A stretch of 64,000 bases of DNA from Liolophura sinensis (taxonomy: Eukaryota > Mollusca > Polyplacophora > Chitonida > Chitonidae): NCBI RefSeq assembly GCF_032854445.1, contig NC_088295.1:7254501-7318500 (forward strand), read 5' to 3'. Positions 1 through 64,000 of the stretch are shown one piece after another. How positions within the stretch are numbered: the stretch's first letter is position 1; the number at the start of each line of letters is the position of its first letter. Both the position numbers and the translations under genes were made by a program. The notes beneath the pieces were generated by a model, which saw only the letters and a list, made by a program, of their open reading frames with translations, made no database searches and was not told the DNA's origin.

Positions 1-1439
1 TTTGGCGCGCGGCACTGACAGGATAGTGCGAGGAAACAGGGCTGGTTGCTGGGGTATTATTTCTGGGGTCTTCGGTAAATACACCTAATGACACCTCGTC
101 GTAATATCACTGTAAGATTGTAGTACGACGAAAAACCCCAAGCATACAAGCATGTAACCATCAAACTGCCCTTGATGAAAACCTTGGATCCGTACCCCGT
201 AATACTTGAGGTTTGAAAAGGATTTTCTTATCTGCCGCCTGGACATGCGCACGGGCTTTCACCCACGATACACTTTGACGTATACAGACCGGCCTTGTTT
301 AATCCGCTGATGGGCTATGATATCGCGATAATTACATACATATTATGGGCACATAGTCTACGGTCCAAATATTTGCTCGGTTGGTTAGATATACTTAGCA
401 AATGTGAAACAAGACCGTACCATTATGAAATCTGACCACGTGTCATCCAATGACTGACCTCGTGACCCTCGTGCCGGATGTTGATCAACGTAAAGGGCGC
501 AGACAGTGGGCACTCATGGAGATGGAATCTTCCCAGGGGCAGCGGATCGACAATTACCTCCCTGATAGATCCATCTTTCCAATGTTAGTATTATCAGTTT
601 TACTATGTTGTTCAAATTACGGCCCTCGTCTGTAAGCGTAGTGGTAATCAACGACAAATGTCAGGCAGCAAATTGGCCGTGGACCAAATATATCAAAGTT
701 GAGGAATACGGACAAAATCAGGTCGCTGAGGAACACCGCATTCATGAGCTGTGTTAGATTCCTATCCTAGCGAAAACCTGCGACGAACCTGCTACCCCTA
801 TTTAGCTTACGAACATTAGTGAAGTTACTAAAATGGGAGCCACTAAATATATACGCAGTATAGCTAGACGAACAACCAACAGCTAGTGTTTCGTAAGCTT
901 GATGAACTTCTCCATACAAAAATTTACTTGTTTACCATCTAGCGTGGCAACTTAGCAGCCCATGCGCGTTTGGGCTTTACCTTGTATACCCTTACAGTCT
1001 TAACCCGATATGTAGGCCTATGTTCTGACTCAGTTATGTTCAGTCTGCGAGCGCAGCTTTATGCCAAGTCGTCTACATTATTTATTTATTTTCTTAACTT
1101 GATCGGTGTTTAATGCCGCATTAAGAATCGACTACGTTATACATGGACCCGTAAATACTCTAATGATATGCTCTCTCTGTATATTCATGAATATCAGTAG
1201 TATAATTCTAGGGTCTATGTCTTAGGTCACAACTTGGCCTTACTCCAGCTTTTTTCAGTTCCCATTGTTTCGCTTGTGCCGGTACAAGCAAAAAGTTGTC
1301 AAATTTATACCTAGTAAATAAAAGACATATGGTTTTCATCTATACCCTTCGTACACATCCATAATTCACAGTTAAGTACTGCACTAGCCTCGGTCCGAGT
1401 TTTCGCTTCCATATTTGGCTTCCTGTTCAAATAACCTGC
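1..1439. other. Intergenic DNA, no gene seen
   Basis: Only short chance open frames. A weak match to the SINE tail (ATTTATTT, gatcggtgtttaatgccg) occurs at about 1080-1130 and may be an old fragment. Confidence 0.6.
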
Positions 1440-2540
1440 TAAATATGATCGTGTTAGGTTTTAGATGTGAGGATCTGGCTCGTTGGAATTAAGCTGTACC
1501 GATATGTCTAGTTATGATCGTGTTTCGTTTTACTTTTGGGGATGAGGCTAGTTAGGTTTTAGTTGTGGGGATATGGCTAATTTGGTTTTAGTTGTGAAGA
1601 TCTGGCTAATCGGGTTTTACTTGTACCGATATGTCTAGTTGTGATCCTGTTGGGTTTTACTTGTACCGATATGTCTAGTCATGATCCTGTTGGATTTTAG
1701 TTGCACCGATATGTCTAGTCATGATCCTGTTGGATTTTAGTTGCACCGATATGTCTAGTCATGATCCTGTTGGATTTTAGTTGCACCGATATGTCTAGTC
1801 ATGATCCTGTTGGATTTTAGTTGCACCGATATGTCTAGTCATGATCCTGTTGGATTTTAGTTGCACCGATATGTCTAGTCATGATCCTGTTGGATTTTAG
1901 TTGCACCGATATGTCTAGTCATGATCCTGTTGGATTTTAGTTGCACCGATATGTCTAGTCATGATCCTATTGGATTTTAGTTGCACCGATATGTCTAGTC
2001 ATGATCCTGTTGGATTTTAGTTTGACTGATATGTCTAGTCATGATCCTGTTGGATTTTAGTTGCACCGATATGTCTAGTCATGATCCTGTTGGATTTTAG
2101 TTGCACCGATATGTCTAGTCATGATCCTGTTGGATTTTAGTTGCACCGATATGTCTAGTCATGATCCTGTTGGATTTTACTTGTACCGATATGTCTAGTC
2201 ATGATCCTATTGGATTTTAGTTGCACCGATATGTCTAGTCATGATCCTGTTGGATTTTGGTTGCACCGATATGTCTAGTCATGATCCTGTTGGGTTCTGG
2301 TTGTGAAGATCTCAGTAATTATGATATTGTTGAGTTTTACTTGTTGAGATCACGAAGGTTACGTGGCTTTCATTTATGGGGATTTGTCTAGTTATCATCC
2401 TCTTGGGTTCTGTTTGTGGGGATATAGCTACAGCTATGATCGCACTGGGTTTCAGTTTTGCTCTTTATAGTTATGGTCCTAGTGGGATTTATTGCGGATC
2501 TGTCCAGTTGTGATCTTATTGGGTTTAATGATGCACTGGA
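1440..2540. repeat. 40-bp satellite array
   Basis: The unit, whose two halves read ttgcaccgatatgtctagtc and atgatcctgttggattttag, repeats at exactly 40 bp from about 1620 to 2300 (about 17 near-identical copies). Degenerate copies with insertions flank it on both sides. The homogeneous core and decayed edges are typical of arrays kept alike by unequal exchange. Confidence 0.95.
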
Positions 2541-4572
2541 TCTATATTTTGGATACCAAATGTTTTCGTTTCATAAAATTTAGATTCTTACCTGAACTAA
2601 TGTAAAAGTGTCAAGTGGTCGCATTTAATGAGCTACTTAGTATGTCTTTACTTATCTCATATGGGGTGACCGAAGGCTGAAGCTCAGTGGCGAAGCGGCA
2701 GACAGCGGGGATACTATCTTCCCCTCGCCCCTTTACCCCCCCCATTCTCCTGGAGATTCGCGTAGAAGCAAGCTAACGTTTATACCTTATTCAATATTCA
2801 CTAAGCTTAGTTTGTCTGTCTATCAAATTGTAGCTTTCAGAAACTCGTCTGGAAACTGCTAAGCAAGACGTATGTCAATGTTTATTTCGCTAATGTCCGT
2901 CTTGACGTGCGCATGTCAGTCTTAAGTAGCTTCCGTAACACACGTGTTCTGGGTTTGCTTAGCTAGTGATCAGATTGGCGTTAAGTGTACGTCCTTGAGA
3001 ACATAGGTGTTGATGAGTTGCGGAATATGGGCTCGTCGCAGCTGGCATCAAACCCACTGCACATGTTATTGTGGTGTGTTTGTGAAACGTTTCTTATACA
3101 CGCATGCGTAGAATAAAGACGGTTATGGCTGCTGGCGTCGGACCCCACTAACCACCGCTGTACGCAAACATTATGCTACTTTCGGTTTCCCCTCTCATCG
3201 AGCTTATGAGAAAGTGGTTAAATAACACCTGGTTTTTAGCCTCTGAAGGCAATTTTCGGACTAAATGTCGGATTACAGGTGCTGGTAATTAATATTAACT
3301 TAATGTTCAGCTTCTGTAAACTCTTCGCCAGTTTGTGGGGATTTGGGGGCCATCTGTCAACACATCTGTTATTTAGAGCCGTGTGTGGAGTCGCTCTTCA
3401 GCGCTGGAGGGTGGTTTCGCGGGCTGTCTAAACTGAACAGCATCTGCTACACCTGTGGCGAGCCGGCTGCAGTGTCTCGCAAACTTCCTCAAGCTGTTAA
3501 AAACCTCTAACGGAATCCTCTATCCTTGACAGTTCAAAGAAGCGAGTATGTCTGAAAATATCCAAACAGAAGATGTAGCTCTCGCTCATCTCTGTAGGCA
3601 TTATGTCCGTTCACACACCCACTCTAACACGAGGAATACTCCTGACGACTTACACCAATACGGTACCATTTGGCACACTTATCTTACAAGGATAGATTAC
3701 CATAGTTTGACGAATTCTCGTACATGCAGAATAAAATTCATGATGAAAAATCTTCGCGATTGTGGCGGGGATGTAGCGAATGAACTCTATCCAGTCTAAA
3801 TGACTGGCTATAGACCTGTCAATCCATGTATGTCACACACGGGCTGAGTTGAATGGCTCCGCCCAATTTAACTTTACGTAACGATCATTTTTTTCTACGG
3901 CAGTAAGTACTTTGGAATTTAAACCTGTGATTGGCTAAGTACTTTGGAATTTAAGCTTGTGATTGGCGAAGAACATTATCCGTGGGCAATCTGTCGTCTA
4001 AGGAAAGGTTTTCATGCCAAAGATAAGACTGATGTTTTCAATCCAAAATATATTCCCCAAGGAGATAAATACGATAAATTTTTAAGTCTTGGGAAAATTA
4101 TGATAATCGCTATTGTGTAAGTGGATAATTAAAAAGTGGGACAAACTAATACAGAGAAAAATAGTCGTTGGCACCTTTAATCAGCTTGCCCATATACAAT
4201 GGATGTTTGTTTCAAAAATGATATTGTGACCCACACATTGTGACCCACACCACCACGAAATTAATTAGCATTACCTTATATAGGTGTTACCGTTCTCTCG
4301 GCCAAGTCCGTGCTTACAGTACCAAGAAGCATCCTTGGATGAAAACTCTAAAATGTGTTTTGGTCGCTGATGAATGCTTTACAAAGGCATAGGCGACCGG
4401 TTTTTTCTTATTTTTTGAAAGAATGTTAGCCGGTATAGCAAGGATTCGGTCTGCTAAGTTTCACAGGACATAGATATTGCGATTTCGTCACTATAACGGA
4501 TGTATTAAAATACTTACATCACTGACAGGAAAACAGAGCAGCGACGACAGAGTGATAATTGTCAAATGCTCA
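2541..4572. other. Intergenic DNA with a small duplication
   Basis: No convincing gene. An 83-codon frame at 3548-3799 has no recognisable domain. A 32-bp direct duplication (taagtactttggaatttaa) lies at 3904-3967. Confidence 0.5.
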
Positions 4573-4735
4573 TATTTATTTATTTATTTGATTGGTGTTT
4601 TACGCTGTACTCGAGAATATTTCACTTATACGACGGCGGCCAGCATTATGGTAGGAGGAAACCGGGCAGAGCCCGGGGGAAACCCACGACCATCCGCAGG
4701 TTAATGGTAGACCGTCCCACGTAAGGCCGTACAGG
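4573..4735 (-). mobile_element. tRNA-derived SINE, 5'-truncated copy
   Basis: Reading the minus strand, the body (ccgtacgg...accatccgcaggtt, cggcggccagcattatgg on plus) and the tail ending in ATTTATTT are present, but the tRNA-like head is missing. Same family as 30708-30945 and 63778-63980. Confidence 0.8.
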
Positions 4736-7161
4736 TCAAATGATTATACCCAACTAGTGAAATACGGTCTCTTCTCAATTAACCTAAACCATTAATTTAT
4801 GTATATGACAAAATAGTAGCAAATCACGCGCCCTAACAATTTATTAGACGTCACTGTTCTAGAATTACTCACAATGTTGTGTTCTCATCACATGTTACAT
4901 ACAATAACATTAAAACAATGCCGAGGCACCAGATCTCACCACAGAGCGAAAAGCTCTCAGATATAGTCTGTTCAGATATAACGTGCTGTCACACATGTGT
5001 AAGGATGACCATTACATAGATAGTGGAATTTTCATTTCGCCTCCTGGTATGACCGTGTCTTCCTAGCTATATGAATTCTTCCCCGGCTTAAATCGTTTAT
5101 GATTTGTGACACTGTATCCAAAGCCTCTATTTCGACAATGTGTAAAGTGTCCATCGATATTTATGTGGTATTTTGTCGGTGTTTGCAAATTTGCGATTCT
5201 CTCTCTACTTTCTGATGTTGTAGTACTACAGACAGATTTGTATATATAAGCGTATATTATATTATGTTAAGATGTGTGTGGTATCCGAATGTAAAAGTTG
5301 CTGTGAATAAAGATAGGTAAATAATCCAGGCTGCTTGCATACAACACTCCACAGGAAACGAATTCTTAATACGTCTTTTTCATTAGCTTTTTACTGTTTG
5401 CTGATGTTCCTCTGGAGTGTGATGTGTAGAGCCTTTTTACGTAGGATTGGGCTTTTGCCCAGTGTTTCTGAATATTGTACTGTCATCCGTACTGGCTGTC
5501 GTACTCAATTATATCCAAGATGCATAAGATGGTGGGAATGGCTGTGGATGTACAGGTTCCTGGTCCTTTATCAAGAAGTTGTGGAGTCAGTGATTCAACG
5601 CCCCCATCAGGTGAGCAATCTGGCGCGACTTTAGTCGAAGTTGTTCCGAGGGATCAATAGTCATAACCTTTCTGTGACAATCCTGATATACTTCGCCGAT
5701 GCACATGTATCTCTTGATATGTATATAAACTGTAAACAGTCCTCTCTGTGGGGTACATCAATAGATCAATGGCAGCATGACGGAATACATTTCATGTTAC
5801 ACCAGGTACAAGCTGTTACCGATCTCAAAATCCAGTCGTGTAACAAGTTGTAACAAATAACACAGAACATAAATGGAGGTCATTTGTTAATATACTGTAG
5901 TATCAATAAAAGGTGTTCGGTTACCTCTTGTAACCAACCTCGTTATTAATTTTGACAGTTAATTTCGATCTAGTGATATAGTGCCACCATACTAGTCTTT
6001 GTTTAGGATAAAAGTGAGAGAGGGTTTGGGAGAAAAGGGAGAGACGCGCACACACATGTGGGCCGGGATATCGTGAGTTTCATAATCTTTATCCGGGTAG
6101 AAGTTCAAATCTGAACTGTGTTGGCGGGTTTCGTCTTATTGCCCTATGCCCACAACCAAGTGCCCTCCACTGACGCGGCCTTGGCACCGTAGTGTTTCCG
6201 CACGTTAAGTAATTCAGCCGATTCACTTATCAGGGAAATGACTTTCTTGTATCTATGACGAGCTGTAGTTACTGCTTTGACTAGCTTGTCGATACCTCCC
6301 TCCTCGCTGCTGATTTCCTCACGACCGCACATCCGAACACTATCGGTCGTCGCCGGCGTGAACCACATGATGCGGATAGCGCATTAATACGAGTTTTAAT
6401 CCTGCACCGCTTAAGACATCAGCCTAAATACGCCTTACTGTCAAACATAAGACGAGTTGTCATGCTCACAGTCATTTAATTGTCTCATAATTTTTACTAA
6501 TATTAATTACGTTGGTATTAAATCGATTATTTTACTGACTTACATGGCAGATGTCATGTATTTATGTGGGAGGATTTTGTTTTCTGTTCTACTATAGTCG
6601 TTAATATATTCAAAATGACACCTTGATAGACAACTGATAACAGTCACAATGTAACATAATGTTCTGGTCCCACTGGGAACAGCAAATTACCAGTGATACT
6701 GTACTCATGCTACACGTACATGTATATCTTCGCAAAGGCTATTATATGCGTGTATATGTACGTACAGAGGAATGGCTACAGAATATGGTAATTGTGAAAC
6801 AGGTGTATTTGGTTGTGACAAGCCTACGGTGTAGGTGCATTCCCTGTCGTGCGCCTGCGTACAGTACATATACCATGTTCTGCCACTTCGCACAACACTG
6901 CTTCTATCCGCGCACGGCTGTTGATAAACGGCACGAAGGCTGTGAACTCGTAGCGAGTCCTCCGTGTATACGCCTGTTTATGAACTTGAGGAGCGATGTT
7001 ACCTGGCTACGCCGATGAATAGAGACGGCAATATACCCATGGCTCGTTGATGATAAGTAAAAGGAAACTCCGTTGCACATTTAAGACTGGAGACTCATGT
7101 GTTTCTGAAGAATACAGTGGTGTTTTGTGGTATGTATGCAATAGAGATAGGTTGAGAATTA
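4736..7161. other. Intergenic DNA, no gene seen
   Basis: Several frames of 60-120 codons on both strands lack family motifs. A minus-strand frame at 6144-6368 reads as a charged helix (EEGGIDKLVKAVTTARHRYK), but an in-frame stop lies just before its ATG and no splice partner is visible. Confidence 0.45.

Positions 7162-7250
<89 letters not shown>
7162..7250. repeat. (AC)n(AT)n microsatellite
   Basis: A short AC run passes into about 37 TA repeats. It directly precedes a truncated SINE copy. Confidence 0.97.
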
Positions 7251-7251
<1 letters not shown>

Positions 7252-7263
7252 TGTAACTGCAAC

Positions 7264-7402
7264 TTCATTGTAACAAAGTGGGAAGGTCTTCCAGCAACCT
7301 GCGGATGGTCGTGGGTTTCCACCCACCATAATGCTGGCCGCCGTCGTATAAGTGAAATATTCTTGAATACGGCGTAAAACACCAATCAAATAAATAAATC
7401 AT
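7264..7402 (+). mobile_element. tRNA-derived SINE, 5'-truncated copy
   Basis: Starts at gggaaggtcttccagcaacc, runs through ccataatgctggccgccgtc and ends ttttacgcc-type tail aaataaataaat. It lacks the tRNA head. Confidence 0.85.
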
Positions 7403-9589
7403 TGTAACAACTTTTCCACCTACGTGATTATCATTCTTTTCCTGTTATTTTGCGGCATTATGTAAGTTTTTTTAGCCGTTTACTTCTTAACATTCACAGC
7501 TTGTTCTGTTGTTGTTTGCTCAATGGTGGTGAAGATACTTTAAACATTGCTAGCCGCAGGTTGTAATACACCTGTTCATCAATACACTTGGCTCTGTGAT
7601 GAATACAGCGACACAAGACCAAACAGCTGGTGCACACCCGCTAGGTGCTACACATTTACTGGGGTTGGGAATGGAATAGGTTATTCACGTCTGTTGAGTT
7701 GTTATGAAATGTCAGAGTTACAGTTTGTGGAAGAATATACCACGAAAATTACACAGATAACATAGAAATGAGGAACCGCTTGGTCCATGCCTGGTGTGAG
7801 TCTATAGTTGTACTGCCTGTTACTAAGCTGGGTTATCAGGGGGTGGACTTCCTGTACCGTTACTACAGATACTTCAGGGTCTCAGGAGCGCTGTAAGATA
7901 TGATGTGTGGGGAAAATTTGCAGGATGAATACTACAGAAATAAGGTAAGAGTAAGTATAACTAACAAGGTACCATGATGGACTAACAGGTGACTACGAGG
8001 AATCTTCTAACCACTGGCTGTGGACCGGTCTGTTCATAAAGCATCACCTCACTATAAATACGGCGTACAGGTTTTTGCGGTCTCTGGTAAAGCCGCCTGA
8101 GAGGTGATTGGTAACATGGACAAGTATACAGACTTGTCATAAATGAATGTACAATAATTGGTACCGGTTATAAAACAGAATACAACATTGCAACAAGAGT
8201 TGTTGTAGGGTAATAGGGTGTACCATAACATTACCTTGTCGGTAATATCCAAAGCCTGCATCTTAGTACCGGTTATGAAAAAGGGCACAGTGCTGAGATG
8301 GGAGGATGTATAGGATAAGGCTGGGTGTACTGTATGGTTACATTTCCTCTAGCTAACTGGTAGTATGCTATACGTGTAACAGATAAGGCACATTATTGTA
8401 TGTATGGCAATAGCTGAATGATGGTCAAATTATCACACACCAATCAAATAATAATAACTAAGTAATCAAATTATCACAGCTTTTCTTCCATTCTGGCCCT
8501 TTCTTATGTCCGCAGCTTAGTTTTTACAAGTATATTGTACAGACGGTCTGTGACTCTTAACATCTGGTCTGCTGACATCACACTGTGGCATTTGGCACAA
8601 GTCTGGAAAAGTTACCTGGAAATCAGTATAGGTGAAAACTGGGGCAACCCCTCGGTCGGGACGAGCATTCTCCGCATGAATGGCGCCTAACTAAGATGCA
8701 CGCAGTCACAGTTGGTTTGCTCTGTGTTCGTGATACATTGTATATAATTTTATTTTCGTGCTTGGGCCAGGACCCGTTGATGGTGTAGACGAAAAGGTGT
8801 GTGTTCTCTTCGGGCACCGTGGCAGCGGGATACCCTATGGTGCCGCTATCCCATAGGCTAATCGCCTCCATAACTAACTATGGCAATTCGTTTTGCAGAG
8901 TGTCTTATCTGTACAGATAGCGAGGTAATTATGAGCAGTCGGCCAAGTAGGCCATCAGTCGCGCGCTAGTTCTCTTTAAGTATGGTTCCTGGGATAGCAA
9001 ACATCAATCAGATCTTGTGTATCCTGTTTAATGCACTGATTGACAGCGTGTCCACGAGTAAGATCCTCATCTGTGCCCAGACGACCAACAAAGGACAAAA
9101 CCATCGCACGAACTTAAACCTTTATGCTTTAAATTTTACAAGGATTCTGTAGGTTTAATTAGGGATCCCGTTCTTCCCGAAACGGTTGTAGGATGACATT
9201 CAACTATACAGTACTCTATTAGATGGCGTAGAATTCTAACTACAACAGCAAACGACGTGGACCTGTAAAAGCTTTGTTTTGCGCAGGTCTTGTCTTCTTT
9301 ACTATACGCCAACCAGGCCAGGGTGATTGACAGACATCGCCATGTGCCGTGGTCCAGGTGTTGACTTTCTAACAACGGTCTAGATATCAGTAGAGCAGTG
9401 AGTCTGTTCATGGCAGGTCGTGGATTGAGACATGAAAGTTCAAACTTTGATGTTTCTTCTTTCTTTCTCTTCTCTTACCGCTGACGCCTGTCAGTCATGT
9501 CAGAGTGTGATCCCAGCTTAGCCAATTTGTCAGGCGATGAAAATGTTGTGAATTTCAAGGTTTTAAGTAGGCTGCTAGGCGTAGTGAGA
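7403..9589. other. Intergenic DNA, no gene seen
   Basis: Unique-looking, moderately AT-rich sequence with no gene, tRNA or clear repeat that I can support. Confidence 0.5.
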
Positions 9590-10165
9590 TGTTCTGATGA
9601 CGAATCTGGTGGTTTTTTCCTTTCTCCGACGCACGGTTTTGTCGCCAATTGCTTTGAAAGTGCGAAAAAGTGCAATTTTCGTCCATATTTGGAAGTCACG
9701 TGACACAAAACTGCTGCAGCTGTGGAGCTGAAAATGACTGAGTACAAAGGACTATATGGGTACTGTAGGCGTGCGGAAAATCATGGAAGTGTGTCAATAA
9801 ATGTGAGAGTTGCAGTGCTTCAAATATTGTCCAAAGGCCGATTTGCTGTATTTGGCACTTTGACGTCCCGATGTTATATGATGCATTTTAAATGCATTTG
9901 CGACTAGGATGAAGGCACGAACATTGGAAGCATGCTACCCGACGTAGTTTGACGTCCTGGTCATGAATCTGGAATTATTTCTTTCCGGCGACGTATAGTT
10001 TTGCGGCAAATTGCGATCAAAACGCGAAACAGCGCTAATCCCACCATATTTGGAGGTCTGGTGAGAGAAAACCGTTACAGCTGTAAAGCTGAACATCACT
10101 GAGTGGAAAGCGCTACACACGTACTCTATGTGTGCTGAAAATTTTGGATTTGTGTCAATATCCAC
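9590..10165. repeat. Pair of diverged ~200-bp direct repeats
   Basis: 9600-9800 and 9965-10165 share an ordered set of blocks: tttc-cgacg, gttttg-cg-caaattgc, ccatatttgga-gtc, acagctg-gagctga-a, gaaaat, tgtgtcaata. They look like two old copies of one dispersed or tandem element. Confidence 0.7.
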
Positions 10166-10280
10166 AGGACATGAAGGGGTAAACGTCATCGATCCGATCT
10201 GGGATCCCGGCCTAGGATCTGCTGTTCGCAGATCCATCTAGTTTATATTGAGACTGTTGACGGGACTAATGTTGACGGGA

Positions 10281-10414
10281 CAGACCTTCCCACTTACGGC
10301 CGGAGAGGAAGCCAGCATGAGCTGGACTTGAACTCACAGCGACCGCAGTGGTGAGAGGCTCCTGGGTCATTACGCTGCGCTAGCGCGCTAACCGACTGAG
10401 CCACGGAGGCCCCG
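10281..10414 (-). mobile_element. SINE head (tRNA-like part) only
   Basis: On the minus strand this reads ggcctccgtggctcagtcgg (A-box-like TGGCTCAGTCGG) and ctgtgagttcaagtccagct (B-box-like), then ends after the cttcctctccggccgtaag segment. The body and tail are absent. Confidence 0.88.
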
Positions 10415-10790
10415 ACATGACTGATGGTGTGACTTATGGTGTAACTGGGAATATGACTGATGATTTGAATTGTGGTGTGATTATAATTGTGTGACAGGTA
10501 ACGTGACTGATGGCGTGATTGATGGAGTGACTGATCATGTGACTGATGACCCGAATGATGGTTTGATTGATGACGTGACACGTAGCGTGACTAATGACAT
10601 AAGATTACGTGACTGGTGGTGATGTGACTGATCACGTGGCGTGATGGTTTGAATGATGATGTGACACATGACGAGACTGATGGTGTCACCGATGATGAGA
10701 CTGATTGTGTCACCGATGACGAGACTGATGGTGTCACCGATGACGAGACTGATGGTGTCACCGATGACGAGACTGATGGTGTCACTGGTT
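10415..10790. repeat. Degenerate tgactgatg array passing into a 24-bp minisatellite
   Basis: 10415-10660 is an irregular tgactgatggtgtgac-type array. 10668-10785 is five clean copies of a 24-bp unit (gatgacgagactgatggtgt). Because 24 is a multiple of 3, periodic open frames run on both strands; I do not regard them as genes. Confidence 0.9.
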
Positions 10791-10965
10791 GTGAATTCTC
10801 ACGTTGTTACTCATTCCAGAAAGTACCACAAAGAACTGCCAACTAAAGACCAGTTAGATTCTCTTGGAATACTTTACACTGAGAGACGATGACCGTGTGG
10901 AAACTCACAAACTCTTTAATTCTGGTAAAACTTAATGTATCGTTATCTGGAGAACAACTCTCGTA

Positions 10966-11140
10966 CATGTGTACACAAAAAGGCCACTTTCGTACATGTA
11001 CACAAAAAGGCCACTTTCGTACATGTACACAAAAAGGCCACTTTCGTACATGTACACAAAAAGGCCACTTTCTTACATGTACACAAAAGGCCACTTTCGT
11101 ACAAGTACACAAAAAGGCCACTTTCGTTGACGTACATAAA
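10966..11140. repeat. 27-bp minisatellite
   Basis: About 6.5 copies of a unit containing gtacacaaaaaggccacttt, with one unit a base shorter. The unit is a multiple of 3, which creates repetitive frames in several registers. Confidence 0.95.
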
Positions 11141-12689
11141 ATAGGCATAGACTCTCGTCTATGATTTAAACACGATCCTCCTGGCATGTGTGACAGGAGA
11201 GTTTATTGACAGTATTCACAGGGGCATGAGGTTTGTTGAATGCAAATCAAGATTCTGGCATATCTGTACAGCTTCAGGTTGAACCGTTAACTGACGATAG
11301 AGCACTGTATATGGTCTATTCTTGCGACAACTCGACCACTTTATATATGTTACAGCTAAGCAGTGTATGATGACCAGTTCGTGTATATCGTCCTCCCTTT
11401 CCATCCCCAGGTTAAAATTCTTTTATCTCCACAGTACATATGTGTATACGAATGCAATTTGCTGATTTATCTGCTTTTCACTTCATTTTTTGCAGACAAC
11501 GATTTTTTCCTATTATGATAAACAATGCTTTTCGCCATATCATTGAGCTCTTCATTTAAAAAGCTCAAAAATCAATGTTAACTAAAATGTCAGTGCGTAT
11601 AGAACATGATGCCATAATAGACATCAACTGTGTCAAGTGTACACAGATTTATGTGTCTCGCGCATGTGCGAGGAATTTCGCCTTATCCCGAAGTACAATA
11701 AAATATTAATGAAAAGATGCAATATACTTGGCCTTTTGACCCAAACATATCTGGAATAGTGAAGAAGAAAAACACTTTAATGAATTCATCTGCTGCGCGG
11801 AGGGAATACCGCCCACAAATCGGCGTCTGCTCCAGACGATTGGCCAGTCAGGCAGATCTCCCAGTGCAGGTATTCTCCCATTGTGAGTATGTGTTAGGGA
11901 ATAACCTGTAGACACTTACATGTAGTTAGCATCAGGACCACGCCGATCTGTGGGGAAATGGTACAATCTCCATGAAGGCAGAGATGTGTACAACAGGCCA
12001 ATGTCACGGTGATGTATGATGGTTTCTCGTGAACAAGGCTACACTGATTACTGCAGGACTGTGGGAGATGATATTGGAGAGCTGATACCATCTACGCTGT
12101 AACTTGCCTGGTCCGACTGACGTAGCCGCAGGGAGAGGGGCCATGCCCTGCTCTTTACGTTAGCCTCAGCTTTCCGGGCAGTTTGCTGTAGAAGGTAGCG
12201 ACCATGACAAAATCTGCCCTCTGGGACTCTTAATTCAATTATCCGGCATCTAGCAATGTCGCGCCCGCTCGCATTAGCTCCACACCACAACTGTGAAAAA
12301 CTGTATCAACTTCTCCAATCTAGTTTCAGTAAACTGGATATTGGGATATCATTTTGTGGTATTCACAATCTATCTTGTCTTTTTGAAGACAGCATCTCTT
12401 TCCTTTGCTAATCCTTTGATGCCGAATTATGTGAGGCAAACCTTACAAACCTTGAATTTTGATACCTCAAGGTTGATATTTATCGAATAAAACACGGTCA
12501 GATTCCTGCCATAAATAAAGCTACTTCCTACAAGAAAAAACACTCGTGTGAGTCTTTAAAACTGTCTTTAATGTTCATTGCTTAGCCGTTTTTTTCCTCT
12601 GACCTCTTGTCTACCATACCGGACTTCGTCACATACTTGAATTATTTTTTCCAGTCCCCATGTGGGCATAACATTGTTCATCTCGGCTG
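11141..12689. other. Intergenic DNA, no gene seen
   Basis: No coding or RNA feature is supported. Segments near 11800-11900 and 12100-12290 are more GC-rich than their surroundings and could be old dispersed repeats, but I found no second copy in this window. Confidence 0.4.
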
Positions 12690-13215
12690 TGGATATGATC
12701 TTGTATATATATGTGGATAAGAACTTGTAAATGCTTGTGGATATGAACTTATACATATATATGTGGATATGGCCTTGTATATTTACTTGCATATGGCGTT
12801 GTGCATGTATGTGAATATGGCCTTGTACATATGTATGGATATGGCCTTGTACATGTATGCAGATATGGCCATGTACATATATGTAGGGCCATGTACATAT
12901 ATATGGCCTTGTATATGTATGTGGATATAGCCTCGTGTATGTATTCAGAAATGACTTGGTACATATATGCACATATGGCCTTGTATATATATGTAGATAT
13001 GGCCTTGTACACGTGTGCAGATATGGCCTTGTACATGTATGCAGATATGGCCCTGTACATGTATGCAGATATGGATTGTACATGTGTGCAGATATGGCCT
13101 TGTACATGTGTGCAGATATGGCCTTGTACATGTGTGCAGATATGGCCTTGTACATGCATGCAGGTATGGCCTTGTACATGAATGCATATATGGCGTTGTA
13201 TATGTATACGCATAT
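12690..13215. repeat. 24-bp minisatellite
   Basis: About 21 copies of a unit like atggccttgtacatgtatgc with insertions and deletions, centre most uniform (13000-13160). Codon-length unit, so long periodic frames on both strands are artefacts. Confidence 0.95.
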
Positions 13216-13856
13216 GACCATGTTTGTGGATGGAAACTTACTGTTTTTCTGTATCTGTTTCAGAGGCTGCTATCTGGTACTGGAGTTTAACCTGGAGGTG
13301 TCTCTGGCCTACATCTGAGGTCTGTAGCATGGCCGTAGCATGACTTAACAAATGGCTACGAATGAACGTCGCTACAATCGGCATGATCCTTTGTTCTGGT
13401 GAAACACAGTGTTGTCTTCCTGGACACTTCGTGCTATACTGGCGCTCTGTTGTTGTTTTATCCCTAACGTGGTAGTTTAGGGTAGATTCCCTGGATGTAA
13501 CTAACCATGGATTTTACGTGCAGCTGGGTATAAGTGCCGACTGTTTGCCTACTGTTTATGAGAAAAGGTTATGAAATCTGGAATCCCAAAGAGATTTAGC
13601 TCTAAAAGCCTGCCAGCCCAATGTGGTTGTACTCTATCGCATTAGTGGGGCGTTAAAAGGTTGGACGTAACCATATTGGAGTGGCGAACGGCCGCCAAAG
13701 TCTTTCCCGAAAACAGCGGGCAGCGTTATGCGTGTGTCCTGGATTATGTACTATTTTCAAGATCGCTTTTACCAGAAAGCCAAAACTTAGCCGATATTTC
13801 TCATTTTACGTGCAATACTCTGATTCCCTTGGACGTCTACAGAATCCACTGCCATC
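13216..13856 (+). other. 5' flank and probable 5' UTR of GluN2
   Basis: No promoter motif could be identified. ATGs at 13661 and 13681 open frames that overlap the receptor start in other registers, so upstream exons or upstream ORFs are possible. Confidence 0.4.
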
Positions 13857-14279
13857 ATGTTGTTTTGGGAGATTTTCGCCTTTCTCTCCTTATGTCTTCC
13901 AAGAGGAGTCTTCAGCCAAATACCCATCAGATTTGGAGCTATTATGCCAGAGACAATGACCTTTGGTTCACGAGCATTCAACAGTGCTACATTTAATACA
14001 TACTTCAGGGCCAAAAATGACAAACGATCGAAATTTAATCGATATTTTGACTATCAACGAACCGGACTTCGTGTTGCCATTAGTCATTTTAGTCCAGAGG
14101 AGATCTTAAAAGCTTTTTGTGAGAATATTTTACAAAATGATATGAACACTGTGATTATTGTGAATAACCCTTACTTGTTGGGTAGACACCAGGCTTTGGA
14201 AGGCTACATCTTTCAGTTAGCGGGATCCCTGGGACTGCCCATTCTATCCTGGAACGCCCAGCATTCCGTGGCCGACAGG
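13857..14279 (+). CDS. GRIN2: GluN2 exon 1: signal peptide and start of amino-terminal domain
   Basis: Codes residues 1-141. The start has A at -3 and opens a typical signal peptide (hydrophobic IFAFLSLCLP, likely cut after GVFS). The mature chain begins QIPIRFGAIMPE, the first strand of the periplasmic-binding-protein-like amino-terminal domain. The exon ends GTGGCCGACAGG before a strong gtaagt donor at 14280 (phase 0); VADR matches the MADK of vertebrate GluN2. A second, weak donor (gtgcac, 14284) would end the exon in phase 1 and is the only splice alternative I see for reading exon 2 without a frameshift. An upstream ATG at 13661 opens an overlapping frame, so upstream-ORF control of translation is possible but unproven. 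Confidence 0.9.
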
Positions 14280-14699
14280 GTAAGTGCACATAATGTATTG
14301 TAGATATCATATCAATAAAGTCATCAAAATATGTAGCAAAAGCGTTTTCATCACCGTACAATGTATCGGCTTTGATTCGTAATTTACTGGTTTTGTTTGT
14401 TAGGAAACTATTCTGGCCCCACCATAATGATGCAGTCATTGATGTAAGACTTATGGTAAAATTTCTCTGCTTATTTTTTAAAATTAAGCTCTAATTTTCA
14501 AATTTATCGTTAAAGTCTAGGACATCTCTATAAGCATTAAAAACATTCTTAAGATAAGTAACAATTTTAGAGCAATAATCTGTTTTGAAATTAAGACTAA
14601 CTCTGACTTAAGTCTAATATAGTTTCTTTTATCCCAAGGGCAGATTCTCAATTTACTGCCTAATAATCATGATACCACGACAAGTGGGAGTGACAAACC

Positions 14700-15620
14700 T
14701 GAACGAGATTGTTGATAACACGCTTATAATGTGACCTGTGGAATAGAAGAGACAAATCTGGCTGTGAATGTTCATAAGACATTCAATGGTGATATGTGAC
14801 ATGTCGGATGGGAGTGAGAAACCTGGGGAAGGATGTTGATAGCACGGTGATAATGTGACATGTCGGATGGGAGTGAGAAACCTGGGGAAGGATGTTGATA
14901 GCACGGTGATAATGTGACATGTCGGATGGGAGTGAGAAACCTGGGGAAGGATGTTGATAGCACGGTGATAATGTGACATGTCGGATGGGAGTGAGAAACC
15001 TGGGGAAGGATGTTGATAGCACGGTGATAATGTGACATGTCGGATGGGAGTGAGAAACCTGGGGAAGGATGTTGATAGCACGGTGATAATGTGACATGTC
15101 AGATGGAAGTGAGAAACCTGGGGAAGGATGTTGATAGCACGGTGATAATGTGACATGTCAGATGGGAGTGAGAAACCTGGGGAAGGATGTTGATAGCACG
15201 GTGGTAATGTGACATGTCGGATGGGAGTGAGAAACCTGGAGAAGGATGTTGATAGCACGATGTTGATGTGATCTTTGGGATAGGATTGACGAATCAGGGG
15301 TTGGATTTAAATAAGACCGCGATAATGTGACCTGTTGGGTGGGAGTGACAAACCTGGGGGTGAGTGTTGATAACACGGTGATAATATGGCCTGTGGGTTG
15401 GGGGAGACAAACGTATAGAACGACTATGATACAAATGGTGATAATATGGCCTGGGAGAGACAAACGTGGAGGACTACGATGATAAAAACGGTGATAATAT
15501 GGCCTGTGGGTTAGGAGGGACAAACGTGGAGGACGATGATGATACACAGTGGTAATGTGACCAGTGGGATGGGAGTGACAAAGCTGGGGGAGGATGTTGA
15601 TATCACAGTTACAATGTGAC
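14700..15620. repeat. 59-bp minisatellite in GluN2 intron 1
   Basis: A unit with gggaaggatgttgatagcac and ggtgataatgtgacatgtcg repeats at 59 bp about eight times almost perfectly (14790-15260), then decays to related units up to 15620. Confidence 0.95.
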
Positions 15621-15935
15621 CACAGTGACAACATGACCTGTGGATTGGAGTCACAAACATGGGGGGGGGGATGTTAATACCATAGTGACAACATGGCCTG
15701 TGGATTGGAGTCACAAAGCAGGGGGAGGATGTTAATACCATAGTGACAACATGACCTGTGGATTGGAGTCACAAAGCAGGGGGAGGATGTTAATACCATA
15801 GTGACAACATGACCTGTGGATTGGAGTCACAAAGCAGGGGGAGGATGTTGATACCATAGTGACAACATGACCTGTGGATTGGAGTTACAATCCTGAGGGA
15901 GGATGTTGATACCACAGCTACAATGTGACCCGTGG
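15621..15935. repeat. 58-bp minisatellite, related to the 59-bp array
   Basis: A unit with tagtgacaacatgacctgtg and attggagtcacaaagcaggg repeats at 58 bp about five times. Its ggaggatgttgatac block shows that it came from the neighbouring 59-bp array and expanded separately. Confidence 0.93.
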
Positions 15936-17140
15936 GATAAGTGTTCCCGGAGGATGTCTGGACGTCAGTGTGATTGTGTACGACCAGTCTCCTCCAGTTC
16001 TTGTCATTCCAGTTTCTCATGAGCTTTATGCCAGTTTATTGTTGACGCAGATGAGCAGATTCTTCAATGATTCAGATCTCTTACCGCTCTCGATTCCAAG
16101 AGTGACATAAATGTACCACTTTGTTGATATCACACATGCGCACAGCCATCTTGTTCACAATCAAACCAGTCTCCTGTCAATTCCAATTCCCACAGCCACA
16201 GTGGCGGTATATTTGAAATCACCCCAAGCTGATGTCATTTCCATGTAATTGTGTGACAATGCCAATTTAATATTGACACACATAAGTATTTAATGCAAAA
16301 TGAGTTCAAGTTCTCGATTCTCAGGGCGACAATATCAACTTGTTCTTTGTTCAGAATTCTCACTGGCATCATTATAATACCAATATACTACTGACATACG
16401 TAACCGTCTTATTCGTAGTTAGCTGAAATTCTTGTCCCTTCCGATCCTCTGGGTAACAAGAATAATGTATTAATGACATAAATAACTACCTTGTTCAAGG
16501 TCAGCCTATCACTTGCTACACCCGATCCGTAGGCTAAGAATACCAATTTATTATTGACATAAATAAGCATCTTGTTCAAAGCCATTCCAACTTCTTGTCA
16601 CCTCGGGTGACAAAACTAGTTTATTGCTGACATCCATGATCAGCTTATTCACTGTCTCCCCAAATTCGACATAACCGTCTTGCCCACCAGGTCATTATAG
16701 TCTGGACCTCATTGCATGACAATCAGACGGCAGGTGAGGATAGTGCTTGACAAAACATTAAGGTGATCGTTAACAAACCTACTGTGATATAAAAGCGAGC
16801 AATTGAATGATCTTTATACCCAGACATATTTTTAAAATGATGACATGGAACGCCCATTATATTTGACATCCGGTATACGAATGCCCTATATATGACGTCT
16901 GTATGGACACTTTTTAAAATGTTTTACAAGAGAAATGAAATAAACAGTTCCGACCCTATGCATTCAGAGATAAAAGTGTAACTCCGCTTGAACATGCTAT
17001 TTCTGCCTCCTCTGGGTTATCGGTGGACGACCCTCTACAATCGTCACCATTGACAGGTACCACTACTCCTAGCTCCAACCCACCAAGACACTAACCCGTG
17101 CTCGCACCTGTTGATTGACTATGAGTGATTTTTCTTGTAG
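15936..17140. repeat. Degenerate repeats in GluN2 intron 1
   Basis: 16000-16700 contains recurring blocks (attattgacataaataa, atcttgttca, cttgtcac) about 90-110 bp apart, an old decayed array. The remainder up to the exon-2 acceptor is unremarkable. Confidence 0.5.
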
Positions 17141-17318
17141 GTATCGGAAGAATCGATGATTCTGGAGTTCGCTCATCTATAGATCACCAGGTACAGGCGT
17201 TGTTAGCCGTCCTCCGTCGCTACGACTGGCCGGCTTTCTCCATCATCACCAGCGAGTTGTCTGGCTACAAGGACTTCCTTCACCTGCTTCGCCAGAAGAC
17301 GCGCTCGTCCCAGCACTG
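17141..17318 (+). CDS. GRIN2: GluN2 exon 2 (amino-terminal domain), with an apparent 1-bp frameshift
   Basis: Acceptor tttcttgtag, donor gtatgg at 17319 (phase 2, completing Trp with exon 3). The second part reads SSIDHQVQALLAVLRRYDW then SIITSELSGYKDFL, clear amino-terminal-domain sequence (vertebrate: SIQQQ...YDW...GYQDF). The first part reads VSEESMILEFAH in the frame supplied by exon 1 and matches the expected position, but that frame meets TAG at 17180. One missing base near 17174-17177 explains both. The alternative weak exon-1 donor gives a different, less family-like stretch (IGRIDDSGVR). I favour a one-base deletion or error, without proof. Confidence 0.8.
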
Positions 17319-18239
17319 GTATGGTATTGGTGAGGACGGTACAGATCTGCGCCGCAGGTGACCTTCTCGGTTTCTCGCTATAGCTTTCTAAGTAAATTCT
17401 GAGTGGGTGTTCAGTTACGACAGAGTTACGACCACCATATGTAACACACCCAGGGTGCTCTGCGCGCCTTGATTGGTTACGGGTTGTGCACTAATGACGA
17501 TGAGTCTGTTTTTCTTTAATTACTCACCTTTTCATGCTGATGGATGTGTGCAAAGTGTTTGTGTGATCACAGCATGGTCTGTCTGATAACAGCCCTCATT
17601 AGATTCTATCGACAGCTCTTTGTTTCCCCAGCAACTTTATGTCCGGTGATTTTAGCGATTTTGTTTTTAGGCCTGATTTTACTCAGCCTGCATGTGTTAA
17701 CCAGGGTATCTGATACCGCATGCCGCATGTCGATCAGGTTTAGGGTATAGGGTAATGCATGCCGCATGCGCATCAGACTTAGGGTATAGGGTACCGCATG
17801 CAGCATGAGCAACACTGCCGATGATTCCTTCCTTGTTTTATGTTCAACGAGTACCTGGAAATTGTTCTGCTTGCCATGTTGTCAGACATCTGGAGAACGT
17901 AATGATGTGCTACCAGCGGAATAACGGTAAACTGACAGGCGTGACCGCTCTTTTGACCTCTACAGCAGCAACGCTTTAAGAAGCCTGCCTGTTGGCTCTT
18001 AATCATCTCATTGAGGTTGGCCAGCCTCTTTCCGCCCTCCAGTAATGACCCTGTAAGCATGATAATCAGGGAAGAGGTTAACATATCCAGTGAACACCCC
18101 GAAGCGCAGGTATGGGTCACTGCTGCTATGATCTTGTAGCCTGTGCGCTTTCCTGCCTCTGCATGGGCCCACTGTGGGCCACACCTCTGTCACAGCAATA
18201 GTCACCGGTTACGTTGTGTGAATAAAACACTTGCTTTTC
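17319..18239. other. GluN2 intron 2, first part
   Basis: Holds a ~45-bp unit in about three copies at 17700-17810 (gcatgccgcat, ttagggtatagggta). A GC-richer block at 17850-18205 has a 65-codon minus-strand frame (18008-18205, DPYLRFGVFTGYVNLFPDYH) that looks protein-like but is isolated; possibly a decayed mobile-element piece. Confidence 0.35.
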
Positions 18240-18905
18240 GTGAACACCTGATCATTCCCATGACCATACCTGACTATCCCCCTGGCGGTACCTGACTATC
18301 CCTCTGGCGGTACCTAACTATCCCTATGGCGGAACCTATCCCCCTGGCGGTACCTGACTACCCCCCTGAAGGTACCTGACTAATCCCCTAACGGTACTTG
18401 ACTAATTCTCTGGGAGTACTGGACTTGCCCCGTGACGGTACCAGACCACCCCATGATGGTATCTGACTACCCCATGATAGTACCTGGCTCGCCCCATAAC
18501 GGTACCTGACTACCCCACGACCGTACCTGACTACCCCATGGCGGTACCTGACTATCCCCCTGGCGGTACCGGACTCGCCCAATGACGGTATCAGACCCTG
18601 ACGGTACTTGTCTGATCTCATGATGGTACCTGACTATTCCCCTGGCGGTACCGGACTCGCCCCATGACTGTACCTGACTATTTCCCTGGCGGTAGCTGAG
18701 TCGTCCCATGACGACACCTAATGCCCCTGGCAGTACCTGTCTGAGGCATATTATCCTCTTGCGGCCCCCGTGGCCGAGGTAAGCGACGTGCCTGTTCTGC
18801 ATGCTGGCGGTACTTGATTATCCCCATGCCGGTGACTGACTATTTTCCTAACGGTACCTGACTATCTCCCTGACGGTGCCTGACTATCCCCTGACGGTAT
18901 CCCTC
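18240..18905. repeat. ~22-24-bp degenerate minisatellite in GluN2 intron 2
   Basis: About 25 variable copies of ctgactatccccctggcggt. Unit length and sequence vary throughout, suggesting an old array. Confidence 0.9.
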
Positions 18906-19074
18906 TGACAGGCTCAATATGACATGCTTAGTATGACAGGCTGATTTTGCCAATGTGATTTTGCATTGTAGTTATGCTGGTGTAAGTAAAGATTGCAGAC
19001 TAATTACATATCAGTATGACTGTAATGTTTGCAATTTTGTTATGTCGCTATGACCAATAAGGGTTGGATACTAA

Positions 19075-20640
19075 CCACACCATGATCCCTTGTGCCGATA
19101 TGACTGTAAGGCTTGCCCTCGCCTTATGCCGATATGCCTGTGAGGTTTGCCCTCGCCTTATGCCGATATGCCTGTGAGGCTTGCCCTCGCCTTATGCCGA
19201 TATGCCTGTGAGGCTTGCCCTCGCCTTATGCCGATTTGACTGTAAGGCTTGCCCTCGCCTTATGCCGATATGCCTGTGAGGCTTGCACTCGCCTTATGCC
19301 GATATGACTGTAAAGCTTGCACTCGCCTTATGCCCACATGCCTGTGGGGCTTGCACTCGCCTTATGCCATATGCTTGTGAGGCTTGCACTCGCCTTATGC
19401 CCATATGCCTGTGAGGCTTGCACTCGCCTTATGCCGATATGACTGTAAGGCTTGCCCTCGCCTTATGCCGATATGCCTGTAAGGCTTGCCCTCGCCTTAT
19501 GCCGATATGCCTGTGAGGCTTGCCCTTGCCTTATGCCGACATGCCTGTGAGGCTTGCACTCGCCTTATGCCGACATGCCTGTGAGGCTTGCACTCGCCTT
19601 ATGCCGATATGCCTGTGAGGCTTGCACTCGCCTTGTGCCGATATGACTGTAAGGCGTGCTCTGCACCTTATGTCCATATGACTGTAAGACTTGCCCTCGC
19701 TTAATGCGTATATGACCCGTTAATACTTGCCCTCGCCTTATGCCAATATGCCTGTGAGGCTTGCCCTCGCCTTATGCCGACATGCCTGTGAGGCTTGCCC
19801 TTGCCTTATGCCGATATGCCTGTGAGGCTTGCCCTTGCCTTATGCTGATATGCCTGTGAGGTTTGCCCTCGCCTTATGCCGATATGCCTGTGAGGCTTGC
19901 CCTTGCCTTATGCTGATATGCCTGTGAGGCTTGCCCTCGCCTTATGCCGATATGACTGTGAGGCTTGCCCTCGCCTTATGCCGACATGCCCGTGAGGCTT
20001 GCACTCGCCTTATGCCGATATGACTGTAAGACTTGCCCTCGCCTAATGCGTATATGACCCGTTAATACTTGCCCTCGCCTTATGTATGACCCGCCCGTTA
20101 ATACTTGCTCTCGCGTTATGGCGATATGACTGTAAGACTTGCGTTCGCCTTATGCCGATGTGACCCGTTAAGACTTTCTCTCGCCTTATGCTGATTTGAC
20201 TGCGAGGTTCGCTCTTGCCTTATGCCAGTAAATCTGTAAGGATTGCAGATTAACCGTATCGGACATAGTTGTAAATTTGCTGGGGCCTCACGGCGATATG
20301 ACTGACTGTGGGTTTTCTGTGCAGAGATGACTGTAGTAAGAAATATTACCTACCTAAATTTGTCGGTTACAAGCTGTGTAAAAACATGTCGTTCTCAGCT
20401 GTTACGATGTTGTGCTTTTGACACCGATTTGTTTTAGACGCGTTGTGTTCTCCATAGTTACGGGATGGTTATACTGATATGACTGTAAGGGTTGCTGGCG
20501 CCTGATGCCCATATCAGTGCTGGCGTCTAATTTCAAAATGGCCGTGAGGTTTATACCGGTAAAACCTTATGCAGATATGACTTTAAGGCTTGCTGTTCAG
20601 CTATGCGGATAAGGCTGTTAGGGTCACGAGCTCGTCATGT
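19075..20640. repeat. 34-bp minisatellite in GluN2 intron 2
   Basis: About 33 copies of a unit joining tatgcctgtgaggcttgccc and tcgccttatgccga, clean from 19080 to 20050 and decaying to 20640. Confidence 0.95.
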
Positions 20641-21589
20641 GCCTATGTGACTAAAGGATTTTCGAACGCGTTTTGCAGAATTTTGCGTTGTATTGTTTTG
20701 TGTGGATCTTTCTTTGAACTAGAGACGTTTTTATAGTTGACAGGCATGTCTTTACTGGATGCTTTATTTGTGCTACCCTACCAGAATGCTCCCCCTTCAC
20801 ATGTAGACAGCACATCCCTAGACACCAACCAGCGGCAGCGAACACCAGCGTTCTGGCCTGTCTCATAGTGAAGGATATGCAGAAGGTCACAGCGTCGAAT
20901 TTCTCCAAACAATAAAACAATATGAAACCCAAGAACTGAAGAGCTATAAATCGTCTTCATAAAATCAACTTCTGTCAGCAATCTGATTACCTTGGGATTT
21001 TGCTAAAATTGTTCATTTCCTTCGAACAATAAGTGCAATTCAATGCTTCAGACACGGTATCACTGACGTTTGCTTCCGTCTGAATGTGGATGATTTGCAT
21101 CTTAGGAGGAATCAAGTGTTGTTACCAGCTCATACATCTACATATATCGTAGTCTGTATATTTGAAGTCATCTGTAGTTAAACACAGCACTACAAATAGC
21201 GAGTCTAGTAGATAATGTTCCGAGTAGTTAATCCCTTGGTTACAGTGTAGAAGAGGTATAACATCATATTTTACATAGAGACTGTCGGTTCCCGGAAAGT
21301 GATGCGTGTCTGTTCAATCATCTCATTGATACCGTTTTCATAATAAAATATTCCCTGACAGTAAAATATATTTTCCTATTTTCTTATCTTTTTTTCATCA
21401 TTTTTTCGTATATGCATATATATTTCGGTGTTTTCAGAACTACATAAGGTAATTTGTCATGATTTTATATTTATGTACAAGTAGTTTTAGAGCTTTGTTA
21501 ATTTACTAAAAAGCTACTGATTCTGTTATGAATAACTTGGCCAGTTTATATTGGTTGGCATGTATCTGGGAAGAGGAGGAAGTACCAAA
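20641..21589. other. GluN2 intron 2, no feature seen
   Basis: AT-rich unique-looking intron sequence; frames on the minus strand (20651-20981) show no family signature. Confidence 0.5.
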
Positions 21590-22165
21590 TTTGAGATGAT
21601 GAAAGAAACAAATGCTGTGAGGTGGGGTCGGGGATATAGGGGTATGACCAACCAACCACGACAGATGGGGTGAGAGCGGGGGTAAGAGGGTAGGACCAAA
21701 CAAACACGACAGATGGGACGAGAGCTAGAGTAGGGGGGAATGACCAAACAAGCACGATAGATTGGGCGAGAGCGAGGGTATAGGGGAAAGGCCAACCAAA
21801 CACGACAGATGGGATAAAAGCCAAGCGGATAGTGATGTAGCCGACCAAACACGACAAGTCAAGTGAGAGCGAGAGTATTGTGGTATTTTCTACGAAAACA
21901 CGACAAATGGGTGGAGAGAGGGCAGAGTGGTACAGCCGACCAAACAGGACAGGTGAGGCGTAGTGGTATAGTCGGCCAAGCACGACATGTGGGGTGAGAG
22001 CAGGGGGTAGGGGTAGTGGTAGAGCCGACCAAACACGACAGGTGGGGGGAGAGTTTTGTGGCAGTACCTATGAAACACAACAGGTACGTGGGGTGACAGC
22101 GGGCATAGTGGTATAGATGAGCGAAGTTTTTGTGGTATAGCCAGTCAAACACTAGGTGCGTATTA
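21590..22165. repeat. ~43-60-bp degenerate array in GluN2 intron 2
   Basis: Repeated gaccaaacacgacagatggg followed by variable agagcgagggtatagggg-type spacers, about 11 copies. Confidence 0.88.
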
Positions 22166-22953
22166 GTATCCCCTATTAACACAGAACTCTACCCTGACTC
22201 TGAGCATTTGCAATCTGCGGTGGCTTCTTATAGTAAGCATAATGTTACTCTTTTGCACAAGAAGTGTAGAGACAAGACTAGTAAGGTAATCGTTATGATA
22301 GCAACATGAAAGAAATATCTAATATGGGCTGCAAATAAAATAAACCTAGTTTGGAAAGACTGGGTTTAAGGGGTTAAATCTTTAAATTAGCCCAATTTAT
22401 TATAACGTGAATTGCAGGAATGTATTTCTTCTGTTACGTCCCATGACATCACTCTGCAGTTTTTCGCCCGTCTTTATTTCCTTCCATAAACACTTGAGTT
22501 ACTTGACAGACGAGCAGTAACCATACGTTGAGGAGGCGTATAAATCCAGATGGTAACAAAGTTTCAATCGTAGGAGTGTAGGCCTACTCAAGTTTTCTCT
22601 TCCACACACACATGATTTCATCAATTTAAAGAAAACTCCAGAAAATACATCTGAAGGAACAAGACTCGTACAAACAGATCATGTGTGACATTTATGGTTG
22701 TGATTATATACAGGGAGGCTTTCATTTTGTTAAGTTTGTGTTAGGCCTGCTTTTGGAGTCAATGCCATTGACTTTGTCCTGTGGTCTGCCCGTGTGTATG
22801 TTTGGCCGTCAACGTTTGTAATGTTCAACGTGTCCTTTGCTTTTCACATCTTGTTGTCAGCTGTCTAATTTGGTTAGTTTCCAGCTGAGTCATTACCCTG
22901 GCAGAAAGTCATATTCTGGATGACATATATCATTTACATTTCACTCTTTACAG
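22166..22953. other. GluN2 intron 2, last part
   Basis: No repeat, gene or RNA recognised up to the exon-3 acceptor. Confidence 0.5.
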
Positions 22954-23067
22954 GTTTGAAATTTTGAATGAATTAATTTTAACCGACGACTCTCAAGCGT
23001 ATCTTCAGCGACAGCTTTTAAAACTGAAGAACTCGGACACAAGAATTATCCTACTTTATGCTTCCAC
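22954..23067 (+). CDS. GRIN2: GluN2 exon 3 (amino-terminal domain)
   Basis: Acceptor tcactctttacag; donor gtgagt. One base completes the Trp codon from exon 2, then FEILNELILTDDSQAYLQRQ and LLKLKNSDTRIILLYAS. This is the strand-helix-strand unit ending in ILLYxS/C that is characteristic of GluN2 amino-terminal domains. It ends in phase 2 and continues as Thr in exon 4. The exon is preceded by a 5.6-kb intron, the longest in the gene, carrying two large minisatellites. Confidence 0.88.
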
Positions 23068-23309
23068 GTGAGTGTTGTTTTTAACTCTATTAATACCTCT
23101 TCATAAATATCGCCCACACCGACTGTACTACTGTACAAATATGTGTAATGTTACTTACATACTCGACGTAAGCTATTTCACAAACACTTGTATAAATGTT
23201 ACTATTATATACTTTTAATGTGTTACTATACAGCTATGTGATAATGCTGTTTTGATATCTAAACGCCCATATATATGTTGCGGTGTGTTAGAAGAGTCAG
23301 TACATGATT

Positions 23310-23504
23310 TTTTTTATACGACGGCGGCCAGTATTATGGTGGGTGGAAACCGGGCAGAGCCCCGGGGACCATCCGCAGGTTGCTGACAGACCTTCCAACA
23401 TACGGCCGGAGCTGGACTTGAACTCACAGCGACCGCATTGGTGAGAGGCTCCTGGGTCATTACGCTGCGTTAGTGCGCTAACCAACTGTGCCACGGAGGC
23501 CCCG
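23310..23504 (-). mobile_element. tRNA-derived SINE, tail-truncated copy
   Basis: The tRNA-like head (ggcctccgtggcacagttgg on minus) and body with cataatactggccgccgtcg are present; the ATTT tail is missing and there are small internal deletions. It lies in GluN2 intron 3, antisense to the gene. Confidence 0.88.
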
Positions 23505-24300
23505 TCAATAGATGAAGGATTAATGTCGTGGTGGAGGGACAAATCGCTAAATAGATGCGTGAAGAATTAGGTTATGGCGGGACCGGCCTGTCATTATATG
23601 TGGACGCGATGAGTGTCATGGAGGGTATGTCAATAGATGCTGTTGAAAGTTATGGTGAAGGATAAGACCTGTCAACAGATGTGGAAGCGATGAATTGCGC
23701 GTTGGAGGGACAGGCCAGTCATTAGATGTGGAGGCGATAAATGACGCTTTGGAATGAATATCGCGAGGGAGGAACAGGCTTGTCAATAGATGTGTAAGCG
23801 ATGAATGTCGTGGAGAATATGTGAATAGATGCGGATAAGAGATATAGTGAAGGATAAGGCCTGTCAGCAGATGTTGAAGCGATGAATGCCCTTTATGGAC
23901 AGGCCTATCAATATATGACTGTCCTGAAGGACACGACAGTCATTAGATTAGGAGGCGATGAATGACGCGTTGGAATGAATTTCGCGAAAGAGGATCATGT
24001 CTGTCAGTTGATGTGGAAGTGATGAATGATGTGGAGGGACAGGCTGCTCAGTAGATGTGGAAGCGATATATGTCGTGGAGGATCAAGCCTATCAAAAGAT
24101 GTGGAAGCGATGAATGTCACGGAGGAGAGGCGTGTGCAAAAAGATGCGGAATCGACGAATGTCGTGGCGGCACATGCATGACAATAGATGTGGACAAATG
24201 CTATAGTGAAGAATGACGCCTGTCAACAGATGTTAAAGCGATGAATGTCGTTGAGGGACAGGTCTCTCAATAGATGTGACAAGCGATGGGTAGACTTGGA
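23505..24300. repeat. Degenerate ~45-60-bp array in GluN2 intron 3
   Basis: Recurrent gatgtggaagcgatgaatgt and gagggacaggcctgtcaata blocks at irregular spacing, about 15 copies. Confidence 0.88.
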
Positions 24301-25474
24301 ACCGATGAATCTCCAGTTAAACATGTATATATTAGTAGCCAAGGGCACTATGGCGTAATTGCGGTGGTCATAATTGATAGATCCATGACTGGCGACATTA
24401 AATGGCTAATAAATAAAAATGAAAAATTATATGAAAAGTCAAACTGTTGTGCCACTTCTTGATATTGAATTTAGTAGGAAATTGTCAAGTGCAAACGAAA
24501 TGTCTCGGGATGTGACCAGACAGACTTGGAGCGAGTCTGGGGATGTGACCAGACAGCCTTGGATCGAGTCTGGGGAAAAGTTAATTGGATAGTACATGAA
24601 ATAAAAAATTTACTAACTTCATCCCAGTGTGGGGTCTGCTGGGTAGTAACTCTATGTTTGATGACACTTTTAAAATGAGGTCCAGCTGTTACCGTCATTA
24701 TTTACATTGGGACAATATCTCCAGCTGAGACTCGTGCTTGTGGTGAAATTACTCCCTCAGATTACAGTTTGCTCATTTGCCGGCCACACCTGAGCCAAAT
24801 GCTGAACTGCTTGTGGAACACCCGGTGTGAACGGCTCAAGCGATTTGAAGGCGCGCCTTCATCCCACCAAGGGCTCTGTTCCAGGGGAGATAACTCTTCA
24901 AGCTTCCCATCATCGGCCGAGTATCGTGCAACTCTGGAAGGAAACATGTGATTTAGCCTATGCAAAGTACACATGATAAGTGAATATGTATGAAGCCACG
25001 CCCTCTACAATAAGACCAAATGGCAGTTTACTGTTCATTATGAAAGTGTGTTTGCTAATGTGAATAAATGCCTTGTGGTTAGTCCAGGGCTAAAAAATAT
25101 ATCGTGCAACTGGTATACCACACAGAAAGCCAGTCCTGTGATGAAAAATATCAGACGCTCATCTACCCCACGTGTTGATTAATTGTTGTTTGTCTCGCTC
25201 ATGTGACTGCCGAGACAGCTGATAGCTGCGACAATGTAATGATCATACAGACAGGATAGTTGTAGACCTACTGTTAAAGGTGTTCTGGAATATTTCAGAA
25301 TGTCTCGTGTACTGCCGCCGCGGTGTTAAATAATGCCATAAAACGTCTTCTCTGATACCTCTGAAGGTGTGTTCTGCAGCAACGTAAATGGGCTGTAAGA
25401 CTTATATTTTCACAGAAGGGTTTCAATTATGGGTAAATTCTAGACTATACATGACATATGTTTGCTGACTTCAG
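24301..25474. other. GluN2 intron 3, last part
   Basis: Holds a 34-bp direct duplication at about 24510-24580 (gtgaccagacag-cttgga, gagtctgggga). No gene seen. Confidence 0.5.
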
Positions 25475-25611
25475 GAAAGAAGCTCGTCACATCATGACGG
25501 CTGCGGCTAACGTGTCCCTGACAAGTCCTCGCTACATGTGGCTGGTCACCCAAGCAACCGTGGAGCGACTGGAGAGGAAGGCGTCAGCCGAGTTCCCAGA
25601 GGGAATGATTG
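25475..25611 (+). CDS. GRIN2: GluN2 exon 4 (amino-terminal domain)
   Basis: Acceptor tgctgacttcag, donor gtaaat, ending in phase 1. It codes (T)KEARHIMTAAANVSLTSPRY, then MWLVTQATVERLERK and FPEGMIG, matching the [25 protein letters not shown]...FPTGLIS stretch of vertebrate GluN2. No gaps or stops. The downstream intron is filled by a 50-bp minisatellite. Confidence 0.88.
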
Positions 25612-25769
25612 GTAAATTCATTGTGAGATTTCAACGGTTACAACTAATATTACAGACAATATATAAAAATTTTGCTGTTTTATTTTCACTTTCATTTAAG
25701 GTAATTTGAGATCGTAATTGCAGGGTTCGTGATCACGAAACCTCCTAGGTTTTTTTTCAGATATTCCAA

Positions 25770-27680
25770 GGTATGATGTCCTCATCAATCTAGTCTGAGA
25801 TACACCAGAGTATGACCTACTGTCTCTAACTGCAAATATCTAGTCTGGGATACACCAGAGTATGACTTACTGTCTCTAACCGCAAATGTCTAGTCTATGA
25901 TATACCAGAGTATGACTTACTGTCTCTAACTGCAAATATCTAGTCTGGGATACACCAGAGTATGACTTACTGTCTAACCGCAAATGTCTAGTCTGAGATA
26001 CACCAGAGTGTAAGTTACTGTCTCTAGCCGCAAATGTCTAGTCTGAGATACACCAGAGTATGAGTTACTGTCTCTAACCGCAAATGTCTAGTCTGAGATA
26101 CACCAGAGTATGAGTTACCGTCTCTAACCGCAAATGCCAAGTCTGAGATACACCAGAGTATGAGTTACTGTCTCTAACCGCAAATGTCTAGTCTGAGATA
26201 CACCAGAGTATGACTTACTGTCTCTAGCCGCAAATGTCTAGTCTGACATACACCAGAGTATGAGTTACTGTCTCTAAATGCGCAAACGTCTAGTCTGAAA
26301 TACACCAGAGTGTAAGTTACTGTCTCTAACCGCAAATGCCAAGTCTGAGATACACCAGAGTATGAGTTACTGTCTCTAACCGCAAATGTCTAGCCTGAGA
26401 TACACCAGAGTATGACTTACTGTCACTAACCGCAAATGTCTCGTCTGAGATACACCAGAGTATGACTTACTGTCTCTAAATGCGCAAACGTCTAGTCTGA
26501 GATATACCAGAGTGTAAGTTACTGTCTCTAACCGCAAATGCCAAGTCTGGGATACACCAGAGTATGACTTACTCTCTAACCGCAAATGTCTAGTCTGAGA
26601 TACACCAGAGTGTAAGTTACTGTCTCTAGCCGCAAATGTCTAGTCTGAGATACACCAGAGTATGACTTACTGTCTCTAACCGCAAATGTCTAGTCTGAGA
26701 TACACCAGAGTATGACTTACTGTCACTAACCGCAAATGTCTAGTCTGAGATACACCAGAGTATGAGTTACTGTCACTAACCGCAAATGCCAAGTCTGAGA
26801 TACACCAGAGTATGAGTTACTGTCTCTAACCGCAAATGTCTAGCCTTAGATACACCAGAGTGTGACTTACTGTCTCTAACCGCAAATGTCTAGTCTGAGA
26901 TACACCAGAGTATGACTTACTGTCACTAACCGCAAACGTCTAGGCTGAGATACACCAGAGTGTAAGTTATTGTCTCTAACCGCAAATGTCTAGTCTGAGA
27001 TACACCAGGGTTTGAGTTACTGTCACTAACAGCAAATGTCTAGCCTGAGATACACCAGAGTGTAAGTTACTGTCTCTAACCGCAAATGTCTAATCTGAGA
27101 TACACCAGAGTATGACTTACTGTCACTAACTGCAAATGTCTAGCCTGAGATACACCAGAGTGTAAGTTACTGTCTCTAACCGCAAATGCCTAGTCTGAGA
27201 TACACCAAGGTATGAGTTACTGTCTCTAACCGCAAATGCCTAGTCTGAGATACACCAAGGTATGACTTACTGTCTCTAACCGCAAATGTCTAGTCTGAGA
27301 TACACTAGAGTATGAGTTACTGTTACTAACCCCAAATGTCTAGTCTGAGATACATAAGAGTATGATTGTCTCTCCAAAATAGTACATTCTAATACGTGTG
27401 ATAGAGGGTGTGATTTAGTGTCTCTCACCACAGTTGTCAGGTTTTGAGACAGACCATCGTATGATTTGCTTTGTCTCACCAAAATTGTTTATTTATGCCA
27501 CACACCAGAGTATGATTTTCTCTTTCCTTTTACATATGTTCGGTGCACACCAGAATTATTTACTGTCTCTCATCGCAAATATTCAGTTTTGAGACACAAC
27601 AAAACGATTTACTTGCTTTCCACAAACGTTGTTTTGAGACACAGCAGAGTACAATTTACTGTATCTCACCAACACCTGAT
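25770..27680. repeat. 50-bp minisatellite filling GluN2 intron 4
   Basis: About 32 copies of a 50-bp unit (aaccgcaaatgtctagtctg, agatacaccagagtatgact, tactgtctct) to 27380. Ever more diverged copies (gtttgagacacaccag) run almost to the exon-5 acceptor. Confidence 0.96.
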
Positions 27681-27688
27681 GTTTGCAG

Positions 27689-27878
27689 GCATCCAGTTCC
27701 TGGCAGACGCCACGGCCATGTCCATGATGATAAAATCCGCCTCTCAGCTCTGGGTGAACGCCCTGAAGACGATTGCCGATGAAGGGGTTCCCAGAGAGAA
27801 GCTCAATACCATCAAGCCAAACATGTCCTGCTCCACATCGGCACCTCTCTACTGGAAGGACGGCAAAAACTTCTTCCA
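27689..27878 (+). CDS. GRIN2: GluN2 exon 5 (amino-terminal domain)
   Basis: Acceptor gatgtttgcag, donor gtaaga, phases 1 in and 2 out. It codes GIQFLADATAMSMMIKSASQ, LWVNALKTIADEGVP and KPNMSCSTSAPLYWKDGKNFF, the helix-rich part of the amino-terminal domain where vertebrate GluN2 has ARVRDGIAIITTAASDML followed by a conserved Cys region. Degenerate copies of the intron-4 50-bp repeat continue to within a few tens of bases of the acceptor. Confidence 0.88.
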
Positions 27879-28054
27879 GTAAGATAACAATTAAATAAAT
27901 AGGGTATTAACTCAAATAAAGAATTATAGCCAGGGCAAGAAATTCTGACAGTGCGATTCTACAGGAAATATTTACATTGGCGCCAATGTGCATTTTATGA
28001 TAACAGGTCACTTAAATCAGTTTTTCTAGCCGCCGATTTTTGTCCTCATTTTAG

Positions 28055-28184
28055 ATATTTAAAAAATGCCACCGTGCGGCCGGCAAGACGCGGTGACCCT
28101 GAGGTCAGCTTTGACGAGAATGGTCTTCTGAAATACACAAGCGTTAACATCACAAACCTGAAAGCGGACAGATATTGGGCACCG
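28055..28184 (+). CDS. GRIN2: GluN2 exon 6 (end of amino-terminal domain)
   Basis: Acceptor cctcattttag, donor gtaagg. It codes QYLKNATVRPARRGDPEVSF then DENGLLKYTSVNITNLKADR, matching vertebrate [20 protein letters not shown]; it ends RYWAP in phase 0. Two N-glycosylation sequons (NAT, NIT) are visible. The intron before it is only 176 bp. Confidence 0.88.
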
Positions 28185-28239
28185 GTAAGGAACGCCTTTC
28201 ACACAGGATTCACGTTTATAACCCCTTGGCTATTACACT

Positions 28240-28370
28240 CACATATGTATTTATTTATTTATTTCATTGGTGGTTTGAGTAGTACTCAAGAATGTTTCAC
28301 TTATACGACGGCGGCCAACATTATGGTCCAGGGTGAGCTGGACATCAGCTCATAGTGACCGCATTGGTCT
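28240..28370 (-). mobile_element. SINE copy with large internal deletion
   Basis: The tail (ATTTATTT, ttcattggtgg, actcaagaatgtttcactta) joins at ggtccagggtgagctggac directly to head sequence (gtgaccgcattgg). GluN2 intron 6. Confidence 0.8.
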
Positions 28371-28602
28371 GACCTGAATAGTTTCGTATACTTGATGACT
28401 TTATGCCGTGTAGAAGATTGCTGTAATAGTTATGTGATAACTGTTTTTAGAACCTCTGTACTTTTCTAATGTCTCCAAAAATTAGATTTTGTTGACGAAT
28501 GACTTACATTAAACTTACGTTAGTAAACCTAACACTTCATCGCGATAATTTTTTCTACCTGCATTAGATAACAGTGTAATGTGGGTAGATTTTTTGTCTC
28601 AG

Positions 28603-28820
28603 ATCGGTACGTGGGACAAGGACGGGCTTATCCTGAACGACATCACTTGGCCTGGGGGTAGAAAATCACCTCCTTCTGGCAAGCCTTCCAAATACCACCT
28701 TCGTGTTATGACCTTAGAGGAAGAACCGTACGTTACATATAATGAGATGGAGCCGGACGGAACGTGTGGCAAACGGAAAGCATTCAAATGTAGGACCTGG
28801 ATAAGACACGGAAAACCTGG
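28603..28820 (+). CDS. GRIN2: GluN2 exon 7 (ATD-S1 linker and S1 start)
   Basis: Acceptor tttttgtctcag, donor gtaagt, phase 0 in and 2 out. It codes IGTWDKDGLILNDITWPGGR, then YHLRVMTLEEEPYVTYNEME and GTCGKRKAFKC. IGTWDKDGL equals the VGKWKDKSL of vertebrate GluN2; LRVMTLEEEPYV equals LSIVTLEEAPFV, the first strand of the ligand-binding domain. The paired cysteines (GTCGK, FKC) match the S1 disulfide region. Confidence 0.92.
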
Positions 28821-29599
28821 GTAAGTGCTGAAATTAAGCGCACCCGCTTTGGAGTCTAGCCAAAAAACTGACAACGTACTAAGCCCTGCAGGAGGCGCGC
28901 CTGAGGGTGAGTAAAGGGGAGAGTACTCCGATCGTCAAGAATATGCCACAGTTTTGGCACATTAAACATTTTGTCATATTCATAATCTGTTTACTAGTAT
29001 TGTGTGATTTCTAACCATTATATAGAAATAATTTTTGAAGAAAACTAAAGTGACTTGAATATTTCTCATATTGAATATTTGAATATATCCTTGCGAAGGC
29101 CTTTTTCAGAAAAGCAGAGATCGATAGTAGTATCCCACTGCGTGTGATGATAGTTCGCATGTCTTCACTTCGTCCAGTCTGGCTGGCCACTGGAGAGATG
29201 TTATCAAAACTGGACATATAGGTTTTTGGTGTTATTGTTCAATTCGAGCTTGAACCATAAACTCCTTAAGCTGTTCTGGGCACCGGCTTCTATTTGGTTA
29301 CTTCGTCGCTCTAATTCAGTACATATTGCACCGAGTTTTATTGTGACATTTCGTTCTAGCCATTTTCCTGTATATGCCATAGCAGATTGCATTAGGGTGA
29401 GATCGTCTATAAATAGAAACGGGAACTCGGTTGTTTTCGTGATTGTGCACACCAATCAATTTGCCCGCAGGACGTAGATAGTAATTGTGTGAAAGAAGCC
29501 TGGCATACGTGTATTTATTTATGTAATTTTAAAAAAAAATATACTGTGAGCAGTTAATATAGTGTAACAATGAAGTGATTGCTGGCACAGATTTTTTGC
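28821..29599. other. GluN2 intron 7, first part
   Basis: Nothing recognised; AT-rich. Confidence 0.5.
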
Positions 29600-30140
29600 A
29601 TTCTTTCAGCCGTTGACAGATGTGTTTGCTGTGGTATAGGCTAGTAACTTTCTCCATCAGTAGAGCGAAGCGTTTGTTCTGGCGTAGGCCAGTCGTGCTG
29701 TTCCTGAAGTTGAGCGACGTTTTACAAAGTTGCGTTGATCTAACAGCTGTGTGACGTGTTTGTTCCGGCGTAGGCTAGACGCGTTGTTTCTGCAGTTGAG
29801 CGATGTTTGTGCTTACATACGCTAATCGCATTGGTCCAGTAGCTCATGAGCGACATGTTTGTTCTGACATAGGCTAGTCGCATTTTTCTGAGATATGCAA
29901 GATGAGGTGTTCTAGAAGTTGAGAAGCAAATTTGTGCTTACAGAGATAAGTCGCGTTGGTCCAGCAGTTGAGCGACGTATTTGTTATGGCCTTTGCTAGA
30001 CGCGATATTCCAGCAGTTGAGCAAGGTGTTTGTACTCAGGCAGCTACTGTCCAGAGATGTCTTTACACTCACGAAGACTATTTGCTTTGTTCCGGCGATT
30101 CAGTGGCGTGTTAGTGCGGTTCCATAGTTGTATCGTCCCA
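29600..30140. repeat. Degenerate ~60-bp array in GluN2 intron 7
   Basis: Recurring blocks gttgagcgacg, tgtttgttctggcgtaggct and agtcgcgttgtt at about 55-65 bp, roughly eight copies. Confidence 0.8.
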
Positions 30141-30232
30141 CGTATAGCACGAAATTATTGCCAAGTAAGTCTTTTGTGAGTCTAAAGACTGTTACGATAA
30201 TAGATATTATCACCATATTGATTTGTTATTAG

Positions 30233-30377
30233 GGAGGCTGACTACTACACCAACGGTACGAAGATGATGTGCTGTACGGGGCTGGCAATGGACCTACTTG
30301 GAATGCTGAACCGTTCCCTCGGTTTCGACTTCACTTTGTTTGACGTGGAGGATGGGCTCTGGGGTGGAGAAAACAGG
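30233..30377 (+). CDS. GRIN2: GluN2 exon 8 (S1 ligand-binding half)
   Basis: Acceptor tttgttattag, donor gtatgt, phases 2 in and 0 out. It codes GEADYYTNGTKMMCCTGLAM then DLLGMLNRSLGFDFTLFDVE and DGLWGGENR. MCCTGLAMDLL equals the KCCKGFCIDIL of vertebrate GluN2. At the place of the vertebrate NGKHG ligand-contact loop it has DGLWG, so the ligand-contact His is replaced by Trp, an aromatic as in GluN1. A 23-bp minisatellite starts right at the donor. Confidence 0.92.
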
Positions 30378-31040
30378 GTATGTTTTCACACACCACATGG
30401 ACATTCAACACACAACACACGGACATATCTCAACATACCACAAGGACATATCTACACACACCACCTGAACAGGTTTTCACACGCCTCATGGACATGTCTT
30501 CACACACCACAAGGACATATCTCAACACACCACATGGACATGTCTTCACACACCACGTGGACATATCTTCACACACCACCTGAACATGTCTTCACACACC
30601 ACATGGACATGTCTTCATACACCACGTGGACATATCTTCACACACCACATGGACATGTTTTCAAAAACCACATTGACATGTCTTTGCATACCACGTGCAC
30701 ACATGTCTTCATTTATTTATTTGATTGGTGTTTTACGCCGTACTCAAGAATATTTCACTTAAACGACGGCGGCCAGCATTATGGTAGGTGGAAACAGGGC
30801 AGAGCTCGGGGGAAACCCACAACCATACGGCCGGAGAGAAAGCCAGCATGAGCTGGACTTGAACTCACAGCGCCCGAATTGGTGAGAGGCTCCTGAATCA
30901 TTACGCTACGCTAGTGCGCTAACCAACTGAACCACGGATGCTCCCACATGTCTTCACATACCACGTGAACATGTCTTCACACGTCACTTGGACATGTCTT
31001 CACACATCACATCGACATGGTCTTCACACAAACACGTGAA
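30378..31040. repeat. 23-bp minisatellite in GluN2 intron 8, split by a SINE
   Basis: A unit like acacaccacatggacatgtc/ttc repeats about 15 times from the exon-8 donor to 30705 and again at 30945-31035; the SINE at 30708-30945 interrupts it. Confidence 0.93.
30708..30945 (-). mobile_element. tRNA-derived SINE, nearly full length
   Basis: Minus-strand order: tRNA-like head (catccgtggttcagttgg, ctgtgagttcaagtccagct), body (ccataatgctggccgccgtc), and tail ending attaatt-type AAATAAAT. A short internal deletion removes the gcaggttgctgg segment. Flanks both carry acatgtcttca, either target-site duplication or array units. Confidence 0.9.
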
Positions 31041-31334
31041 TAGACAATACTTCGCTAAACATATGTCCTCGGGTAGTACAAGAGGATGACTTTGTCGCGT
31101 TTACCATTCACACTATATATTGGTGTATTGTTCTACAGGGAGTCAGTGATTATAAAACTTACGTAAAACAGTGTTTACAAACAAAATACGCCGTAAGTTA
31201 CATGTCTTGGGATGCTAGATCAAAGTTTTAAGAAAGGATTTCTAGTCGTCTAGTTGTACACTTGTTCAGTTTCGTGGAGTCTTTTGTAAGTTTATTATCC
31301 AGATATATGGTCCACACTTACAGATAATATTAGC

Positions 31335-31535
31335 AAATTTTACCCATGTTATCATTAAACATAGTATACTATTATCATTAAACATAGTAAACTGTTATCA
31401 TTAAACAAAGTACACTGTTATCATTAAACATAGTATACTGCTATCATTAAACATATTATACTGTTATCATTAAACATAGTAAACTGTTATCATTAAACAT
31501 AGTATACTGTTATCATTAAAAATTGTATACTGGCT
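31335..31535. repeat. 23-bp minisatellite next to the exon-9 acceptor
   Basis: About eight copies of ctgttatcattaaacatagt plus 3 nt, ending about 15 bp before the acceptor of exon 9. Confidence 0.93.
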
Positions 31536-31549
31536 TTTCATTCCTTCAG

Positions 31550-31736
31550 GAAACTAAAGAATGGAATGGCCTTGTGAAAGCATTGATGGACGACAAGGCT
31601 GACATTGTAGTTACCTCTCTTAAAATAACGCCTGAGCGGAACCAGAAGGTGGAGTTTTCGGTGCCGTATCTGGAGACTGGAATCACCATCATTGTTGGTA
31701 TCAGGGACGGTGCCATTTCTGCCACAGCCTTTCTAG
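31550..31736 (+). CDS. GRIN2: GluN2 exon 9 (S1 end, pre-M1)
   Basis: Acceptor cattccttcag, donor gtatgt, phase 0 in and 1 out. It codes ETKEWNGLVKALMDDKADIV, VTSLKITPERNQKVEFSVPY, LETGITIIVGIRDGAISATA, FL. The core SLTINEERSEVVDFSVPF of vertebrate GluN2 aligns without gaps. The ligand-binding Ser (535) and Arg (542) are present, but the Thr equivalent to GluN2A T513 is Lys (537). The exon ends at AFL-E, exactly where the duplicated M1 exons join in phase 1. Confidence 0.93.
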
Positions 31737-32329
31737 GTATGTTCTCATCTATAACCTCTCGCAGTACCAGGCTCGATCTCGCTTATCCGGACTGTAACCT
31801 CTCATGTTGCCAATGGAACAACCCTCCAGCATTGACATGTCTGCTGCAAAGGTTTAATATTTAATTTCTTGTAATAATTTTTCTTCATCGTATAACTAAG
31901 TGTAAAGTGTAATTTGAGGAGTAAAACTTTTTGTCACATTCCACTTAATTACTTGGTCTGATTTGAGATGGTATTAAGTGTAATATGAAAATGAAATTTT
32001 TGTGATTAGAATCCCATATGTGACACACTTTTAAGTGTACATCCTTTTATCGCTAATCATCCATTATGTCGTTCATGTCAGAAACGGGCAAAACTCATCC
32101 TGTATTAATACAGACAGACACTTGGTAGTTATAGGCATAGCTATCACAAACAAAACCTCAAGGTTTCCACACAGATAAACCACACACTTCCACATTCAAG
32201 CCACCGGTCATTCACTGCATTAAGTACACCCGCTGTAATCACGGTTCATCCACTGTAACCATTGCTTCCCTACTGTAACCAATCCATGATGTGGCCTGAC
32301 ATCTCTCAAACATTCCTTGCCCTCCACTC
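31737..32329. other. GluN2 intron 9, first part
   Basis: No feature recognised. Confidence 0.5.
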
Positions 32330-32725
32330 TTCCCCCCACCAATAATGAACCAGTGCCCGGCGAACGTTTGCCTAACATCACACTTAGTGAACGTCTGTCA
32401 TATGACCATTCGTTCAATCAATCTCTGATTTCCCGGACTGAACCGCATGTTGCTCAGGCATATTGAATCTCTGTCGGCAAACGTTTGCCTAACATCTGGT
32501 AATCACCTTTTGTTTCCGTATACTGAATCTTAGCCCAGCGAATGTTTGCTTAAGATCACTTAATCACTCTTTGTCCCCGCATGCTGAACCAATGTCCGGC
32601 GAGTGTTTTGCCTAACAACAGTTATCATTCTTTGCCCCTGTATACTGAACCACTGCCTGGCGAACGTTTGCATAATATCATGCATTCACACTTTGTTCCC
32701 GCATACTAAACCATTTCCACTTTAG
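32330..32725. repeat. ~61-bp degenerate array upstream of exon 10a
   Basis: About five copies containing cggcgaacgtttgcctaaca and ctttgtccccgcatactgaa, ending about 30 bp before the 10a acceptor. Confidence 0.88.
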
Positions 32726-32754
32726 CCAAATCATTTTCATGTGTTGCGTTTCAG

Positions 32755-32877
32755 AACCGTTTGATATGACCTCGTGGATTCTAATACTCCTGTTGTGTAT
32801 CCACGTTGTGTCCATCTTGGTTTTCACCTTTGAGTATACCAGTCCAAATGGCCTCAATAAAGGCCTTTATGTTGGAG
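32755..32877 (+). CDS. GRIN2: GluN2 exon 10a: M1 transmembrane helix, first alternative
   Basis: 123 nt, phase 1 at both ends, acceptor gttgcgtttcag, donor gtaatt. It codes EPFDMTSWILILLLCIHVVS then ILVFTFEYTSPNGLNKG and LYVG. It matches vertebrate EPFSADVWVMM...VFVFEYFSPVGYN, i.e. pre-M1, the M1 helix and the start of the M1-M2 linker. A second complete exon of the same kind follows at 33706. Each joins exon 9 and exon 11 in frame, so use of one or the other is expected. Confidence 0.85.
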
Positions 32878-33136
32878 GTAATTTGACATTTGACCGTCTC
32901 GGGTGTTGTAACATATTTACATGTGTATGCGCAGTAGGACGTCCAGACTCACGCTTGTCGACAAACGTTCCCACTTACCATTTCTCTTGCTTGTATTTCA
33001 ACACTCGTCATTGACAGTCCCTTTTCTATTGCTTGTATTTCGACACACGCCAATGACATTTCCTTATCATTCGTTTTATTTCAATACCCATCAGTTGCAC
33101 ATCCCATTTCAGCATTCACAATTGACATACCTTTAT

Positions 33137-33140
33137 CTTG

Positions 33141-33233
<93 letters not shown>

Positions 33234-33500
33234 ACCATGAGCACACCTCTGCCTCACGCCCTCTCTCTCCCACATGTCTCAACACCCACCAGGAGCACAC
33301 CTCTGCCTCACGCCTCTCTCTCCCGCCCGTCTCAACACCCAACATGAGCACACCTCTGCCTCATGTCTCTCTCTTCCGCCTGTCTCAACACCCACCATGA
33401 GCACATCTCTGCCTCATGCCTCTCTCTCCCGCCTGTCTCAACACCCACCATGAGCACACCTCTGCCTCATGCCTCTCTCCTCCCGCCTGCCTAAGCACTC
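33137..33500. repeat. (CT)n microsatellite and 53-bp minisatellite between exons 10a and 10b
   Basis: About 45 CT repeats (33142-33229) are followed by about five copies of a 53-bp unit (accatgagcacacctctgcc, tcatgcctctctctcccgcc). The long pyrimidine run is on the sense strand, directly between the two alternative M1 exons. Confidence 0.96.
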
Positions 33501-33705
33501 ATTATTGCCATATCACCTTTCTCTCCGGCATCTATCCCCACATTCTCCTTTTTGCGTTGCGGCCACAATCGCTAATCTTCAACTGCGATCAAAGAACATC
33601 CACACACACTTTATTTCAGTCTTCACTCAGGTGAGTCCTGACAACAAAAGCTTTATTGATTTGTTTATTTTATGTCTCTTTTTTATCTGGCTTGCTATCT
33701 TTCAG

Positions 33706-33831
33706 AGCCGTATGACTTCCCAGCGTGGTGTTTAATTCTAGTGTTTAGTGTTCATGCCATCGGAGCGTCTATTTTCATTTTTGAGTGGCTAAGCCCCCAA
33801 GGCCTCAATCAAGGGAAAACAGCAAAGAGAG
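33706..33831 (+). CDS. GRIN2: GluN2 exon 10b: M1 transmembrane helix, second alternative
   Basis: 126 nt, phase 1 at both ends, acceptor gctatctttcag, donor gtaact. It codes EPYDFPAWCLILVFSVHAIG, ASIFIFEWLSPQGLNQG and KTAKR. Seventeen of 41 aligned residues equal exon 10a, including EP, D, W, LIL, H, FxFE, SP and GLN; the exons differ in the middle and inner end of M1 and in linker charge (KTAKR versus LYVG). Using both exons together would put two M1 helices in series, which would break receptor topology, so mutually exclusive splicing is the natural reading. No stop codon or broken splice site suggests decay. Confidence 0.82.
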
Positions 33832-34304
33832 GTAACTGGCTGAGGTAATTCTAGTGGTACTGGTGCGCTCGTCAGAAAATCGCACCGAATAGACGTAGAG
33901 CTACATGTAGTCTCCCTAGCGGAGGACAAGGTAAAGTGACACGGCACACAATCACTGCTCTAACTGTACATCGTGAATAATAACTTCTCCCATGTAAATG
34001 AAAACGTTTTCCTTACATATCCTAGAAAAAGAATAGGTGATCTACTTATTTATAAATGAAAGCATGTTTAAGCATGTAACACAAACCACTTCTGCCACAG
34101 GGGGCCTTATGACTACCACGGTTTGAAATTCAGAGTCAATATACAGCATGTCCATGAACTTCAACGCTATCGTACACCATTACTGATGACCAATTAGTCA
34201 TATCGTAGACCAGAAAGCACGAGGTGACTACTGCTTTTTGTGATTTAAACAATGAGAATATCGATAGTTAAACATGGCCTGTGTTTTATTTTCTTCCTCA
34301 CAAG

Positions 34305-34328
34305 GCCTTGCTGACAAGCCCACCAGCG
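34305..34328 (+). CDS. GRIN2: Candidate 24-nt GluN2 microexon in the M1-M2 linker
   Basis: A strong polypyrimidine acceptor (gttttattttcttcctcacaag) is followed by 24 nt and a good donor (gtgagt). Phase 1 at both ends lets it sit between exon 10a/10b and exon 11, adding GLADKPTS. The vertebrate GluN2 linker at this place contains CLADGREPGGPS, so the LAD core is suggestive. It is too short for homology to be decisive. Confidence 0.5.
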
Positions 34329-36469
34329 GTGAGTGCATGTGTATTTTGAGTCAGTGTGTAAGGAGTAAAGATCACTGGGGTTAGGCAGGTTAAACCCACC
34401 CTAGCCGTAATATTACATGTAGCTAGCACCGGCGTGTTGTGGTCTGTTATGCAAAGAGTAGTTATGTTTACATGTAGTCTGTATCTCGTACATAAAACGG
34501 GAAAATACTCCTTAGAACCCAGTAGTTAGACTGTGGAATCACCAGCCCTTAAGACAACGCAAACAAAGCTACTTATTTCATGGTAATGCATTACGCGACC
34601 TGACGTTTCCTAAAACATTGCAAGCAAGGTCACATATGTTTTGTCAAAACAAGAAGTTAGCTATCCGTAAGGCAAAGCAAGGGTATATACACTGAGAAAT
34701 CCCCCTACATCGTAAGCTATATATCTCCATTAAAACCTGAAGAAAGACAAAGCAAATAAAAATACACCAGAAAACCTAAGCAAGAACTATAAAGTAAAAA
34801 ACTAAGAGAACTTAAAAAATTAAAATATGAAACTTACTCATGTAAGATAATCAGTTATCGGATTTCAGTGATTCCGGACAGACGCAAAGACTGTTCTTGG
34901 CGTAGAAATTTAATCAGAGCTCAAGTGGTGTTCAGTGCGAGAAATTCAATAATACAACTAGTAATGGTAATGCCACAAGCTCTGTAGACTCCGACCACAC
35001 GTACTTACAAGAGGATAATAGTCTTTTCTAAATGTAAGAAACATAGAGTGAAGGAATTTGATGGCTTATCCTTTACACGCGTCTAAACAGTTTTCATAGT
35101 AATAACTTGTGACGTTGATTGAAATCATCCCAATAAACTCAGAATCTAATAGTGCAATAAGGTAAGATATGTAAAGGCACTATGTAGGCCCTGTGGTATA
35201 TCCAAATAAGGATAAAAACTAAAACTAACAAGCCTGGGTAAGGGGAATCACCTGTCATTATATAGATGCATTAAAAAAAGATATATATCTCCACAAATAC
35301 TAACAATCCCCCAGAGAGAGAACAAGCAAAGCTTTACATCTCAGTCAAAACCCGCAACTGGCCTGTTAGATGGAGCACAGGAAGCTACATATCTCTGTGA
35401 AAACCTGAAGCTGGCGACCGTAGCTCTACCAAGAGTCCGCTTACTTCAGGTTTGGAAGGAGACGTACATGTATGTAATGCTTTTCTTTGCCTGTTTTACA
35501 CTGTCAGGATGTTTTCACTGGCTTTAGCTTTCTCGCACACAAGTGACTTTCTTTGCGCTGTCTTGAAGGCTTTGAATCTTAGTTACCTAGCAAGTAAAAA
35601 GTGTAATTATGGGGGAAATAGTAAAGTGCATAAATCTGTTATTCTCCATGAAAATCAGAAGCTAATAAGTTTTAATATAAAGCTACGCTCACGTTCCATC
35701 AAATATGAAAATTTCCGCTCTGTTTTTCCGTTTCATCTTCCCTTTTACCACGCATGATGTCGCTTACAAGGTGTCGTTTACTTCTCTAACACTTATTTCA
35801 AGGTGAACAAATCCACTTTAAGGAACACAGCAGTTAAAAGATTTATTACGTTATCATTTGAATGCTGGTCAAAAATTATATTTTGAAGAATGTGTATGTG
35901 TTAAGGGTAAAGAAACCTTGAATATGTGCTAAGAGATAGGTAAAGCTAAATGGCACAATGAATGTCTGGTGTAATGTGGTGTGTCTGTCTGCATGTTTCT
36001 ATATCTCACTCCTTATTCTAAACTGCTATTTGTCTATAAATGCATGACGAACACGTTATTACAACATTGTGACAGTCGCTCGCTACAATACATGGAATTA
36101 TTTGAACTGTAAGTCTTCTTCAATCATAGTTATTGTACATCGCTGTTGTGTGGGGTGGCTAAGGCGAAAGGTCATGTCCACAAACTGGCCTCTGGTCAAT
36201 GATCGTGAAGGTGTCGGGCCCCACATAACCAGTGCATTCTGTATTAAACTTGTGCTAATATTTAGTAATACCCGCCATAGATTCTCTAGGATAACGATTT
36301 TAAGCGACAAAAAGGTTTACAGATAATGTAAAAGCTCAACTCTGCGGTATGCATGTACGTTTTTGACATTTTCCGCAACTTTGATGACGTCAGTTTGAAT
36401 GTTAATGTGAGACAACCACATGGTATCATCAGATTCGACGAGAAGTTTCTTGACCGTGTTGTATTTTAG
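34329..36469. other. GluN2 intron before exon 11
   Basis: AT-rich; no repeat array, SINE or further M1-like exon seen. Confidence 0.5.
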
Positions 36470-36690
36470 AGCACAAGTTCTCGTTGTTTCGCTCCTTCTG
36501 GCTTATCTGGTCGATGCTGTTCCAAGCCACAGTGACCGTGGACAACCCTCGCGGCGTCTCCAGCCGCTTCTTGGCGAACGTTTGGGCGCTGTTCGCATTG
36601 GTCTTCCTGGCCAGTTACACAGCTAACCTCGCCGCCTTCATGATCACTAAGGAAGAGTACTGGGATTTGAGCGGCATTACCGACCTTAGG
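36470..36690 (+). CDS. GRIN2: GluN2 exon 11: M2 pore loop, M3 gate, S2 start
   Basis: Acceptor gttgtattttag, donor gtgagc, phase 1 in and 0 out. It codes [20 protein letters not shown], then [39 protein letters not shown] and [19 protein letters not shown], the M3 gate SYTANLAAF and FMITKEEY are diagnostic of GluN2. At the N-site, where vertebrate GluN2 has FNNS, this protein has FQAT: Gln replaces Asn (634). The M2 Trp is kept (LIWSM). At the M3 position where vertebrate GluN2 has Ser (A/B) or Leu (C/D), it has Asn (ANVWA). Confidence 0.95.
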
Positions 36691-36912
36691 GTGAGCTCAT
36701 ATCAATCTTTCCACTGTGAATTACCGCTTTTAAACACTCCCTTTAAAACATCAAACAAAACTGTAAACAGCTTGAAAATTTACAAAAAAATCAAGGAACT
36801 TAACTCATCAATGAATTTGTAAAGTGTCTAGCGTTGCTGGAGCATCACTTATCCTTTGCCAGTGTGTCTGTACAGATCACAAAGCTTTTTGCTGGACGTC
36901 GATGAGGTATTA

Positions 36913-37157
36913 AACTTAGGACGCTAGCACAGCGTAATGACCCAGGAGCCTCTCGCCAATACTGTCGCTGTGAGTTCAAGTGCAGCCCATGCTGGCTTCC
37001 TCTCTGGCCGTACGTGGGAAGGTCTTGCAGCAACCTGCGGATGGTTGTGGGTTTCCCCCGGGCTCTGACCGGTTTCCTCCCACCATAATGCTGGCCGCCG
37101 TCGTATAAGTGAAATATTCTTGAGTACGGCGTAAAACACCGATCAAATAAATAAATT
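36913..37157 (+). mobile_element. tRNA-derived SINE, nearly full length
   Basis: From gctagcacagcgtaatgacc through the B-box-like gtgagttcaagtgcag and the body to the tail aaataaataaatt. Only the first ~25 bases of the head are missing. Sense to GluN2, intron 11. Confidence 0.9.
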
Positions 37158-37448
37158 AAGCTAGATTGATGCGACTTCCTCTTTCTGTCAATAAGACAGT
37201 CTGGTATGGAAAGCATGAGGTGCAGAAACAATCCTTGTTTATCGTCAGTGGTCATACAGCTAGTTTAGTACAGTCATTTCTAGTTTCTCAGGCAAGTTTT
37301 GTTAACTAAATTCAGTCTCACGATCTCTTTACAACATACATGGTATAGTTTTTAAGCCTGCACATTATTTTCCTTATCTTATTGCGGCAGCGCCATGTGT
37401 TCTAGTCTGATATAATTAAATACTACATGTATATGTTTTTTTTCTTAG

Positions 37449-37609
37449 ATCAAGAATCCGTATGTGACAAAGCCCCCATTCCGGTTCGCGACGGTTCCGT
37501 ACGGAAGCACAGAGACTAATCTCATTAACAATCATTACGAGGTGTACCAGTACATGAAGAAGTTCAACAAGAGCAGTGTCAACGAGGGTATAGAAGCCGT
37601 CAAGACAAG
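37449..37609 (+). CDS. GRIN2: GluN2 exon 12 (S2 ligand-binding half)
   Basis: Acceptor tttttttcttag, donor gtacgt, phase 0 in and 2 out. It codes IKNPYVTKPPFRFATVPYGS, TETNLINNHYEVYQYMKKFN and KSSVNEGIEAVKT. It equals vertebrate GluN2 [20 protein letters not shown]...YMHQYMTKFN. The GST at 708-710 supplies the Ser-Thr pair that binds the glutamate side-chain carboxylate in GluN2. A nearly full-length SINE lies in the intron before it. Confidence 0.94.
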
Positions 37610-37764
37610 GTACGTCTTCACAAGAATCTGAGACAAAATTTTATTCCATTTCAGAAAGTACATATGGCAGATATTGTCATGATTGTGAAAGATTCCTTAT
37701 TTTATGATAAATAGATGGATAAATAGAAGAACTTTGCAAAATATTCTATGTGTTTATTAAAAAC

Positions 37765-37882
37765 ACATAGTCATGGGTTTCCACTGGGTTCTGTCCGGTT
37801 ACCTGCGACGATAATACTGGCCGCGTCGTACAAGTGAAATATTCTTGAGTACCGCGTTTAACACCGATCAAATAAATATTTA
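37765..37882 (+). mobile_element. SINE, 5'-truncated copy
   Basis: Begins gtcatgggtttccac and ends gatcaaataaat; diverged (actggccgcgtcgtacaag). GluN2 intron 12. Confidence 0.82.
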
Positions 37883-37949
37883 TAACAAGCTTATGTGCTG
37901 TATTGTTTATTATTGAACCGTAACCTTGACATTTGATATACTTGCACAG

Positions 37950-38131
37950 TTCCATTGACGCGTTCATCTATGACGCCACGGTGCTGGAATACCGAGCTGG
38001 CAAGGACAAAGACTGTAAGCTGAGGACTGTTGGCGACTGGTACGCCCGCACCGGTTACGGCGTGGCCTTTCCCTATGGCTCGAAGTGGATCGACCCTATC
38101 AATCAAGTGATCCTCCAGCTTCAGGCAGATG
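37950..38131 (+). CDS. GRIN2: GluN2 exon 13 (S2 ligand-binding half)
   Basis: Acceptor atacttgcacag, donor gtatgt, phase 2 in and 1 out. It codes SSIDAFIYDATVLEYRAGKD, KDCKLRTVGDWYARTGYGVA, FPYGSKWIDPINQVILQLQA and D. Asp751 in FIYDA is the conserved ligand amino-group contact (GluN2A D731). KDCKL supplies one cysteine of the S2 disulfide, and the partner lies at GACSK in exon 14. It ends in QADG, where the exon-14 acceptor choice decides the next residues. Confidence 0.94.
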
Positions 38132-38299
38132 GTATGTTCCACCTTAGGTTAATGGAAACTGACAAATTATTGGCAGCTTTTAATTCTTTGGATTACTGAA
38201 AAATGGCAATGTTTTGCTAACTTCTAAACAAATCATCCTAAATTATACAGATAGTGCATGCTGTGGATTGGGGCATCGGGATTTACAGCTCGAGAAAAG

Positions 38300-38990
38300 T
38301 GATGTTCAGCGAGTACTATATCCCATCCCTAGCTTGCAGTTTATATTTTATTGCACCGAAAAAATTGTACTTGCTCACCTGGAACTTATTTGCACAGAAC
38401 TTGTTTGTCCAGAGCGGAGAAAGCCCTCGCTTTATTGAGTACTGTACGAACACGCAGACGACGCAAAGAACGCATAGGGAGACAAATACAATAGAAAAGA
38501 CGCACGCAGTCGGTGGAGATTAGCTCGAAATCGTTGGTTATGAATTAGAGCGACGTTACTAAGCATGGGCGCGTTATCGTTGTGTGGCTGTGTATTGACC
38601 AATGGAAATTAAAAATCAGTATAGGAGGTATAACAATATTCATTATTATACCTCAAAGAGTGGTTCTTGTTTGTCATTGGTCAAGACACGGTCACATGAT
38701 ATCCCACAAAACATGATGTTCAACGATCTCGCGCTCAAGCAAAGTAACGTTACGCTCACAAATTAATATCGCACGTTCACCAGGCAATAGCCAACGATCT
38801 CGTGCTAATATCCAACGATGACGTACGTTTATTCTACCCCAGTTACCCCCCTTTGTGTGCCTCTCTGACGTCTGTTCGTTTGTGACGTAAACAACTGGAC
38901 CATGGGTAGCACCGCTATCGGTTAACACCTGTTTTTCCGTATAATAAAGCATATAGTGCATGCTTGGGATGGAATAGCAGGAATTAGCAG
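38300..38990. mobile_element. Palindromic foldback element, MITE-like
   Basis: The two halves are diverged inverted copies around about 38640. Left catccctagcttgcag matches the complement of right ctgcatgcttgggatg-type sequence; left attgaccaatgg pairs with right cattggtcaa; left ggaggtata pairs with tatacctc; left gagcgacgttact pairs with agtaacgttacgctc. No transposase frame is seen. It lies in GluN2 intron 13. Confidence 0.7.
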
Positions 38991-39415
38991 CTCTCAAAAA
39001 GAGATATTAAATCACCCTCGATCGTTTATTATTGCTTCACTGGAGCTGACAATTCCTGATAGTTCATCCTTCAGCATACACTATTTGTATACTGGTGTCC
39101 CCATTGTTACCATCCAGTGAATATAATGTTTATAAATTATATTTATGACAGCACGGCACGATCGCAGTGAATGAACAGTTAAAGGGAATTAATATGTTTG
39201 TTACCAGACTTCACTGTAACAAATTTGCTTAGCCACTAGGGCTTTTGTTGACTGAGGCAGTGTTTGGGATTTGAGTAAGACCAGGATAAACCAGGAACAG
39301 AAAATGATGAAATATTGTACATGTAATCAACTGATTTCATACCGTCTATTTACACTGGTTTTTCATTGACGAAAGTTGCCAAATATGATTTATGTCCCGT
39401 CATCTTATAAATCGG

Positions 39416-39487
39416 TGTAAAAATTTCCTCTGTTTTGCTAGGCGAACTATTAGATGTAAAAATTTCCTCTGTTTTGCTAGGCGAACT
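39416..39487 (+). repeat. 39-bp tandem duplication of the exon-14 acceptor
   Basis: tgtaaaaatttcctctgttt through tgctaggcgaact occurs twice, 39 bp apart, each copy with a pyrimidine tract and AG. The upstream site would start exon 14 at 39442 and keep the frame. Confidence 0.95.
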
Positions 39488-39716
39488 TGAGCGGCTACAG
39501 CGGTTCTGGATGGCGGGCGCCTGCTCCAAGACCAAGAAGAAAGGAGAAAAAAGTCATAAACTGGGAATACCGAACTTCACCAGCGCCTTTATCCTACTTT
39601 TAGTCGGCATGTTGCTGGGGGCCATTCTCCTCACAATGGAACACTCCTACTTTAAATTCGGTCGTGGGTGTTTACGGAAATGGGACAAGTGTGGCTGTTG
39701 TGGTTTGGTCAGCTTG
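39481..39716 (+). CDS. GRIN2: GluN2 exon 14: S2 end, M4 helix
   Basis: Default acceptor ctgttttgctag ends at 39480, donor gtaagt, phase 1 in and 0 out. It codes GELERLQRFWMAGACSKTKK, then IPNFTSAFILLLVGMLLGAI, LLTMEHSYFKFGRG and CLRKWDKCGCCGLVSL. GELERLQRFWMAGAC equals vertebrate GEMEELEALWLTGIC. M4 is followed at once by a basic, cysteine-rich stretch (KCGCC), a plausible palmitoylation site by inference. A duplicated acceptor 39 nt upstream (exon would start at 39442) keeps the frame open and would add 13 residues (ELLDVKISSVLLG) just before the helix leading to M4. Confidence 0.93.
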
Positions 39717-40000
39717 GTAAGTCCAGAATACCTCTCTCTGTGATTTTGTTAGCTTGGGGCGTCCAGAATATCTCCTTGACATATTCAGCCTAGTAGGCCC
39801 CGCTTTATAATATTAAATGTGTTTGACTATACTGATTCATTGCCAGCGACACCTTGGTTGTTCACCCAATTTGATCCTCATCAAAATAATGATCGTTTCT
39901 AGCTGATAACAGTATAACAGCATGACCTTTATTGACTGTTTGTGCATCGCGTTTATTGTTTGTGTTTGCATCTTTAGCCAAATACATTATGTGGTTGCAG

Positions 40001-40164
40001 AGTATGGGAAAATCTCTAACTTTTGAACAGTCAGTCATGGAGGCCATAGCTTTCCACAAAACTCACAAATGTAAGGATGCCAGGTGTGAGACACAGCTGT
40101 GGAAGGTTAGGCATGAGTTGGATCTAGCGCTCCTCAAGATTGACCGTCTGCAGGAGACACTGGC
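40001..40164 (+). CDS. GRIN2: GluN2 exon 15: cytoplasmic tail with predicted helix
   Basis: Acceptor tgtggttgcag, donor gtgagt, phase 0 in and 2 out. It codes SMGKSLTFEQSVMEAIAFHK, THKCKDARCETQLWKVRHEL and DLALLKIDRLQETL. The second half has hydrophobic residues at heptad-like spacing and could form a short coiled coil. I see no similarity to the vertebrate GluN2 tail; assignment rests on phase, position and an open frame joining the flanking exons. Confidence 0.82.
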
Positions 40165-40392
40165 GTGAGTGACTTTAGCTTGTTATTCTTTTTTCTATGG
40201 ACCATTTTGTTAACATATCACGGAATGTAACTAAGTCTGACTCGGTTGTTTAAGTATTACACCAAAACCCAGATTTTCGGAACCAAATGTGAGGATGTGT
40301 AAATGTGAGTGAAACCGAGGCGAAGAATGGCCATTAATTGTCACATGATCCTTGCCACAAATTCTCACAATTTTTTTTCTTTGTTTTACCAG

Positions 40393-40756
40393 AGACAGCG
40401 GCTTGAAAACAGATAGACGTGCCGTGTGGAGACTGGAGAACGCCGACGGGGAAGGAAGGCGGCCTAATCGGAGGCTTCAGCCTAACGGGATGACGCGGCT
40501 TGAAGGGGATCCCAGCCAAGTCGGGGAGTCCTCCCAGGCCCGGTCCCTATCCTCCGCTGAGGACATAGAAGGTAGCAGAGACTCGCCTCACAAGCTTGAC
40601 TACACACCGGGCACGTGGCCCGTACGCCGTTCGCCCAGCTACACGTCAGCCATGCTGGGCGCTGAGCGTAATAAGTCCCCAACCAAGGTGCGTTACCATA
40701 ACGGTAACTATTACGTGGAGGTGGACGATAACATGGAAATGGAAACAGTCTTGTGA
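40393..40756 (+). CDS. GRIN2: GluN2 exon 16: tail end with PDZ-type ETVL terminus, stop
   Basis: Acceptor ttgttttaccag, phase 2 in, TGA at 40754. It codes a polar, Arg/Ser/Pro-rich, probably disordered segment (GEGRRPNRRLQPNGM, SPSYTSAMLGAERNK) followed by YHNGNYYVEVDDNMEMETVL. The last four residues, ETVL, fit a class I PDZ ligand (S/T-x-hydrophobic-COOH), as does ESDV in vertebrate GluN2. I see no AATAAA in the first few kilobases downstream, so the 3' UTR end is unplaced. Confidence 0.85.
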
Positions 40757-42729
40757 CAGTAGGACAGGCAACTTCCGGAACCAAACGGGTGTGCGTCTGA
40801 CGCAGTGGATTACCAAGGACTAGTTTACCTGCACTCAAGACGTTAAACTGACACGGCCATTAATTCTTTCTCATTGAATACATCGAAATCATCCTGGCCG
40901 TGCAATATACTGCCCATCTCATCCAATCATGTTGCTCATACTAAACAATTCTACAGGTTTGACCAAAGTGGCCACGCCTCACCAGAAGAGCTTCCAGGAC
41001 CAACAAGCTGTGATTTGTGTATATGTCATAAGGCTTCCGACTTTTCTCACATCAGACCCCCGATTTCTTTTTGATGACGATGCCTGTGTCTGTTGTAGAC
41101 TGTGGCAGGAGAATGTGTATGATAAGCTGTTACGTCCAATCTGTCACCATCATGACCCCAACACCATGGAGCAAGTCTTCAGGGCAGTGGTTCTTCCATC
41201 CTATGAGGGATATATACATGCCATCTTTTGTAAATTACTTTAGGTATCATATATAGTAATGGCGCTTGCCAGATTGTGTACTCATGCGCAGAGCCCTCGA
41301 CACTTTAGTATCACTGAACTTGCAGTCATCAGTAGTTTTTGGCAAACGCCAGAAGTGTCAACAAAGTCTAAGCTAGATACTAATGCAATTACACTTGTGC
41401 GTGAGAGTAATTCAGCGCCACTGACGCAGGACAAGACAAATACGGGCTCGTGCTGCATTGTTTCTTGTCGTGCTGCTCACCATCAGCTCTCATGATGTGA
41501 CGTCGTGGCTGTGACAACACAGAACAGTTGCTTGACACTTGCCACTGTTGCTGTGACACTACGAATGAGCACGGGACGCTTAGCTATTGTGACAAGACTA
41601 CGGCAACCCAAACTGCGTGACACTTGTGGCTGTGACAACGCTGATATGCGGGGCTTAACCATTGTGACTGACGACATGAACAACACGTAGTGCTTAGCAA
41701 TGATAGCTGTGACCACACTGATGACCATGTGGAACTTAGCCATTGTCGCTGTCACAAAAGTGTAACAGTCATTGTTTTGAGTTAGAGCGCAGTACCGGTA
41801 GATGGTGACACAGTAATTGGTGTCCACGATGCTTACTCAGCAGACGTGCTAACTACGTCTTTTGGTGTCACTTACATGTACATAGGGCATATATGCCGAG
41901 CTTCAAACATGAGATTGTGAGGACATCCACCATCTAAAATCGTTTTACCCGTACAGGTGTTCGCATTCTCGGTCATTCACACCATGGACAGGGGCTATGG
42001 GTGAGAGGCACGCTATCAGGTGCATGTTGGGCATTCAATTTCCAGTAGAGACGTTTTACATGTACCTGTATTATTTTTCTCAGACATATACGCCATGCAG
42101 ACCTTGTAATTTAGAAATAATGGACTGCAGTGGATTTACCGTGTTATCATACATGATCTGAAATGCGCTACCAGCGATCAGTGTTCACCTTGATGCTAAC
42201 GGAGGTCCAGTGAACAAGCGCAGGGCTGTGTATCATGTGACGACTGGGGTAGATATGTATGATTGCGGCCAGGTTTGATACATACCATCTTAATAGAAAG
42301 TGAGCGTTTCCTTTCCTAAGTGAATAAGCCTTCGGATTAAGTAATAGACCTATTCGTTGGTCATTAAATATTACAGTTTCCAGAATTATTTCCTGGTTAG
42401 AAATATTGTTTTTTTATCAACTATAAGGACAGTTTCTTATATAGTCAGGAGGTATGTTCATCATAATTGCATGAATGGATGCGGAAAATCTGAATTGATT
42501 GGAATGATCTGTGTAGACTAGATTCTGTATTGCTCATACACTAAGGCCAGCTGTACCATTCGAATGGAATTGATAATATTCAGTAACTTATCTCAATAAC
42601 GTTGTAAAAATAACATTTGAGATATTTGGTCATTGTGTATGTAAGGGGAGAGTTTGTGATTCAGCAAGTATTTTCATTCTCAGATAATATTGTCTTGCTG
42701 TTATACTGTAAATAAGTTAGATGCATACA
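40757..42729. other. GluN2 3' flank and intergenic DNA
   Basis: The 3' UTR probably starts here. A degenerate ~45-bp array (gtgacaacac-gaacagttg, cttagccattgt) spans 41490-41770. No other gene is supported. Confidence 0.5.
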
Positions 42730-43390
42730 GACATTATTTGGCACCGTGCAAATTAGCTCCCAGTCGCACTCAAGGCGTTTTTGGTGGCCGCTTAAAGTAC
42801 CTCCATTCAGTTTGTATTTGTAACCCTTCAAACTAGCTCTCTGCCGCGTTCCTTCTGTGTTTGGCACCGTTCAAACTAGCTCTCCGCTGCGTTCAGTCTG
42901 TATTTGGCACCGTTCAAACTAGCTCTCTGCCGCGTTCATTCTGTATTTGGCACCGTTCAAACTAGCTCTCTGTCGCCTTCAGTCTGTGTTTGGCACCGTT
43001 CAAACTAGCTCTCTGTCGCCTTCAGTCTGTATTTGGCACAGTTCAAACTAGCTCTCTGCCGCGTTCAGTCTGTATTTGGCACAGTTCAAACTAGCCCTCT
43101 GCCGCGTTCCTTCTGTATTTGGCGCAGTTCAAACTAGCTCTCTGCCGCCTTCAGTCTGTATTTGGCACAGTTCAAACTATCTCACTGTCGCGTTCATTCT
43201 GTATTTGGCACCCTTCAAACTAGCTCTTTGTCGCATTCAGTCTGTATTTGGCACCCTTCAAACTAGCTCTCCGCCACGCTCAGCCTGTATTTGGCACCAT
43301 TCACACTAGGTCTTTGTCGCGTTCATCTTGTATTTGGCACCGTTCTAACTAGCTCTCCGCTGAGTTCAGTTTGTATTTGGCAGTATCTGT
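42730..43390. repeat. 43-bp minisatellite
   Basis: About 15 copies of ggcaccgttcaaactagctc, tctgccgcgttcagtctgta, ttt. Clean period, with scattered substitutions. Confidence 0.95.
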
Positions 43391-45825
43391 GTACACTCAA
43401 TCAGTATGCTTTTAATGAGACATGGATCTGGCTTGACTGACGCCAAATACTGGCTAGACGTGCCAAGCAGTCATTTCAGTCCATACTTAATACTGCTTTT
43501 ATGCCACAATAAGTTAGCATGATACTGTGACCACAGACAAGCTTTACCACCCCAGCTTACTGTTCTTCAGTCACCGAGGACCAGTTTAAAAATGTAAAAT
43601 ACCATGGTTTCAGGATTCGTGAAGATTGGGCAGGCGAAAGATAGGATGTTTTGTAGTCGCATCAAGGAAGCAACAGAAGGTCAGTTTGACCCAAGTAAAA
43701 GACTGTAACCATAAGCTGGTTTGATTACACTGTGATCATCTGGGCCACGTGCAGAATATAGCATTATCTATGGTATAGTGTGTTATGTTGATTTAGACAA
43801 GCCCCCTTCTGTTCCACCACGCCGTTCTCGCTGAAACGGGTTGTATATGTTATGATATACACATTACACTTGGCTGTTTACAGGGAATCAAAAAAAAAAA
43901 GAATACTCCAGTACCCTTCATATTGACACAGTTTAGGGATTCCTTCGACCTGTGACTTAGACAGCGGAAGGGCTCGACACTGGACTTATACACAGAGAGT
44001 ATAAAGTTCTCGCCTCCGGACTTGTCATAGAGACAGCGTGTAACGCTTGTTTCTGCACTAGTCACGGAGAAGGCTCATAGTGCTCGCCTCTGGACGCAGT
44101 CAGTGTAAAGCGATCCCCTCTGGACACAGAGACAGCATGTTCTCGCCGCTGGACGTCACGGAGACAGCATGAAGCGCTCGCCTTTGGACTTGTGATGCAG
44201 ACGGCGTGAAACGCTCTCTTTCGAACTTGAGACGCAGAAGTAAAACGCTCCCTTCTGGGCTTGCGAAGACGACTTGTAACTCGTGAAATTTGGTTTGTGT
44301 TGGACAGAAATAAGATGTCCAGTTTGGGGAATGGCGGTTTAATGCTGTGTCAAAAACTGTATACTTTTTGCCATATGACTAAACCTTTAACTCTGACCAT
44401 ATATTTGGCTGCTGTGTGTGTGTATGAGTCAGAACAACTACATGTAGACTTCTCTGTCCAGTGTCAGTACAGGATATGTATATATGTCCAAGTGACCATC
44501 TACCATAATTATACTAAATTAAACTTTCTATTCCCTCCCTGTTTTTGATTCACTTATTGAAACTTTTGACATTTACAAGTATATCATGATAAATATGCCA
44601 TTTTCTTTGTTTGCTTGTCGTTAAGAACAATTACCTGTACATTGTGCTCTCTCAGCTCATGAAAGTTATATGGTTTTATGTTACTTTGATTTACTCGCTG
44701 AAATGGGGCATTTTTATTTATTATTTGATTTCATGTCTTGCCGTTTTGACGCCATTTTCAAGCAATAAAACGAGTAACAACAGATCGTGTTGACTTTCAT
44801 CGTAATACATAGCGGGTATAGAAGACTGGAGAGCGCTTAAAAAGTGTCAGATGACAGGTCTCCTCGACTTATGGCTTAATCAAAATTGGGTTAACAATGC
44901 AGTGAAGTTGATTAATATTTGATAGTCATCACTGGACTAGAATTACTCAAACAGCTATGTTGTCATAACATAAAGAAAGCTAAGGGATAAGGACTCGGGG
45001 ACACCATAGTCCACCAGTATAGAAACCTTGTTCATGCGGGAATAATAATATATAGGTCTTATGTATATAAAATTCTTAATCGACGAAGTGATTGTGAACT
45101 GACTAGAGACACTGACCTAAAGGAATCGTTCCAAATCATTACTGTAATATCCTTGTTGTTGTTGCTGTAGGGCACTAACTCAAATGTACTCTCTCAATGG
45201 CCCAATGGAGCGCTGCGCATGGGCAGAAATAGTGACGTCCCTTTGCTCACGAGAGTGCGTTGAAAAAGCGGCTACCCTCAGGTGCTATGCTTTGTGAACG
45301 TTATTCAGAAGTCATTATTAGGTGAATGAGTGGCGATATTGGTAATCAGGCAGCTATCGATTAACCAATCACAGTTGACATCCTTGAATGAAACACAGCA
45401 TTACGCTTGTCATTTGAGTACGATTTAGCTTTGCTTTTAACATTGCTTTTAACATTGTTTTTGGCTTATATCAACACAGTGCAACAATGCTGTGTAGTCT
45501 TGTTTCGGGACGTACACAATGAGCGGTTACGCACATACTGCTGCCTTAGTGAAGGAGCCCTCACTAGTTTTCCGTAAGCGATAATGTTAACGTTTAACAT
45601 CCTCTCCGGACGTATGAGGGAAGGTCTGTGAGCAACCTGCGGAATCGTGTGTATCCCCAGGGCTCTGCCCGGTTTCCTCCCACCATAATTCTGGCCGTCG
45701 TCGTATAATTGAAATATTCTTGAGTACGGCGTAAAACACCAAGCAAATAAATAAAATTTCAGTTAAATGACGACGAGAAATCATTAGGTGTGTAAACATA
45801 TATACTGTGTGTTCTTCGTTTGTTT
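43391..45825. other. Intergenic DNA
   Basis: 43960-44260 holds a degenerate ~38-bp array (ggacttgtcatagagacagc, gtgaagcgctcgcctc). The rest shows no gene; an AATAAA lies at about 44765. Confidence 0.5.
45595..45757 (+). mobile_element. SINE, 5'-truncated copy
   Basis: Starts in ctctccggacgtatgaggga, passes accataattctggccgtcg and ends aagcaaataaataaaa. Same family as the others. Confidence 0.85.
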
Positions 45826-46015
45826 CGTTGTGCTATCCTCTCAGTGCTGATCACCAAGCGAGGCAGCAACAAGTACCATTCGTTGTGCTATCCTCTCAGT
45901 GCTGATCACCGAGCAAGGCAGCAACAGGTACCATTTTTAAACTCGGGTTTAACCCGAGCAGGGCTTGATCCTTCTAGGCGAAAGCTCTAACCATTAAGCC
46001 ACCGAAGCGGTCCGT
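45826..46015 (-). mobile_element. Second tRNA-like SINE family with duplicated 55-bp body
   Basis: Minus strand: accgcttcggtggcttaatg-gttagagctttcgcc (tRNA-like, A-box TGGCTTAATGG), gatcaagccctgctcggg (B-box region), then two 55-bp copies of ggtacctgttgctgccttgc ... ctgagaggatagcac. The anticodon arm is not tRNA-perfect, so a SINE is likelier than a working tRNA. Confidence 0.55.
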
Positions 46016-46368
46016 TCAAATTTGTATCAGTGAAACTCATACCTGCTCAAAGTTTGCTCAAAAATACATTATCATTATTATTTTTATACCAAGCATGTGT
46101 ATGTACAAAACAAAATTTGAAATAAAAACATTCACATAATTACTTTGGCGATCTAAGGCTCCTGATTACTACCATGTCACCCACCCTGTAATATGTCAAG
46201 GACATTGGTTTGACCAGCCCTTCCGGCTCTCTTTGCCAATCACGCGTTGTCAAATAAACTACATGCCGACTGACTTGCGGAGTGGAGAAAAAGAGTTGGA
46301 TAACAAAAGGAATAAGTGGATCACAACTTCTATTTATTCAGAGAGCGACGATTTGGTATACTAGGTAC

Positions 46369-46436
46369 TAATACCGTTATCAAACATAATGCTTTAAGCC
46401 GTATGCAGGAAAGCATTATGCTTGATAACGGTATTA
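46369..46436. repeat. 27-bp-stem hairpin
   Basis: taataccgttatcaaacata-atgcttt and aaagcattatgcttgataac-ggtatta are inverted copies with one mismatch, separated by a 14-nt loop. Confidence 0.9.
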
Positions 46437-48699
46437 ATACATTTACCGAAACATTGCTCACTAAATAAACAGAAACCGTGATCCATCTATTCGTTTTCTT
46501 ACATGCAAACTGTAGGCAACCTTCATAACAGAGGAGTCCTTTGTGCAGAGGTGTTGATTCAGAACAGTGATTGTCAAGGTGATGGTTAACTGCGTTATGG
46601 CGAGCGGCGGGCCACCCACCCTACTCACAATGTCTTCATGTAACGCTCTACACTGAAAGCATATAATATTTTTGTTGTCCCCGTATGTGGGATACACCAC
46701 AAAGAAGATCCCTGCTGTGACATAGAATCAGTTATTAGCAAGAGGTATTGGCTCGTAAAGGGCATTTGTTCTTAAGACATTGATTTTCCATCTGGCTGAC
46801 AGAAGTTGAAGTCAGCAAGGTGAACGCCGGCCAGAGATTACTTTACGCCCGGTGGCCGTCGTCCTTTATGTTGAGTGGCTTCTCAGTTCAGGACTTTGCG
46901 TTCTAATCCACCGTTCTATAACCAGATCGTTAGACCGAACCACGCAGCTTTCTCAAACACCCTTTCCGGATACGACTTTGTGACAGGTAAACGCCATTTG
47001 TTATAACGGTTTCTGGAACGTAGATTAGACACGAAATACAACCCATGGAACAATTATTTTTCGTGAATACAAGCAAACTTAAGTTAGATGATTGCGCACA
47101 CCTTCAAGTTCAATAGTGCATTGTTCAGAGCACAAAACAAAGCAGTAACACACTTGAACACTCTGGTATTCAGACATATAATACGATGAACGGTAGGATA
47201 TCTACTGCTCTTCACGAAAGTAAGACAGGGTCAGAAAGGATCGTAGTTGTAAGACAACAGAAGGATGCAAACTGAAAGATTTGTGCCAAGTGAAGTGTTT
47301 ATTTATTGCCATTTAGTAGGTCATACGGCATAAAACACCAATCAAATAAATAAATAAAATATTTATTGCTGGTACAAATCATATAGCAATTATTTTGGGG
47401 TGGTGAAGGATGATAACATTTTTCCATAAAACAAACTAAGAATATGATTCTGAAACAGAAATTATATTTATTAGTGTCATAATGATGCTTAAATGATGTA
47501 TAGACATTCACAAAGAGGTCACATGGAAATAGAACAACAGTTGTTGAGAAGTTTGATATGGAGAATATCAAAATAGTTAAGAAAATCATATACTAAATGA
47601 AAGGCTAAATTGTACGACATTTATTGACAAAATTAGCTAAAGATTGGAATACTTTGTTGATATTTATTTCCGGCTTCATTGTTGCTGCATGGTTTATACA
47701 CTCCTGCACAAACAAAACACGAGTGAAATTCCGGCCTTTGGACTTTTATCTTTCCTCAGTTAAACTGATAGTGACAGAGGGATTCTCGTAACAGACAACC
47801 TGGGAAAATTGGATTTTACTCGAACTGCAGTTAAAAGTGACCTATGCAAGTGTTTGAGGTCAGGGTGGTTAAAATTAAAATTAAAATGTCCACTAATCAA
47901 AAGGGTTCTAATCTCTTTGCATCACTAAAAGACAAATAAGTGATAATACAAGAAAGAATAAAGGTCTTCCGGATTAGTTGGCATGCCTTTTTCCATAACG
48001 AACAAACCACGGCATGTTTGGAATCTGAGAACAATTCAGGATTTTTATTGCACCACAAAAGGCCCAGCATTTTCATCTTTCAGTCACAACTTACACGTTA
48101 TAACGCCCCTCGAGTTCATTTTGTTTATAATGACAACAAATGTGCTATCATCTTTAACGAATAGACAATATCCCGTCTTACTTATGGCTGAACAAATATT
48201 GAATCAGTTACCACACTTAAGGAACGCCCAGCCTTACTTAAGGCTAGACAAAGATCGAATGATCCAACAAGGTTTAATAAAGAACATTCAGTCATATTTG
48301 AAACTGAAAAACACCGAATCAGCTACCACACTATACACACCAGGAACACCCAGTTCAAGGACTGGACACACCTGAAATCTTACATCATATTCGTACTGAT
48401 AAGAATGGAATTGAGCTTGGAGAAAGAAAGAACATCGAATGCTAACGTTAAATTAAGTTAGGCCAGCTACAGGTATGGAATGCTCAGTGAAGTCAGAACA
48501 AATATTGAATTTTTTTGTGAAGTTAGAACAAGAAGGAATCGTCCATGAAGTCAGGAACAAATATTGGACCTTGTAACATGCTGTAACAACAGACATTGAA
48601 TCTTTCTTGATTTTGCAGCAATCGGATCTTATAGCAGGATTAAACAATAAAATATTACACCGGCTTCATTAATCATCACTGTCCACATTGACTTACTTT
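46437..48699. other. Intergenic DNA
   Basis: A SINE tail remnant sits at 47315-47362 (gtcatacggcataaaacacc, aatcaaataaataaat). 48180-48370 has weak internal repetition (gaatcagttaccacactta). No gene seen. Confidence 0.5.
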
Positions 48700-49310
48700 A
48701 CGTTAGAAAAATCGAGTCTTACTCCTTGTATAGAATCTTTCTTCAGATTAGAATAACTATCTGATGTTACTTGACACTGGGGCAACAATGAAGGTTACTT
48801 AACGCTGTTACAATCATTTATTCTTTATTGTTCAACCATCAAATGTTACCTAACGCTGAGACTGGAATCGAATGCTACTTAACGCAGAAACAACCACAGG
48901 GTGAGACTTGACGCTGAACCACCATCGAATGCCACTTGGAGCTGGAACAAGCACTGAGTGTAGCTTAATCCAAGGGCAACCATAAAATGTTATACCTCAC
49001 GTTTCACGCAGAAAAACCATTGCATGTTTCTTAACACTGGAACAACCATTCCATGTTACGTGACGATGGAATAACCACTGAATGTTAAGTACTTGGCGCT
49101 GGACAACAATCATATTTTATATGACAATGGATCAACCACCGAATGTTCTGTAAAAATGAAACAGCAATCAATTTCTACTTGATGTAACATACATCCGACT
49201 CTAGATCAACCCTCAAGTCTTACTGGACACCAGGAAAAAGAAGAATGTTACTTCACGATGGATCAACCTTCAGATGTCACCGGACGTTGGGATAACCACC
49301 GAATATTTCT
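48700..49310. repeat. Degenerate ~30-40-bp array downstream of the GPCR stop
   Basis: Recurring aatgttacttaacgctg and acaaccat blocks, about 14 irregular copies, lying in the likely GPCR 3' UTR. Confidence 0.75.
48817..48822 (-). promoter_or_regulatory. Possible polyadenylation signal for the GPCR gene
   Basis: Minus-strand AATAAA (tttatt on plus) about 500 bp after the receptor stop codon; a second TTTATT lies five bases away. The position is plausible but such hexamers are common in AT-rich DNA. Confidence 0.25.
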
Positions 49311-49322
49311 TGATGCTGTAAG

Positions 49323-49712
49323 TTACACACTTGAACTAAAGGATTCGATACAACGTTTTCTGTCGCCGAGAACATTTTGTCCCACGTAAGACTTCCTACA
49401 CGGTGACTCTTTTCTTGCTTTCGTTCGCCACAGCCCCCTCTTGTAATGTCGCGTGTTCCGATGTTTACACACACAACATCTACAAATAAGCAGAGACTTG
49501 AACCCCAGTTTGAACGTGTTACTCATCCAGTAATAGATGAAGGGGTTGTAGCAGCTGTTGCTCATAGCCAGCCAATGGAAGGAGATCCAGGCGATGGGCA
49601 TGAAGGGACGATCGTAGAGGGCCGGATTCTGGTCGCCTAGCAGAGTGACCACGTGCAGCGGAAGCCAACAAATGGCGTACAGTATCACAATGATCATCAT
49701 AATTTTCACCAT
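49323..49712 (-). CDS. Rhodopsin-class peptide GPCR, exon 2 (TM6-TM7, C-tail)
   Basis: Acceptor ggttatattgcag on the minus strand, phase 0, stop at 49323. It codes MVKIMMIIVILYAICWLPLH (TM6 with CWLP), then TLLGDQNPALYDRPF (ECL3) and FHWLAMSNSCYNPFIYYWMS (TM7 with NPxxY). A short tail follows with a cysteine cluster (CRCCVC) that could be palmitoylated. Joined to 55089-55910 it gives about 403 residues, a normal length for the class. The gene is convergent with GluN2, leaving 8.6 kb between stops. Confidence 0.92.
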   Translation of the reverse strand: MVKIMMIIVILYAICWLPLHVVTLLGDQNPALYDRPFMPIAWISFHWLAMSNSCYNPFIYYWMSNTFKLGFKSLLICRCCVCKHRNTRHYKRGLWRTKARKESPCRKSYVGQNVLGDRKRCIESFSSSV

Positions 49713-50519
49713 CTGCAATATAACCATATCATGTCATCAGAGTTGTTGCCACCCTTATATATCTGATCTCGCTAATTGGCTTTTGTAATAGCTTCTGACC
49801 GAATATCTTAACGAATGAAGTCATCTGTTCGAATCTAGCTATTGCTGGTTCGGCTGACTACCTTTGAATAAATAGGGTGGTTTTTAGAGGAGGGAAAGGG
49901 TTTCCCTCTGGCACATTCAAGTGCAGAAATGCTTAGTATCCATGGCTACACAGTCAACATAAATTGGACGTTTGCATTCAATGTGGACGGCAAACTCACA
50001 CAATAGAACAAAGTAGTTCGGCGTGTGTGTAGTTTTTGATAGGGTGATTTTTATCAATTAACTGTCGTGAGCCAATAAGGTAGATCTCAACATTCTTCCA
50101 AAGACGGGGTACAATATTTATCTCACTCGCTTTATCCCATGTCCAGGGTCACATTTATGGAATAAATAACCTTATATAAGTCTTTTTGAGGGAAGAATAG
50201 AAATATAAAGGGAACTATAATGGAAGCCATACTACCATCGTTTATTAGAGGAGGTGAAGTTAATTTGAAGAAAAACACCTTGATAACCCCGCAGATGTTT
50301 AAAGGCCATACACCCTGTGGAGGATCGTCTGACTTTCTCACCCACTAGCGCACGAACAGATGGTGCATCGACATGAGGTAGAAGCATAGCGTCATTAATT
50401 CCGGACACCTCACTCATACAATGAGTAGCACAAGAACCCACCCGTAAGACTTTAGGCTCATGTTCAGTTAAAACTCACACACACAAAATCAACCTATCGA
50501 AAAAAGGTACAACCAAAAA

Positions 50520-53195
50520 TTTCCTTCCCCCTTGTACTTTCGTCTCTTTCATCTCAGATCCATCATCAGTATACTTTTGTCTCTGTTATCTCTGACCCGT
50601 TATCAGCATACAGTAGGCCTGTTATCTCAGACCCGTCATCGGGTGGTCTCGGTCATCTCAGGTCCGTCATTAGTATACTGTAGTTCCTGTCATCTCAGGC
50701 CCGTCAAGAGTATACGATAGTCTGTGCCACCCCAGGTTCGTCATCAACAGACGGTAGTCTCTTTCATTTCAGGTCAGTCGTCAGCATATGGTAGTCTCTG
50801 TCATCTCAGACGCCCTCATCAATATACCGTAGCCTCGGTAATCTCCGTCTGTCATTGGTATACAGTCGTTCCTGTCATCGTTGTACTTAAGTATTTGTCA
50901 TCTCAGGCCTTTCATTAGTACACGGTAGTCTTTGTCATCTCAGGCCCGTCATCAGTACACGGTAGTCTTTGCCATCTCAGACCCGTCATCAGAACACTTT
51001 AGTTTCTGTCATTCCAGGCCCGTCATCAGCATACAGTAGTGTCTGTCATCTCAGACTCGTCGTCAGCATACGGTTGTCTCTGTCATCTTAGGCTCGTCAT
51101 CAGAACTGGGTAGTCTCTTTCATCTCAGACCTGTGATTAGCATACTGTAGTCCCTGTCATCTCAAGCCCGTCACGAGTATACGGTAGTCTCTGTTATTTC
51201 AAGTCAGTAATCAGCACACGGTAGTCTCTGTCACCTCGGTCATCTCAGACCCCCCATCAGTATACTGTAGTCCTTGTCATCTCACACCCCTGATCAATAT
51301 ACCGTAGTCTCGATCATCTCAGGTCCGTCATCAATATACCGTTGTTCCTGTCATCTCAGACCCGTCATCAATATGCCAAAGTATATGTTATTTCAGGTCC
51401 ATCATCAACAATCAGTAGTCTCTGTCATCTCATACCCGCCATCAGTACACCTTGATTTTGTCATCTCGGGCCCGTCATCAGAATACCGTGGTCTCTTTCA
51501 TCTCAGGCCTGTCATCAGCACACTTTAGTCTCTGTCTTCTCACGCCTGTCATCAGTATAGGTAATCTCTGTCATCTCAGACCCGTCATCACTATACCGTA
51601 GTGTCTGTTATTTCAGGCCCATCACTAGCGTACAGTAGTCTCTGTCATCTCATACCCGCCATCAGTACACTTTGATTTTTTCATCTCAGGCCCGTCATCA
51701 GTGTACCGTGGTTTCTTTCATTTCAGGCCTGTCATCAGCATAGGTAATGTTTGTCTCTCAGGTCCGTCATCACTATACGTTAATCTCTGTCATCTCCGGC
51801 CCGTCATCAATACACTTCAGTGTCTGGCATCTCTGGTCCGTCATCAGCATACGGTAGTCTGTCATCTCAGGCTCATTATCAGTACACTTTAGTCTCTGTC
51901 ATCTCAGGCCCGTCTTCAGAATAGAGTAGTCTCTGTCATCTTAGGCCCGTCATCAGCATACAGTAGTCTCTGTAATCTAAGGCCCGTAATGAGCATATCA
52001 TTTTAGGTCTCTATCATTTCAGATCCGTCATCAGCATACAGTAATCTCTACTATCTAGAAGGCTATAATCAGACGTTAGCCTCTGTCTATCTACAAACAT
52101 GTCATCATGTCAATAGCTTGTCATCTATAACCATGCCATGAGCGTATTAAAGTCTCCGTCACCAACAAGAACATCATCAGCATACGTGGTCCCTTGTCAT
52201 CAGCATCAGCACACTTTAGTCTCTTTCATCTCTGGTTCATCATCAGCATATGGTAATCTCTGTCATCCCAGGCCCGTCGTCAACAGACAGTAATCTGTCA
52301 TCTCAGACACGTCATAAGCATACGGTTGTCTCTGTCTTCTCATGTCCGTCATCACAATAAGGTAGTCTATCATTTAAGACACGTCATTAGCACACGGCTG
52401 CCTCTGTCATCTCAGCCGGTTATCAGTGGACTTGATACACAAGGCCAGCAGTAGTCACCATCAGACGATAGTCTCTGTCATTCCAGGCCCGTCATCGCCA
52501 AGCAGTAGTCTCTGTCATATCAGCCCGTTATCAGCGTACTTTAATTTCTATCATTTCTGACCAATCATCAACAGACGATCAAGCAACAATCTCTGTCATC
52601 TCAGGCCCGTCTTCAGCATGTGGCAGTCTTTGTCATCTCAGTTCCGTCATCAGTATACTTTAATCTCTGCCATCTCAGACACGTCGTCAGCATATAGTTG
52701 TCTTTGTCATGTCAGGCCCGTCGTTAGTACACTTTAGTCTCTGTCATCTGATACCCGTCTTCAGCCATCGGTAGTCTTTGTCATGTCTTGTCCGTCATCT
52801 GCATACAGTAGTCTCTCTCCTCTCAGGTTCGTCTTCGGAATACGGTAATCTTTGTCATGTCTTGTCCGTCATCAGTATAGGGTCGTCTTTGTCATATGCG
52901 GTCCATCATCAGCATGCGGTTGTCTGTCATCTACGATGTGATCATCAGACGCCAGCCTCTGTACCCTACAATCCGCATTTTGAAATCTTCGTCACCTACA
53001 AGCCCGTCACCAGCGTACGGTGGTTTCTGTCATCAGCATACGTCAATCTATTTTCTACAATGCTATCATCAGCATACGGTAGTATCTTTCGTCTATAAAT
53101 CTGTCATCAGTATTCTGCGGTTTCTGCCTTCAGCATATAATGATCTCAGTCATCAGCACATAGTGGTCTCTGTCATTAGGATGCGGCCCCCATGT
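50520..53195. repeat. ~37-bp array in the GPCR intron
   Basis: Around 70 variable copies of gtctctgtcatctcaggccc, gtcatcagcatacggta. No long homogeneous core, so probably old. It fills half of the intron. Confidence 0.95.
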
Positions 53196-53939
53196 TTTGG
53201 TTCCCATTAGGTGTACATCCCTATATCACTAACTGCATTGTACAATTACCTGCATATCTGTAAAAGCTGACAAAAGCTGTTCGTATCAAACAGAAAATAT
53301 CCAGTATTTTTCCAGCGGGTTTTGTATACAACGGTGTAAGGGCTCCTGTATACGGGAGCCAATTAGATGGTTCAGCGAAATTGTTCAGATTTCGACTGAT
53401 TTAGTCGTATATATCCAGGAAATTATAGACGAGTGGATGTGTTGAGGTTTATTGTTTTTATATACTAGAATGACACGTTCACAAAAACCTGGAAAATAAC
53501 AACTTATTACATGGCAATCTATCTACTTTTCTCACACCATTCATGTCATTGATGGATATATGATATCGACGGCTGCAATTTCGTGGGACTTATTTTTTAT
53601 TGACTAAAAAGTATTCGATCTTCTGAGCTAAGATATTATGATGCAAAAGTTGTCGATTTATCAATTAAAGGACAATGCGATAATGGCTCTTTCATTTGTA
53701 TACTATCGAATGTGTTACATTGTCTGCACATCACAGGGCACAAATTGTGTAAGAGGCGTTCCCGTTTTAGAGCCACTGTCGTTTTTTTCTCTGTAGGCCG
53801 CTATTAACGATAGCTTCTTGGCAGATGACTCTTTTAAATTAAACTGCAAAAGATAAACTGAAACTGAAATATAAGCTGAAATTAATTAATTGTCAACTTG
53901 GAAATTTGAATGAGAAAACAAAAATTTATCTAAACGATG

Positions 53940-54185
53940 AAAAGACTAAATTACGACCAACAATAAACAACTACGCCTGGAAGATGCAAAAGTTAGTTTA
54001 TATGCATTCAACAGAAAAATGGAAATTTGGCACACAATAATTAAACAGTGGTCAACTTTAATTCAAAATAAATGCGAGCTCATTACGACCAACCATAAAC
54101 GATTATACCCGGAAGATGGAAAACTTAACGTATATGCATTGGATAAACTCTGCAAATTTTCCGTACAAAATTGTTTGGTATAGGC
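53940..54185. repeat. Diverged ~120-bp direct duplication
   Basis: ttacgaccaac-ataaac and ggaagatg-aaa-ctta and tatatgcatt occur in the same order at about 53950 and 54083. Confidence 0.75.
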
Positions 54186-55088
54186 CTATGTATTCAAAAC
54201 GATCCTTCAATCTTCATCTTAGAATTTAGCTAGAATTTAAATGCTCTTACGACACAATACCACTTTTTAGTTTTATTCTTATTTTTTTTACCATCTGGAA
54301 AAACTGTACGCAGAGTGTTAATAATAGACAAGACAGTTTATTATTAAAGAGATCGGCATCGGCATGGGTTTTTTTTACGTCTAAAAGCATGTCCTTAGCA
54401 TGATGTCACCATCAAGTCTGCACCTGCCATCTACATAAGTGGTTCTGTGCTGTCTACATAAGTGGTTTTGTGCATAAGATGTTCTGTGCCATCTACAAGC
54501 CTTCAGGAAATGTTTGTACACCAGCGAGCCTACCACCAAAGTCACTTATTTTTTGAACAGCATATCTGAGAATCATTTGTCAGTCGTATATTAAGACTTT
54601 TTTCGTCTCACGGGTTTGATTTTAAAGGCGTCGTCTGTCTCTGATTCAACAAAAGAATGGTTGAAAACAACCGTGTTTGGTTGACTTGAATAAACCATCG
54701 CCGTTTTTATAATCTGAAAACATCTTCGATCGGGTTTAATACTGATCCCAAATGGCCTAGAATGAAGGTATGCGGTTGATACACAAGGCTACGCTGATCC
54801 AGTTGACGGGTAACCTGGCGTCCCAAATCAATACGCGGATGGTGGCAGGGGAAGACTATATACAGATTCTGGAAGTGTCTGACATTAAGAAAGCTGTAAA
54901 ACTACCATTTACTTCAGTAAAGAGTAACCGCACAGAGATCTAGTTCTCTTGACCTAGACATTATAACTCTGAAGTATCTGAAGCAGAGGCTGCTTGACAT
55001 GTTCTACGTAATGTTGGCATTAATTAGGTTCAGGCCTCCTAGACTGTTTGTAAATGTTAAATTGGTTGCGGTCGTTTTTAGAACTCAC

Positions 55089-55910
55089 CTTTTGTTTATT
55101 GTTGGTAAGCCTGGCATCGGAAATCCGTTTGCTAGGACTCTTCCTGAACCAGATGGCCGCGGCAACACGACTATAGGCAAACGAAAGGAACAGGATGGGC
55201 AAAAAGTACTGTAATACCATAACCACCAGGCTGTAATGATACTTCAGTAGTGATTCTTGCCAGTTTTCCTGACATAATGGGACACCGTTGTCTAGCGTGA
55301 CTGTGGAGGTGAGGGCTGTGGGTAGAGAGATAGTCAGAGACAGTCCCCACACTCCAATAATCATGAGAACGGCGTGTCGCTTACAAAGACGGTACCGCAT
55401 CGGGTACACTATAGCAATGTATCGGTCAATGCTAACAGCCACCATTGTATAGGCGCTAACAAAGACAAATACAGTCTGGAGGTAACACACCAAGGGGCAC
55501 ATGATGGCCCCAAAAGGCCAGTACATGAGTATCAGGTTGGACACAAACGTGAAGGGAATACACACACTGGCCATTAGCATGTCACTACAAGCCAAGTTAA
55601 CAATGAAATAGCTTGTCACGTTCTTAACTTGCTGGAACCACAAAACTGTGTAACATACAACAGCATTGCCACCAACAGCCACGAAAATGACCGTGACATA
55701 GAGAAATGTGACAAGTAGCTTAGTTTTAGTATCCGGCAGACCGGACACCGTGTTCAGGTCGTCGTTTTCTGCACTCTGGTTTGCATCTTTTAGTTCCGTT
55801 ATGTCGGTAGAGTTACACATATAGTCAACAATTTCCATGTCTTCTCTACGATATGTTTGCACTGTGGCACACTTGTTACAGAAAATGGTAGAGTGAGGAA
55901 AATTCCGCAT
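55089..55910 (-). CDS. Rhodopsin-class peptide GPCR, exon 1 (TM1-TM5)
   Basis: Codes 274 residues in phase 0 up to donor gtgagt. Seen: an extracellular N-terminus with NST and NQS sequons, TM1 with GNAVV, TM2 NLACSDMLMASV, a Cys before TM3 (AIMCPL), TM3 ending SIDRYIAIVYP (DRY motif), TM4 with GVWGLSL, an ECL2 Cys (VPLCQENW), and TM5 QYFLPILFLSFAYSRV followed by a basic loop. These are hallmarks of class A peptide receptors. The pattern resembles luqin/RYamide-type and related NPY- or GPR83-like receptors, but I cannot fix the ligand. The first Met is at 55910; Met25 (MEIVDY) is an alternative start. Confidence 0.92.
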
Positions 55911-58729
55911 AAACAGCCCTGCAAACGATCTCTGCTAATTGGCCAACTGGGTCGTCGTATTATCACATATTACCACCCAGAGTACGTCAGGTGCAGCATA
56001 CGTCGTATCACTCACAGTCACATGATGGTCTTCAGCACCTGTGCATGTGTAACACCCAGCCATGTGTCTGGCTTGGCTTTGACAAGCTTGTTGTATCCAT
56101 CACGATGACGTAATCCTGCTGTGCTTGTGAATGGACTGTGGCATGCGCCTTTCCACAAGGTCCTGTGCAACTCGGCATTCCTTAAACTACTTACTACGAG
56201 AGGCCAAACTTACACCAAGCAAAGCCCGTCCCTAATACCCGGGGAAATTCTCAGACTGGGTTCGTCATTTCGGTTAAAGAGCTCAGGCACTTCAGTCTAT
56301 CTAATCGACACTAACGTTCAGTAACCCTGACAGATCCGAATTTTCCGTCCCTTTTTTTGCAGAACAAAAGGTTGAGGAATGGAGCTCTTGTCACCTGATG
56401 GGGCAGGGTTTTCTAGAGGCTTTTTGAGCACATTACTGTTACTGAAAACCTGAATGGAAAAACGAAGCCATCATAACGAGCTACAAGGCTTTGAAAGTCA
56501 TTGGAAACGAAGCGCCCTGTAACAACGCTACTAACTGCGGTGGCCTAAAAATTAATACCGATTTGCAGCCGAGAATCCTTCATGTCAAGACGATAAAAGG
56601 GAGCAGAGCTGCCATTGTCAACAATGACGTCAAATCACATACCCTGAAAGGAGACCTCTGAGTAATGAGCAGGCTGGATATCAACAGGCGAACCATACGT
56701 CTGCATGTATCGCCTTTTTTCTACAGCGACATACATGTACTTATCTATTTATTTATTTCATGGTTGTTTAGTGATTTTAATGATATTTAATGATTTTTCA
56801 GCCCCATGTATACACCATGGTGGCCTTGTCTTGGATGGAGTCAACGTGGCAATATTTTTTTCTGCACGGAAGAAAGCACCAAAAAAATAAATACTTCAGT
56901 AAGTACTGCAGACTGTATCCGGATACTAAAGGCGGGCACTAGTTCAAAAAGCAAATGCATCGTAACAATAAAACCAATGACCCATAGGAAAACGTTGAAT
57001 TATTGGTAGGTCAACTTTAAAATTCCACTGAAAGAAACATGCCTCGTAGAATATGAAATTACATAGACCTACCTTACTATAAATAGGCAGGTGAAAAAGC
57101 AACAATTATAGTTAATATGACCACGCCTTGACCAAATAACTTAATCCGATTTGGAATGAAACATTGCACTTATTATATCCTTGCGCATCCGCAAGTGCGT
57201 AGCATAATCAAAGTGTCACCCTTTTACACATACAGGCTTGTGGCTTTAAGGTGATAATGCACAGATACCTATCCCCCCCCCGCTCAATTTCTTAATCAGT
57301 GTGTGGTATGATCTTAGCATGTGTATATATTTCCGTGTGCATACGTGCATTCCAGTTCTTCTATAAGCCGTTTTAGAGAATTAATTACATCTGTGAATTT
57401 AGCGTATACAGACCTATTCACCTGACATTTCGTTTTTAGTAAAGCAGTAAAGAGATCATAGTGAACGCCGAAATTTGTCCTAGGCTTTCAGGGGAATCTG
57501 CCTATAGCATATACATGTATAACCCCTCAGGCTTGAAGGCAAAAGCTATCACGCACCGCATCAAATCGATTTGCGTGCACGGATGTACCACTAGATGTAT
57601 CGTCCTAGTGAACTTTTAGCAGTGATGTTATTCGTAATCAGGATGGCGATTTGATAACGATCGACTTAAACGAGCCGCTCAATACCCAATCAAGTCGTTG
57701 ATATTTTCAAGATTGACCTTCGTTTATTGCGCTGTACTTTATTAGGTTGGTGGCCTGTTCACACAAATATGTTTAAAGACTGACAGGACAAGCTGATTGT
57801 TAATCCGAGCTCGATAAAGGATCTCAGGATATCGCTTGATTCTGACTGATAGTTTTCTGCAGTGAATTACCTTCAAGATTACGGCAAATTATTTGGAAGA
57901 AACAGTAAAACTGAAATTCAAAATGTAGCGAATAATTCGCACATACTTTTAGCGACACCATTTTAGCATCTGGTGATAACAGGATGTCAAAGGCCGATGA
58001 CAGGTATGTCTTCATACATTCCACATAATACTTGCACGCATGCGCTCTACGAAGCCACCACCCCGTTCTTGTATCAGTTATGCCGTAATCACACGGACTG
58101 GTTATTCTTCTCGACCAAACCTTTGCTAAAATAACTCTTTTAACTGAAACATAGGACTGTTTCTTCAACACATTGACTAATCGTGATGGATTGTATTTTA
58201 AGCTGGCTGTATCGTGTGTATTGTCCTTCCATTTTGTATTTCTTACAAATCATAGTGCATCCAGAGAACCGGACAGTTAAATTCCACGACGAGCCAGAAC
58301 TTGGCCCGGAACAAATCGTGATAAATCGTATCTATTTACCACGGCGTCTATATCTAATGCGCACGTGTGCACAGAGATGCGTAAGATTTATGTTTTTTAC
58401 CCCTGTTTACGCCTCCGGTAAACGTTTTTCATCTTTTCCAAGCAGATGCTCCACTATTCTACGCAGTGTTTATTTATTTCTTACAATCAGTGATTTGATG
58501 TGTTTGTAGACAGCGCTCAGGTCGTTAAGAGTGGTGTTTCAAATGGAATATGAAAAATTCAGGAGAAGAAATGCCTGGCTGAGAATTTCTTCATCTAAAC
58601 GCAGTATTAAGTTCTATGACTTTGAATGTGAGTAGACTACTGTTAATTATATAAATTCCGGTGGTATACATTATCAGCTATTATCTCCTTTATAGTGTCT
58701 GTCTGATTCTTATTATTCCGAGCGCGTTA
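55911..58729. other. GPCR 5' flank and intergenic DNA
   Basis: No promoter motif or further exon could be identified. An ATTTATTT-rich stretch at 56740-56790 may be a SINE-tail remnant. Confidence 0.45.
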
Positions 58730-60710
58730 TTCTCTGATACACATCATCACCACGCGGGCAGCATGATATAACTAGCCTGATGTGTAAAAAGCACATTATT
58801 GACTAGAAAACGTGTACTACATGTGATCACCATGCGGACAGCATGAAATAACTAACCTTTTGTGTAAAAGACACATTATTCACTAGAAAACGTGTACTAC
58901 ATGTGACCACCATGCGGACAGCATGATGTAACTAGCCTTTTGTTTAAAAAGCACATGGTCACCATACGGACAGCATGATGTAACTAGCCTGTTGTGTAAA
59001 AAGCACATTATTCACTAGAAAACGTGTACTACGTGTGATCACCATGCGGACAGCATGAAATAACTAACCTTTTGTGTAAAAGACACATTATTCACTAGAA
59101 AACGTGTACTACATGTGATCACCATGCGGACAGCATGATATAACTAACCTTTTGTGTAAAAAGCACATTATTCACTAGAAAAACGTGTACTACATGTGAT
59201 CACCATGCAGACAGCATGATATAACTGACCTTTTGTGTAAAAAGCACATTATTCACTAGAAAACGTGTACTTCATGTGATCACCATGCAGACAGCATGAT
59301 ATAACTGACCTTTTGTGTAAAAGACACATTATTCACTAGGAAACGTGTACTACATGTGATCACCATGCAGACAGCATGATATAACTAACCTTTTGTGTAA
59401 AAAGCACATTATTCACTAGAAAACGTGTACGACAGGTGATCATCATGCGGACAGCATGATGTAACTAGCCTGTTGTGTAAAAAGCACATGGTCACCATAC
59501 GGACAGCATGATGTAACTAACCTTTTGTGGAATAAAAACCACATTATTCACTGGAAAACGTGTACTACATGTGATCACCGTGCGGACAGCATGATGTAAC
59601 TAGCCTGTTGTGTAAAAAGCACCTTATTCACTAGAAAACGTGTACTACATGTGATCACCATGCAGACAGCATGAAATAACTAACCTTTTGTGTAAAAGAC
59701 ACATTATTCACTAGAAAACGTGTACTTCATGTGATCACCCTGCGGACAGCATGATGTAACTAGCCTGTTGTGTAAAAAGCACATGGTCACCATACGGACA
59801 GCATGATGTAACTAACCTTTTGTGGAATAAAAACCACATTATTCACTGGAAAACGTGTACTACATGTGATCACCGTGCGGACAGCATGATGTAACTAGCC
59901 TGTTGTGTAAAAAGCACCTTATTCACTAGAAAACGTGTACTACATGTGATCACCATGCAGACAGCATGAAATAACTAACCTTTTGTGTAAAAGACACATT
60001 ATTCACTAGAAAACGTGTACTTCATGTGATCACCCTGCGGACAGCATGATGTAACTAGCCTGTTGTGTAAAAAGCACATTATTCACTAGAAAACGTGTAC
60101 TACATGTGATCACCATGCGGACAGCATGATGTAACTAACCTTTTGTGGAAAAAAAAAACACATTATTCACTGGAAAACGTGTACTACATGTGATCACCCT
60201 GCGGACAGCATGATGTAACTAGCCTGTTGTGTAAAAAGCACATTATTCACTAGAAAACGTGTACTACATGTGATCACCATGCGGACAGCATGAAATAACT
60301 AACCTTTTGTGTAAAAGACACATTATTCACTAGAAAACGTGTACTTCATGTGATCACCCTGCGGACAGCATGATGTAACTAGCCTGTTGTGTAAAAAGCA
60401 CATTATTCACTAGAAAACGTGTACTACATGTGATCACCATGCGGACAGCATGAAATAACTAACCTTTTGTGTAAAAGACACATTATTCACTAGAAAACGT
60501 GTACTTCATGTGATCACCCTGCGGACAGCATGCTATAACTAGCCTGTTGTGTAAAAAGCACATTATTCACTAGAAAAACGTGTACTACATGTGATCACCA
60601 TGCAGACAGCATGATATAACTGACCTTTTGTGTAAAAAGCACATTATTCACCGGAAAACGTGTACTACATGTGATCACCACGCGGACAGCATGATGTAAC
60701 CTCCATGTGA
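58730..60710. repeat. ~80-bp satellite with higher-order structure
   Basis: About 24 copies of a unit with gtgatcaccatgcggacagc, atgatataactaaccttttg, tgtaaaaagcacattattca, ctagaaaacgtgtactacat. Two subtypes (ctaaccttttg/aaagaca and ctagcctgttg/aaagcaca) alternate, and a block including a truncated unit recurs at 295 bp (59531 and 59826). Confidence 0.96.
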
Positions 60711-62000
60711 CCCATTTTTTCTGGAACACGTTCAAAGAATGTTCAAAGAAAGCTAAATAAAGTTTTTTTATCAGGACTTGAATTACTGGAGCATTACGCA
60801 AATGATATCGTCAGACGCATATTTACAGGGTGTCTCATTTTTCTTAATTGTTTAATAAAAGTAGAAGATGTCAGATAACGAAACATAACAAGTCCTTTTT
60901 GTCATAAAGGTTATATATAATCTATCTATCGTTAAATGTAGCTGGCTAGACCAGCGGCAATGTAGACAAACTGTTTCAGGCTGTCTCATATGATGTTTCC
61001 TGAAGCGAGGAAGCTCGTTATATACTTTATTGAGTTAGGGCTTCATATATCACAACCAGCTTATACAGCTACATTTCCGATCATATGGCACTTTACTGCA
61101 CACGAATAAAAATTGGAACAATTTGCATTTCATCAAATCACAGGAAGGCATGCATGACCCCACTCTAGAGCACGATACATGTTTATACTGGGGACATCAA
61201 TGCAGCACAAACATTGCAATGACGTAACACAGCGCACGTAGAACACGTAACAGCCAATGCCATGCAACAGCTATCGCCGTGTAAAAAAACAAGCGGTAAC
61301 AGAATTTGCAATGTAACATATAATGACACGTAACATTAAACAACTTTTAAGAGTTAAAACCAAGTATATAGAATAAATATCGATGTGTACCAACCATATA
61401 ACAGTTAACGTTATGTAACATTTATCTCAAAATACAAAAGAACTAAGAAAGTATATGAGGCACGAAAATAGGACGGAATCTTGAAGGCACGTCAAATAAA
61501 ATAACACACAGAACACTGTAAATATATCTGTTTTCGTCTGTATTGTATTCACTTTCACAAACAGGAGCATCAGCACAAATTCTGTGGATAGTTTCCAAGG
61601 AATTAAGACTGTTAAAACAGTAGTGCCTACCCTAGATTGAGCTTGACCGGTTTCCAAGTGACAGTCCTTTTCTGTCAGTGGTACATAGTCGATTGCGAGT
61701 ACTGTAGCCAAAACTAGCCAGATCGATCAAAATGACTATTCAACTGATGTCTTATATACATACAGTTGTTCTAGGTTAATTTGAAATACGATCTTAAACC
61801 ATATTTTGGGTATTAGAAATTAAAATTGTGTCCACTTCATCAATGTTATTTTAAACGAAGCGTGTCCAAATTTCAACTTCCAGCACCAAAAACTTAGCAT
61901 CGTAAAGAGTTTTTAAATTTTGTCTGAAGTCAGAAATAGCTTTGTGAAATCGGCCCTAGACAACGTCATAAAACAGTTATTAACGTTAATATCGGCAATT
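60711..62000. other. Intergenic DNA, no gene seen
   Basis: AT-rich; a 94-codon minus-strand frame (61427-61711) has no recognisable motif. Confidence 0.5.
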
Positions 62001-62150
62001 GTTAACGTCATGTAACAGGTAACGTCATGTAACAGGTAACGTCATGTAACAGATATGTAACAGGTAACGTCAAGTAACAGATAACGTCATGTAACAGATA
62101 ACGTAATGTAACAGGTAACATCATGTAAGAGAAAACGTCATGTTACATTT
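62001..62150. repeat. ~17-bp minisatellite
   Basis: About eight copies of aacgtcatgtaacaggt with small changes. Confidence 0.92.
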
Positions 62151-63149
62151 GAGGTCATTTTCACCGCAATATGTGCATGCCAGTCAAACAGCACTAGTGA
62201 CATGAATTTTATCCAAACACGTAATATTAAGAAAAAGAAGATTTTTAGCATTCTATCAGTTTTATTAATAAGTTTACTGAAAAAAGTTACAACCGCATTG
62301 GCCTATCGGTTTACTTTCACTACAGTCGACTTATTCTGTGAAAGAAAAAGCTGAAAGCATTATTTTCTTAACGATATTATTTTAATCAGAGACAAAAAAG
62401 AAATGCAATGCTGACAAATATGTTCTAGGTGACATGGAGAGTATAACATATGAAGCAGTATTGTCACGTGATTGTAATTATAATATATCTTAAACAAACA
62501 CACTGTTTATGATCGACAAACAAACTTTATCACACAGGTTGGAGCTGCCATGTGGGATGTTGCTGAAATCTTGTTGCCTTTGGAACCTTAGTTTTTATTT
62601 TCATGCATGCATGTGGATACATCAGGTGAGACAATTATACAACGTTGCTTTGATTGCAAGGGATAACAGGTCTCAGGTGTATACAAGCAGCCCCACCAGT
62701 GTTATTAGGTACTAGTCAGGCTTACATCTGCTGGGCATGGACCTCCTGGGTCAAGATGAGATGTTGTGCTTATGAGCTATCACAGTATGTGCGGGTAGGG
62801 CAATTAATTCCGAGAACAGCACGCAGGTTACGTTATAAGAGCTGATTTCTTGTAAAGCATTTTATCTGCAAGCAGTTAGCGATTCAGTTTTTCGTTTACC
62901 CCCTTGGCTAATCCGACTTTGCCATCGGCATACGAATGTAATACCTTCTCATCATTAATAAGCCTTTCAATTAAAATAAATAATCTGATTTTATTGGCCA
63001 CTCTCTGAGTATATTTTATAAACTGTAATTCGTGTCCAGGTAACCATTCAAACTACGTGCCCGAAAGCCTATTAGAAATATCCAAATCTCACGAACAATG
63101 TGGCTTAAAGAATAGTTTTGGGCATAAAAGGGCGAATAAAATTGAAACA
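62151..63149. other. Intergenic DNA, no gene seen
   Basis: No supported gene; frames at 62509-62845 lack motifs. Confidence 0.5.
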
Positions 63150-63770
63150 TCCTGACCACTGTCCTCAGTTATCACATCCTGGTTACTGTCCTCTGTCATC
63201 TAATTCTGGCCACTGTTCTCAGTCATCATGGCCTGGCCACTGTCCTGTCCTCAGTTATCACATCCTGGTTACTGTCCTCAGTTATCACATCCTGGTTACT
63301 GTCCTCTGTCATCTAATTCTGGCCACTGTTCTCAGTCATCATGGCCTGGCCACTGTCCTGTCCTCAGTTATCACATCCTGGTTACTGTCCTCAGTTATCA
63401 CATCCTGGTTACTGTCCTCTGTCATCTAATTCTGGCCACTGTTCTCAGTCATCATGGCCTGGCCACTGTCCTGTCCTCAGTTATCACATCCTGGTTACTG
63501 TCCTCAGTTATCACATCCTGGCCACTGTCCTCTGTCATCTAATTCTGGCCACTGTCCTGTCCTCAGTTATCACATCCTGGTTACTGTCCTCAGTCATCAC
63601 ATCCTGGTAACTGTCTTCATTCATCACATCCTGACCTATGCCCTCCGTTATCACACTCTGATCACTGTCTACAGTCATCACATCTTTAATACTGTCCTCA
63701 GTCATCATATCTTGACCACTGTCATCCGTCTTCATACTCTGACTACTGTCTTCAGTCATCAAACCTTGAA
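63150..63770. repeat. ~27-bp array with a 113-bp higher-order unit
   Basis: Basic units (tcctcagttatcacatcctg, gttactg) group into a 113-bp block repeated nearly perfectly from about 63115 to 63540, followed by decayed single units. Confidence 0.95.
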
Positions 63771-63777
63771 TCCTACC

Positions 63778-63981
63778 GGGCCTCCGTGGCTCAGTCGGTT
63801 AGCGCGCTAGCGCAGCGTAATGACCCAGAAACCTCTCACCAATGCGGTCGCTGTGAGTTCAAGTCCAGTTCATGCTGGCTCCCTCTCCGGCCGTAAGTGG
63901 AAAGGTCTGCCAGCAACCTGCGGACCGGCTGTGCCCGGTTTCCACCCACCATAATGCTGGCCGCCGTCGTATAAGTAAATT
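63778..63981 (+). mobile_element. tRNA-derived SINE with intact head
   Basis: Starts gggcctccgtggctcagtcg-gttagcgcgc (A-box-like), B-box-like gtgagttcaagtccag, then body ccataatgctggccgccgtc; the tail after gtataagtaaa is lost. It directly abuts the minisatellite. Confidence 0.9.
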
Positions 63982-64000
63982 GAACCCTACCCTCCGTTCT

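Follow-up and report, generated by a model that had tools for sequence, protein, structure and literature searches.

Two tandem copies, here called 10a and 10b, represent the exon for pre-M1, the M1 helix and the start of the M1-M2 linker in an NMDA receptor gene of GluN2 type from the chiton Liolophura sinensis. The most probable reading of the locus, and one in which we place considerable confidence, is that of a single GluN2 gene with an old tandem duplication of M1, each mRNA of which would take either 10a or 10b. The gene lies on the + strand of the window, by which we mean the whole stretch of 64,000 nucleotides analysed here (positions 7,254,501-7,318,500 of contig C1). According to its report the genome was first described under the name Liolophura japonica (PMC11068029), and a published correction assigns it to L. 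sinensis (PMC12441733). The exon numbers 9-11 are those of a preliminary description of this DNA and are provisional. The features on which the argument rests are the following.

31550-31736, + strand: upstream exon (exon 9 of the preliminary description), with the S1 ligand-binding end and the linker to pre-M1; from AG/GT bounds and frame
32755-32877, + strand: exon 10a, with pre-M1, the M1 helix and the start of the M1-M2 linker (EPFDMTSWILILLLCIHVVSILVFTFEYTSPNGLNKGLYVG); from the M1 profile, phase 1-1 and no stop
33706-33831, + strand: exon 10b, the second copy of the pre-M1, M1 and linker-start segment (EPYDFPAWCLILVFSVHAIGASIFIFEWLSPQGLNQGKTAKR); from the M1 profile, phase 1-1 and no stop
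34305-34328, + strand: candidate microexon of 24 nt (GLADKPTS); from a splice-site pair and phase 1-1
36470-36690, + strand: exon with the M2 pore loop and M3 (SYTANLAAF motif); from GluN2D alignment and frame
37449-37609, + strand: S2 exon with the GSTETN segment; from GluN2D alignment and frame
37950-38131, + strand: S2 exon with DAFIYDA; from GluN2D alignment and frame
39481-39716, + strand: exon with the S2 end and M4; from GluN2D alignment and frame

A single open frame runs through 12 exons between 25475 and 39716 when 10a and the candidate microexon are included. The 370-residue spliced core (with 10a and without the microexon) has GluN2D as its best solved relative (E 1.2e-97), and the best 60 of its 391 matches comprise 59 named GluN2 or NR2 and one named only 'Glutamate receptor'. 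Among the closest solved relatives this GluN2 relatedness spans S1, M1-M3, S2 and M4. Alignment to GluN2D also places the glutamate-contact segments, namely the R of the S1 ER motif, the GST in S2 and the D of DAFIYDA, residues that we take to contact glutamate. The pore loop reads FQATV in this alignment, as against FNNSV in GluN2D, and the asparagine pair of vertebrate GluN2A-D is absent; glutamine at this site is common in protostome GluN2. Judged by its sequence, the gene belongs to the protostome Grin2 group of glutamate-binding subunits, and no vertebrate GluN2A-D subtype is claimed for it. For protostomes a single Grin2 gene is described in an Aplysia survey (PMC5225553), and no second GluN2 gene was found in the chiton genome among the long matches classified. 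The acceptor of the M4 exon is itself duplicated in tandem (39442 and 39481, 39 nt apart), and splicing to the upstream copy at 39442 would lengthen the protein by 13 residues without a frame shift. Neither Rfam families nor tRNAs were detected when the window was scanned for them.

The other glutamate receptor genes of the chiton provide a background for this locus. GluN1 lies at C1:54.9 Mb, and an M1 profile built only from vertebrates finds one M1 segment in its 9.9-kb stretch. By best solved relative, the next four long genome matches are three GluN3A-like stretches and one kainate-like stretch. The GluN3A-like stretches (on C7 at 14.97, 14.82 and 26.60 Mb) each run in a single open frame from the end of S1 through M3, so that M1 is not a separate exon in these three. 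Many Lig_chan matches are found at C1:6.07-6.31 Mb and on C6, probably an expanded ionotropic receptor family. Contig C99 contains seven cox1 matches, full or partial, spaced at about 15.5 kb, which probably represent a mitochondrial assembly concatemer. On contig C632, of which 10,000 of 15,209 bases were read, the mitochondrial genes follow an order of molluscan type.

The preliminary description had reported two exons of 123 nt (10a) and 126 nt (10b), each with phase 1 on either side and good splice sites, with 17 of 41 residues identical and no stop, and all of this is borne out, AG and GT flanking each exon. The exons hold 41 and 42 codons respectively, all 17 identical residues fall within the first 37 positions of their alignment, and the BLOSUM62 local score of 108 compares with a maximum of 44 in 20,000 shuffles. 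That both encode M1 is supported by the vertebrate-only profile, which was built from the M1 segments of GluN2A, 2C, 2D and GluN1 and searched against all six-frame segments of the window of at least 15 residues. Exons 10a (E 1.5e-9) and 10b (E 4.7e-4) are the two best segments in the window, the next stands at E 0.046, and no third M1 copy was detected in the window below E 0.01. Leave-one-out profiles made from the other exon and the vertebrates find 10b at E 4e-8 and 10a at E 5.7e-15, while a whole-genome protein query yielded 71 matches, those confined to M1 being 10a (E 1.1e-20) and 10b (E 8.9e-5). A chance open reading frame as the source of the pair is ruled out by the shuffles and the profile.

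At the residue level, the pre-M1 proline and the M1 tryptophan are present in both copies, and of the five positions identical across three vertebrate GluN2 and two GluN1 sequences 10a keeps five and 10b four. Identity to GluN2A, 2C and 2D over 37 residues amounts to 15, 15 and 15 for 10a and to 11, 12 and 14 for 10b. The best 19-residue Kyte-Doolittle mean is 2.74 in 10a and 2.23 in 10b (2.35-2.89 in the other five M1 segments), and on these values both are hydrophobic enough for a predicted membrane helix. The spliced core scores 122.3 bits against Pfam Lig_chan with 10b and 118.5 bits with 10a; given that either version passes, we count this in favour of two usable alternatives. The introns flanking the M1 exons are GT-AG. 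According to splice-site scoring matrices applied to 11 exons, the acceptor and donor score 3.0 and 4.1 in 10a and 5.5 and 3.6 in 10b, where the range over the 11 exons is -1.2 to 8.5 for acceptors and 3.2 to 5.4 for donors. The two are adjacent, internal and similar, have the same phase and are nearly equal in length, as is expected of tandem-duplicated mutually exclusive exons.

The reading of a similar pair free of stops can be extended to long-term constraint on the proteins that both exons encode. Codon positions of 10a and 10b agree at 22, 28 and 16 of 37 aligned codons for the first, second and third position, respectively, and dN is 0.43 with a dS of 1.71 (NG86) or 1.23 (LWL85). Synonymous sites are thus near saturation and dN lies below dS, which argues that selection has maintained both copies. 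In a neutral simulation, mutation without selection was continued until third positions matched the observed 16/37 (5000 runs). Starting from 10a, at least 17 identical residues were kept in 0.5% of runs and no stop arose in 25%, and none of the runs reached the similarity of 10b to GluN2D; starting from 10b, the corresponding outcomes were 0.6%, 20% and none. When a lower divergence is assumed, with third-position identity of 24/37 and 28/37, 17 residues survive in 37% and 82% of runs, respectively, and the identity test is therefore weak there, although the GluN2D-similarity test still separates (0.1% and 1% of runs). Judged by these substitution patterns, both copies have been under long-term purifying selection. 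In a tree of seven M1 segments the branches of 10a and 10b measure 0.45 and 0.55 and a branch of 0.70 splits the pair from the rest, but these lengths are rough because the tree places GluN1 within the vertebrate GluN2s, a long-branch error. The corresponding distances, in substitutions per site over 37 sites, are 1.0 between the copies and about 1.15 (10a) and 1.25 (10b) to GluN2D, with a one-residue GluN1 gap placed by hand and a dating that is relative only. On this scale, the duplication seems ancient when set against the rate at which the exon itself evolves.

These results bear directly on the improbable alternative that one copy, most likely 10b, is a relic no longer in use. Exon 10b is less vertebrate-like than 10a, with 17.7 against 35.2 bits in the vertebrate-only profile and 10 against 12 of 24 vertebrate-invariant residues kept, and it is one codon longer; a recently dead copy could also pass the identity test, given the 82% of runs at 28/37. 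A relic is difficult to reconcile with synonymous divergence near saturation while 17 of 37 residues are kept, the frame is open and the splice sites are intact, or with neutral runs that match rarely (0.5%) or, for GluN2D similarity, never, and the Pfam Lig_chan score is slightly higher with 10b than with 10a. Far less credible still is an assembly artefact or a mis-joined haplotype, given that 24 of 41 residues are not shared between the copies, that the 150-nt stretches preceding the two exons show little similarity (score 14 as against 31.5 for the exons, without a shuffle control) and that a DNA search of the assembly finds only the region itself and an adjoining 56-base piece; on these three grounds we reject it. 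Weighing against two maintained and alternatively used copies are the lower profile fit of 10b, the lack of excess RNA pairing and the single M1 exon in the GluN1 stretch.

The exclusivity of the choice has to be considered separately from the use of both copies. The upstream exon ends in phase 1 and aligns without gaps to GluN2D from its fifth residue. Both 10a and 10b join 31550-31736 to 36470-36690 in frame, so that the earlier statement that either connects exons 9 and 11 holds for these joins and is to be amended by the 24-nt microexon candidate that intervenes before M2/M3. All four splice outcomes (9-10a-M2, 9-10b-M2, 9-10a-10b-M2 and 9-M2) are in frame, and double inclusion, which proceeds through 10a and 10b without a stop, would indeed add a membrane helix as had been proposed. 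Since all combinations are in frame, frame shift and nonsense-mediated decay cannot enforce exclusivity, and this mechanism is ruled out; a steric block between 10a and 10b is likewise ruled out by the intervening intron of 828 nt. RNA docking pairs were sought in three intron pairs (25 shuffles per pair in windows of 90 nt with the CT tract masked; pairs taken from introns other than the one after the microexon) and none beats its shuffles, the best intron-intron duplexes being -41.2, -39.8 and -39.3 kcal/mol versus shuffle means of -40.1, -42.0 and -42.2. The same three observations speak for an alternative that we consider unlikely, in which 10a and 10b are both in use without being strictly exclusive: decay does not remove any of the four outcomes, nothing blocks 10a and 10b sterically and no pairing signal was seen in the pairs tested, and transcripts with both or neither would yield topologically altered, perhaps dominant-negative or retained subunits. 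Against it stands a published argument that tandem exons coding transmembrane helices are hardly spliceable as cassettes (PMC5740500). By this argument an extra or missing M1 would reverse the membrane side of all downstream parts, which strongly favours mutual exclusivity. As described in the same source, unequal frame applies to 60% and steric interference to 9% of human mutually exclusive clusters, and such features cover only part of them; mutually exclusive exons are recognised there by junction reads that lead from each exon past the other, with none that connect the two (PMC5740500).

Mutually exclusive use is, in our view, the best reading of the pair. Of the preliminary proposal of probable mutually exclusive splicing, the GluN2-type gene, the M1 identity of the exons, the constraint on both and the extra helix on double inclusion stand as described; the exclusive choice itself we infer from them. 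Both exons would be spliced, with a choice between them that is presumably exclusive and under regulation by cell or stage, and splicing factors would most likely impose the exclusivity. The two resulting GluN2 subunits would be the same outside three parts, namely the pre-M1 collar, M1 itself and the opening residues of the M1-M2 linker.

Two elements of the 10a-10b intron may be relevant to such a choice.

33143-33229, + strand: (CT)43.5 tract in the 10a-10b intron; from Tandem Repeats Finder
33620-33639, + strand: possible decoy or recursive splice site CAG/GTGAGT, with the intron start at 33631; from its splice-site score

By its splice-site score, the GT at 33631 is the top-scoring of 4322 + strand GT sites in the window. 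The site follows a pyrimidine-rich stretch and an AG, in the manner of recursive splice sites, and lies 75 nt upstream of the 10b acceptor; sites of this recursive-like kind number two in the window, as against an expectation of 0.55. Four of the five branch-point-like motifs in the AG-free zone fall within 50 nt of this strong donor. The frame of a phase-1 exon ending at donor 33630 meets stops about 55 and 140 nt upstream, and such an exon could therefore only be shorter than about 55 nt. It can be speculated that U1 on the decoy 5' splice site may crowd U2 off the 10b branch point and that 10a would win unless the decoy is blocked, so that this site would possibly act as the switch for the choice between 10a and 10b. 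The CT tract is a possible binding site for a polypyrimidine-tract protein. Tandem repeats beside the M1 exons are found at 32475-32713 (61 bp), 32981-33084 (42 bp), 33143-33229 (CT) and 33207-33489 (53 bp).

The 24-nt microexon represents a candidate for a second alternative part of the gene. The segment 34305-34328 is the sole phase-compatible site pair scoring at least as high as itself in the five introns tested, and the Markov-1 expectation for such a pair in its own 2638-nt intron is 0.03. A TGCATG at 34334, just downstream, is presumably an Rbfox-type motif. In alignment, the M1-M2 loop with 10a is four residues shorter than that of GluN2D without the microexon and four residues longer with it; the candidate, if used, would lengthen this loop by eight residues.

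The swapped segment starts at the Glu-Pro pair in the pre-M1 helix. The proline corresponds to residue 552 of GluN2A (chain numbering) and is retained in both 10a and 10b. In vertebrate GluN2B, pre-M1 is like that of GluN2A, which reads EPFSASVW, while GluN2C and 2D read EPYSPAVW. The chiton copies read EPFDMTSW in 10a and EPYDFPAW in 10b, and the second proline is found only in the latter, which further differs by a patch of Gly, Ala and Ser midway along the helix and by the basic character of its linker end (GKTAKR, as against GLYVG in 10a). Changes in pre-M1 can act strongly, as reported for GluN2A-P552R, which slows activation and deactivation (PMC5240934), and a swap of M1 would be expected to change channel gating. 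The pre-M1 of 10a thus resembles that of GluN2A and the pre-M1 of 10b that of GluN2C and 2D, but this likeness rests on two positions, overall identity does not track it and the second proline of 10b sits one position later than that of GluN2C and 2D, so that the parallel is only suggestive. Both the vertebrate paralogues and the chiton exons offer pre-M1/M1 versions that differ in EPF versus EPY plus a second proline; in vertebrates these versions reside in separate genes, whereas in the chiton they reside in exons of one gene. A bolder proposal, which we regard as rather doubtful, is that the chiton generates NMDA subtypes from one gene at the RNA level, paralleling GluN2A-like versus GluN2C/D pre-M1, with the decoy as the switch and the microexon as a second layer. 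If the exclusive use of 10a and 10b is true, one gene would give two differently tuned channels, and this natural pre-M1/M1 swap would show how a lineage with a single GluN2 diversifies. It would also provide two M1 modules tested by evolution on an otherwise identical subunit, and thereby a clean test of M1 in gating.

Among the matches listed from the literature on receptor and channel splicing, drawn from a collection without most subscription papers, none describes alternative M1 exons in an NMDA receptor. The M2/M3 exon had no match among the viral contigs scanned. The human GluN2 splice events described in the NMDA receptor section of an RNA-seq survey comprise 5'-UTR exons, an exitron at the C terminus, a cassette in S2 of GluN2C and variants that are non-functional (PMC8257547); no M1 alternative is among these described events, in agreement with the earlier comment that such a switch is no familiar mechanism of vertebrate NMDA receptors. 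The part of the Aplysia survey concerned with these genes gives one Grin1 splice variant and mentions no Grin2 variant (PMC5225553), which we count against M1 switching in the chiton.

Among known systems, the flip/flop exons of the AMPA receptors (vertebrate GluA1-4) are a close counterpart and the known case in glutamate receptors, as they too are used in mutual exclusion and exchange a small piece of an ionotropic glutamate receptor, in that case 115 nt and 38 amino acids (PMC8257547). Flip/flop sits at the S2 end and the S2-M4 linker, and its 115 nt are not a multiple of three, which leaves wrong combinations open to decay (PMC8257547), whereas the chiton swap concerns pre-M1 and M1 and its combinations are all in frame. 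The cacophony (Cav2) gene of Drosophila is, as described, also an invertebrate channel diversified by exon pairs that are not conserved in vertebrates (PMC11828482), although it encodes a voltage-gated channel and other segments are exchanged, in contrast to the M1 of an NMDA receptor. Switching between tandem exons has been reported to be enriched in human ion channels and in genes of the glutamatergic synapse (PMC9741552). The 24-nt microexon candidate and the strongest 5' splice site of the window, which lies before 10b and may serve as a decoy, are newly noted here. We contend that the principle of tandem-exon switching is known, and that what would be new in the chiton, if the two exons are spliced as proposed, is its location at M1 and the absence of a frame safeguard.
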